DNA from: a virus
Direction: 5' to 3' (one strand)
DNA: 38,179 nt
IMG/VR virus record: IMGVR_UViG_3300042691_025899
Location: 1-38,179 of that record
Of the stretch, positions 1-38,179 are shown in pieces. The stretch's first letter is position 1. Every line of letters starts with the position of its first letter. Below the pieces are notes generated by a model, which searched no databases, was not told where the DNA came from, and saw only the letters and a list, made by a program, of their open reading frames with translations. Made by a program: the position numbers and the translations under genes.

Positions 1-433
1 CCGGGGCCGGGGCCGCGCCGGGGGCCGGGGCCGCGCCGGGGGCCGGGGCCGGGGCCGCGCCGGGGGCCGGGGCCGGGGCCGCGCCGGGGGCGAGAGCCCC
101 GAACGGCACTGCCCGGTTGAGCGCCTCGCGACGTTTCTGGCAACCCCCACATGGCTTGATGCCGACGGTCTTGGTCACGGCAGCAACCACGTCGCCCAGC
201 CCGCGAATCCGATCCGTCTGAACTGGCGGCGGCGGCGGTGCTACTGGCGGGCCAAGCAACGGCGGATCAACCATGTTGCCTTGCCGTGACACCCGATGCG
301 AGCATGAAGCGCACTGGGCAAGATCATGCCCCGAGGTGCAAGTCGGTTCGCCCCCAAGAACGCGCCAAGACTTGCAGTCAACGATCGGCAACATGAGGTC
401 GCCGTACTGAAGATGACCATACGTGTGAGTCAT
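1..433 (-). CDS. CGGC-motif small phage protein with Ala/Pro repeat tail (cut by window edge)
   Basis: An open frame runs from ATG at 433 off the left edge without a stop. The start overlaps the TGA of the preceding gene as ATGA, which supports it. The protein begins MTHTYGHLQYGDLML. It has cysteines in a C-x8-C-x2-C cluster (about residues 32-44), a proline-rich linker, then KPCGGCQKRREALNR, a motif recurrent in small phage proteins next to tail and lysis genes. The rest is a repeat of the type GAAPAPAP, so the GC-rich tandem DNA at 1-95 is read in frame as an Ala/Pro tail. The cysteines could bind zinc, but this is inference. The function is unknown and the C-terminus is outside the window. 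Confidence 0.7.
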   Translation of the reverse strand, partial: MTHTYGHLQYGDLMLPIVDCKSWRVLGGEPTCTSGHDLAQCASCSHRVSRQGNMVDPPLLGPPVAPPPPPVQTDRIRGLGDVVAAVTKTVGIKPCGGCQKRREALNRAVPFGALAPGAAPAPAPGAAPAPAPGAAPAPGAAPAP

Positions 434-2286
434 GTCACGGCAATCAGCGTGGCGTCGGTCTGGCAGAACACCTTGGGCGATTGGAAGCAGTCAAGCACGC
501 ATGGCTCCGGAGTCGGGTTCTCCAGATAGAACTGAGCGCAATCCTCTGTTCCCGGTGGGCAGCACGGCGCGATGTTGTAGATGAACGGATAGCAGCGGCA
601 TTGCGTCTTGGGCAGAAGCATCTGCGGACACAGCGTTGTCCATCCGACCTGCAGCACCACCGGAGGAGCATTGGGCGGATAGACCACGACATCGTTCTGC
701 GGGAACCCGAACCGCGCAAGGCAGTGCGGAACGTTCTCGTAGAAGTTGATGTCCGTGCAGATGGCTATCTGCGCGTCGGCGGTCTCTGCGATCCGCTGCA
801 TCGTGTACCTGCTGCCGAACGCGTATTCAGGCATCGACAGGCAATGAATCGTGTACGGGACATCGTTACCCAGCGCCGAGATCGCGCAGTTCGTGATCGC
901 TCCTCCATCGCAGGAGTACTCGGCGTCCAGTTCCTGCGTGGCGCAGACGTAATACCGGGTTGATGTGGCCCGCAGATACACGTCAGCCGTGTTGGTGGTC
1001 GGGTTGTACACCACGCGGTCCACGTAGATGGCGTCGCCGATCTGGTAGTTCGGCCGATCGTTTGGCCCCTGCCACGGGCATAGCAGGCAGGACTGCCGGA
1101 ACCCGAACCAGAAGAACGCCGACCATGGCCCAAGGCCCGTTGCCGTCACCTGCGCCCCGAGCCGCGCATTGATCCGCTCGGCCAGATGCCCGGCGTTCCC
1201 GGAGAACATGATGACGGTCAGCCCGCACACATTCACGGACGGCACAACGAACGCCCCCCAACCGCTGTTGACCGTGTACGGCGCAGTGCTGACGATGCTC
1301 CCCAAGAACAGTGCGTTCAAATCATTCTGATCGGTGCAGTCGTATCCACGCGACGTGACGAAGCAGCACGGGAACCGAAGACGCAGGATGTCCTCATCGT
1401 GATCGTTGAGGCACGGATTGACGGAATAGCAAGTCTTGACCCGATATGTCTCAAGCGGGTCGTAGGTGCTGTCGCAGAACTCCGGTACCTGTTCGCAGTT
1501 GGAGGTGTTTCCGCAGCAGTCGCCCGCCGGGTCGCAGTTCGGATCATCGTCGCAGGACAAGTACTCGTACCAGAACTGCCTTCGCTCTCCCGGGCATCCG
1601 CCGAGGCATGGCCCCTGATCCTGCGGCTCCGCGCAATCTGCTTGACCGTTCTCCTCCTCGCAGCAGATGCACGGCCCGATCTTCTGGCTGACCTGCTTGA
1701 CCATGCTTTCAATGCGGATCGGCGGGCCGTGGTCACACCTCGTAGCCGGGCCGACACCGAACTGCGTGACACAGGCAGTGAACGTCGAAGAGATCGTCAC
1801 TTCCTTGCCGCGCACGGTTCCGAACTGGTCATAGAAGTCGTAGCACTCAGCCACGAGTTCCTCGCATGGCAGGGCCGGCTGCGTCAATCCAGCGCCCGCT
1901 AGTGCGGCGACGCCCCCGATGGCGCCTTGCACCTGCGGATCGGGATAGCAGCAGGGATTCGGCCCGGCCACCTTGTTCTTGACTTTGAACAGCGTGCCTA
2001 CGTTCTGCGGATACAGAGGGCTCGGGTCTGGGCACGGAACCGGATCAACACCCGTGAGCACATAGATGCAGCACTCGTAAACGATGAAGTAGCACTTCGT
2101 CGGATCGGGCGGGACCGGAATGCCAATCGACGCCAGATACGACGGGCAGAATTCAATGCGCGGCTCCGCGGATTTGCTGCACGAAGTGGGACAGCAATAA
2201 TCGTCCTCAAACTCCGGACAGATCAACGCGTAATAAGTCTCCCCGGATGGTTCGCAGCAGCAGCGGTATGCGACCTCGCTGCTCAA
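430..2286 (-). CDS. very cysteine-rich late protein, unknown function
   Basis: A 618-aa protein with about 53 cysteines (roughly 8.6 percent), many as CC pairs or CxxC/CxC (RCCCEP near the N-terminus, GPCICCEE, GDCCG, QCRCYP, APCCPP). I see no signal peptide or clear membrane segment. The frame opens with TTG at 2286, two bases after the stop of the 38-aa gene upstream; no better in-frame ATG is evident. It is the second-to-last gene seen in the late operon, downstream of the tail fibre and small membrane proteins. The cysteines suggest a disulfide-knitted or metal-binding structural protein, perhaps a virion surface or adhesion component, but this is inference. I do not recognise a family. 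Confidence 0.8.
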   Translation of the reverse strand: MSSEVAYRCCCEPSGETYYALICPEFEDDYCCPTSCSKSAEPRIEFCPSYLASIGIPVPPDPTKCYFIVYECCIYVLTGVDPVPCPDPSPLYPQNVGTLFKVKNKVAGPNPCCYPDPQVQGAIGGVAALAGAGLTQPALPCEELVAECYDFYDQFGTVRGKEVTISSTFTACVTQFGVGPATRCDHGPPIRIESMVKQVSQKIGPCICCEEENGQADCAEPQDQGPCLGGCPGERRQFWYEYLSCDDDPNCDPAGDCCGNTSNCEQVPEFCDSTYDPLETYRVKTCYSVNPCLNDHDEDILRLRFPCCFVTSRGYDCTDQNDLNALFLGSIVSTAPYTVNSGWGAFVVPSVNVCGLTVIMFSGNAGHLAERINARLGAQVTATGLGPWSAFFWFGFRQSCLLCPWQGPNDRPNYQIGDAIYVDRVVYNPTTNTADVYLRATSTRYYVCATQELDAEYSCDGGAITNCAISALGNDVPYTIHCLSMPEYAFGSRYTMQRIAETADAQIAICTDINFYENVPHCLARFGFPQNDVVVYPPNAPPVVLQVGWTTLCPQMLLPKTQCRCYPFIYNIAPCCPPGTEDCAQFYLENPTPEPCVLDCFQSPKVFCQTDATLIAVT

Positions 2287-2287
2287 C

Positions 2288-2404
2288 TCACATCTTGCCC
2301 CGGCGCTTCATGCACAGGTACCAGCCAGCACCGAAGCCAACAGCGCCAAGAAGGAGGGCGAACCAGAGCGAGCCGAGGAAGTCACCGAAGTCTGCGAGGA
2401 TCAT
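2288..2404 (-). CDS. 38-aa single-span membrane protein
   Basis: A short gene starting at ATG 2404, overlapping the TGA of the upstream lipoprotein-like gene as ATGA, and ending at TGA 2288-2290. The product begins MILADFGDFLGSLWFALLL, continues as a hydrophobic glycine-rich span and ends YLCMKRRGKM. It thus has one transmembrane helix followed by a positively charged tail, which predicts a cytoplasmic C-terminus. The translational coupling and the membrane topology make it credible despite its size. Tiny membrane proteins at this place in phage late operons are often lysis or holin-related, but no specific family is recognised. Confidence 0.6.
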   Translation of the reverse strand: MILADFGDFLGSLWFALLLGAVGFGAGWYLCMKRRGKM

Positions 2405-2934
2405 TTGCTTGCCTTTCTTCTTTCCTGCGCCTTGCGAAACGCTGCGTCAAACTCCGAGTCCTGCGCCCGAAGTGCCGCCAAGAACTCCCTGTCACTCTCC
2501 GGACGATCCGGGTCAAGCATGTTGACGGCGAACTCTGCCTGACTCATCTTGCGACGCGGTATCCATCCTACCAGTACCCGCAGGCCGGACAACAGGCCGC
2601 TTTGCCAAAGGATCAAGAACCCTGCGACCATGCACGCAGCCGCGGCTACCCACACAATCATGGAGGCCCACCACGGGGTTTGATCCTCCACGCCCGTAAG
2701 TTGACGGTGTATCTCTGCTGCATCAGCGATGTCGGCGGCAGCACGCTTTCTGCCTGCCGACGCCTCGCCGCTCAGATCAGGGTGCGCCTTCTCCGCTCTG
2801 GTCCACGCCGCCTCGTCATCCCTCGCCCGGCTGCTTATGCTGTTGGCACGCTCCGCGATTCTTTGCGTCGGGCTGCATCCCGCGGAGGCAAGCACGAACG
2901 CGATTACGGCAAGCCAACGCATCATGGCGATCAT
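2401..2934 (-). CDS. lipoprotein-like protein with one internal membrane span
   Basis: About 177 aa. The start is taken as ATG 2934, just after the TGA of the upstream gene; a second ATG at 2925 is possible. The N-terminus is a hydrophobic signal ending LASAGCSPTQ, which resembles a lipobox with Cys as acylation site, although serine at -3 is not the strict consensus. A charged helical stretch rich in Ala, Glu and Arg follows. A strong transmembrane segment starts at TPWWASMIVWVAAAAC, and a charged C-terminus ends RKAQERRKASK. Position between the tail fibre and other small membrane genes suggests a lysis or spanin-like role. This is inference; there is no paired i-spanin that I can identify. 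Confidence 0.6.
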   Translation of the reverse strand: MIAMMRWLAVIAFVLASAGCSPTQRIAERANSISSRARDDEAAWTRAEKAHPDLSGEASAGRKRAAADIADAAEIHRQLTGVEDQTPWWASMIVWVAAAACMVAGFLILWQSGLLSGLRVLVGWIPRRKMSQAEFAVNMLDPDRPESDREFLAALRAQDSEFDAAFRKAQERRKASK

Positions 2935-2935
2935 T

Positions 2936-3217
2936 TCACGGCTTGGCCTCAATGCGCTCCAGCCTCTTTTCCACTTGGCTGACGCGCTCGGCAATCACTT
3001 TGATGGCCGTATTCGCGTCCGCCCCTCTTTCCTTGAGCGCAATCAAATCACCGGAAATCTGCAATAGCGTCCGCGTCTGCTGCTCATCTGCCTCAGATCG
3101 GCGACCGATGTAAATCGCGCCCCCGAGCAAGGTTGTAAGCGTCAGAGCGAGTTGCGCCCATTCCAGCGCGAGGCGCGGACGGGCGTGGGGCTTGTGTTCA
3201 GTTGTCTGATCGTTCAT
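2936..3217 (-). CDS. small membrane protein with coiled coil (holin-region type)
   Basis: A 93-aa protein starting ATG 3217. The first 20 residues are charged. A hydrophobic helix (LALTLTTLLGGAIYIG) is followed by a long amphipathic helix rich in Glu, Arg and Lys, ending SQVEKRLERIEAKP, which looks like a coiled coil. Single-span proteins with this layout are common next to phage fibre and lysis genes and are sometimes annotated as holin-like. The gene sits one base from the next start downstream, consistent with coupled translation. No endolysin is visible beside it, so a lysis role is a guess. Confidence 0.6.
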   Translation of the reverse strand: MNDQTTEHKPHARPRLALEWAQLALTLTTLLGGAIYIGRRSEADEQQTRTLLQISGDLIALKERGADANTAIKVIAERVSQVEKRLERIEAKP

Positions 3218-3219
3218 TG

Positions 3220-3405
3220 CTACTCCGGAGGAATAGGCGGCGCTACGAATCTCGGGCTGGCATTAGGGTCATACGAATAACCGATAGAACACCACTCATT
3301 CGGCAAAATCGCAACCGCCTGCGTGCCTTCTGGCGGAACCCATTGTTCGTGATCCCATATCACGATGTTTACGACTACTGAGTTACGAATGATTGCGTAG
3401 TTCAT
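3220..3405 (-). CDS. small tail-fibre-associated protein
   Basis: A 61-aa protein starting ATG 3405, directly after the fibre gene stop (TGA then C then ATG). It reads MNYAIIRNSVVVNIVIWD, then WVPPEGTQAV, a cysteine-containing IGYSYD motif and a proline-rich end. This is the pattern of the very common short proteins encoded just after phage tail fibres (IRxGxVVNVVxWD ... PxG ... IGWxYDG). They are often labelled tail-fibre assembly or hinge proteins, but their biochemical function is not established. The longer frame upstream overlaps the fibre gene and is not used. Confidence 0.7.
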   Translation of the reverse strand: MNYAIIRNSVVVNIVIWDHEQWVPPEGTQAVAILPNEWCSIGYSYDPNASPRFVAPPIPPE

Positions 3406-3406
3406 G

Positions 3407-5467
3407 TCAAATCCGGTAGCAAATAGTCGTGACACGGAGAACGCCTGCGCCGCCAAGACCACCAGCACCGCCAGCGGTGCTGCCTCTGCCGCCACCACCA
3501 CCGCCTGATCCGCGAATACCCGCGCCGCCAGCGCCGCCTGCTCCCGCTGCGTTGCCTCCGCCACCACCAGCACCATTGCCGCAGAGTTTCCCGGTAACAA
3601 TTGTGCCCGCGCCTCCTACCCCTCCGCCAATTGCACCCGCCGCTCCTCCGCCACCCTGAGTAGGCACTGCGGGCGAAACATTGGTGACCATGTCCGCCAA
3701 ATCACCCGCACCACCCTGATATCCAGCACCAGTTGTTGAGTCAGCGCCAGCCCCGCCGCCACCGGGTGCGTTTGGCCCACCATAGCGGCCCGAATTGAAC
3801 GTAGAGCCTCCCCCTCCCCAATAAGTTTGTTGAACCGCAGCGGCGAACTGTTGTTTGCTTCTCCTCGCGGCTGCAACAACTGCCAAGACTCCGCCGCCCT
3901 GCGCAACGACGATGTTTCCGAAAGATGTATTACCACCAATTCCCCCGCTAACAATACCGCCAGCGCCAATCGTCACAGTTACGGACGCGGCTACCAATGC
4001 CGCCGGAATCGATTCTGACGCGTATTCGCCGCCAGCGCCGCCGTTACCGTTTGTTGTTGTAGTTCCGGATGAACCCGCCGCACCTCCACCAATGCACTCA
4101 ACGTAACAATGAACGGCACCGCTCGGCTTCGTCCACGTTCCTGACGAGGTGAACGTCTGCGTATCGATGTACACATCCCTGCCGTCAAGAACGTTCCCGT
4201 TCATCGTCAGCCCGGTCCCGAGAAGCAGTTGCGTAGCCGCCGCTGATGTCGAGTCTGAACCGATGAGGCGCGAAACAGCACTCAAGTTTGCCAACTTCGC
4301 AGTCGTTACGACCCCGTTGTCAATCGTCCATGTCCCACCGCTTCCGGAAACGCTGATATCGCCTTTGTCGCCGTCCCCTTGAGTACCGACAGCCCCAACA
4401 CCGATGGCTGAACGCGCCGCCGCTCCGTCAACAGCCTTGAGCACGTTTCTGCCGACCGTAGTTGAGTCGACGATGTAGTCCGATTCGGTCGATTCAATCT
4501 CCGTATGGACGAGGATCTTGCCCTGCGTGGGATGCGCGTGCGCCACCCAACCGATCTGAACCGACCAATTCGGCGCCACTGGCTCAGTAGTCGTGAACGT
4601 CCCCGCGGTCGTGGGTGACAAGTAAAGCGTGTCGCCGTCATTGAAAGCCGACGTATTCAGGTTGTCCAAGATCCCCGAGATCTGAACAGGCCCGGTCTGG
4701 TTGGTTCCGATGTTGTCTGCGGCCACGCCGACGGTGTGCATCGTGGTGTACGAATCGGCTCTTGCCTTCTCAATCGTCGGGTTCTGCCCCGACGCCCCGC
4801 TGATGTACACGGGCTGGCCACGGGTGATGGTGGCGCCAGTGTTGTTTCTAGCAGTAAATCGAATCCGGTCGGCCGTCCCACCGACAACCGTGACGGTCGT
4901 GCCGGATATCAGAAGGTCGCTGCTTGAAAGTTCTGTCGGCGCTTGCGACAGGCTGCTGCTGCCGATGAATCGCGATGGCGATGTCAGATTGGACAACTTT
5001 GCCAATCCAAGGCTCGCGTCAATGACACTGAGATTTGGGATCGTCCCGCCGATAGTGCTAGAAGAGTTCGGCCGCACGCCTAGTTGCGGCGGAGTACCAC
5101 CGTAGATTTCCAAAGATCCAGCCGGGGCTACCTCTGTGTACTCATTTGAGAGAGGGCCGTTCGTAGCAATAATCCGGTTCGGCGCGGCAGATTGCTGCAG
5201 CATCCCGTAGGTAATGCCGTTGTTCGCAACGGAAACGGTCCCGCTCACAACGATCGGACCACCCGTAAGCCCGGCGCCTGTATTTACCTGCGTAACCGTT
5301 CCGGTGCTGCCTTCCGAAGCCCATCCCGTGTCATAGTTGCTGTTGCTCAACTTCCGAAGGTACTGCCCTGTCGTACCGCCCGAAGGAACACCGATGCCCG
5401 GCTGTCCAGACAACACCGTCAGCGTCACGCCGCTGCTTGTGATCGTAATGGTGACGTCTTCGTTCAT
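3407..5467 (-). CDS. tail fibre / receptor-binding protein with glycine-rich tip
   Basis: 686 aa, ATG at 5467, overlapping the preceding stop. The N-terminal part contains typical fibre sequence: a GTTGQYLRKLSN..DTGW segment shared by many phage fibres, then TVTQVNTGAGLTGGPI and repeated beta-rich SGTVSVANNGI segments. The middle resembles trimeric beta-helix repeats. From about residue 470 to the end the protein is dominated by glycine clusters (GGAGG, GGGGS, GAGGGGG) separated by short hydrophobic strands. This is reminiscent of the polyglycine adhesin tips known from T4-like gp38 proteins. I infer that this tip contacts the host receptor. It is followed at once by the small fibre-associated gene. 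Confidence 0.8.
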   Translation of the reverse strand: MNEDVTITITSSGVTLTVLSGQPGIGVPSGGTTGQYLRKLSNSNYDTGWASEGSTGTVTQVNTGAGLTGGPIVVSGTVSVANNGITYGMLQQSAAPNRIIATNGPLSNEYTEVAPAGSLEIYGGTPPQLGVRPNSSSTIGGTIPNLSVIDASLGLAKLSNLTSPSRFIGSSSLSQAPTELSSSDLLISGTTVTVVGGTADRIRFTARNNTGATITRGQPVYISGASGQNPTIEKARADSYTTMHTVGVAADNIGTNQTGPVQISGILDNLNTSAFNDGDTLYLSPTTAGTFTTTEPVAPNWSVQIGWVAHAHPTQGKILVHTEIESTESDYIVDSTTVGRNVLKAVDGAAARSAIGVGAVGTQGDGDKGDISVSGSGGTWTIDNGVVTTAKLANLSAVSRLIGSDSTSAAATQLLLGTGLTMNGNVLDGRDVYIDTQTFTSSGTWTKPSGAVHCYVECIGGGAAGSSGTTTTNGNGGAGGEYASESIPAALVAASVTVTIGAGGIVSGGIGGNTSFGNIVVAQGGGVLAVVAAARRSKQQFAAAVQQTYWGGGGSTFNSGRYGGPNAPGGGGAGADSTTGAGYQGGAGDLADMVTNVSPAVPTQGGGGAAGAIGGGVGGAGTIVTGKLCGNGAGGGGGNAAGAGGAGGAGIRGSGGGGGGRGSTAGGAGGLGGAGVLRVTTICYRI

Positions 5468-5796
5468 ACCTCACCGACCTCCGGGTTGATCTGGCACAAG
5501 CCATTGGAGTAATACCTGCGCACGACATTCCCAGCCCACGTGATCTCAAAGTCAAACCGCGCATTTCCGAGATCAAACGTCGCCGTAGTGGCCGCGGGAA
5601 CAATCAGCGTCTTGGTATCCGGGTCTTCGCCGACGATCATGTTGTTGGCAATCGTTGCCGTGAGGAATGGTGCAGCACCCGGGAACGCACAACGCACGGT
5701 CCATTCAGTTGCCGAAGCAATGTCAGGAACACCCTGCATTTGGATCGTCTGCTGATAGGTCGATCCCTTTGAGAAGATGATGTTCCACTTGTCCAT
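5464..5796 (-). CDS. BppU-like baseplate/fibre-attachment Ig-fold protein
   Basis: 110 aa, beginning MDKWNIIFSKGSTYQQTIQM with a central PAATTATFDLGNARFDFEI segment. The pattern resembles the N-terminal immunoglobulin-like domain of phage baseplate upper proteins (BppU family), which tether receptor-binding proteins to the tail tip. This protein is only the Ig-like domain with no long extension. It lies between the large tail-tip protein and the fibre gene and overlaps the fibre start by four bases, which fits a linker role. The assignment rests on pattern and position. Confidence 0.6.
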   Translation of the reverse strand: MDKWNIIFSKGSTYQQTIQMQGVPDIASATEWTVRCAFPGAAPFLTATIANNMIVGEDPDTKTLIVPAATTATFDLGNARFDFEITWAGNVVRRYYSNGLCQINPEVGEV

Positions 5797-5808
5797 TTCG
5801 GTTTCCTG

Positions 5809-7647
5809 TCAAGGCGGCGGCTGTTGCACACATTCGACATTCACGGCGTTCGGCATAGAGAACCAGTACTGCGGCGGCTGAGTCGCGTCGACCGTGTTGA
5901 GTGTCTGCGTTGAATAATATTCGACCATCGTCACGACCGTGTCGACCATGATTGGCAACGGGGTCACGATTGCGTTGGGGTTGTTTGCCCCGAGGACGCC
6001 GGGAGCCGTAACACCCGTCCCCTGCAGGTATGGCCCAACATTGCCGTACTCACAGAGGTTCTTGGCGACGTACGCGTCTTCCTGCCTCGGGTAAGGGATT
6101 GACAGCACCCAAGCCGCGATGTTGTTCTGGAAGTTCGGATCGACCTCTACGAATCGGTAAGCCCATTTGCCGACCGCATATTGCTCGTAGCCCGTGATCT
6201 TCGCAGCGAACACGCGAGTCTGCGGAGCGCCGACATCCACCTCCACGGCTCCGTTGTACAGCCGCCTGACGCCAGCCATCCCCTTCCCGAACACGATTTC
6301 AGACGGGTCATTTGGCAGCAACCCATGCGGCCCGCACAGCCACTCCGATACATCGCATTCCGAGACAGTGACAGGCACGTATTCACCCATGCGCTTGACA
6401 AGGGTGAAGTGCATCCCGGTTCGATAGCCCCCGCGTGGCAGAGATGTCCATCCTGCCCAAACCGTCTTGCCAAACAGGATCGTGGTACGCGCCTCTAGGA
6501 GATTCGTTACCTCCGCTGCGTATTGCGCGTAGTCCCATCCGGGAGCGGTTGTCAGCGCGGCGTTTGCCGCGGCAAGATTCACGCTGGGCACGAGGCCCGC
6601 CACAATGGGACGGGGTTCGTGAAGAACCCGGCAACCATCCGGCGCACGAGTGCGCCCGGTCGATATCGTCTGGTTCGACTGCGCTTGCGAATCCTTGTAG
6701 AACAACGATGCCTTGGCGGTCGCGGCGTTGGCCCTGCTCTCGGTTGGCGTATGGCGCGTCAGCCCCTCAACCGTCCGGTACGGGAACGTCACCTTGACGT
6801 TCGACGGCATGGCGTTGATTTGGTAGTTGGCGTTGCTGTCCCAGAGCGCAAGGAGCGGCTCTGCGGGAACCCCGAGTTCTGAGCCCGCTTGTGTACCACC
6901 CATGTACGCCCGCTTGTTGCTCGTCATCCACGAGTTCAGCGCCGCCCTGTCTCCACCGAGCAGCGTGACCGTCCATCCCGTTGTGAAGTCCCATTGCAAC
7001 TGGTATCCGGTCGCGGCAAGGATCATGTCAAGAGCCATTGCCACCGAGCAATTCGGCGTGAATGTCAAGTCGGCGATTCGGCTGAGCAACACAGCGTTCG
7101 GTGCGTAAGCCGCGATACCAATGGTTTCACCGAAGAAGTTGAGATAGCCCGTAATCGCCGTTACCAACGACGTCAGCGTGGCGTTGTTGTCGTTGTCCCA
7201 CGCACGTCGACCGTCTTCGGTGTACAGCAAGCCTGATGCAACAGTCAGTTGCGCCGGGGTAAGGCAGGTCTGTTGCCATAGGTAACGGATGTCAACGGCC
7301 TCTACCAGCGCAAGGCCATTTCCCGTTGGAACCTCGTAGACAGGCTTGGGCGGAAGAAGCAGCATGTCCTTCTGGTACAGCGTTGACCCAAGATTCTCCC
7401 GCCAGTTGACCGTGATGCTTGGCGACCCAATCCCGAGAACGTCCTGCGCATACAGAGCCGACAACTGCGACTGCGATATCAAGCCGACAGCGCGACCGAC
7501 CCTGCTTGCGCCGCCGGGGAGTTCGATTCGGAAGAGTTCCGATTCGGTGAGCCCAAGACATGACGTGATGTCACAGATTTCCTCGTTCGGTACAACGAAC
7601 GGGTAAATGTCATTCGCGCCTGCGCCTTGGAACCATGCGGCGATCAT
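5809..7647 (-). CDS. tail-tip hub-like protein
   Basis: 612 aa, ATG at 7647, overlapping the upstream stop as ATGA. The region around residues 90-260 (VEAVDIRYLWQQT, then SVAMALDMILAATGYQLQWD and FTTGWTVTLLGG) resembles the hub-type domains of phage tail-associated proteins, in which the tail tip forms a ring that docks the fibres. The C-terminus is proline-rich. It sits between a second large tail protein and the BppU-like protein, where tail hub or Tal proteins are encoded. No peptidase or lysozyme motif is evident, so a role in wall penetration is not supported. Confidence 0.55.
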   Translation of the reverse strand: MIAAWFQGAGANDIYPFVVPNEEICDITSCLGLTESELFRIELPGGASRVGRAVGLISQSQLSALYAQDVLGIGSPSITVNWRENLGSTLYQKDMLLLPPKPVYEVPTGNGLALVEAVDIRYLWQQTCLTPAQLTVASGLLYTEDGRRAWDNDNNATLTSLVTAITGYLNFFGETIGIAAYAPNAVLLSRIADLTFTPNCSVAMALDMILAATGYQLQWDFTTGWTVTLLGGDRAALNSWMTSNKRAYMGGTQAGSELGVPAEPLLALWDSNANYQINAMPSNVKVTFPYRTVEGLTRHTPTESRANAATAKASLFYKDSQAQSNQTISTGRTRAPDGCRVLHEPRPIVAGLVPSVNLAAANAALTTAPGWDYAQYAAEVTNLLEARTTILFGKTVWAGWTSLPRGGYRTGMHFTLVKRMGEYVPVTVSECDVSEWLCGPHGLLPNDPSEIVFGKGMAGVRRLYNGAVEVDVGAPQTRVFAAKITGYEQYAVGKWAYRFVEVDPNFQNNIAAWVLSIPYPRQEDAYVAKNLCEYGNVGPYLQGTGVTAPGVLGANNPNAIVTPLPIMVDTVVTMVEYYSTQTLNTVDATQPPQYWFSMPNAVNVECVQQPPP

Positions 7648-9515
7648 GTTGCGACGTTCTGTCCTGTGACCCCATAAGCCTGCGTACCAACAGCAGCCGC
7701 GATCACACTCGTCGTAGTCAACTGACCTGCGTCAGTAGTGTTCGGGTTTCGCGCCGCAATGATCGTGGCGTTCGGGGCTGTCCAGTTTCGGAACGTCGCG
7801 CCGCCGATAGTGTTGTTGGCGAACCCGTTCGCGGCAGGAGTTCCGCCCGGGTCATACAGTTCCAGCGTGCGCTCAAAGACGCCCGTGAACAAGCGTTGGC
7901 CCTGCGAGTCGTACTTTCCGAACGCAACCTTCCAATCCTCCGACTTCACCACGCAGTTCGTTGGCAACTCACGCATGATCTTCGACGGAGCCTGATTCAG
8001 GCGAACCACCTCGACGTGCTCGGTCAGGATGACGCGAGGCTTGCGAGTCTGGAATACGAGATCGGCGCTGCTGGGATACATGACGGACGCCCGAACCATG
8101 CCGCTGTCGATTTCTGCGTTCGTGTGCGAACGGCTGTTCGTGATCGTCGTGGCGTATCCGGGCGTGGCCCCTCCCGTGTTCTCAGGCTGCTGCTGAACTG
8201 ACGAATAAAGGCCGTCAAACAGCGAGTTCATGGCCGTAACGCCGTCCGCTCCGCTCACGACTGCGACGTTCACCGTTCCGTGCGTGTTGCTGCCGCTGAA
8301 CGAGAACAACTGCGCCCTCGGCATGCTCGCCTCGGGAGCGGTATCCATTCCGGACACGTTGTTGCTCAACCAGTGCGGCAGTATCCCAAGAATGACGTTG
8401 TTCGCCCCGTCCGTCAACGCGGGTCCATACGCGGGGAGCGTCCTGCTTGCCGTCTTGGTGACGGTGAACTTCTGCCCGATGAGATACCCGAGCGGAGCCA
8501 GCGTAGACACGTTCTCCGCGGATTTGCTCTGAACTGTCGCGTCGACCTCAAACCGAACGCTGTACCCCTCCAGCATCCTGTTCTCGGTGACCTTCATCCG
8601 CTGCACGATCGTCTGCTTGAAGTTCAGGTCTATGCGCGTCTTGCACAGCGCCATGGCTGCTTCAACGAGCCGCCGATTCGGCGTGGTCCCGGTGATGGTT
8701 TGCAGCCCAACGTCACCGAGCAGATCCACGGAGAAGTGAATCATCGCCAGCCCGGCATTCTCAACCGTTCGCTCGTAGGACGATTCCATGTCGCCGATGC
8801 GAACGCCATCGGGAAGATCAATGACGAATTGCTTGTCAATGACGTTGTACAGCAGCACCGTGCTAGATTCATCCAGCGCGAAGTCCTGCGATTCTCGCCG
8901 CCAACCGGGGCCGGGTACATCCGGGATGATCGCATTCCGGAAGAGGTCTGCATACGCGACCTTGTTCGTCCACGACGCGTTCGTCGCTAACGTCGTGCCA
9001 ACACCTGTCGTGCTGCGGGCGACGTTGATGCTGCCGTTTATCGTGCGCGTCACCTGTCCCGAGGCGTCCATAGCCATGGACTGAACCCAGCGGTGCGCCA
9101 TGACGGTTTGGCTTGACGGCGTTTCGCCATTAGGGAACGAGCGTCGCGTCGTGACTTCAAACCGGAGCAGCGCGGTTCTCGTTCCCACTACCTCCGTAGT
9201 CGTGAACGTGAAGTACGGGCCACCGTTGTCCGATTCCGTGTCAATCAGATTGCACAGATTGACGGTTGTAGCGCCCGTGGTGATTTCAAGGCGAACAGTC
9301 TTGAGCCTGTTTCCGGCAATGCGAACTGCCGACAGGAAGTCCGAATAGTTAGTTGCGGTCGAAAGAAGCGCAGAACCGGTGATACGGACGTTCTGGCCGA
9401 TCGGGGTGCGGCCGTCTGGCGCGAGTTCCGCTGACGAGTCGTACGCGTCAACGAACACGTTGACCAAATACAAGTCTTGGTTCTTCTTGTTCTGAAGGTA
9501 CAGTTCGGCGCTCAT
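7644..9515 (-). CDS. large tail-tip protein
   Basis: 623 aa with ATG at 9515, overlapping the tape-measure stop as ATGA. It starts MSAELYLQNKKNQDLYLVNV and is mainly predicted beta, with no membrane segment or enzymatic motif that I recognise. Its place directly after the tape measure is where distal-tail or tail-tip proteins are encoded in long-tailed phages. Whether it is the distal tail protein, a hub component or a baseplate protein cannot be told from sequence alone. It is very probably a real virion protein, given its length, coupling and synteny. Confidence 0.6.
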   Translation of the reverse strand: MSAELYLQNKKNQDLYLVNVFVDAYDSSAELAPDGRTPIGQNVRITGSALLSTATNYSDFLSAVRIAGNRLKTVRLEITTGATTVNLCNLIDTESDNGGPYFTFTTTEVVGTRTALLRFEVTTRRSFPNGETPSSQTVMAHRWVQSMAMDASGQVTRTINGSINVARSTTGVGTTLATNASWTNKVAYADLFRNAIIPDVPGPGWRRESQDFALDESSTVLLYNVIDKQFVIDLPDGVRIGDMESSYERTVENAGLAMIHFSVDLLGDVGLQTITGTTPNRRLVEAAMALCKTRIDLNFKQTIVQRMKVTENRMLEGYSVRFEVDATVQSKSAENVSTLAPLGYLIGQKFTVTKTASRTLPAYGPALTDGANNVILGILPHWLSNNVSGMDTAPEASMPRAQLFSFSGSNTHGTVNVAVVSGADGVTAMNSLFDGLYSSVQQQPENTGGATPGYATTITNSRSHTNAEIDSGMVRASVMYPSSADLVFQTRKPRVILTEHVEVVRLNQAPSKIMRELPTNCVVKSEDWKVAFGKYDSQGQRLFTGVFERTLELYDPGGTPAANGFANNTIGGATFRNWTAPNATIIAARNPNTTDAGQLTTTSVIAAAVGTQAYGVTGQNVAT

Positions 9516-10480
9516 GGCGTGCTCCTAGTCATGACCTTGAGATCATCAAGGAACCAATCGTTGATGTTTGCTCCGGTCGGCCCGCCTCCGAACGTGTTTC
9601 GCAGCCACTCCCAGATGCGCCGGATCAGTGCAATCACGTTCGTGATGCCGACCCCGATCATCTGCAACTCTTTGGGGAGTCCAATCATCGTGCCTTCCAG
9701 CCACCTCTTGGCGTTACTCAGGATGCGGCTGTTCAAAGAGTTCGGATCGTTGAGGTTCAACTCGCGTTTGAGGTTCGGGATAATGTTCTTCAGCCCACCC
9801 ATACCGAAACTGTCAAGCATGTTCTTGATCGCCGTCTGAAGCCGACCAAGGTAGGCAAACGGGGCCAGCGCGATGGTGGCGACCTTCATCCCGATCCTGA
9901 CAAGATTCAGGACGCCCATCATCGTCGGCCCAAGGATGTTGAGGATGTACTCCTTGAGCCTCATGCCCATGATCATGACGTCGGTGGTCGCGTTGTAGAC
10001 CTCCGCATACGCAGCACCCGACCGTCGGGCCTCTTCCATTGACTCCTGCATCTCCCGGAGTCTTCGGCTCGTCACCGCTGCGGTCAGCGTTCCCGAGAAC
10101 CGATACAGTTCCTCAACGCGCTGATTCAGGCGCTCAATCTGCTCCTTCAGCGCCTTGAGAGCCATCGTTGCGATGCCGCCCGCCGCGCCGAACGCGAGGA
10201 GACCCGCAGAAATGACCCTGCCCGCGCCGCCGATCCTGCTGGCGCTCTGAACGATGGCGTTCTCCTGCATCAGGTTTCGCGCACCCGCAAGCGTCGGGTT
10301 GTAACGGAATGACTGAAGTTCCGACAGCGCATTGCTGAAGTTCTCAATGCTCTGCAGCGGCATTCCGACTCGCCTGCCGGGTGCGTCATACCTCGGCGGC
10401 TGCGGGCCACCACCGACCGTTCCGCTGCCACCGCCACCGGACTCGTTGATGTTGATGTCAATGCGTCCGAGGTCTTCCAT
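9512..10480 (-). CDS. putative short tape-measure protein
   Basis: 322 aa, ATG at 10480. The N-terminus is Gly/Pro-rich and followed by helices, a hydrophobic segment (ISAGLLAFGAAGGIATMALK), a long amphipathic helix (EQIERLNQRVEELYRF) and a second hydrophobic region (LGPTMMGVLNLVRIGMKVAT, then APFAYLG). Long helices with hydrophobic patches after the frameshifted tail chaperones are the signature of tape measures. It is very short for the family (lambda gpH is 853 aa). If it is the tape measure, the tail should be unusually short. A tail-length accessory protein is the alternative. Confidence 0.55.
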   Translation of the reverse strand: MEDLGRIDININESGGGGSGTVGGGPQPPRYDAPGRRVGMPLQSIENFSNALSELQSFRYNPTLAGARNLMQENAIVQSASRIGGAGRVISAGLLAFGAAGGIATMALKALKEQIERLNQRVEELYRFSGTLTAAVTSRRLREMQESMEEARRSGAAYAEVYNATTDVMIMGMRLKEYILNILGPTMMGVLNLVRIGMKVATIALAPFAYLGRLQTAIKNMLDSFGMGGLKNIIPNLKRELNLNDPNSLNSRILSNAKRWLEGTMIGLPKELQMIGVGITNVIALIRRIWEWLRNTFGGGPTGANINDWFLDDLKVMTRSTP

Positions 10481-10481
10481 G

Positions 10482-10934
10482 TCAACTCCAAGTCATTTCG
10501 TATCCGTACTCGTAACTGTCCCTGATGGTGAGCCAGCCGTCCATGTCCGGAACAGCCGTAACGACGCCGCCGTTGCGGAACGTCATCGGGACGAGCATCA
10601 AGCCACCGAACGTCTTTTGCACCAAGTACTCGCGAAGAACGTCGGCGAAAGGCTGAACGCCGGTTTGCCCGGCGATCCGCTGCGTGCCTCGCTGCATCGG
10701 GTCAAGCAGGCCGCGCCACCAGATCACGATGTCGACTCCCGAGCGAATCAAGCCGAGGCCGCTGTTTGGGTGCGCTGCTGTATCCGGCGTCGGGATGATC
10801 TGAATTGCGTACTGGCTGACCAGTTCATCGAACGGAGCCTCCGTGATGTACACGGCGTCCCCATAGCCCCGCTGCTGCATCCATTGCGCGAGGTCATCTC
10901 GCATTGCGATGAGGATGTCTCCGGTGTTAGGCAT
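10482..10934 (-). CDS. putative tail terminator / tail completion protein
   Basis: 150 aa, ATG at 10934, overlapping the end of the frameshift-accessed chaperone frame. It starts with an amphipathic helix (MPNTGDILIAMRDDLAQWMQ). It continues with beta strands (YAIQIIPTPD, VDIVIWWRG), a helix (FADVLREYLVQKTFGG) and strands (LMLVPMTFRNGG, GWLTIRDSYEYGYEM). An N-terminal helix packed on a sheet, at about 150 aa, fits tail-terminator or tail-completion proteins. It lies between the tail chaperones and the tape measure rather than before the tube, a slightly unusual place. Assignment by fold pattern and context only. Confidence 0.45.
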   Translation of the reverse strand: MPNTGDILIAMRDDLAQWMQQRGYGDAVYITEAPFDELVSQYAIQIIPTPDTAAHPNSGLGLIRSGVDIVIWWRGLLDPMQRGTQRIAGQTGVQPFADVLREYLVQKTFGGLMLVPMTFRNGGVVTAVPDMDGWLTIRDSYEYGYEMTWS

Positions 10935-11223
10935 TGTGGTGCTTGGCGACCTCCGACGCGACGGTTACCTTGTGCGCTAGACGAGCATCCCCGGTCGCAT
11001 CGAACACCGCATTCCCGAGCGACTTTGAGTCGCCCATAGCGATAGCAATGCCCCGTGCGACCTGCAAGGCGTGAGCAGCCTCAATCGCGGGGATGTTGAG
11101 CGTCAGCCCCAATCGCAATTCCTCCGGGAACTCCGAGGGCAACCGCCCGTAACAGGCGGCGAAACGAGCGATTGCCCTTACGCGTTTCCCGCTGTCTGTG
11201 CCGCTTTCGCGATCCTCGTCCAC
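10927..11223 (-). CDS. tail assembly chaperone, frameshift-accessed part (T-like)
   Basis: This frame lies -1 relative to the upstream chaperone gene and overlaps its 3' end. It is open from GTG 11223, but there is no strong reason to think that start is used. Sequence specific to this part follows the slip site: KRVRAIARFAACYGRLP, then a helical segment and VASEVAKHHNA at the C-terminus. The preceding frame carries a canonical GGGAAAC slip site 4-12 bases before its stop, followed by a stem. It is therefore most likely translated only as the C-terminal part of a fusion of about 170 aa, as in the lambda G/GT pair. Chaperones of this type bind the tape measure during tail assembly and are not in the virion. 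Confidence 0.7.
   Translation of the reverse strand: MDEDRESGTDSGKRVRAIARFAACYGRLPSEFPEELRLGLTLNIPAIEAAHALQVARGIAIAMGDSKSLGNAVFDATGDARLAHKVTVASEVAKHHNA
11136..11178 (-). promoter_or_regulatory. frameshift-stimulating stem structure
   Basis: On the minus strand AGGGCAA (11178-11172) pairs perfectly with TTGCCCT (11142-11136). Inside it CCGCC (11159-11155) pairs with GGCGG (11147-11143), stacking directly on the outer stem's 3' strand. The structure starts 5 bases after the slip heptamer, within the usual 5-9 base spacing of frameshift stimulators. Confidence 0.7.
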
Positions 11224-11438
11224 ACGGCGACGAGTTGCGCGTCTGTCGCCATGCAGGCTACATCAGGAGTGCGAGACACCTCCTTGATCACGGCAACCAG
11301 ATCAGCCGTTGAAGGCTCCGCGCCTTGACACCGCGACTCCAGCGCGGCTACGACCTCATGAAACTGCACGATGAGTCGTCCTGCAGGGATCGTGCAAGCG
11401 AACAGTAGCGCGTCGTTCTCGTCGTTGAGATCAATCAT
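11178..11438 (-). CDS. tail assembly chaperone, short form (G-like)
   Basis: 86 aa, starting ATG 11438 (MIDLNDENDALLFACTIPAG) and ending TAA 11178-11180. The acidic helical character and the position between the tail tube and tape-measure genes match phage tail assembly chaperones. The end of the frame contains G GGA AAC in the correct phase for a -1 slip, so a fraction of ribosomes would continue in the T-like frame. The ratio of short to long product is critical for tail assembly in lambda. The sequence itself does not give a recognisable family. Confidence 0.7.
   Translation of the reverse strand: MIDLNDENDALLFACTIPAGRLIVQFHEVVAALESRCQGAEPSTADLVAVIKEVSRTPDVACMATDAQLVAVWTRIAKAAQTAGNA
11184..11190 (-). 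promoter_or_regulatory. -1 programmed ribosomal frameshift slip site GGGAAAC
   Basis: On the minus strand the short chaperone frame reads GCG GGA AAC GCG TAA, which includes the heptamer G GGA AAC in the X XXY YYZ phase. After a -1 slip the ribosome reads on in the 10927-11223 frame. A potential stimulator lies 5 bases downstream (11136-11178). Lambda uses the closely similar GGGAAAG in the same gene pair. Confidence 0.85.
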
Positions 11439-11459
11439 GTTGACAGCCTAGCATGCCTG

Positions 11460-11954
11460 TCAAGGAGTCGTATTGGTGTATTGGTAGACGTCGCCATTGC
11501 CGTCCGCGATGGCGCCGAAGGTAAGCGTCATCGTTCGCTCCCGGTTGCCCCATTGCGCGTCCACCATGCCGTCCGAGCGCAGGTAAGCCTGCGGGAACAC
11601 GTACTTCATGGTCTGGCCCGCCTTCACGCTCTCAATGGTCAGCGAGAACGTGCCGCCCGCTGCCACCAGCGCACGTCCGACCTGCGATCGTCCCGGGAAC
11701 GTGGCGACGCCTCGCTGGTCAATCAGGGTGCTAGACAACACCGTTTCGTCCCACTTGACCAGCGTTACGGTGATCGTCGCCGACATTCCCTGAAGCACCA
11801 GTTCGGCTGGCGTTGCTCCGGAAGTGACCTCTTTCACCTCGTGGATGTTGTCGGTGATCGAAACCTGCGGGAGGTTGTCGTTGTCGCTGCGCCCGAGTTC
11901 GGAATTGCCGATTACGACTTTGGTTGGTCCAGCGATCTGGAATGCAGTAGGCAT
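11460..11954 (-). CDS. putative major tail (tube) protein
   Basis: 164 aa, ATG at 11954. It is predicted mostly beta: VVIGNSELGRSDND, VSITDNIHEVKEVTSG, ELVLQGMSATITVTLVKWD, then FSLTIESVKAGQTMKYVFPQ and ERTMTLTFGAIADGNG. A small all-beta protein encoded between the connector genes and the tail chaperones is the usual position and type of the tail tube protein. The final FGAI..GDVYQY pattern is like tail tube C-termini. Family assignment is by fold pattern and synteny only. Confidence 0.55.
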   Translation of the reverse strand: MPTAFQIAGPTKVVIGNSELGRSDNDNLPQVSITDNIHEVKEVTSGATPAELVLQGMSATITVTLVKWDETVLSSTLIDQRGVATFPGRSQVGRALVAAGGTFSLTIESVKAGQTMKYVFPQAYLRSDGMVDAQWGNRERTMTLTFGAIADGNGDVYQYTNTTP

Positions 11955-11955
11955 T

Positions 11956-12633
11956 TCATCGTCCTTTCAGAATGGATTTCAGGCTCATGTAGATCGACTT
12001 GCCGACCGCCCGCATCTCCGTGCGGGTCGGCAGCAAGAACGGCCTCGCGGGAACGGTAACGCCGTTCCACGCCATCATGTAGTCCTTGCCACGGATCAGA
12101 CCCTCATTGTTGGGGTTGTTGCCTGTCCCGTGCTTTCGTTTCCCCTTGAAACTTAAGGGTATGTAGTTCGGACCGCTGGTACTGAATCCTCGGTCTTGAT
12201 ACAGCGCGTACATCGGCCCGCGCAGTGTCACGCGCAGTTTGTTCCGGCCAACCCGCATGCCGACCGCGTTGAGCGCCCCGTACATCTCGCTGGTATCGCG
12301 CAGCGGGTGGCCTCCCGTTCGGTATGACTGCGTTTTGACCAGATACTGCTTGCGGCGTGACAGGCGAGTTTCGTCGCCGTTGCGCCCGCGCATCTTGACT
12401 TTGGTTGTGACCTCGCGGGTCGACACGACAACCTCGTTGGGGCCAACGCTATCTACCCATCGGCGTCCGCTCACGCTGCTCAACGGCTTGTGACTCACGG
12501 CGTTGCCGCCGCGACCGCGCCCCTCGCTGCGGTCGATGTGGTCTTTCATGTAGTACTCAAACAACTGAGCAATGCCCTGCTGCACCGCAGGTCTGCCGAG
12601 CGCCTCCCGAACCCGGCGCGACCAGCCGCTCAC
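11956..12633 (-). CDS. head-tail connector / virion morphogenesis protein
   Basis: 225 aa, ATG at 12633, overlapping the upstream stop. It is strongly basic. The C-terminal part has PARPFLLPTRTEMRAVGKSI, the PxRPFL signature found near the end of HK97 gp10-like and Mu gpG-like proteins that form the head-tail or tail-completion ring. Upstream is a segment around LYQDRGFSTSGP. The protein is longer than simple gp10-like proteins, with an extra N-terminal basic region. Its place between the gp36-like connector and the tail tube fits this role. Confidence 0.6.
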   Translation of the reverse strand: MSGWSRRVREALGRPAVQQGIAQLFEYYMKDHIDRSEGRGRGGNAVSHKPLSSVSGRRWVDSVGPNEVVVSTREVTTKVKMRGRNGDETRLSRRKQYLVKTQSYRTGGHPLRDTSEMYGALNAVGMRVGRNKLRVTLRGPMYALYQDRGFSTSGPNYIPLSFKGKRKHGTGNNPNNEGLIRGKDYMMAWNGVTVPARPFLLPTRTEMRAVGKSIYMSLKSILKGR

Positions 12634-13118
12634 GGATAGACCGTTCCCCGGCGAAACGGGAAGAAGTTGGAGTTGCTGACCTTGTTGTACCAGCCGAGGT
12701 TGGCCGTAGGAACAGCCTTCACCACGGGCGTACCCGCAGCAACGTTGCTCGTGACGCTTCCGAACAGCGCCTTGCCGTCCCTCAGCGCCTCAAGCATGGA
12801 GTAGGCCTGCTTGATTCGCTGCTCAATGGCGGGCGTGATCTTGACGCCTCGCCGCTGATACAGGATCTCCGTGGCGAGGTCCACGACGAGCATCTTCAAG
12901 ACGGCATCGCCCGCATTGTTGAGTGCGGTGATCTCGTCTTCGCTGTAAATGCCACCCACGCGGATGTATGACCGAACGATCCCGGTTGCCCGCTCAAGGG
13001 CCATGGTCGTGATCGGATTCGGCCCCGGCATCGCCGTTCCAGCATCACCGCACAACTGCGCGATAATGTCGGCGTCCAGCGATTCCTCAAGATCGGAGTA
13101 CGCGGCGTATGCAGGCAT
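12630..13118 (-). CDS. Mu gp36-like / gp6-like head-tail connector
   Basis: 162 aa, ATG at 13118 (MPAYAAYSDLEESLDADIIA). It resembles DUF1320/gp36-like proteins: an N-terminal YxxLxDL segment, an alpha-helical core with ALERATGIVRSYIRVGGIY and LVVDLATEILYQRRG, and a late helix around IKQAYSMLEALRDGKALFG. Such proteins form the connector ring under the portal. It is the first gene after the major capsid protein and is separated from it by a strong hairpin, which probably reduces its expression relative to capsid. Confidence 0.65.
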   Translation of the reverse strand: MPAYAAYSDLEESLDADIIAQLCGDAGTAMPGPNPITTMALERATGIVRSYIRVGGIYSEDEITALNNAGDAVLKMLVVDLATEILYQRRGVKITPAIEQRIKQAYSMLEALRDGKALFGSVTSNVAAGTPVVKAVPTANLGWYNKVSNSNFFPFRRGTVYP

Positions 13119-13134
13119 TTCAATCTCCTAATCC

Positions 13135-13168
13135 GAGGGGCGGCAAGGGCGAACCCCTGCCGCCCCTC
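13135..13168 (-). terminator. hairpin after the major capsid gene (partial terminator)
   Basis: A 10-bp perfect stem (GAGGGGCGGC with GCCGCCCCTC) encloses an inner AGGG/CCCT pairing. It lies between the capsid stop (13186) and the next start (13118) on the minus strand. There is no U-tract, so it may attenuate transcription or protect the abundant capsid mRNA 3' end rather than fully terminate. Confidence 0.65.
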
Positions 13169-13185
13169 AGTGGAGTGAGGATGGC

Positions 13186-14226
13186 TCAGTTCAGCACGTC
13201 AGCGATCGCAAAGCCAGCCACGGGCGCGACAACGGCGGGAACGCTGTTGTCGATCACGCGACCTTCGATGCGTCGGTTCAGCGGGTCGTTGAACTGCTCG
13301 ACCGTCATGTCCTCGTACGCGAAGATCTGGAGCGTGGCGAAGGAGGAAGCGCCCTCCACGCCGACCAGACCGCCCGGACGGGACAGGAAGTACGCGCCCT
13401 GACCGAGGATGAAGGACTGCGAGAGCGTCGCGTTGCCCTTCTTGCTCGTGGTCCGCACCGAGTCGTCGACCACGACGTCGCCGAGGCCGAAGAGGGTGGG
13501 CGGGATGCCCCAGCGGGCGAACGTGTCGGAGCCCTGATAGAACTGCAGGGTGCCGGGGTTGTTCACGATGTAGTCCTTCGTTTCCGCGGCCTGCGAGATG
13601 GCAACGGCGACCTCCGGGGAGATTACGAGGATCAGATCGCTCGGGCGAACGGCGCCACCGGAGGACTGCGAAACAATCTGCATGACCTTCTGGATGGACT
13701 TCTGAATGTTGCGATCGCTTCCGGTCGCGCTGTTCCAATAGCCCGGTGCGCTGATCGGGCTAGCGGTCGGGTTGGCCGCGTAGTTGCTGCCCCAGTTGCC
13801 GCTCGTGGACAGTGCCGACGCCGCGGCGATGGTTCGCCGGGTCATCGCCAACTGCGCCTTGCTGCGAGCGTGCTGCGCAACCGTATCCCAAGCCGCCTGA
13901 TTAGCCGACTCCTGCGGGATGTAGAACGGGAACGCGAAACGCTGGCACGCGTACTGCACGAAATCAAATGCGTTCTGCTTGCCAGCCGGGCGGTCATTGC
14001 CCAGCGGCCAGACGAACTCGTTGACGTCCGTGACACGGGTGTTGTCCGCGGTGTCCTGACGCAGGTAGTAGCCCGTCATCTTGGTGACAGGCACGATCTG
14101 GGCGTAACGCGACAGCGCGAACGAGTTGACGCTGCGGGTGAACTCCACCTGCAGCGCGCCCGTGGCGAGATCGTTCGTGGAGGGGATGTAGGTTGAAAGC
14201 CCTCCTCCGACAACGGTGTAAGCCAT
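13186..14226 (-). CDS. major capsid protein
   Basis: 346 aa, ATG at 14226 with a good AGGAG ribosome site about 9 bases upstream. The sequence has no cysteine-rich or membrane segments and is of HK97-fold size. It has long helix-rich and beta-rich stretches such as NAFDFVQYACQRFAFPFYIP, VRPSDLILVISPEVAVAISQ and FATLQIFAYEDMTVEQFNDP. The gene follows portal, MuF protein, protease/scaffold and a decoration-like protein, which is the standard place for the capsid gene, and it is followed by a hairpin and connector genes. The N-terminus (VVGGGLSTYIPST) resembles a segment of the protease/scaffold protein. Confidence is high from synteny and moderate from sequence. Confidence 0.85.
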   Translation of the reverse strand: MAYTVVGGGLSTYIPSTNDLATGALQVEFTRSVNSFALSRYAQIVPVTKMTGYYLRQDTADNTRVTDVNEFVWPLGNDRPAGKQNAFDFVQYACQRFAFPFYIPQESANQAAWDTVAQHARSKAQLAMTRRTIAAASALSTSGNWGSNYAANPTASPISAPGYWNSATGSDRNIQKSIQKVMQIVSQSSGGAVRPSDLILVISPEVAVAISQAAETKDYIVNNPGTLQFYQGSDTFARWGIPPTLFGLGDVVVDDSVRTTSKKGNATLSQSFILGQGAYFLSRPGGLVGVEGASSFATLQIFAYEDMTVEQFNDPLNRRIEGRVIDNSVPAVVAPVAGFAIADVLN

Positions 14227-14256
14227 GTGTGTTGCTCCTTGTGTTGGGGGTTGGGC

Positions 14257-14658
14257 TTACGGGACGGCTCGGGTTCCGATGCGGAAGCAACGAATGATCT
14301 CGTTTGCTGCCGTAGCGGCTTCCAGAGCGATGTAGTAGCAGACCTGACCGCTGGTTCCGGCCGTTGCGAGGCCGCTACCGTTGGAGGTCACGAGAGCACC
14401 CGCGGTGATTGCGGCGCTCGCCTCAATCTGCACGGTGTTGCTGGGCTGCAGGCTGATCGGATCGCCAGCCTCAGCATGAAGAGTGTTGCCCGTGTTGCCC
14501 GGGACGCCACTCTTCACGGAGCCGTCGGTGACGCCCACGATGTTGTCCGAGGCCGCATTGGCCTGCGCACCCTGAAATGCACCCGAGAGTTCGACCATGC
14601 GGAACGGCGCGATGTTTCCGCTTGCGACGAGTTCGGGCGTGAAGCCGAATTCTGCCAT
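14257..14658 (-). CDS. decoration-like capsid protein, GVTDGSV family (copy 1)
   Basis: 133 aa, ATG at 14658 with GGAAGGA upstream. It carries all the shared elements of a family repeated in this window: ASGNIAPFRMV near the N-terminus, IVGVTDGSV, LHAEAGDPISLQ, an AITAGALVTSNGSGLA turn, and YIALEAATAANEIIRCFRI at the C-terminus. The order of short beta elements and the final ALEAA..EII motif resemble DUF2190-type capsid decoration (cement) proteins. This copy lies directly upstream of the major capsid gene, the usual place of a decoration protein, and is the best candidate for the main one. Confidence 0.65.
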   Translation of the reverse strand: MAEFGFTPELVASGNIAPFRMVELSGAFQGAQANAASDNIVGVTDGSVKSGVPGNTGNTLHAEAGDPISLQPSNTVQIEASAAITAGALVTSNGSGLATAGTSGQVCYYIALEAATAANEIIRCFRIGTRAVP

Positions 14659-14673
14659 GTTCTTGTCCTTCCT

Positions 14674-15309
14674 TTACCGCTTGTTGAGGCGGCTGTTGAT
14701 TGCCTTCTTGAACTCCTCGGGCTTGCCAGCGAACTCGCGGACAAGATCTCCGACCTGACGGGCGTCAATGTCGGCCGAGGGGAGGGCCGAACGGCCCATG
14801 TCAATGCGAACACCCATGGGGTCGCGGCTGAACAACTCGCGCCACGACTCAAGCAGCGCCGAGGCGTCCGAGGATGCCGAGAGTTCCGCGATCAGGCGCG
14901 GACGGTGCGCCGCCGGGATGCGGTAGCCGTCTGCCTCCATCGCGTCTAGTTCGCGGCCGAAGCGCTCGCGGCTGATCTCAGCCTTGAGTGCCTTGATCTC
15001 ACGCTGCATCTTGGCGTTCTCGCGACGCATAGCGAAGACATCGGCGCGACCGGGGCGGGATGCCGGGAACATCATGGCCTCTGCCTCCTCCTCTTCCTCC
15101 TCCTCGCCGTGGGAGTCGATGTCGATGTGGACGCCGTCGCCCGCACCCTGCTCCTCGGCGAACTGCTCAGCGAGCATGTCCTCCGCGGCCATCTCCTCCT
15201 TCTTCTCCTTCTTCTCTTCCTCGCCCTCCCCGAAGTGCTTCTTCATCATGGACTTCATCTCGTCCATTTCGCACTTCAGGGCGGCGATCTCCTTGCTGTA
15301 GTCCGCCAT
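14674..15309 (-). CDS. probable scaffold-only product from internal start
   Basis: ATG at 15309 within the protease/scaffold gene is preceded by AAGGAA at 15321-15316, spaced 6 bases from the ATG, a good ribosome site. Translation gives MADYSKEIAALK and then the acidic coiled-coil region, 211 aa in total, with no protease domain. The start falls exactly at the domain boundary. In lambda, the scaffold Nu3 starts inside the protease gene C in the same way. That this start is used is inference. Confidence 0.6.
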   Translation of the reverse strand: MADYSKEIAALKCEMDEMKSMMKKHFGEGEEEKKEKKEEMAAEDMLAEQFAEEQGAGDGVHIDIDSHGEEEEEEEAEAMMFPASRPGRADVFAMRRENAKMQREIKALKAEISRERFGRELDAMEADGYRIPAAHRPRLIAELSASSDASALLESWRELFSRDPMGVRIDMGRSALPSADIDARQVGDLVREFAGKPEEFKKAINSRLNKR

Positions 15310-15867
15310 GTTGGTTTCCTTCGTGGTGGGGACATACGTGGATTGCCCGCCGCCGACTGTCCCCATGTCGAAGCGGATTGGTCTTGCGAAAGTGACGAGT
15401 TCGCCGTTTCGCGTGAAGTGCGTGTCGGGCAACGGACGGCGCGGGGTTTCACGGCCGAGCAGCGCAACCTCAGACAGGTGGTTCTGGTCAGCCCAGATCT
15501 CGGCGCTGCGGCGCGGGAACGCATTGGTCGCCAGCAACTTGTCGAACACCGGCTTCTCAACCTCGCAGTCACCGATGATGTATGCGACGCCGTTTCGCTC
15601 TTCGTAGCCGATACGCGTGAAGCGACCGACAGAGGACTTCGGCTCGCTGCCGTCCTTGTCGTGCATCACAACGAGCCTCGGATACGAACCACGCGTCATG
15701 TATTTCGCGGTCGCGTTCACGATTTCCATGACGCGCTCATTGTCGAACTTCTTGAGTTCCGGGTCGCTATCGCCGTCGATGGACGGGTCATAGGCGCAGA
15801 ACACCTCAAGACCATGAATCGTGACCGTCTTGCCGTTCTCGGAGATTTGATGCGAGGTCGACATCAT
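14674..15867 (-). CDS. prohead protease fused to scaffold
   Basis: About 397 aa. It starts at ATG 15867 (TAATG overlap with the preceding stop) or the adjacent ATG 15864. The N-terminal part has prohead-protease features: LVVMHD with a candidate catalytic His69, SVGRFTRIG, and FPRRSAEIW with candidate Ser121. The His-Ser distance of about 52 is close to that of HK97-type proteases, and VALLGRETPRRPLPD follows. After residue 187 the sequence is a charged, acidic, coiled-coil scaffold (EEEKKEKKEEM, EEEEEEEAEAM), followed by an SRPGRADVFAM motif. This matches phage proteins in which protease and scaffold share one frame. An internal start appears to yield the scaffold alone. Confidence 0.75.
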   Translation of the reverse strand: MMSTSHQISENGKTVTIHGLEVFCAYDPSIDGDSDPELKKFDNERVMEIVNATAKYMTRGSYPRLVVMHDKDGSEPKSSVGRFTRIGYEERNGVAYIIGDCEVEKPVFDKLLATNAFPRRSAEIWADQNHLSEVALLGRETPRRPLPDTHFTRNGELVTFARPIRFDMGTVGGGQSTYVPTTKETNMADYSKEIAALKCEMDEMKSMMKKHFGEGEEEKKEKKEEMAAEDMLAEQFAEEQGAGDGVHIDIDSHGEEEEEEEAEAMMFPASRPGRADVFAMRRENAKMQREIKALKAEISRERFGRELDAMEADGYRIPAAHRPRLIAELSASSDASALLESWRELFSRDPMGVRIDMGRSALPSADIDARQVGDLVREFAGKPEEFKKAINSRLNKR

Positions 15868-16292
15868 TATTCTGGAGGCGCGACTTGATTCACGAAATCG
15901 TTCCACATGCTCACCTTTGCGACCCAGATTATCTCGCCAGCCGATCCGCCCTCAAGAGCAGTAAAGAATACGAACGTTGGGTTCAGAGTGGTCGAAGCGA
16001 CTTGGCCGCGCCCGTCACCCGTCAATCCAACGCCGGCTCCCGGCGCTACTGAGCCAGCAAGTTCCAACTGCAACCACTGCCCATTCTGAAGCGAAACGAC
16101 TTCGCCATCCGTTGCGTGCATCGTTGCAGCGAAGTTAGAAACGCTGCCGTCCGTTACTCCGATGTGGTAGGTGAAGGCGTCATACAACCTGACTCGCCAT
16201 TGCTTCCCGCCCCCCGGCACCTTGCTGACAGCGCGGAACGGAGGGATATTTCCCTCTGCCACAAGGTTCACGGTGTTGTTCATCGTGCTCAT
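15867..16292 (-). CDS. decoration-like capsid protein, GVTDGSV family (copy 2)
   Basis: 141 aa, ATG at 16292. It shares with copy 1 an AEGNIPPFRAV segment, HIGVTDGSV, MHATDGEVVSLQ, APGAGVGLTGDGRG and FFTALEGGSAGEIIWVAKV. The stop TAA overlaps the start of the protease/scaffold gene as TAATG. It lies between the MuF head protein and the protease. A role in capsid decoration is inferred from the similarity to copy 1 and from location; the copies may instead form head fibres or occupy different capsid sites. Confidence 0.6.
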   Translation of the reverse strand: MSTMNNTVNLVAEGNIPPFRAVSKVPGGGKQWRVRLYDAFTYHIGVTDGSVSNFAATMHATDGEVVSLQNGQWLQLELAGSVAPGAGVGLTGDGRGQVASTTLNPTFVFFTALEGGSAGEIIWVAKVSMWNDFVNQVAPPE

Positions 16293-16340
16293 GTCGCTAC
16301 TGATGGTATCACGCGTCGGTATTCATACAAGCCATAGTGT

Positions 16341-17453
16341 TCACCCGCTGATGAAACCGGGGTCAGGGAACTGCCCGCTGTCAATCAATTGCTGCCGACG
16401 CCCATTGTGCTTCTTGATTGCTGCATAGTCCGGAACACCCTCCTCATCCGTCCAACCCCTTGAAGCCGCCACAACCAGCGGGATCGGCTTCCATCGGCAT
16501 CGGCAGTTGAAGCCGCCGGGTGTGGGAATCCCTTGTGCGTCGATCTGCTCTACCGTCGCCACGTAACCGTCCATGGCCTTGTGGGTATCACGGGTGCGGT
16601 TGTCTTTCGTGGAGGTGAACTGCATGACAGGGACGAACGCCTTGACCTCCGAATCGCGAACGATGTCAAGTTGCCCCTGTGTCTGCGCCCGGTTGATGTT
16701 GGTGCGGTAGACCGTTTCCAGCCGGGCGTCCGTCAAGTCCGTCCCGGTGGCCAGAACTGTCTGCTCAATGAAGTCGCCGACACCCAACTTTGTCAACCTC
16801 TTGCCCGCAACCGACTTCGCCACCTTGCCCTCAATGACCTTGGCTAGGAGTTCTTTCGTCGCTTCTACCTGCTTCTGCGACATTCCCGTGACGAAGAACG
16901 CGCTCTGCGCCAGTTGCTGAACACCGGGTGATCGACGCCTCCGGACTTCCGCTGGCAAGGCTGCAGGAGCGCGGCCCTCTGGAGGGCGGGTGAGGGCCGG
17001 AAAGATCACTCGGGCGAGTTCTGGGCTCGTCTCCACGATCTTGCGAAGGGCAGTCGCAGCCTCGTCCCTCCGCATCTCGTTGGCTGCAGCGAAGGCGTAG
17101 TCAATCAGACGATCCCACTTCTCCCTCGTCAGCGGGATTGCCGTCATGAAGCGCGAGATGACCTCTCGCGCTGGGCCGGACTCAAATCGCAGGAGCATCT
17201 CAGGGACATCCCTGTCAAACGTGATCGGCTTCGGGATGGGCTTCTTGACACCTATCCCAGCCTCAATGAGGGTCTGTCCTGCACCTGTCGCCCACGAAGC
17301 CAGCAGTATCGCGGCTGTGTCCTGCGCCCAACGATCCCATTCGGCTGCGCCGCCGCCGCCGCGGACCTGCGCGGCCACGGCCTTTCGGTACGCGTCCTTG
17401 CCATCAGCGAGCAGGGAGCGGAACAGGTCGTTGATGGACGGCCTAACGGCCAT
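16341..17453 (-). CDS. MuF-type head morphogenesis protein
   Basis: The start is taken as ATG 17453 (MAVRPSINDLF), overlapping the portal stop by 11 bases; a TTG at 17462 is a weaker choice. The protein of about 370 aa has a long helical N-terminal part. The C-terminal domain is of MuF/SPP1-gp7 type: TDLTDARLETVYRTNINRAQ, then TRDTHKAMDGYVA and PGGFNCRCRWKPIPL. The R-N-x-RA and CRC motifs are characteristic of this minor head protein family, whose members are packaged with the portal. Placement directly after the portal is the family's usual place. Confidence 0.8.
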   Translation of the reverse strand: MAVRPSINDLFRSLLADGKDAYRKAVAAQVRGGGGAAEWDRWAQDTAAILLASWATGAGQTLIEAGIGVKKPIPKPITFDRDVPEMLLRFESGPAREVISRFMTAIPLTREKWDRLIDYAFAAANEMRRDEAATALRKIVETSPELARVIFPALTRPPEGRAPAALPAEVRRRRSPGVQQLAQSAFFVTGMSQKQVEATKELLAKVIEGKVAKSVAGKRLTKLGVGDFIEQTVLATGTDLTDARLETVYRTNINRAQTQGQLDIVRDSEVKAFVPVMQFTSTKDNRTRDTHKAMDGYVATVEQIDAQGIPTPGGFNCRCRWKPIPLVVAASRGWTDEEGVPDYAAIKKHNGRRQQLIDSGQFPDPGFISG

Positions 17454-18915
17454 GATCCTCAAGCAGCCATGCGCGGCGGGAGAAGGACGCTGGCTGCATC
17501 GGAGAGGGTTGCCCCTCCGGAGCGGCGGATTCGCCGAGCATCGCCGTCAGGGGATTCGCGCCGCCTTGCGACGAACCGAGGATCGGCTCATCCTGCTTCG
17601 GCTCCGACAAACCGAGCAAGTCTCGCACTTCCCTCTCGGCCACCTTGCCGCCCATGTCGACGAACGCCCGGATCGCCTCCAGCCGCTCCTTCGGGTCAGG
17701 ACGCTCGGGTGCAAACTCAAACCGGAGCGCCGAGATCTCTTCTTCCGCCGCGCCAAGCATCTTGGCGATTACGCGGACGAAATCGTTGGTCATGCTGTCC
17801 GCAAGCGCATCGGCGTGATACCGGATGATTCTGGAAAGCGTGTCGGCATGCAGCGAAGCAACGCCTGAACCCATGCCCGTCGCACCGGACTCGCTTGACA
17901 GGTTCTGGCCGAGTATCGCCTCCTTGATCTTGCCCGAGAACCAGTTGACCAGTTCCATGAAGACCTGCGCACGGCCAGCGTTCGGCTCCTTGATGTCGAT
18001 GTCGTAGATCTTCTCCGTTCCCGACTGCGGGATAAGAACCGAGTTGTCGTTCGTCAGGTTGGCGAGAACCTGCTCCATCATCTCTCGCCCCGCATCTTGG
18101 CCGAGCGGGTAATAGCCCACGCGAATCCCCATCGCGTATCGCTCTGCGTAGGTGATCGCGTCCTGCAGAATCTCCTGCTTCGCCAACCACATGAACCAGC
18201 AGACGTCGCGTGCGCCTACGCCTCGGTAAATGGACTCAGACGCGTTTGGGTCGTTGAAGTCAGGCGCGGCAACAAACACGCGATGAAGCACGATTGCACG
18301 TCGCTCCTGCTCCGTGAAGATATGCACGCGGCTGTCAAAGCCGATGTTCTGCGCGTTCGGCCCATGGTTGCCGTAGTCCGCACCGACGCGCATTGCGAGG
18401 TTGCCGCGCTGGTCGTAAGCAAGGGTGTCCGGGTGGAACGGATACCACTCCTTGACGGACACGCCGAGGCGCGGATCTCGCTGATACACCAAGTTGCAGG
18501 CCGAGTTGCCATACCACACCGCCTCGTGCATGGAACGCACGAAATCGCTGCGGCGCGGCATTGATTCGAAGATCTTGCCGATGCGCTCGGCCAGCGCCTG
18601 AAGTCGAGGGTTGTCGCTGTCGTCGGCAACTACCGCCCATTCAAGGGACGCGAGCGTGACCTGTAGCGAGCGCAGGACGCCTTCGATGTCGGCGTCCGCA
18701 CGCATCATCTGCTGATACTGCGGGTTCAGCCTGTATGCGAGGCTGCTGTTCCGGAGCATCTTGTCCGCGGTCGTGAAGAACGATCGCTGGACTTCTACGG
18801 TGGTTGCCAGCGGGTTCGTAATCCCGCGCTGAACCGGAGCCGGGAGCGGCTTGCGAGGACGCTGCTTGGGCGTCAACCCGTTAGCCATCGCGTTCGCGTC
18901 AGGGGTGTCGCTCAT
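17443..18915 (-). CDS. portal protein (DUF935 / Mu gp29-like)
   Basis: 490 aa, ATG at 18915 with a TAATG overlap to the preceding gene; a longer upstream frame exists but overlaps that gene. Typical features are QRSFFTTADKMLRNSSLAYR near the N-terminus, DIEGVLRSLQVTLASLEWAV, MHEAVWYGNSACNLVYQRDP, then FMWLAKQEILQDAITYAERY. The C-terminal part has RIIRYHADALADSMTNDFVR, a helix diagnostic of DUF935-type portals. The protein forms the dodecameric DNA entry channel in the capsid. The MuF protein follows, as usual. Confidence 0.85.
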   Translation of the reverse strand: MSDTPDANAMANGLTPKQRPRKPLPAPVQRGITNPLATTVEVQRSFFTTADKMLRNSSLAYRLNPQYQQMMRADADIEGVLRSLQVTLASLEWAVVADDSDNPRLQALAERIGKIFESMPRRSDFVRSMHEAVWYGNSACNLVYQRDPRLGVSVKEWYPFHPDTLAYDQRGNLAMRVGADYGNHGPNAQNIGFDSRVHIFTEQERRAIVLHRVFVAAPDFNDPNASESIYRGVGARDVCWFMWLAKQEILQDAITYAERYAMGIRVGYYPLGQDAGREMMEQVLANLTNDNSVLIPQSGTEKIYDIDIKEPNAGRAQVFMELVNWFSGKIKEAILGQNLSSESGATGMGSGVASLHADTLSRIIRYHADALADSMTNDFVRVIAKMLGAAEEEISALRFEFAPERPDPKERLEAIRAFVDMGGKVAEREVRDLLGLSEPKQDEPILGSSQGGANPLTAMLGESAAPEGQPSPMQPASFSRRAWLLEDHGR

Positions 18916-19364
18916 TAGATTCCTGAGAGGCAAGGATGCCCGGTTAGTCTTCGTGCCCAGAACACCTCGCCGGGAGCGAACCGCTCCAGCGCGATGAACT
19001 GCGCTAGTTGCCATTGATTCTGCGAGGCTTCGTAGAACGGTATGACGGTTCCGTTGCTGCCTAGCCGCAGCAGTTTGCCAGCGTTCCAGAACGAATATGC
19101 GGCACCGTCTGTTCCTGCGCGAACAAGAACGTTGAGCCCCGTCTGCAGCGTAACCAAGCCGCCCGTTACGGCATGAAACTGCGTTTCGTTCATTGCAACC
19201 GAGCCATCGGTCACTCCGATGATTGGAACGTCTTGTAATGACGGGTCGGTGTTCTCAAACACCCCCGGCATAACACGGAAGTTTACTTGAGCCATAGTTA
19301 CAACCGAGAACGGCAGAATGTTCATCTCGGCTGTCAGCGGAGGGCAGGTGGATGTATTTAGCAT
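18915..19364 (-). CDS. decoration-like capsid protein, GVTDGSV family (copy 3)
   Basis: 149 aa. The start ATG 19364 is preferred over the internal MNILPF because the family needs the TAEMNILPFSVV segment, which aligns with AEGNIPPFRAV of copy 2. It further has IIGVTDGSV, FHAVTGGLVTLQ, LRLGSNGTV and FIALERFAPGEVFWARRL. The C-terminus overlaps the portal start as TAATG. It lies just upstream of the portal, away from the capsid gene, which is unusual for a decoration protein. Confidence 0.6.
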   Translation of the reverse strand: MLNTSTCPPLTAEMNILPFSVVTMAQVNFRVMPGVFENTDPSLQDVPIIGVTDGSVAMNETQFHAVTGGLVTLQTGLNVLVRAGTDGAAYSFWNAGKLLRLGSNGTVIPFYEASQNQWQLAQFIALERFAPGEVFWARRLTGHPCLSGI

Positions 19365-19373
19365 CGCGTCGGC

Positions 19374-19865
19374 TCAGTGAGGAACGATTGCCGGAGGAAG
19401 TACTGAATACGGCCATCCATAAACACGAGCAGCCCAAACGATCTGACCTGCCGCCGTGCTGTTCTCCATGGCAACGAAATGAACTATCTGCGCGGTCAAC
19501 TGAAACTCCGGCTGCGGGATGTTTCCGACCCGCCCATCGGCTCGTGATTGCAGATAAGCACCAGCGGTAAATGCTTCCGCGGATTCTACTTGACAGTAAT
19601 CCGACGCCTGAAGCGTGACCTGACCGTCATACTCGGCGTGAAGTTGCTTACCCTCGGCATACACCGAGCCATCCGTGACGCCGACGATTGGGCTGGCTAT
19701 CTCTTTCTCATATGGACCGGTCGCGGTTCCAACCAGCGGATAGTCAAGCGCGAATGCAGTCTTGTCCGAGATGTTCGCTGCCCGATACACGCTGACGCAG
19801 CGAAACGGGAACAGATCATCCTCGCCACGCCACACCAACGGGACTGTGATTCGATTATGACTCAT
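19374..19865 (-). CDS. decoration-like capsid protein, GVTDGSV family (copy 4)
   Basis: About 163 aa. ATG 19865 (MSHNRITVPLVW) is chosen; it overlaps the end of the upstream gene and lies near the expected N-terminus. It contains DDLFPFRCVSV, IVGVTDGSV, LHAEYDGQVTLQ, AFTAGAYLQSRADGRVG and HFVAMENSTAAGQIVWAARV. It therefore has the complete family pattern. Copy 3 follows directly and a divergent copy precedes, so three family members stand in a row here. Confidence 0.6.
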   Translation of the reverse strand: MSHNRITVPLVWRGEDDLFPFRCVSVYRAANISDKTAFALDYPLVGTATGPYEKEIASPIVGVTDGSVYAEGKQLHAEYDGQVTLQASDYCQVESAEAFTAGAYLQSRADGRVGNIPQPEFQLTAQIVHFVAMENSTAAGQIVWAARVYGWPYSVLPPAIVPH

Positions 19866-20415
19866 AACGAGCGAAGTATGATCGGAGGATGATGGCGGAA
19901 ATAATGTCGCCGGACTGACCCGGCTCAAGTGCCTGCACCGCAGCATCTAGAAGCGTAAATCCCGTTGCGACGTTTCCCTCGAACGGAACTACCCACCCAA
20001 GGTTCTGGTCGTAAACCGTGTTGAGGAAATCGCCGCACTTGACGTTATAGGTGTTTATTGCTTCCCCGGCAATCGTCTGCCATCCGATCTGAACCTGCAC
20101 GATTGGGCCGTTCTGTACAGGAATCAACTGTCCCGGCATGCACGCGGTTGGGCTCTGCTTCAAGTCTCCACTGGTTGTGTGACTATACGGCGGCACCGTT
20201 TGCCCCAGCCAGACGCCATCGCTTGATGCCGCCGAGCCATCTACAAAGAGCACCCTCGGCACGGCAAACGATTGAAGGAGTTGCCCCAAGAAACTGGGCT
20301 GCGCCGCTCCAAGATTGTTTCGGATTGAGATCGGGCTGTATACCGGAATCTGGCTAGATGCAACTAGCGGGACGCCTCCCGATTCGCCGCTGAAGAATGA
20401 CGAGTGAACGCTCAC
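19855..20415 (-). CDS. divergent decoration-like protein (copy 5)
   Basis: About 186 aa from GTG 20415 (VSVHSSFFSGESGG), two bases after the preceding stop; a longer frame upstream overlaps the previous gene and reads as shadow sequence. It lacks the exact GVTDGSV motif but has PRVLFVDGSAASSDGVWLGQ, a GQLIPVQNGPIVQVQIG strand pair, AGEAINTYNVKCGDFL and the C-terminal ALEPGQSGDIISAIILRSYF. The last element matches the ALExxxAGEIIxxxR ending of the other copies. I infer a diverged member of the same family. Confidence 0.5.
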   Translation of the reverse strand: MSVHSSFFSGESGGVPLVASSQIPVYSPISIRNNLGAAQPSFLGQLLQSFAVPRVLFVDGSAASSDGVWLGQTVPPYSHTTSGDLKQSPTACMPGQLIPVQNGPIVQVQIGWQTIAGEAINTYNVKCGDFLNTVYDQNLGWVVPFEGNVATGFTLLDAAVQALEPGQSGDIISAIILRSYFARYES

Positions 20416-20417
20416 GG

Positions 20418-21884
20418 TTAGATCTCGCCTCGGCGCTTGAGGTCCAGCGCGATCGCGACTGCCTGCTTCTGCGGCTTGCCCTCGTGAATGAGCGTGCGGA
20501 TCTTGTCGGCCACTGCTGCGTCCTTCGCGGCGATCATCTTGAGGCCAGAGCGCACGTCTTCCGACTCCTCTGGCTGAGCGGCCTCGGACTTCGGCACGCA
20601 GTCGGGGACGGTCTTGCCGTCCTTCTGCTTCGTGCCGACCGCCTCGTAGCCCTGCCAGCAGGCGTCGGACAGCGCGTTCGTGGACTTCGCGCCGGGGCGA
20701 TTGTTCCAAGCCTGCGGATACTTTTTCATGTCTCTGGCGTCGGCTACGCAAATCTCGGCGATGCTCTTCGCTTGAAAGACAAGTCCCTTCGCGCCATCGA
20801 GAATCGCATCTGCTTCTGCACGCCTGTACGCGGCTTTGAGCTCTTGGAGTTCATCCATCAGAGCCCTTTCTTCCATCTTGAAATCCGAAGGCACAGACGC
20901 AAACTTCACCTTCGCGCCGGGGCGGGAGGACTTGAACGCCGCATCTACGGCCCTGTCGCCAAACTCAGCGCGAACGATGTCCGAGATCAGCGATCCCTTG
21001 TCCCATTCGCTGATCTTCTGCTCTCCGATTGAGACTCGACCGCGCTGTATCTTTGACTTCCACAGGTCGAAGACTTTTGCCTTCGGCTGCGACTTGAGTT
21101 CGTTGTAACGATCAATGATCTTCTGCGAGTTGTCCATCGCCGCCTTCGCGCCGGGGCGGGCGTGATAGGAACCTCCCGAATAATCGTCGGCCACCGAGAC
21201 ATTGACCATTGGCGAGATCTTGTTCTTCCTCAGCACCTCACGGATCGCGGCGACGTCGGACTTGTCGTAAACGATGATCCCCTTCGCGTCGGTGTCGACA
21301 GCGAAGTCATACATCAGTTCAAGGATTTTCTTCCGCTGCGGGTGACCAGCGAGTCTCGCGGCAAACTCGGTTCTCTTTCCGGGGCGGGAGGCGCGGCTTC
21401 GCAGCGCGAGAATCTCGTGCCCTGTCTCTTCGGCAAGTTCCAGCAGATCGTCGTCTCCGACGCGCTTCGCGTGCGCGATCGCCTCATCCACGATCTTCTC
21501 CATGGCTTTGTGATTTGAAATCGTGACCGGCTTCATGAGTTTCGCAGCCAGTTGATCTGAGCGTTCCATTCGTGCATTCTCCTGCTTGTCCTTGAGTTGC
21601 TCAAACTTTCGGGCCGCCCACGACTTTCCGGAATCGCCTCCCCAAAGGAGCCAAGCGATGTATCCTGCATCGTCCTCGCCGCCCGACTTGTTCTTCTCGT
21701 GACGATTGAAGAACGCATGCATCCGCCGAACCGTCTCTGGGGACAGGTGCTTGCGGTTGCTGATGTCCCTCGCTCGCGCCACACCGATGGCCGTTCCGCC
21801 CTTCCCGTGCTTCTTTCGGAGTTCAAGGCCACGCCTCGCGTTTGAGGCCATCTCCTCAGTCGGTTGAAGGTCGATCTCGGCCAT
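20418..21884 (-). CDS. multi-module head-region protein with RPGAK repeats
   Basis: 488 aa, ATG at 21884. It is modular. Near the N-terminus are HLSPETVRRMHAFFNRHEKN and AGYIAWLLWGGDSGKSW, a motif common in phage head-region proteins. The middle holds KGIIVYDKSDVAAIREVLRK and VNVSVADDYSGGSYHA. Later come NALSDACWQGYEAVGTKQKD with GKTVPDCVPK, a second widely distributed phage module, and a helical end (LIHEGKPQKQAVAIALDLKR). The modules are separated by a short repeat, RPGK or RPGAK, at about residues 167, 243, 321 and 396. It sits between large terminase and the decoration-like genes. The function is unknown; an internal head protein or a protease substrate is possible. Confidence 0.65.
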   Translation of the reverse strand: MAEIDLQPTEEMASNARRGLELRKKHGKGGTAIGVARARDISNRKHLSPETVRRMHAFFNRHEKNKSGGEDDAGYIAWLLWGGDSGKSWAARKFEQLKDKQENARMERSDQLAAKLMKPVTISNHKAMEKIVDEAIAHAKRVGDDDLLELAEETGHEILALRSRASRPGKRTEFAARLAGHPQRKKILELMYDFAVDTDAKGIIVYDKSDVAAIREVLRKNKISPMVNVSVADDYSGGSYHARPGAKAAMDNSQKIIDRYNELKSQPKAKVFDLWKSKIQRGRVSIGEQKISEWDKGSLISDIVRAEFGDRAVDAAFKSSRPGAKVKFASVPSDFKMEERALMDELQELKAAYRRAEADAILDGAKGLVFQAKSIAEICVADARDMKKYPQAWNNRPGAKSTNALSDACWQGYEAVGTKQKDGKTVPDCVPKSEAAQPEESEDVRSGLKMIAAKDAAVADKIRTLIHEGKPQKQAVAIALDLKRRGEI

Positions 21885-21893
21885 GCGATGATC

Positions 21894-23351
21894 CTACCCT
21901 GCTGGGAACATCGGTCTACGGGGCATGTTGCTCCCGAACATACGGGTGATCGCGTCCGGTTTCTGTATGTGCTTGACAGCCAGATCGCTCTTGGAGAGCG
22001 AGCCGCGAACGGCTTCGGCGCACAGGTCGACGATGACGTCTACGGTGTCATCGTGGCTCCCTGCGGGAAACGCGAGCATCTCATCGATTACAGGCTGAAA
22101 CGCTGGGAGGACGCGGCCAGCTTCGTCGGTCGGGAATCGGAGTTTCCCTCCTTGGACGAATGGCTGCGCACCCGCCGCACGAAGGTGCTTGTCTCTGTTG
22201 CGCTCGACGGCGAGCATCGGCTGCGTTGTCATCTCCCGGAACTGGTCGAAGATGCCTTTCTGTGGGCCGTTGGCCTCCGCGAGTACGACCGAGACGCCTC
22301 GCCTTGACAGCAGATCCGCCGCCATCCGCGCAAACGTGGGGAACGATTCGCGGACACGGATGATGTCCGTGACATAGCAATCACGCTTCCCATCCACCTC
22401 CGCCACGATGCAGACGGAGTAGTCAGGATCATCTCGTTCCTGCTCCCGCTTGCCGTATCCCCAATCCAGCGCGGCGATGGTTCTCGTCACCTTCGGCCGA
22501 TCTCCTTGCCGGTAGTGCCCAATCCAGCCCGGCTGGAAGATCAGCAGGTCGCTTGAAAGCGGGATCAGTTCGTAGGCGCGGGCATAAGCCATCGCGCCCA
22601 TCTCTTCGCGCTTCTTTCGCAGGTATTCCTCCGTGAACACCTCAGGCCACGGACTGATGTCCCCGCGACAGGGCAGGCGCAGCAGCGTGCTGTCCTGCTC
22701 GTGGTATCGACGCCAATCCGCGGTCACGTCATCGGTGTGGAACGGCGTTGCCGTCTTCCAAACGCGGCTGTCAAACTCCGCGGCGGGATCAAGCATCGGC
22801 ATCCAGATGTTTGCCACCGCCTCCTTCACTTGATCGCGGAGCGTTGGCTGCAGGACGGCGTTCCGCAGGTCGCAGATGTCATCGAACCAAAGGACGTCCG
22901 CACGGCCACCCGTCCGGCCGAACACGCCGGAGCCCTGAACGGAAGGGTCGCGCCGTGATGGCAAACCCGGCGCTGTCACGCTCCATGATGTCACGGCTTC
23001 TTCGCCAGCCTTGATCTTGACACCGGGGAACACGGCTCGGAACGCGTCGGATCGGATGATCTCGCGGATGAACTTCGTCGTTTGCCCTGCGGCCTCGTCG
23101 TTCTGGCTGACGATCTTGAACCGGGTTCCGGGCCTGACTCCCAGCCACCACGCTGTCATGAACGCCATCGTCGTCGTCTTGGCGTGTCCACGAGGGATCT
23201 CGGCGTACCAAGAGAACGCTGTCAATGCCTGATGGATGAGTTCGCGTTGGATGTCGCTGACTGGCTTGTTCATCGCCAGAGCGATGAAGCCGAGCGGATT
23301 CTCGCGTGCGTCTGCGACCGTCTGTTGTGGCAGAAGAGTCTGTCTCGTCAC
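21894..23351 (-). CDS. terL: large terminase subunit
   Basis: 485 aa, GTG at 23351 overlapping the small terminase stop as GTGA. The ATPase domain has a Walker A-like PRGHAKTT at residues 53-60 and a Walker B VLWFDD with acidic residues 157-158. The nuclease domain has the metal-binding Asp296 in IAALDWGYG, VVLAEANGPQKG with Glu359, and Asp434/435 in GSHDDTVD. This is the packaging motor that cuts concatemeric DNA and drives it into the prohead. Length and motif order are normal for the family. Confidence 0.92.
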   Translation of the reverse strand: MTRQTLLPQQTVADARENPLGFIALAMNKPVSDIQRELIHQALTAFSWYAEIPRGHAKTTTMAFMTAWWLGVRPGTRFKIVSQNDEAAGQTTKFIREIIRSDAFRAVFPGVKIKAGEEAVTSWSVTAPGLPSRRDPSVQGSGVFGRTGGRADVLWFDDICDLRNAVLQPTLRDQVKEAVANIWMPMLDPAAEFDSRVWKTATPFHTDDVTADWRRYHEQDSTLLRLPCRGDISPWPEVFTEEYLRKKREEMGAMAYARAYELIPLSSDLLIFQPGWIGHYRQGDRPKVTRTIAALDWGYGKREQERDDPDYSVCIVAEVDGKRDCYVTDIIRVRESFPTFARMAADLLSRRGVSVVLAEANGPQKGIFDQFREMTTQPMLAVERNRDKHLRAAGAQPFVQGGKLRFPTDEAGRVLPAFQPVIDEMLAFPAGSHDDTVDVIVDLCAEAVRGSLSKSDLAVKHIQKPDAITRMFGSNMPRRPMFPAG

Positions 23352-23821
23352 GACTTGGGCTTGATTGACGCTGCGACTGCCTTCATCTGTTCATCGGTGA
23401 TGCTGGCAATGAGGGCGACGTTCTCGGTGCTTTGTCCTTCGTGGAGGCGCTCAAGCCTGTACGCCTCGATCACCAGATCGGCGTTGTTTCGGTCGAGCAT
23501 CGCAAGCGTCTGGACAGCGCGAATCTTGTCGCGGATGTCCGTCGCGGGATCTGCCAGTATCCGACCCACGATGCGCGGGGCGGCGATGTAGGCCTCGGAC
23601 GGGATGTCCCATCGCATCTTGACAGCGCGACGGATGAGCGACATTGTCTCGGCTGCGCCGTGCGCCTCCAGAGGGCCGGAGACGAGCGGAGTTGGCTCCG
23701 GGGCGGACGCTGCCCCTTTCCCCTCGGCTTCCTTCGCTTCGCGTGCGAGGGTGGTGTTGGGGACGGGGCGAGGCCGATTGGCTTTGGGCTTCGGCTCGCT
23801 GCGCGGGTTGTTGCGGCTCAT
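23348..23821 (-). CDS. terS: putative small terminase subunit
   Basis: About 157 aa. ATG 23821 (MSRNNPRSEPKPKANRP) is chosen because AGGAGGG lies just upstream; a longer frame has no such site. The N-terminus is basic and proline-rich. The C-terminal half is helical (IRDKIRAVQTLAMLDRNNAD, then AYRLERLHEG). It is assigned mainly by position immediately before the large terminase with a GTGA overlap. Small terminases recognise the packaging site and diverge quickly, so sequence support is modest. Confidence 0.65.
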   Translation of the reverse strand: MSRNNPRSEPKPKANRPRPVPNTTLAREAKEAEGKGAASAPEPTPLVSGPLEAHGAAETMSLIRRAVKMRWDIPSEAYIAAPRIVGRILADPATDIRDKIRAVQTLAMLDRNNADLVIEAYRLERLHEGQSTENVALIASITDEQMKAVAASIKPKS

Positions 23822-23918
23822 CCTACCCTCCTCGGTGCCAGAATCGGTGGCTCGCCGTGGGGCCAACGAGGACAGAGTTTCGCTCTGTGCTTGACACGTG
23901 TGTTGGGACGCTTGGTTC
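23822..23918 (-). other. gap between glycosyltransferase and terminase genes with small hairpin
   Basis: This is the only appreciable break between the modification genes and terminase. It has a hairpin ACAGAG/CTCTGT (23872-23888) without a U-tract. There is a TTGGCCCCA sequence like the promoter at 26440, but with no good -10 at 17 bases. A strong ribosome site for the terminase gene lies at its end. A weak promoter or processing site is possible. Confidence 0.35.
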
Positions 23919-24677
23919 TCACGTGGTCCGACCGTCCCTTCTCCGGAGCGCGTCGAGGTAGATGCCCCGGTAGTCGAGCAGGACGTCAAGCCGATCTCGG
24001 GAGTTGGGTTCCATCCGTGCTCGCTGTGCGCCCCACGCGGCGAACACCTCTCGGGCGGCGTTCTCGTCGATCCGGGCCTCGTAGTCGGAGTGGAGTCCGC
24101 CGGGGTTGTCGGAGAACTTGTTCGCGAAGGCCGTCCATTCTGATCGGATGGAGATCATGCACCTGTCATGAACGAGGCCGACCATGTCCTTGTCATGCTT
24201 GAGGCGGAAGCGGTAGCGCAGGTCACCGATGCGCTCGGCATGGATGGCGACCACGGACTCGCATCGGGCGTGCGCCTTGACAGGCTTGGTTGCCGACCAT
24301 GCGAACTGCTGGTACTGCATGGCCCCGATGGCGCAGTTGGGCTGCGCGATGACTTGCTGTGCTGCGTCGATGACGGTCGGCGCCTCGGTCTTCTGTACGC
24401 GCCTGTTGACGACCAAGCCCATGCTGGTGATGTCGTCGTCGATCATCCAGAACCACTTGTGGCCGCTGAACTTGGCGTGGTCAAGGATGAAGTTCCGTGA
24501 GTAGCAGAGTCCTTCATTGTCCTTGTCAAGGACGACGATGTTCGGCACGCCGGCTCTGCGGTACACGGGCGCGTCCTGCGGCTCGACCACTACGGTGAAC
24601 GGCAGTCCCCTCAGGAGGGTGAACGACTGTCCTTCGGGTCGCCCCTTGCTCGGGATGTAGATCGGCCAAGGCTTCAT
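23919..24677 (-). CDS. TET-associated-type DNA glycosyltransferase
   Basis: 252 aa from ATG 24677, which overlaps the dioxygenase stop as ATGA. It begins MKPWPIYIPSKGRPEGQSF, typical of phage GT-A-like enzymes that start with an IPSKGR motif. It continues with YRRAGVPNIVVLDKDNEGLC, and WFWMIDDDITSMGLV supplies the metal-binding DDD (DxD-type) motif. The C-terminal part has helices and basic residues. Enzymes of this family (called TET-associated glycosyltransferases) are encoded beside TET/JBP dioxygenases and transfer sugars to 5-hydroxymethylcytosine in phage DNA. The immediate neighbour here is such a dioxygenase, which strongly supports the role. The sugar donor cannot be told. Confidence 0.75.
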   Translation of the reverse strand: MKPWPIYIPSKGRPEGQSFTLLRGLPFTVVVEPQDAPVYRRAGVPNIVVLDKDNEGLCYSRNFILDHAKFSGHKWFWMIDDDITSMGLVVNRRVQKTEAPTVIDAAQQVIAQPNCAIGAMQYQQFAWSATKPVKAHARCESVVAIHAERIGDLRYRFRLKHDKDMVGLVHDRCMISIRSEWTAFANKFSDNPGGLHSDYEARIDENAAREVFAAWGAQRARMEPNSRDRLDVLLDYRGIYLDALRRRDGRTT

Positions 24678-25498
24678 TCGGTCTTCCCTTTCGCTGCGCG
24701 GCGTCGCTCGTTCGCGGTACGGGCGCGGTTGAACGCTTTGACTTCCTCGCCGGGCGGCTCGCATCGCCACATGCCTTCAAGCGAATAGAACACCACCGTG
24801 TATCGGGCAGCGTTGTCGGACAGCCTTCGGAACGGTGTCACGCCGTGCAGAAGCGACTGTCCGTCGAAGAGCAGGAGGGACTGATCACCGATGGCGAACG
24901 CCGTGTCAAGTTCCGGCACGGTGAGGTGACCACCTTCGATCTCGTTCTTGAACCCCAGCATCGCGGAGTTGACACTCTTGAAGTTGCCTCGGTCGAAGTG
25001 GTAGGGGAGGGGGTTGTTCTGGTTGACGATGCCGCTGGTGAACGGGGTGTCAGCGATGCGGTACTCGGGAAGCACCTTGCTCGCGATCTCTGCGTGCTTC
25101 GCCGCCTGTTCGGGGAACGCGGTCCTGTAGCACTCGTACGCCGTCTTCGCTGCTTCGACCAGCACCTCATGTTCAAGCGGCTGTGCTGCCGCCAGCGAGG
25201 TCTTTCGGCATGGCTGGTTGCGCAGGGGTAGCCGGGGCGCATATCCGAACGTCCTTGCCCGCGTGAACATGGCCTCTTTCGCGGCGCGGAACGCTTCGAT
25301 GTACTTGATGCGTCCGAGCGCAGCGCGGAGGGTCGAGAAGTCCTTGTCGAGCCTGTGCCAGTAGGCCAGCACGGGCTTGCCATCGACCTCCACGATCGTG
25401 TCCTCCTGCACGAAACGGGCGCAGTCGGAGAGCGCGGCCTTTCGGCGACGCCATTGCGAGAGGTCAATCGTCCGCTTCGGCACGCTCAGATACTGCAT
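24674..25498 (-). CDS. TET/JBP-family 2-oxoglutarate/Fe(II) dioxygenase
   Basis: 274 aa from ATG 25498 (MQYLSVPKRTIDLSQW); it overlaps the end of the ParB-like gene by 35 bases. The catalytic core shows an HxD iron site in PYHFDRGN (His167, Asp169) and a distal His218 in SLLHGVTPF. Arg232 in ARYTVVFYS is the likely 2-oxoglutarate ligand. The intervening NEIEGGHLTVPELD and QSLLLFDGQ strands fit the TET/JBP double-stranded beta-helix. TET/JBP enzymes oxidise the methyl group of thymine or 5-methylcytosine in DNA. Adjacent to a glycosyltransferase of the matching type, I infer that it makes 5-hydroxymethylcytosine for glycosylation. Confidence 0.8.
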   Translation of the reverse strand: MQYLSVPKRTIDLSQWRRRKAALSDCARFVQEDTIVEVDGKPVLAYWHRLDKDFSTLRAALGRIKYIEAFRAAKEAMFTRARTFGYAPRLPLRNQPCRKTSLAAAQPLEHEVLVEAAKTAYECYRTAFPEQAAKHAEIASKVLPEYRIADTPFTSGIVNQNNPLPYHFDRGNFKSVNSAMLGFKNEIEGGHLTVPELDTAFAIGDQSLLLFDGQSLLHGVTPFRRLSDNAARYTVVFYSLEGMWRCEPPGEEVKAFNRARTANERRRAAKGKTE

Positions 25499-26132
25499 GT
25501 CCTGCTTTCTCAAGGAGATAGACGAGCACGTCGGCGTTCGTCTCGAGCGAGTTGTCCTCGGCGATCTGCGCGAGGGCCTCGACGATGAGTCCGTACTGCG
25601 ATGCGGTGTACGTGAACACGAGCTGCCGCACCTGCGAGGCATCGTATTCCTCAAGGGTGCGCGTGAACCCGGACGGCAGTTCCGAGATGCCGCCCGCGAC
25701 CTGCCCGAGATTGGCGACCGCCTCGGGAGCGCGTTCCAGCAGGGAGCGCAGTTCCTCATCCGAGTATCCGGCTGCGTTGGCTAGCGCGGAGTCGACCTCA
25801 CGCAGCTCCGAGAGTTGGGCACGGAGGGTGTCATCGTCCCATGCGGCCAGTTCGCTCGAGCGGTTGTCGGCGATGGCGAAGGCTCGCGCCTCGTCTGCGG
25901 ACAGGTTCGTGCGCGAGACCCACAGTTCCTCCCATCCGAGACGCTTCGCTGCCTCAAGCGTGCCGTTTCCGGCGATGACGGTGTTGTCGGCAAGCACGAC
26001 AACGGGCCGCTGCTGCCCGAACTTGTTGAGCGAGGCCATGATCGCCTCGATGTTGCGCTCGGGGTGTCGGCGTGCGTTCTTCGGGTCGGAGGTCAGTCTT
26101 TCGATCCGGACGCGTTCGTGCTTCTCTGTCAC
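25464..26132 (-). CDS. ParB/Srx-like nuclease-domain protein
   Basis: 222 aa from GTG 26132, overlapping the preceding stop as GTGA. The N-terminal domain is ParB-like: RLTSDPKNARRHPERNIEAI, then LNKFGQQRPVVVL, VIAGNGTLEAAKRLG and a following AFAIADNRSSELAAWD. These are the hallmarks of phage ParB-domain proteins that often accompany DNA-modification enzymes. It lacks an obvious fused methylase. In this operon it probably supplies a DNA-binding or NTPase-like partner to the dioxygenase and glycosyltransferase. Whether it guides, nicks or recruits is unknown. Confidence 0.75.
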   Translation of the reverse strand: MTEKHERVRIERLTSDPKNARRHPERNIEAIMASLNKFGQQRPVVVLADNTVIAGNGTLEAAKRLGWEELWVSRTNLSADEARAFAIADNRSSELAAWDDDTLRAQLSELREVDSALANAAGYSDEELRSLLERAPEAVANLGQVAGGISELPSGFTRTLEEYDASQVRQLVFTYTASQYGLIVEALAQIAEDNSLETNADVLVYLLEKAGHAVSERAEADD

Positions 26133-26410
26133 TTGGTGGCCTTTCGGCTGCTCGGGCGCGGGATGAGAACGAGGTCGAACCCAGCCAGCCGCGCCATCTC
26201 GACGGCTAGTTCGAACGATGGTTTCCTCTGCCCTGTCACGGTTCCCTCGTCAGCCAGGAGACACTCGGCAGTGTGCAGGGTGCATACCTTGTTGTCGACG
26301 CACCGGCGCACGAACTCGTAGCGCGAGATGCCCTGATCGCGCAAGTGCCTGTGCATCGCGGACTTCCATGCTTCCGGCGCGTGCAGTACGTAGGACTTCG
26401 GTGCTGTCAT
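26129..26410 (-). CDS. small putative DNA-binding protein
   Basis: 93 aa from ATG 26410 (MTAPKSYVLHAPEAWKSAMH); a longer frame upstream runs through the promoter and is rejected. It has a helix-turn-helix-like stretch (RDQGISRYEFVRRCVDNKVC), LHTAECLLADEGTVTGQRKP and AVEMARLAGFDLVLIPR. This resembles small XRE-like regulator-type phage proteins. It is the first gene of the minus-strand operon and ends coupled to the ParB-like gene as GTGA. The promoter lies only 6 bases before the ATG. It may regulate the operon or act with the modification enzymes. Confidence 0.65.
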   Translation of the reverse strand: MTAPKSYVLHAPEAWKSAMHRHLRDQGISRYEFVRRCVDNKVCTLHTAECLLADEGTVTGQRKPSFELAVEMARLAGFDLVLIPRPSSRKATK

Positions 26411-26416
26411 GCGCGA

Positions 26417-26445
26417 ACTGTACCCTTCAGCCCCGATGGGGCCAA
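26417..26445 (-). promoter_or_regulatory. minus-strand promoter of the modification/late operon
   Basis: On the minus strand TTGGCC (26445-26440) and TACAGT (26422-26417) are separated by 17 bases. A GGCCCC/GGGGC inverted repeat lies between them. The -10 is 6 bases from the ATG at 26410, so the transcript would be leaderless or nearly so. The AGGGTA portion resembles the AGGGTATC of the plus-strand promoters. Inference from sequence only. Confidence 0.5.
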
Positions 26446-26951
26446 GACCTGACAGATGATTTCTCTCGGGCGACACGCGGCAGAGCCGCGTGCCTTCCTG
26501 CGAGACCCGCAGGGTATTGATTTCTTGAAGGGATGAGCAGGGGGCTGCGCCCCCCGCACCCCCGCACAGCCGCAGAGAGGTGGGTGCAGTTCGGAAGGTG
26601 AGCGCGAAGGGAAGCATGACCCCGCGAGGGAGCCATGCGATTCAGCCCGGACGGAGCCGCGCTTCGGTCGCTTGACGCAGGTTTCACCATTTCGACGCTC
26701 GGTGGGCATCCGCTTCCCCTGCGTGGGAGCGCAGCCCGATGGGGCTGGCGCGGAGTAGGGTCAGGCGTCCGCGACTTGAACCGATCCGCCCCTACTGCGC
26801 CGGGCGGGAGATGCGGCATCCATGCGAGCGCACTCGCACATGGCAGGTAGGATGCGACCTGCAGAGTTGTCGTTCGGTCGCGCCCTCCGCTGTCCGGCGA
26901 GTTGGGGCGCACCGACCCCCTCATTATGCCGCCCCGTACCCGATCACCGGG
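26446..26951. other. hairpin-rich noncoding region between the divergent arms
   Basis: About 500 bases hold no convincing gene but a series of inverted repeats. They are CACGCGGC/GCCGCGTG (26474-26492), CCTGCG/CGCAGG (26497-26513), GGGGGC/GCCCCC (26540-26554), CTGCG/CGCAG (26719-26734) and AGCCC/GGGCT (26733-26746). There is also a long pairing of about 12 bases at 26747-26760 with 26790-26801, then GCGAG/CTCGC (26824-26837) and GCAGGT/ACCTGC (26843-26862, loop contains AGGA). A GCAGGGTATTGAT near 26509-26521 resembles the plus-strand -10 motif. A structured RNA, an origin or a control region are all possible. Confidence 0.5.
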
Positions 26952-26990
26952 CGGGGCGGTGTATTTAGGGGCCGCGCCGGGGCCGCCCCG
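26952..26990 (+). repeat. GC-rich hairpin block upstream of unit A
   Basis: CGGGGCGG (26952-26959) pairs with CCGCCCCG (26983-26990) around an inner GC-rich loop. It is the shortest of the GC-rich blocks that precede the plus-strand promoters and lies just upstream of the conserved element copy A. Confidence 0.55.
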
Positions 26991-27012
26991 AAGAAATCTG
27001 ACGCAGCAAAGC

Positions 27013-27048
27013 GAGTGACTGCTCGGGATTGCATCAATCTGGAGGAAA
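27013..27048 (+). repeat. conserved upstream element, copy A
   Basis: GAGTGACTGCTCGGGATTGC followed by a diverged tail ending GGAGGAAA matches copies B and C with several substitutions. A small CGAG/CTCG inverted repeat at its start is kept. It lies about 25 bases upstream of promoter A. Confidence 0.6.
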
Positions 27049-27074
27049 GTTGGCGGATTGTTCGTCCGCAACCC

Positions 27075-27102
27075 TTTACCCTAGCCGAAAGTAGGGTATC
27101 TT
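27075..27102 (+). promoter_or_regulatory. promoter A with ACCCT/AGGGT inverted repeat
   Basis: A -35-like TTTACC (27075-27080) and -10-like TATCTT (27097-27102) are spaced 16 bases. ACCCTA (27078-27083) and TAGGGT (27092-27097) form an inverted repeat with an 8-base interval; the ACCCT...AGGGT span is 20 bases as in copies B and D. It reads unit A. Confidence 0.65.
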
Positions 27103-27173
27103 GATGGAGTCGGGCAAGTCGCCCGGCCCGCGCCGCCCGGATGGTGGCCGTCAGGAACGAAGGAACGAGAGCC
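27103..27173 (+). promoter_or_regulatory. structured 5' leader A
   Basis: Two hairpins, CGGGC/GCCCG (27111-27125) and GCCGCC/GGTGGC (27132-27148, one G-U pair, loop CGGAT), are followed by GTCAGGAACGAAGGAACGAG and the ATG at 27174. The same order recurs in leaders B and C, and part of it in D. Confidence 0.65.
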
Positions 27174-27407
27174 ATGATGACCGCGAACGACATCCCGACT
27201 TTCACTCGCACCGCGCCAAACGGCGCAATCATCACCGCGCATCCGAAGCACGACGTTCTGCACCGTGGCAACTGGCACGGAGGCGAACGCGTGGCTTACA
27301 CGCAGCGGATCGACACGACGCTCAACGGCGCGACCACCACCACGACGCTCGCTTATTGGGCGCGTCCGGACGGTGCGATCACCCGCATCCTGCCCGCATC
27401 CGCCTGA
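27174..27407 (+). CDS. small unknown protein, first gene of unit A
   Basis: 77 aa starting at ATG 27174 (MMTANDIPTFTRTAPNGAII). The start is chosen by position after the leader and its AAGGAACGAG ribosome site, matching the start position in units B and C. Sequence has short beta-like elements and a TLNGATTTTTLAYWARPDG segment. I do not recognise a family. A GAGGGC/GCCCTC hairpin follows it at 27416-27436. Confidence 0.6.
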   Translation: MMTANDIPTFTRTAPNGAIITAHPKHDVLHRGNWHGGERVAYTQRIDTTLNGATTTTTLAYWARPDGAITRILPASA

Positions 27408-27415
27408 TCAACCCC

Positions 27416-27436
27416 GAGGGCTATGCGACGGCCCTC
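27416..27436 (+). terminator. small hairpin after the first gene of unit A
   Basis: GAGGGC (27416-27421) pairs with GCCCTC (27431-27436), followed by TTTCC. It lies between two co-directional genes and may be a weak terminator or mRNA processing/stability element. Confidence 0.4.
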
Positions 27437-27459
27437 TTTCCATCACCCATGAGGAACTC

Positions 27460-27807
27460 ATGCCACGCACCAAGAACCAACTCCATACCAACACCATCGG
27501 CCTGATCGCTTCTCTTGCCTCCACGCTTCCTGACGACGACGAAGCCCGCGCTGCGTTTGACAACGTGATCGCCGACCCGATCATCGACGCGCTGTCCGCA
27601 AGCCCGTTCGTCGGTCAGGCGCTGAAGAACGCGCTGGCTGCGGGCGAACTGACGCGCAGGGAGCGCCGCCCGATCCTCCGCAACCTGTGCCGTGCCGGGT
27701 ACTTCCCGGCGTGTTCCGACACCTCCCGCATCGCCCGCAAGTGCATCACGATCGACGGACAGAAGTACGACATCTCGCAACTCACCGCAACCACCGAAGG
27801 AGCCTGA
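27460..27807 (+). CDS. unknown protein in unit A
   Basis: About 115 aa from ATG 27460 (MPRTKNQLHTNTIGLIASLA), with GAGGAACTC directly upstream; a longer frame overlapping the previous gene is not used. The protein is mostly helical, with DDDEARAAFDNVIADPIIDA, LKNALAAGELTRRERRPILR and an Arg-rich end. It has two cysteines close together (LCRAGYFPAC). No family is recognised. It is translated in the same operon as the glycosylase-like protein. Confidence 0.55.
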   Translation: MPRTKNQLHTNTIGLIASLASTLPDDDEARAAFDNVIADPIIDALSASPFVGQALKNALAAGELTRRERRPILRNLCRAGYFPACSDTSRIARKCITIDGQKYDISQLTATTEGA

Positions 27808-27809
27808 CC

Positions 27810-28166
27810 ATGAAGATCACCCACGACCAAGCCACTCGCCTGAACGCCCTGCTGAGCGTTGCTCGTTCATATCTTGACGAGATCGGGGGCTGCGATCACT
27901 CCGTCAACGTCTGCTGCTGCGACCTTGCCCGTGACATTGAGGCTGGCGCGAACGCGCTGCACGAACTGACAGAAGGCAAGTTCGGCAACGCGCCGCTGCC
28001 GGAACCCGACGAAGATCCCGAGCCGCACGGCGCACGTGACACGTTCGTGCCCCCGCCTCCGCGCAAGCCGAACCGCCCGAACGAGGTGTTCCGCTTCATC
28101 AACGACACCTTCGCGAACTGCGACGTTCCCAAGTTCATGGCGGGCCATCCGCTGGAAATGGACTGA
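27810..28166 (+). CDS. unknown protein in unit A
   Basis: 118 aa from ATG 27810, three bases after the preceding stop, with GAAGGAGCC upstream. The N-terminal half is helical with a cysteine cluster (GGCDHSVNVCCCDLARDIEA). The middle is proline-rich and acidic (PEPDEDPEPHGARD) and the C-terminus is helical with another cysteine. Possibly metal-binding. No family recognised. Confidence 0.55.
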   Translation: MKITHDQATRLNALLSVARSYLDEIGGCDHSVNVCCCDLARDIEAGANALHELTEGKFGNAPLPEPDEDPEPHGARDTFVPPPPRKPNRPNEVFRFINDTFANCDVPKFMAGHPLEMD

Positions 28167-28167
28167 C

Positions 28168-28566
28168 ATGCAGACCTTCCTTCCCTATCCCGACTTCCGT
28201 GAGTCGATGCGCGTCCTCGACACGAAGCGACTCGGGAAGCAACGAGTCGAGGCGATGCAGATTCTCAATGCGCTTGAGGGCCGCAGCGCGGGATGGGTCA
28301 ACCACCCAGCCACGAAGATGTGGCGTGGCCATGAACCGGCTCTTCGTCAGTACCTCCGGGAGTCCATCTTGGAGTGGCAGCGGCGCGGCTATCGCAACAC
28401 GATGCAGATTCCCGACGAGTTCGGCACGTACCTCGCGCCGTCTTGGCTTGGTCGCCCCGATGTCCATGCCTCGCACCGAAGCAACCTGCTCCGAAAGGAT
28501 GCTGATTGGTACGGTCAGTTCGGCTGGTCGGAGCCAACCGATCTGCCGTACGTGTGGGTTGTCTGA
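28168..28566 (+). CDS. pyrimidine-dimer DNA glycosylase-like protein (MSMEG_6728 / Pyr_excise family)
   Basis: 132 aa from ATG 28168. It starts MQTFLPYPDFRESMRVLDTK, followed by RLGKQRVEAMQILNALEG and GWVNHPATKMWRGHEPALRQY. These are signature blocks of the MSMEG_6728 family, which is related to T4 endonuclease V-type pyrimidine-dimer glycosylases. T4 DenV removes UV-damaged bases by nicking at pyrimidine dimers. That activity has not been shown here, so repair of viral DNA is inference. It is the last gene of unit A and is followed by a GC-rich hairpin. Confidence 0.75.
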   Translation: MQTFLPYPDFRESMRVLDTKRLGKQRVEAMQILNALEGRSAGWVNHPATKMWRGHEPALRQYLRESILEWQRRGYRNTMQIPDEFGTYLAPSWLGRPDVHASHRSNLLRKDADWYGQFGWSEPTDLPYVWVV

Positions 28567-28761
28567 TCCTGACCTCCGCGCCCGCCGCCCCGGAACCCCA
28601 CGACGGAACCGGGGCGGCGGCACGGGCGGGGCGCAGGACGCCCGCTGCGGGGCCGGGGCCGCGCCGGGGGCGGGCGGGGGCCGGGGCCGGGGCGGGCCGT
28701 GCAGGGGCCGTGCAGGGGCCGCAAACGGGCCGCGCCCGGGGGCGGGCGAAAGATTCTTGAC
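28567..28761 (+). repeat. GC-rich hairpin block upstream of unit B
   Basis: Starts with a perfect 10-bp stem GCCGCCCCGG/CCGGGGCGGC (28584-28618), 18 bases after the unit A stop, which may terminate unit A. The rest is GGGGCCG- and CCGGGGC-type repeats resembling the block at 36006-36148, including shared GCAGGGGCCGT and ACGGGCCG segments. No gene is visible. The block is followed by the conserved element copy B. Confidence 0.7.
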
Positions 28762-28798
28762 GAGTGATTCCTCGGGACTTCCAGAAATCTGAGGGAAA
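28762..28798 (+). repeat. conserved upstream element, copy B
   Basis: A 37-base block beginning GAGTGATTCCTCGGGACTTC, identical at 36 of 37 positions to copy C. It includes GAAATCTGAGGGAAA and a small CGAG/CTCG inverted repeat. It lies about 25 bases upstream of promoter B. Possible roles are activator or terminator binding, or recombination. Confidence 0.7.
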
Positions 28799-28823
28799 CT
28801 TGACGGAAACCCGCTCCCTTGGG

Positions 28824-28852
28824 TTGCACCCTGCCCCGCCGTAGGGTATCAT
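28824..28852 (+). promoter_or_regulatory. promoter B with ACCCT/AGGGT inverted repeat
   Basis: TTGCAC (28824-28829) and TATCAT (28847-28852) have a 17-base spacer. ACCCT (28828-28832) and AGGGT (28843-28847) form the same 20-base inverted repeat as in copies A and D. Drives the long unit B. Confidence 0.7.
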
Positions 28853-28920
28853 TCGGGGGTCGGGCAAGTCGCCCGCGCCGTGCCGCCCGGTTGGCGGCTG
28901 TCACGAACAGGAGAACGGTC
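28853..28920 (+). promoter_or_regulatory. structured 5' leader B
   Basis: Hairpins CGGGC/GCCCG (28861-28875) and GCCGCC/GGCGGC (28882-28898, loop CGGTT) are followed by TGTCACGAACAGGAGAACGG and the ATG at 28921. The second stem has a G-C pair where leader A has a G-U. Confidence 0.7.
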
Positions 28921-30015
28921 ATGACGACCTACGCTTGCGTTCCTGCTCCCGATCACTTCACCGGGATTGCCAACGGCCTCACCTTCAACACGGATCGACC
29001 GGAGAGCCGCAGCGCGGCACTCTGCATCTTTGAGAACCTCAACACGCTGCTGTTCGGCAGTCGTGGTGGGGCCTCCATCTCCGAAGCGTTCAGGATGACT
29101 TGGGAGCACGGTGGTCGCTCCGGCTACGTCAACTTCGCGCAGATGGTGCGCGGGCAGTCCTACGTGGATGCGCTGCGCTCCGAGACGGATGCAAATGCGC
29201 TGCGCGACCTGACGCTGTCGATCATCCGCGATTACGTCACGACCAACATCGCCCCGATCTCGTTTGACGAATCCGGTCAGAACGAGATCGACAGGAACGT
29301 TCTCCGCTTCGTGCGGCATCTCTTCCACCTTCGTCAGTGGCGTCAGCAGCACGGCGAGTCGACGCTGAAACTGAACCAGTCCGTCAGCGTCTACCTCCAC
29401 ACCAGCGCGGCGGATGCCCGGTTCGTCAACCATCCCGATCAGTTCGCGCCGATGTCCTGCCGACTGACCGACAATCGCTACGAACAGCCGATGGTGTTTC
29501 GCGTCGCGATGAATCAGGGTCATGCCGTCGTCCGCGTGAATCGGCACGGGTTCTTCCAGATCGACAGCGGTGATGCCCCGATCCGCCACCTGCGTACCGT
29601 GAACGTGGCCGACGACAGCATCGAACGCCGCCTCCTCATCACGCTCATGCAGAATCCTCAGGCCGTCACGGGCCGCGCAATCGCGGCGTTCTGCCAAGCG
29701 CACAACGGTCGTTCGTGGTTCGGCGGCGTGATGACCACCCCGGCCACGCGCCGCGCCGGGATGTCCGTCCGCGTGTTCCGTGGCCTCTACCGTGGGCTTG
29801 GCAACGAGACGCTCGCGTCGTTCGCCCGTCAGTTCCCGCGCCCCGATCGCGGCTGGCGCGAGAGCGACCGCGCTGCCCTTGGCGCGGCCTACCCCGCCAC
29901 GGCGCGGGTGATCCGCCGCCGCGCCCGCCTGTGGAACTGGAACGCCATCCCCACCGACGTTGCCGCGATCATGGCGCGTGACCTCGAACTGCACCTCGAC
30001 GACCCCACGGAGTGA
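28921..30015 (+). CDS. 364-aa unknown protein, first gene of unit B
   Basis: Starts ATG 28921 right after the leader. The long open frame on the minus strand over the same region is a shadow. The sequence is a mix of helices and strands, for example NGLTFNTDRPESRSAALCIF, FRMTWEHGGRSGYVNFAQMV and VNRHGFFQIDSGDAPIRHL, then IERRLLITLMQNPQAVTGRA. There are no clear catalytic motifs or membrane spans. It shares its control element with the amidoligase unit, so it may be expressed in the same phase, but the function is unknown. It is one of the larger unassigned early genes. Confidence 0.65.
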   Translation: MTTYACVPAPDHFTGIANGLTFNTDRPESRSAALCIFENLNTLLFGSRGGASISEAFRMTWEHGGRSGYVNFAQMVRGQSYVDALRSETDANALRDLTLSIIRDYVTTNIAPISFDESGQNEIDRNVLRFVRHLFHLRQWRQQHGESTLKLNQSVSVYLHTSAADARFVNHPDQFAPMSCRLTDNRYEQPMVFRVAMNQGHAVVRVNRHGFFQIDSGDAPIRHLRTVNVADDSIERRLLITLMQNPQAVTGRAIAAFCQAHNGRSWFGGVMTTPATRRAGMSVRVFRGLYRGLGNETLASFARQFPRPDRGWRESDRAALGAAYPATARVIRRRARLWNWNAIPTDVAAIMARDLELHLDDPTE

Positions 30016-30020
30016 ACCCC

Positions 30021-30371
30021 ATGCGATCACGATTCCATTGCCCTGATTCCACCATGATCCCTGTCTCCGAAGTCCCGACCGAGATTGCCAAGGACGAGCC
30101 GCCCGAGTGGTCGGCGATCCGAAACGGCCTTCGGCTCAACCTCGCCCCGCCCATCCTGACCATCGTGGAGGATCGCGACAAGGGACAGGCAGAGCGCGGT
30201 TGGCGCGTGGTTGCCTACGTCTGGATCGGGCCGCTCGCGGAGAACGAAACAGTCATGCGTCTGGAGTCTCGCACTTGGTTTGAGGAGCGGGACTGCCAGA
30301 AGTCTGTTGCTGCCGAGTTCGGCGAGGACATCATCGATTCGCTCGTCCGCTTCATCGAGGATCACCAATGA
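30021..30371 (+). CDS. small unknown protein in unit B
   Basis: About 116 aa from ATG 30021 (MRSRFHCPDSTMIPVSEVPT); GTG 30012, overlapping the upstream stop as GTGA, is an alternative start. It contains LAPPILTIVEDRDKGQAERG, VAYVWIGPLAENETVMRLES and a helical end (DIIDSLVRFIEDHQ). The stop overlaps the next start as ATGA. No family recognised. Confidence 0.55.
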   Translation: MRSRFHCPDSTMIPVSEVPTEIAKDEPPEWSAIRNGLRLNLAPPILTIVEDRDKGQAERGWRVVAYVWIGPLAENETVMRLESRTWFEERDCQKSVAAEFGEDIIDSLVRFIEDHQ

Positions 30372-30547
30372 CCAAGCAAGGCTGCGTAGTCGTGTCGCTT
30401 CACAAGGACAAGGACACTCTCCATCTCATCACCAACGAAGGCATCATCGTGATCGAAACCTCTCCGCACTCAGGCATGCGCACCAAGGTCGTCGTGCGCG
30501 CCCCGCTCACGGTCGAGATCGCTAGGCGCCGGAAGGAGGCACAATGA
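30368..30547 (+). CDS. CsrA-like RNA-binding protein
   Basis: 59 aa from ATG 30368, with ATGA overlaps on both sides. Strands fit the CsrA pattern: CVVVSLHKDKDTLHLITNEG, IIVIETSPHSG, then RTKVVVRAPLTVEIARRRKE, where APxxVxIxRxE is the diagnostic CsrA element. CsrA dimers bind GGA motifs in mRNA leaders and block translation or alter stability. Size and order of strands match; the N-terminal loop differs. A phage-encoded CsrA-like protein could control phage leaders or host metabolism. Assignment is by pattern. Confidence 0.6.
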   Translation: MTKQGCVVVSLHKDKDTLHLITNEGIIVIETSPHSGMRTKVVVRAPLTVEIARRRKEAQ

Positions 30548-30897
30548 CTTCTTTCCCCCATGTCGGAGATCCGCTTCTGTTCAGCGCGATGTGCAATGCG
30601 TTCATCGTCTTGCGCGAAGAAGACCCGAACATCTCGCTTCAGGCCGCACTCACGTTCGTCGCCATTGCCGCGCTGCCCGCCGGGTGCAGCCAAGCGCAGG
30701 TGTGCGAGCAACTGCGGCTCCCGCCCGGCTACGTCTCCAACCAAGTGAGCAAACTGGCTAACGGACTTGGCCTCGTGGAGATCAAGGAAGATCGTATCGA
30801 CCGAAGGAAGTGCCGCCTGTTCATCACGGTACGCGGCGCGAACGTCGCCAATCGCATGCGCTTCGCGGTGAAGGAGGCCGTCCATGAATCTGTTTGA
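30544..30897 (+). CDS. MarR-like winged-helix regulator
   Basis: 117 aa from ATG 30544. The core reads LQAALTFVAIAALPAGCSQA, QVCEQLRLPPGYVSNQVSKL and LGLVEIKEDRIDRRKCRLFI. It is a winged helix with a recognition helix and a wing ending in the DRRxxxLxxT-like motif of MarR proteins. It is directly coupled to the CsrA-like gene. It may regulate the phage promoters that carry the ACCCT/AGGGT repeat, but no binding evidence is available. Confidence 0.65.
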   Translation: MTSFPHVGDPLLFSAMCNAFIVLREEDPNISLQAALTFVAIAALPAGCSQAQVCEQLRLPPGYVSNQVSKLANGLGLVEIKEDRIDRRKCRLFITVRGANVANRMRFAVKEAVHESV

Positions 30898-31189
30898 CGC
30901 GGCCGAGGCCGAGCGAAGGAAGTTGGCGGGCATGGAACTGGCCGCTTCCGCCAAGCCGGAACTGCTCGCGGAGGCGCAGCGTTGCGCCGTGGAACTGGCC
31001 CGGCGAAACGTCTGCGTGACCTCCGACGACGTGGCTGCGGAGATGTCTCGGCTTGGCAAGAACTACGATCTCCTCGGCAACGCCGCCGGGAGCGTGTTCC
31101 GTGGTGCGTTCGAATGGACGGGTGGCGTGAAGGCGTCCGTGCGGACGTCCACGCATGGTCGCATGATCAAGATATGGAGGCTCAAGTGA
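30884..31189 (+). CDS. small unknown protein in unit B
   Basis: 101 aa from ATG 30884, overlapping the previous gene by 14 bases. The N-terminal half is helical and the C-terminal half reads VTSDDVAAEMSRLGKNYDLL, LGNAAGSVFRGAFEWTG and STHGRMIKIWRLK. This is a pattern seen in small phage proteins with a winged-helix-like domain. A DNA-binding role is possible, but there is no firm family assignment. Confidence 0.5.
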   Translation: MNLFDAAEAERRKLAGMELAASAKPELLAEAQRCAVELARRNVCVTSDDVAAEMSRLGKNYDLLGNAAGSVFRGAFEWTGGVKASVRTSTHGRMIKIWRLK

Positions 31190-31338
31190 CGAACCAAGAC
31201 AACGAACCGTACTGGTTGAACGAGCGCGAGATCGCGTACGAGCGATGCGGCAACGACTGCGACTGCCGACGAAGCGATCCGCCGGATACATGGTGCTACA
31301 AGCACGACGACTGGCGCGAGGAGGCCGAGCATGAATGA
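31186..31338 (+). CDS. 50-aa cysteine-containing small protein
   Basis: GTG 31186 overlaps the previous stop as GTGA. The sequence has YERCGNDCDCRRSDPPD and WCYKHDDW, with four cysteines and one histidine in a compact set that may bind zinc. It overlaps the next gene by 8 bases. The function is unknown. Confidence 0.5.
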   Translation: MTNQDNEPYWLNEREIAYERCGNDCDCRRSDPPDTWCYKHDDWREEAEHE

Positions 31339-31507
31339 TCGGGAACTGGTCAGGCGGCTGCGGGACACCAACTCTCGCATCTGCCGATGGGGTTACGCGG
31401 CAATCGCCGCCGACCGCATCGAAGAACTGAAGCGCGACTTGAACCGCGCCAACCAACGCATCGGGCTGTTCCTTCACCACGCATCGAAGAAGAAGGCGAA
31501 GCGGTGA
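31331..31507 (+). CDS. tiny paralogous protein, family beta copy 1
   Basis: 58 aa from ATG 31331 (MNDRELVRRLRDTNSRIC). It ends with ELKRDLNRANQRIGLF, then HHASKKKAKR, nearly the same as the gene at 32673-32843. It is helical and basic, and stop and next start overlap as GTGA. The paired family alpha gene follows at once, as in the second copy. Confidence 0.55.
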   Translation: MNDRELVRRLRDTNSRICRWGYAAIAADRIEELKRDLNRANQRIGLFLHHASKKKAKR

Positions 31508-31833
31508 CTGACAAAGACTTCGTGGACATCGTGACTCTGTTGCGCTCACCGGATCGCTTTGAGCCGTATACCTGCAACGCCGCCGCCGACGAGATCGAGC
31601 GGCTGCGCGAAGAACTAACCGCATCGCATGAATCGCACGGGAACGAGGTTGGTGCGCTTACGGAACGGCTGTCACTTGCGATCCATGAGCGCGACGAGGC
31701 GAGGCGGATGGCTTGCGAGAAAGAGGAAACGCTTGGCTGCGACGAAAGAGGCGTTCCTAGGAACGGCTCTGCCCGTGACCATGCCAAGCAGCGTGGATGG
31801 GACTGCTTCAAGGAGGCAAGCGATGAGCAATGA
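31504..31833 (+). CDS. coiled-coil small protein, family alpha copy 1
   Basis: 109 aa from GTG 31504. It contains NAAADEIERLREELTAS, a coiled coil, then ERDEARRMACEKEETLGC and KQRGWDCFKEAS. The AADEIERLR, ERDEARRM and RGWDCFKE motifs recur in three neighbouring genes. The function is unknown; similar AERDEARR coiled-coil proteins are common in phage early regions. The stop overlaps the next start. Confidence 0.55.
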   Translation: MTDKDFVDIVTLLRSPDRFEPYTCNAAADEIERLREELTASHESHGNEVGALTERLSLAIHERDEARRMACEKEETLGCDERGVPRNGSARDHAKQRGWDCFKEASDEQ

Positions 31834-32110
31834 AATGCCAAAGGACATCGCGGCAGAACTTCGCGTCCGCGCTGCGATTGAACAAGTGGAAGGCTCGCTC
31901 TTTGAAAGAGCCGCCGACGAGATCGAACGACTGCGCGCTGAACTTGTAAGCACTACTAACAAGTTGACCGCCGAGCGCGACGAGGCGCGGCGGATGTGCT
32001 GTGAGCATGCCACTATAGACGAGAGCGGATATGTGAAGCACGGAACCATGCTGCACTTCGCAGAGTCTCGCGGCTGGGACTGCTTCAAGGAGGACAAGCC
32101 ATGCCAGTAG
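31823..32110 (+). CDS. coiled-coil small protein, family alpha copy 2
   Basis: 95 aa from ATG 31823. It has ERAADEIERLRAELVSTTN, AERDEARRMCCEH and AESRGWDCFKEDKP. The module order matches copy 1. It overlaps both neighbours by short stretches. The function is unknown. Confidence 0.55.
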   Translation: MSNEMPKDIAAELRVRAAIEQVEGSLFERAADEIERLRAELVSTTNKLTAERDEARRMCCEHATIDESGYVKHGTMLHFAESRGWDCFKEDKPCQ

Positions 32111-32286
32111 GCGGCAGATACAAGAACACGAAGTACGGACACAACGCATCAGGCGACGATGTTTTCTTCATCCTCATCCCGATCTTTGCGGTCGTCCTGC
32201 TCATTGCGATGATCGGGGAGGCCCGGAGAGCCAAGAGCCGCCCGAACCACAACACCACACAGAAGGAGACTCGCCATGTTCAGTAA
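32101..32286 (+). CDS. small single-span membrane protein
   Basis: 61 aa from ATG 32101. A hydrophobic span (DVFFILIPIFAVVLLIAMI) is followed by a basic stretch EARRAKSRPNHNT. It is overlapped at both ends by family alpha and coiled-coil genes in the same operon. An early membrane protein could affect host exclusion, transport or lysis timing, but the role is unknown. Confidence 0.55.
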   Translation: MPVGGRYKNTKYGHNASGDDVFFILIPIFAVVLLIAMIGEARRAKSRPNHNTTQKETRHVQ

Positions 32287-32452
32287 CACCTGCGCCATGA
32301 CACTCGCACAGAAGTCCGACCGCATCCTCGCCCAGACGCGAGGCTTGAGCGGAGCGACACCGAACGCCACGCAACTCATCGAAGAACTGCGGTCAGCGTT
32401 GGAGGAGAACATGAAGGAAGTGCAGCGGCTACGGAAGGAGGACGGCAAGTGA
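32276..32452 (+). CDS. 58-aa helical protein
   Basis: ATG 32276 (MFSNTCAMTLAQKSDRIL) to TGA 32450-32452. The C-terminal half is a charged helix (IEELRSALEENMKEVQRLRK). It overlaps the previous gene by 11 bases and the next by 4. No family recognised. Confidence 0.5.
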   Translation: MFSNTCAMTLAQKSDRILAQTRGLSGATPNATQLIEELRSALEENMKEVQRLRKEDGK

Positions 32453-32676
32453 GCGACAACAGACTGGACATCTTCTGCTACACCCCGCCATACGGCCCCG
32501 AGGACATGCAGCGCGAGATCGACATCCTCCGCGCCGCCCTAGCAAAGTCAAACGCCGAGCGCGACGAGGCGAGGCGGATGTATTGCTACGCAATCCCGGA
32601 GAATTGCGATGAACACGAAGCAAGAAAGATTGCGTGGGAGCGCGGCTGGGACTGCTTCAAGGAGGACGGCAAGTGA
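32449..32676 (+). CDS. coiled-coil small protein, family alpha copy 3
   Basis: 75 aa from GTG 32449. It contains REIDILRAALAKSNAERDEA, ARRMYCYAIPENCDEH and WERGWDCFKEDGK. It shares a 26-base stretch (GCCGAGCGCGACGAGG and CGAGGCGGAT) with the other copies, apart from single changes. GTGA junctions link it to its neighbours. Confidence 0.55.
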   Translation: MSDNRLDIFCYTPPYGPEDMQREIDILRAALAKSNAERDEARRMYCYAIPENCDEHEARKIAWERGWDCFKEDGK

Positions 32677-32843
32677 ACGACACCGAACTCACGGAGTGGC
32701 TGTTGCGGCAGAAGGGAACGACCGCCACGGTCGGCATGATCGCCGTGCAACGCATCAAGGAACTGAAGCGAGAACTCGCCCGTGCCAACCAGCGGCTCGG
32801 GCTGTATATGCACCACGCCTCCAAGAAGAAAGCCAAGCCATGA
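32673..32843 (+). CDS. tiny paralogous protein, family beta copy 2
   Basis: 56 aa from GTG 32673 (VNDTELTEWLLRQKGTTATV). It ends ELKRELARANQRLGLY, then HHASKKKAKP, like the gene at 31331-31507. It again precedes a family alpha member, so the beta-alpha pair is duplicated. Confidence 0.55.
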   Translation: MNDTELTEWLLRQKGTTATVGMIAVQRIKELKRELARANQRLGLYMHHASKKKAKP

Positions 32844-33097
32844 AGAACGACCCCTTCCCGACCGACGCGGACATCGTGAAGCGCCTGCGCGAGATCGTCG
32901 CCGAGCCGCAGAAATGGTGCAGCACCGACGCGGACTACGTGGACGACGCCGCCGACGCCATCGAACGCCTCACCGCCGAGCGCGACGAGGCGAGGCGGCT
33001 CTACTGCGTTCGCTGTTCTGGAAGCCGGGCCATGGAGCGGGAAATCGCGCTGAAACGCGGTTGGGTCGACCTGTTCCCGGAAGGACATGGCAAATGA
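32840..33097 (+). CDS. coiled-coil small protein, family alpha copy 4 (divergent)
   Basis: 85 aa from ATG 32840. It has VDDAADAIERLTAERDEARR, LYCVRCSGSRAM and LKRGWVDLFPEGHGK. The RGWDCFKE motif is altered to RGWVDLFPE, suggesting older divergence. The stop overlaps the next start as ATGA. Confidence 0.55.
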   Translation: MKNDPFPTDADIVKRLREIVAEPQKWCSTDADYVDDAADAIERLTAERDEARRLYCVRCSGSRAMEREIALKRGWVDLFPEGHGK

Positions 33098-33444
33098 ACA
33101 TCCGCGACGAACTTGCTGCTGCTTGTTTCGGTGACGATTGCGAAACGATCACCGTCCCTAAGTCCAAGATCCTCTTCCTTCTTGACGCAGTCACCCGGGC
33201 CGAAGACCGCATCTCGCATATCGAGAAAGAGAGGATCGGCTGGCAACTGTATCTTGACAGAGTCATGCCAAAGCCTCTCAACCCCCAAGTCGTGAGTTCC
33301 ATCCGCGCCACGAAGGAGTCCGGCGTGAACAACAAGGTCAATGCCCAGCGCCACCAAGTCAGCGAGTCGGCCATCAGTCGCATCGTGAACGGTTCGCGCC
33401 ACCGAACGCAGGAGCAGACGAATGCGAACCCGCAGCAGCAATGA
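33094..33444 (+). CDS. small protein with C-terminal helix-turn-helix
   Basis: 116 aa from ATG 33094. The N-terminal part is helical and acidic (MNIRDELAAACFGDDCETIT, then LFLLDAVTRAEDRISHIEKE). The C-terminal NAQRHQVSESAISRIVNGSR looks like a helix-turn-helix, followed by a Gln-rich tail. It might be a regulator of the operon. No family name can be given. Confidence 0.5.
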   Translation: MNIRDELAAACFGDDCETITVPKSKILFLLDAVTRAEDRISHIEKERIGWQLYLDRVMPKPLNPQVVSSIRATKESGVNNKVNAQRHQVSESAISRIVNGSRHRTQEQTNANPQQQ

Positions 33445-33628
33445 ACCGAAGACGCTTGACGAGGCGAATCGTGAGATCGCTAGGCTCCGTGATGCCTTGA
33501 AGGCCATCGCTGATGGCTTCCGTGATGAGCCATACGCGAGCGACTTCGCCTTGGACATCCTTCGCGGAAAGACTGCTGACGACTATGCCCGCGCTATGCG
33601 CTCGGCCCTGTACCAAGGTGAAGGATGA
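33422..33628 (+). CDS. 68-aa helical protein
   Basis: ATG 33422, overlapping the previous gene by 23 bases. It has EANREIARLRDALKAIADGF and DILRGKTADDYARAMRSALY. The stop overlaps the RusA start as ATGA. The coiled-coil N-terminus recalls family alpha, but the characteristic motifs are missing. The function is unknown. Confidence 0.5.
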   Translation: MRTRSSNEPKTLDEANREIARLRDALKAIADGFRDEPYASDFALDILRGKTADDYARAMRSALYQGEG

Positions 33629-34083
33629 AAGGCGTAACCATCTACGTATCCGGCGATCCGGCGGCACAGGGATCAAAGCGACTCGTTTCGACGAAGGCTG
33701 GCCGGACGATCATGCTGGAGAGCAGCAAGAAACTTCGTCCGTGGCGCGCCGCTGTATCGGAGGCGGCAAGGGAGTTCAAGTGTCCGACATTCGTCGGCGA
33801 TGTCGCCATGCGTGTCCGCGTCCGATTCGTTCGCCCAGCCTCTCATTTCCGCAAGGACGGCTCCGTGAAGCCCGCGGCGCCCTCTCGTCCGGGCAAGGCT
33901 GATTGCGACAAACTGCTGCGCGGAATCTGCGATGCCCTGACGGGCATTGCCTATCAGGATGATCGTCAGGTTGCCTCCGTCGCGATTGAGCGTGTTTGGT
34001 GCTCGGTCGGTCAAGACCCCGGAGCCACCATCGATGTTTGTCCATGCCCGACCGACGGCGGCTGGGTGTACGAACATCACTGA
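33625..34083 (+). CDS. rusA: RusA-family Holliday junction resolvase
   Basis: 152 aa from ATG 33625. The diagnostic block SRPGKADCDKLLRGICDALT, followed by GIAYQDDRQVASV, matches RusA (PDxDNLxKxxxDALxGxxxxDDxQV). Acidic candidates for the metal site are Asp93, Asp95 and Asp112/113. Asp and Asp in the first motif are separated by Cys rather than the usual Ile or Val. RusA proteins resolve recombination intermediates and help process DNA before packaging. It ends unit B and precedes the ERF unit. Confidence 0.85.
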   Translation: MKGVTIYVSGDPAAQGSKRLVSTKAGRTIMLESSKKLRPWRAAVSEAAREFKCPTFVGDVAMRVRVRFVRPASHFRKDGSVKPAAPSRPGKADCDKLLRGICDALTGIAYQDDRQVASVAIERVWCSVGQDPGATIDVCPCPTDGGWVYEHH

Positions 34084-34117
34084 CGAAACAAATCTCAGAA
34101 AGTTGGTTGCTTCGCGC

Positions 34118-34145
34118 TTCACCCTGCCGACAAGTAGGGTATCAT
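34118..34145 (+). promoter_or_regulatory. promoter D with ACCCT/AGGGT inverted repeat
   Basis: TTCACC (34118-34123) and TATCAT (34140-34145) have a 16-base spacer. ACCCT (34121-34125) and AGGGT (34136-34140) form the same 20-base inverted repeat. The GC-rich block is missing. A short AATCTCAGAAAGTTG segment upstream (from about 34091) resembles the end of the conserved element. It drives the ERF unit. Confidence 0.65.
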
Positions 34146-34194
34146 TGCCTCAATGGGCCGCGTGGCCCTGTCATCACGTTCAGGAGTAGAGATC
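34146..34194 (+). promoter_or_regulatory. structured 5' leader D (single hairpin)
   Basis: One hairpin GGGCC/GGCCC (34155-34168, loop GCGT) followed by TGTCATCACGTTCAGGAG and the ATG at 34195. The hairpin occupies the place of the second hairpin of the other leaders but has a different sequence. Confidence 0.6.
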
Positions 34195-35031
34195 ATGAAC
34201 CGTTCGGATTCCATTGGTGCGCTTGTGGCGGCTCTTGCCAAGGCGCAGAAGGCGATCGTCAACCCGGCGCTCGACTCGGTCAACCCGCACTTCAAGAACA
34301 GGTACGCCTCGCTCGCGGCGCACCTCGCCGCGGTTCGCGGGCCGCTCGCCGATCAGGGCATCTCTCTGATCCAGAGCATCAGCACGCCCGCCAACGGCGG
34401 CGTTTCCGTCACGACGATGCTCGCGCACTCGTCCGGCGAGTGGATCAGCAGCGAGGTTTCGATGCCTCTGCCGGATCGGGCCACGGCCCAGCAACTCGGC
34501 TCGTGCGTGACGTATTTGCGTCGCTATGCAGTTGCCACCTGCTGCCTGATTGTGGGCGACGAGGACACGGACGGGGAGGAGGATCGGGTCGCACGCAGCA
34601 AGCCGACCGAGCCAGCCAAGTATTCCTATGCCGACCGCGCAGAGCGGATCGCCGTGGCGAAGTCCGTTGTGACCGCCGCCTCGCCCGCGAAGCCAAACGG
34701 CCCGCCCAAGGCGAGCGAGGGCGTCGGCAAGAAGTGGCCCGACACGGGTACGGACATCGTGACCGCCGAGAAGGTCGTTGACCGAGGAACCGGCGTCAAT
34801 GCGGTGCTCTGCTCTCACCCTTCGCACGGTCGCCAATGGGTGAGCGTTCCGGACAGCATGATCACGAAGGTGCGGCTCGACAAGCCCATCGAACTGTCAT
34901 GGGAATGGAACAAGGAGGGGTTCTTCGTGGCGACGAGCGTCGGCGAGGTTCCGGCGAAGGCGAAGCGCGATGACTCCAAGGCGAAACCCGTCTACGACAT
35001 GCCGATCACGGACGACGATCTCAAGTTCTGA
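34195..35031 (+). CDS. erf: ERF-family single-strand annealing protein
   Basis: 278 aa. ATG 34195 is chosen because it follows leader D and its CAGGAG site; a frame from 34153 would read through the leader. The N-terminal ERF domain contains ALAKAQKAIVNPALDSVNPH, FKNRYASLAAHLAAVRGPL and LGSCVTYLRRYAVATCCLIV with GDEDTDGEED. These are signature blocks of ERF ssDNA-annealing recombinases. The C-terminus ends ITDDDLKF, like the acidic SSB C-tail that recruits partners. It probably promotes phage recombination with RusA. It starts unit D, followed by HNH-AP2 and Gp157-like genes. Confidence 0.85.
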   Translation: MNRSDSIGALVAALAKAQKAIVNPALDSVNPHFKNRYASLAAHLAAVRGPLADQGISLIQSISTPANGGVSVTTMLAHSSGEWISSEVSMPLPDRATAQQLGSCVTYLRRYAVATCCLIVGDEDTDGEEDRVARSKPTEPAKYSYADRAERIAVAKSVVTAASPAKPNGPPKASEGVGKKWPDTGTDIVTAEKVVDRGTGVNAVLCSHPSHGRQWVSVPDSMITKVRLDKPIELSWEWNKEGFFVATSVGEVPAKAKRDDSKAKPVYDMPITDDDLKF

Positions 35032-35040
35032 GGAGGAACG

Positions 35041-35499
35041 ATGCTGACCGCTGAACGATTGCGTTCCTTGATGCGATACGAGCCGCATACGGGCCTGTTC
35101 TTCTGGAAGAACCATGCGGTTCCTGCTGGCTGTTTCGATGGCCACGGCTACCGAGTGATCTGTGTCGATGGTCGTCTCCATCGTGCACATCGACTCGCAT
35201 GGCTGTACCGGCACGGAAAGATGCCGAACGGAGACATCGATCACATCGACGGCGACCGGGGCAACAACCGGATAGCGAACCTGCGTGACGTCTGCCGATC
35301 CCGAAACCTGCTGAACCGACATTCGCCTCGACCGGAGAACCGTCTCGGCATCATCGGCGTGCGAAAGAAGCGAAGCAAGTATGAAGCCCGCATTCAGTTT
35401 CGTGGCAAGCGAATCTCACTAGGAACCTACGCAACACCTGAACAAGCATCCCGGGCTGTTGAGGATGCGAGAACCAAACTCATAGGAGGACAACGATGA
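35041..35499 (+). CDS. HNH endonuclease with AP2 domain
   Basis: 152 aa from ATG 35041, ten bases after the ERF stop. The N-terminal half is an HNH domain: LHRAHRLAWLYRHGKMPNGD followed by IDHIDGDRGNNRIANLRDV. The C-terminal half is AP2-like: IIGVRKKRSKYEARIQFRGK followed by RISLGTYATPEQASRAVEDA. This arrangement is typical of free-standing phage homing endonucleases. It may be an inserted mobile gene, although it fits the operon spacing and overlaps the next gene as ATGA. Confidence 0.85.
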   Translation: MLTAERLRSLMRYEPHTGLFFWKNHAVPAGCFDGHGYRVICVDGRLHRAHRLAWLYRHGKMPNGDIDHIDGDRGNNRIANLRDVCRSRNLLNRHSPRPENRLGIIGVRKKRSKYEARIQFRGKRISLGTYATPEQASRAVEDARTKLIGGQR

Positions 35500-36005
35500 G
35501 CCTGTATGCGATCAAGGCCGAGATGCTTTCACTGATGGAGGCATTCGGGGAACACGGACCCGGCTCTGCAGAGGCAGAGGCCGCGATCAAGGAACACGCC
35601 GCCGCGCTGTCCGAGCAGTTCGACGCCAAGGCCGATGACTACGCCGCGCTGATCCGCGTCTGCGAGACACGGGCAGAGGCGAGGCGGGGCGAGGCCGAGC
35701 GGATGTACGCGCTCGCAAGCAGCGACGAGGCGCTCGCATCTCGCCTTCGTGAATCGTTGCTCAAGGCGATGAGCGAAACGGGGCGAACGAAGGTGGAGAC
35801 CCCCCGATTCAACCTGTCAATCAAACGGAACGGAGGGATGGTTCCTCTGAAGATCGTCAACGACGCAGATATCCCTGTGGAGTTCCGCGTCCCGAAAGTG
35901 ACTACCGTTCTGGATCGTGACGGCATTCGCCGTGCGCTTGAATCCGGCATAGCCGTGCCCGGCGCGGAATTGGGAGAGCGTGGGTTCCGTCTCGACCTCA
36001 AGTGA
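35496..36005 (+). CDS. Gp157-like siphophage protein
   Basis: 169 aa from ATG 35496. It has a helical N-terminal half with repeated acidic/basic coiled-coil sequence (AALSEQFDAKADDYAALIRV, RGEAERMYALASSDEALASR). The second half has LLKAMSETGRTKVETPRFNL and VPLKIVNDADIPVEFRVPKV. This matches Siphovirus Gp157 proteins, which commonly accompany ERF/recombination genes. Their molecular role is not settled. It ends unit D and is followed by a strong GC hairpin. Confidence 0.8.
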   Translation: MSLYAIKAEMLSLMEAFGEHGPGSAEAEAAIKEHAAALSEQFDAKADDYAALIRVCETRAEARRGEAERMYALASSDEALASRLRESLLKAMSETGRTKVETPRFNLSIKRNGGMVPLKIVNDADIPVEFRVPKVTTVLDRDGIRRALESGIAVPGAELGERGFRLDLK

Positions 36006-36148
36006 GGCCTACTCCGCCGGGGCGGGTGACGCCCGTGGTCGCCCGCCCCGGTTCCCCGCCCCGCCGGGGCGGGCGGGCGGGGGCCGCGCAGGGGCCGTCC
36101 ACGGCCCGGCAACGGGCCGTTCGGCGGGGCGACCGCAAGATTTCTGCA
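36006..36148 (+). repeat. GC-rich hairpin block upstream of unit C
   Basis: It begins with a perfect 10-bp stem CCGGGGCGGG/CCCGCCCCGG (36017-36051), 11 bases after the unit D stop, which probably terminates or processes that mRNA. The remainder is GGGCGG and GGGGCCG repeats similar to the block before unit B. No gene is visible in this stretch. Confidence 0.7.
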
Positions 36149-36185
36149 GAGTGATTCCTCGGGACTTCCAGAAATCTGAAGGAAA
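36149..36185 (+). repeat. conserved upstream element, copy C
   Basis: 37 bases beginning GAGTGATTCCTCGGGACTTC, identical to copy B except for one base. It lies about 25 bases upstream of promoter C and directly after the GC-rich block. Confidence 0.7.
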
Positions 36186-36210
36186 CCGTCAAGAAACGCT
36201 CCCCTAATGG

Positions 36211-36239
36211 TTGCCGCCTACCCCGCCGTAGGGTATCAT
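36211..36239 (+). promoter_or_regulatory. promoter C with variant inverted repeat
   Basis: TTGCCG (36211-36216) and TATCAT (36234-36239) have a 17-base spacer. At the equivalent place to ACCCT there is CGCCT, but CCTAC (36217-36221) and GTAGG (36228-36232) still form an inverted repeat. The GTAGGGTATCATT core is intact. Confidence 0.65.
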
Positions 36240-36303
36240 TCACGCGTCGGGCATGTCGCCCGGCCCGTCCCCCCGGTTCGGGGTGTCACGAAAGGAACAA
36301 GTC
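36240..36303 (+). promoter_or_regulatory. structured 5' leader C
   Basis: Hairpins CGGGC/GCCCG (36248-36262) and CCCC/GGGG (36270-36283, loop CGGTTC) are followed by TGTCACGAAAGGAACAAGTC and the ATG at 36304. The second stem has a different sequence from leaders A, B and D but is still paired. Confidence 0.7.
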
Positions 36304-37245
36304 ATGCCGACCGCCGCTCCCCGCATCACCGCTCGCGACCTCACCTACGGCATCGAGATCGAGTGCGGCATCAACCACGATGCGCCCGTCCGCCCCGGCT
36401 CGTATCACGCGGGCAACACGGTGACCGCGCTGCCCGCCTCCACGGTTGACGGCGTCACGCGCAACTGGCGGGCCGACCGCGACGGCTCGCTGCACTTCCG
36501 CAACGCGATGGCGGTCGAGTTCGTCAGCCCGATCCTCAAGGGAGCGGACGGCCTCGACAACATCCGCGCCGCCTGTGCCCAGATCAAGGCATGGGGCGGC
36601 AAGACGAATCGCTCGTGCGGCCTGCACGTCCACGTCGCCTTCCCGACCGAGGACGTTGCCGCGATGCGCCGCCTCACCAAGTTGGTCGGTCGCTTCGAGG
36701 ACGCCCTGTACGCCGCGTCCGGCACTCCCGACCGCCGCAATGGCGGCTACTGCCGCCCGATCAAGACCGAGCGCAACAAGTCGTTCGCGTGGAACGTCGC
36801 TGACAAGCGTGCGCTCGGTGGCTACTCGCAGCCGCACGACCTCAACGACCGCTACCGCATCCTCAACTGGACTAACTTCATCTCCGGTCGCTTCAACGCT
36901 GTCGAGTTTCGCGTGTTCTCCGGCTCGCTCAACCCGGCCAAGATCGCCGCTTGGGTTCAGATCTGCCTCACGCTCGTCGAGATGGCTCTCGACAACTGCG
37001 ATGCCGATTGGGACATCCGCTCTTCCGACCTCGGCAAGTACGGTCGCTCGGTCGGCGAGCAGCAGGTCGGTTACATGTGCCGCTACTGCTGGTTCTGGCG
37101 CCGCCGCCGCGACCGCAACTACGGCGACGTCGGTCACTCCGTGTTCACCCGCGAGTCCTCGCTCGCGACCATGAAGGCTCTCGCCGTGCGTCACGACGAG
37201 CGCGCAGGGGTGCGGCAGGTCGCCGCCCCCGGCGCGAACGCCTGA
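36304..37245 (+). CDS. amidoligase (glutamine-synthetase-fold, Amidoligase_2 type)
   Basis: 313 aa from ATG 36304, after leader C. It contains LTYGIEIECGI (GxExE-type metal and nucleotide motif), HFRNAMAVEFVSPILKGADG, SCGLHVHVAFPTED and FNAVEFRVFSGSLNPAKIAA. These are conserved blocks of the glutamine-synthetase-like carboxylate-amine ligases. They form amide bonds, coupling a carboxylate to an amine with ATP. The next gene encodes a class II glutamine amidotransferase, as in the amidoligase gene neighbourhoods described by Iyer and colleagues. The substrate is unknown; a small peptide, a virion protein or cell-wall precursor are possible. The long frame on the minus strand is a shadow. Confidence 0.85.
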   Translation: MPTAAPRITARDLTYGIEIECGINHDAPVRPGSYHAGNTVTALPASTVDGVTRNWRADRDGSLHFRNAMAVEFVSPILKGADGLDNIRAACAQIKAWGGKTNRSCGLHVHVAFPTEDVAAMRRLTKLVGRFEDALYAASGTPDRRNGGYCRPIKTERNKSFAWNVADKRALGGYSQPHDLNDRYRILNWTNFISGRFNAVEFRVFSGSLNPAKIAAWVQICLTLVEMALDNCDADWDIRSSDLGKYGRSVGEQQVGYMCRYCWFWRRRRDRNYGDVGHSVFTRESSLATMKALAVRHDERAGVRQVAAPGANA

Positions 37246-37278
37246 TCCTCCATCCGCCCATACGAAAGGAACAAGACC

Positions 37279-38010
37279 ATGTGCGGACTCTTCGGTATGT
37301 ACGCCAACTCGCCGCTGTCGATGGCGGCTCTCCCCACCCTCATTCGTGTCGCCAACTCGCAGGTTCACCGTGGTCACCACGCGTTCGGCCTCGCTTGGGT
37401 CAACGAGGACCGTCAGGTGTTCGCGTTCAAGCGACCCGGCGCTGTCACCGATCACCCCGAGGACGTCGCTCGCGGCGAGGGTGCGCTGGGCCTCATCGGC
37501 CACACGCGGTGGGCGACCCACGGCTCGTACGACGACAACGCCAACAACCACCCGCACCCCTTCTCTTACAAGGATCGCACGTGCTACCTCGCGCACAACG
37601 GCGTGATCTGCAACTACGAGCAGATCGCCGCCGAGCGCGGCCTCACGATGCGGACGCAGTGCGACTCCGAGGTTCTCGCCCGGCACATCGAGGACGGCTC
37701 AGGCCACATCCTCGACCGCGTGGTGGCTGCGATCGCCGATGTCTCCTCCTACGCACCGTGCTGCGTGACGGTCGTGACCCACAAGGGAATCGTCCTCGCC
37801 CGGCGCGGCAATCCGCTGTTCTGGTCTGACACGGGCAACCTCGCTTGGTTCGCTTCCACCCGCGCCGCTCTCCCGGGTCGTGTGTACGAGGTTCCTGACA
37901 ACCGCGCCTTCTTCATCCCGAGCGGCCCCGGCGGAGTGCGCGAAGCCAAGTTGCGGCGCCGCGAAGCGACGACGATGCGCTTCGTGGGCTCTGACCTGTT
38001 CACCGAGTAA
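37279..38010 (+). CDS. class II glutamine amidotransferase (Ntn-hydrolase type)
   Basis: 243 aa from ATG 37279, with AAAGGAA upstream. MCGLFGMYAN places the nucleophilic Cys at position 2 after Met removal. The rest fits the GATase II fold: VHRGHHAFGLAW, IGHTRWATHGSYDDN, LAHNGVICNYEQI and CDSEVLARHIEDG, which correspond to the glutamine-binding and oxyanion motifs. There is no fused synthetase or sugar-isomerase domain. It likely hydrolyses glutamine or a related gamma-glutamyl amide to supply ammonia or trim a product of the adjacent amidoligase. It ends unit C. Confidence 0.85.
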   Translation: MCGLFGMYANSPLSMAALPTLIRVANSQVHRGHHAFGLAWVNEDRQVFAFKRPGAVTDHPEDVARGEGALGLIGHTRWATHGSYDDNANNHPHPFSYKDRTCYLAHNGVICNYEQIAAERGLTMRTQCDSEVLARHIEDGSGHILDRVVAAIADVSSYAPCCVTVVTHKGIVLARRGNPLFWSDTGNLAWFASTRAALPGRVYEVPDNRAFFIPSGPGGVREAKLRRREATTMRFVGSDLFTE

Positions 38011-38179
38011 CGTTCATCGACTCTTGTTCCCCGTCGCCCGTCCCCGCCATGCTGGCGTCAGGACGGGCGACGGCACATAAAGAACGCACCCCCGGACGAG
38101 AAGTCAACGGGGGTGCGCTATCCGGGGGCTAGTCGTGACGCGGCGCATCGTAGCCGGGGCGGGCGGGGCCGGGGCGGGC
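38011..38179 (+). terminator. two strong hairpins and the start of a further GC-rich block
   Basis: An 11-bp perfect stem GTCGCCCGTCC/GGACGGGCGAC (38033-38071) encloses an inner CGCC/GGCG. A second 10-bp perfect stem CGCACCCCCG/CGGGGGTGCG lies at 38085-38117. Neither has a U-tract. They probably terminate or protect unit C. From about 38150 the sequence becomes CCGGGGCGGGCGGGG repeats like those upstream of units B and C, suggesting that another control block follows beyond the window. No gene is visible here. Confidence 0.7.

Follow-up and report, generated by a model that had tools for sequence, protein, structure and literature searches.

The gene for a cysteine-rich late protein in the phage DNA analysed here is an exchangeable cassette that is swapped together with part of its downstream partner gene. 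This is our main point, and it lay beyond the reach of the initial annotation of this DNA. The window, meaning the whole stretch that we analysed, comprises 38,179 nucleotides of IMG/VR virus record IMGVR_UViG_3300042691_025899, and its features are collected in Table 1. We estimate the chance at about one half that the product is an exchangeable host-recognition protein, associated with the virion and stabilised by disulfides, that works with a cognate assembly partner.

Table 1. Features of the window referred to in the text
Feature	Position	Strand	Basis
Partner gene, ATGA overlap with the cysteine-rich gene, runs off the contig end	2..433	-	ORF and related loci
Constant C-terminal part of the partner (RGLGDVVAAVTKTVGIKPCGGCQKRREALNRAVPF)	95..211	-	phrog_32048 match
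N-terminal cysteine domain of the partner, only with body type A	254..433	-	38/38 type-A loci, 0/11 others
Cysteine-rich protein, body type A, 618 aa, 53 Cys	430..2286	-	ORF and orthologue comparison
Core domain, residues 272-503, two very long beta-strands (predicted)	778..1473	-	AlphaFold pLDDT 85.9, pTM 0.77
CCC codons (residues 9-11), constant joint for body exchange in relatives	2254..2262	-	homology stop at nt +31..33
38-aa one-TM protein directly upstream of the cysteine-rich gene (MILADFGDFLGSLWFALLLGAVGFGAGWYLCMKRRGKM)	2288..2404	-	conserved in relatives
Lipoprotein-like protein with a later TM segment	2401-2994	-	conserved in relatives
TM coiled-coil protein	2936-3217	-	conserved in relatives
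Tail fibre, DUF5907 repeats and glycine-rich C-terminal domain	3407..5467	-	PF19264 8.7e-18, phrog_863
Conserved tail-region protein, bait for related loci	5809..7647	-	collection of related contigs
TAGT/HMC-glycosyltransferase-like gene	23919-24770	-	
Queuine tRNA-ribosyltransferase-like gene	24674-25759	-	
HNH endonuclease with AP2 domain, beside Erf, RusA and Mu Gam-like genes	35041-35499	+	

The cysteine-rich gene and its cysteines

As the initial annotation had described, the ORF starts with TTG and 53 of its 618 residues are cysteine (8.6%); TGC is the codon for 48 of them. Proteome averages are 0.7-0.9% for phages A511 and T4, and Milano structural proteins contain 2.1% (PMC10811340, PMC12796354), so that the value of 8.6% is well above the phage average; the confident structural genes of the same genome contain about 0-2%. 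The many CC pairs reported earlier were found (nine overlapping doublets, with the CCC at residues 9-11 counted in), but the CxxC pairs reported with them amounted to only two (CICC at 206 and CLLC at 400). No signal sequence was visible at the N-terminus (MSSEVAYRCCCEPSG), and the gene follows the tail genes in the late structural region on the minus strand, in agreement with its description as a late protein without a secretion signal. The tail fibre, portal, Gp36-like adaptor and terminase genes are on the same strand, in an order kept in relatives. The portal is of the Mu type, and portal, adaptor and terminase are only distantly like their cultured-phage versions.

The gene was compared with its relatives. 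A protein 90% identical over the full length was found on contig IMGVR_UViG_3300017747_002558, and comparison of the window gene with its orthologue (L001/L004) gave a dS of 0.85, a dN of 0.059 and a ratio of 0.069, with 53 of 53 cysteines retained at 90% identity, indicating a translated frame with selection acting on its cysteines. At the codon that is TTG in the window, the orthologue has GTG, and all relatives start at the same alignment column with [M/V]S...CCC, indicating that the TTG start is correct. On these comparisons the gene is real, translated and under purifying selection, which argues against non-translation, a possibility raised in the initial annotation. Every sequence used is a metagenomic contig, but intact genes of this architecture occur on dozens of separate contigs; together with the dN/dS of 0.07, this conservation pattern refutes an assembly or frame artefact, to which we give practically no weight.

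We examined the conservation of the cysteines in type A, the body family of the window protein. The results showed that 36 cysteines were invariant among 27 full-length type-A sequences, and that 31 of 87 cysteine columns were invariant when the most divergent members were included. C209 and C565 were gained and lost jointly across type A, C292 and C467 were swapped for C293 and C465, and C72, C286, C482 and C576 were jointly absent in sequences of the L019/L078 type, a set blurred by L132 and L134. These paired gains and losses favour disulfides over metal, although pairing deduced from covariation is not proof. Some lineages have odd cysteine totals (43, 53), indicating that not every cysteine can be in an intramolecular pair.

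The protein had been proposed to form a disulfide-bonded particle component or to bind metal. The disulfide part of the first proposal is favoured by the covariation, and the location in the virion is putative; the second proposal is disfavoured. A metal-binding or metal-storage protein (zinc or Fe-S) would agree with the 53 cysteines in the body and with the cysteine domain of the partner (C..C..CxxC), which looks zinc-ribbon-like. However, the dense CxC/CxxC motifs of a metallothionein-like or zinc-ribbon protein were not found, and the two CxxC among 53 cysteines argue against metal binding of either type. The spacing is not metallothionein-like and the cysteines change in pairs, and we regard a metal protein as very improbable.

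We searched the protein against Pfam, PHROGs, PDB sequences, cultured phages and plasmids, and its family against 84,980 bacterial and archaeal genomes (one genome per prokaryote species). The results showed no match in the former and no relative in the latter. The bait protein likewise had no relative in these prokaryote genomes or in cultured phages, and body types B, C and E had no match in cultured phages. The earlier statement that no family was recognised therefore holds across all of these searches, and close homology to a known enzyme, which had also been raised, was not seen, the databases searched containing no homologue.

Structure prediction had been suggested as a check. The AlphaFold model of the full-length protein was of moderate confidence (pLDDT 66), whereas the core, the most conserved part of type A and common to the L093 fusion protein described below, was predicted with confidence (pLDDT 86) and contained beta-strands of 26 and 23 residues. 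Neither Foldseek (full model against PDB and BFVD, core against BFVD) nor VIA-align (full and core models) gave a convincing match, and the best fold-search Z values, 4.3 and 3.8, were below those given by a common arrangement. The check thus yielded a confident core but no fold identification. The modelled core appears to be unmatched among known folds, which is not proof of a new fold.

Whole-body exchange at a constant CCC joint

Related loci were collected with the bait protein, which is encoded about 5 kb upstream of the cysteine-rich gene. The search returned 43 viral contigs at first and more were added later; a search with the cysteine-rich family itself added further members. The results showed that the same slot held a cysteine-rich ORF starting [M/V]S...CCC in nearly every contig reaching far enough, and in about 50 related viral contigs the slot protein was cysteine-rich (5-9%) with a short leader ending in CCC. 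The bodies in the slot belong to six mutually unrelated families (A-F), represented by 44 dereplicated sequences of type A, six of C, two of B and one each of D, E and F. Cysteine content ranged from 5.3% to 8.6% across the body types and was 4.5% in the fused L093 protein. In profile-profile comparison, type A matched none of B, C, D and E, and a match between B and C was confined to the 11-residue leader MSGIL.A.CCC; type F was set apart through BLAST clustering only.

We compared contigs that carry different bodies in nearly identical surroundings. Contigs L024 (type A), L026 (type B) and L023/L033 (type C), which come from different metagenomes, share 90-95% DNA identity for kilobases on both sides of the gene. 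Their identity ends at nt +31 to +33 of the cysteine-rich gene, just past the CCC codons, and returns 111-340 nt past its stop, inside the partner gene. Between L005 (type B) and L006 (type D), an identity of 90.7% extends as far as the base preceding the start codon. The same junction was found for type C in six contigs, for type A in two and for type B in three contigs of identical length, and since several contigs per type have the same junctions, chimeric assembly is a poor explanation. CCC was retained in every body type and in L093, and the constant leader of about 11 residues is far shorter than the usual fibre attachment domains. At the level of sequence, these alignments demonstrate whole-body cassette exchange at the constant CCC joint.

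These results bear on the possibility that the protein is a structural or decorative part of the particle, a disulfide-locked stabiliser of tail or head that is exchanged by recombination and has no role in host choice. Phages Milano and 7-7-1 have structural proteins that are locked by disulfides (PMC10811340, PMC12796354), and within type A the gene changes slowly under strong purifying selection. However, if the protein did no more than stabilise virions, one would expect neither its replacement by unrelated bodies between flanks of 90-95% identity nor the need for a body-matched partner domain, and we consider this explanation unlikely.

Type A was also considered as a candidate for fast diversification by point mutation. 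Between the window and its 90%-identical relative, the cysteine-rich gene was 90% identical and the tail fibre 74%. The candidate was rejected, as the gene is slower-changing than the tail fibre.

The partner gene and the genome surroundings

We searched the partner against Pfam and PHROG, and its sole match was phrog_32048, the function of which is unknown; the body had no hit, and no homology to a known fibre, adhesin or Tfa family was detected in these databases. The C-terminal consensus of the partner, RGLGDVV..T.AVGIKPCGGC.KR..ALNRLVPF, was constant across types A, B, C, D and F and was not recognised in type E. The N-terminal domain has four cysteines (LPIxDCKSWRV..C....C..CxxC; LPIVDCKSWRV in the window) and was present in all 38 readable type-A loci and in none of 11 others, these loci being not all phylogenetically independent. 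In the L023/L024/L026 group, the N-terminal part of the partner switches within one close lineage. Comparison of the loci shows that the N-terminal half of the partner is co-exchanged with the body. A body-matched N-terminal half combined with a constant C-terminal half follows the principle by which a fibre is paired with its chaperone.

The type-A core was also found in a different phage, L093, which is represented by part of a contig of 62 kb and has other genes around this locus. The L093 protein has 1350 aa and consists of a MPRRICCC start, a glycine-rich region, a poly-glycine linker and a type-A core near the C-terminus. The core scored 56.7 bits against the type-A profile (at most 3.3 in 200 shuffles), and the gene after the fusion carries the type-A partner domain (19.0 bits, compared with at most 5.0 in shuffles), showing in profile comparison that body-partner matching persists in an unrelated phage. 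The best Pfam match of the glycine-rich region was weak (ALK_LTK_GRD, E 0.15), and its likeness to tail-fibre tips is one of composition only.

GC-rich tandem repeats (GGGGCC/GCGCCG units) were observed at 1-91 and 28648-28721 of the window. The repeat at 1-91 codes for a tail of the GAAPAPAPGA type on the partner protein. It sits at the end of the contig, so that this is probably the point at which the contig broke.

The lipoprotein-like and TM coiled-coil genes between the tail fibre and the cysteine-rich gene are possibly lysis genes. In more than 30 related loci of several body types (L009, L019, L023, L025, L039, L132, L143 and others), a hydrophobic ORF of 14-15 aa (45-48 nt), (M/V)xRLxILALCIVIVA, lies directly upstream of the cysteine-rich start, which its stop overlaps (ATGA/GTGA); the ORF is absent from the window. 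It may be a micropeptide or a signal-peptide-like leader. A frameshift fusion of this peptide to the cysteine-rich protein was considered and is mentioned only as an idea, as a slippery site was not seen and the peptide is missing from the window. In the L005/L006 sub-lineage, a small DTALHEGLHA-motif protein and an extra gene, phosphoesterase-like as judged by eye only (NFRVISHARNVHTVELLGG...; L005 11594-12499, L006 ~16300-17273), are inserted before the TM gene.

A late factor directed at the host or at competitors, whether surface-blocking, superinfection-excluding or released, might be encoded beside lysis genes and exchanged in an arms race. Small TM and lipoprotein genes lie directly upstream, the hydrophobic ORF overlaps the start in many relatives, and genes in an arms race typically have exchangeable bodies that are unrelated to each other. 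However, the cysteine-rich protein has no signal sequence, the constancy of the CCC leader and of the partner C-terminus points to docking at a fixed place, and L093 has its type-A core fused behind a glycine-rich region of the tail-fibre kind. We consider such a factor unlikely.

Elsewhere in the window, the glycosyltransferase-like and queuine tRNA-ribosyltransferase-like genes occur together with amidoligase- and glutamine amidotransferase-like genes (36253-37245 and 37279-38010, both on the plus strand), suggesting DNA hypermodification. No Rfam RNA or tRNA was found in the window.

Proposed function and comparison with known systems

In these phages, the short leader ending in three cysteines stays while everything behind it is swapped, each incoming body being unrelated in sequence and always packed with cysteines. 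The body brings its own matching N-terminal domain of the partner, the C-terminal part of which is constant in most types. The closest working model is a tail-fibre tip with its chaperone. The body would be a host-recognition (adhesin-like) domain stiffened by many disulfides, which would form once the particle has left the reducing cytoplasm. A constant docking point, possibly covalent, would be provided by the CCC leader, and the partner would be a body-specific assembly factor. Within this scheme we infer the disulfides (from the covariation), the virion location, the adhesin function, the chaperone role and the docking at CCC. In a more tentative version, which we think possible rather than probable, the constant triple-cysteine leader would be a covalent socket for unrelated cysteine-rich binding bodies, each with its own assembly-factor domain. 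If so, recombination could change a whole receptor-binding domain in one step.

Some observations stand against an adhesin: homology to known fibres, adhesins or Tfa proteins was not found, the leader is very short and membrane-protein genes adjoin. In addition, the identity of 90% within type A compared with 74% for the tail fibre, taken from one pair, indicates that this is not the fastest-changing host-range gene.

The pair appears to be a host-recognition or surface module that has no name so far and is carried by a widespread group of phages known only from uncultured material, and the prediction is that a body swap is a host or surface swap. It would be a further instance in which unrelated proteins have converged on an extreme cysteine content within a compartment regarded as reducing, and how and where phage disulfides form becomes directly testable. 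The bodies also offer ready-made cysteine-rich scaffolds without known relatives, type A being without a known fold match.

In Alteromonas phages A5 and V22, fibre and chaperone modules are common to distant phages (PMC10579305), and in the chaperone of cyanophage Pam3 a non-conserved N-terminal domain binds the fibre tip while the C-terminal domain drives trimerisation (PMC9608196). Like these fibre-chaperone modules (A5/V22, Pam3 gp24/gp25, Mu Tfa), the module described here is a late-region gene pair in which the C-terminal body is exchanged as a unit, the cognate downstream gene has a body-matched N-terminal domain and a constant C-terminal part, and unrelated phages have the module in common. 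Unlike them, it has bodies with 5-9% cysteine and a constant N-terminus of about 11 residues ending in CCC, and showed no sequence or fold similarity to them. Since homology was tested and not found, we do not file it as a member of a fibre or Tfa family.

The virions of the Agrobacterium phages Milano and 7-7-1 contain disulfide networks, with receptor-binding proteins disulfide-linked to the baseplate, and the cysteine content of their structural proteins, about 2-2.6%, was already called high (PMC10811340, PMC12796354). These cysteine-rich late proteins resemble the present one and set a precedent for disulfides in the finished particle. They are ordinary tail and capsid proteins, whereas the window encodes one protein of 8.6% cysteine with an unmatched fold and exchangeable bodies. 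Compared with the glycine-rich fibre tips S16 gp38 and Pam3 gp24, the cysteine-rich core is without a glycine-rich lattice and is encoded by a separate gene in the window. Like these tips, however, L093 carries its type-A core behind a glycine-rich region in one polypeptide, and the tail fibre encoded in the window has a Gly_rich_2-like domain at its end (PF21722, E 0.005).
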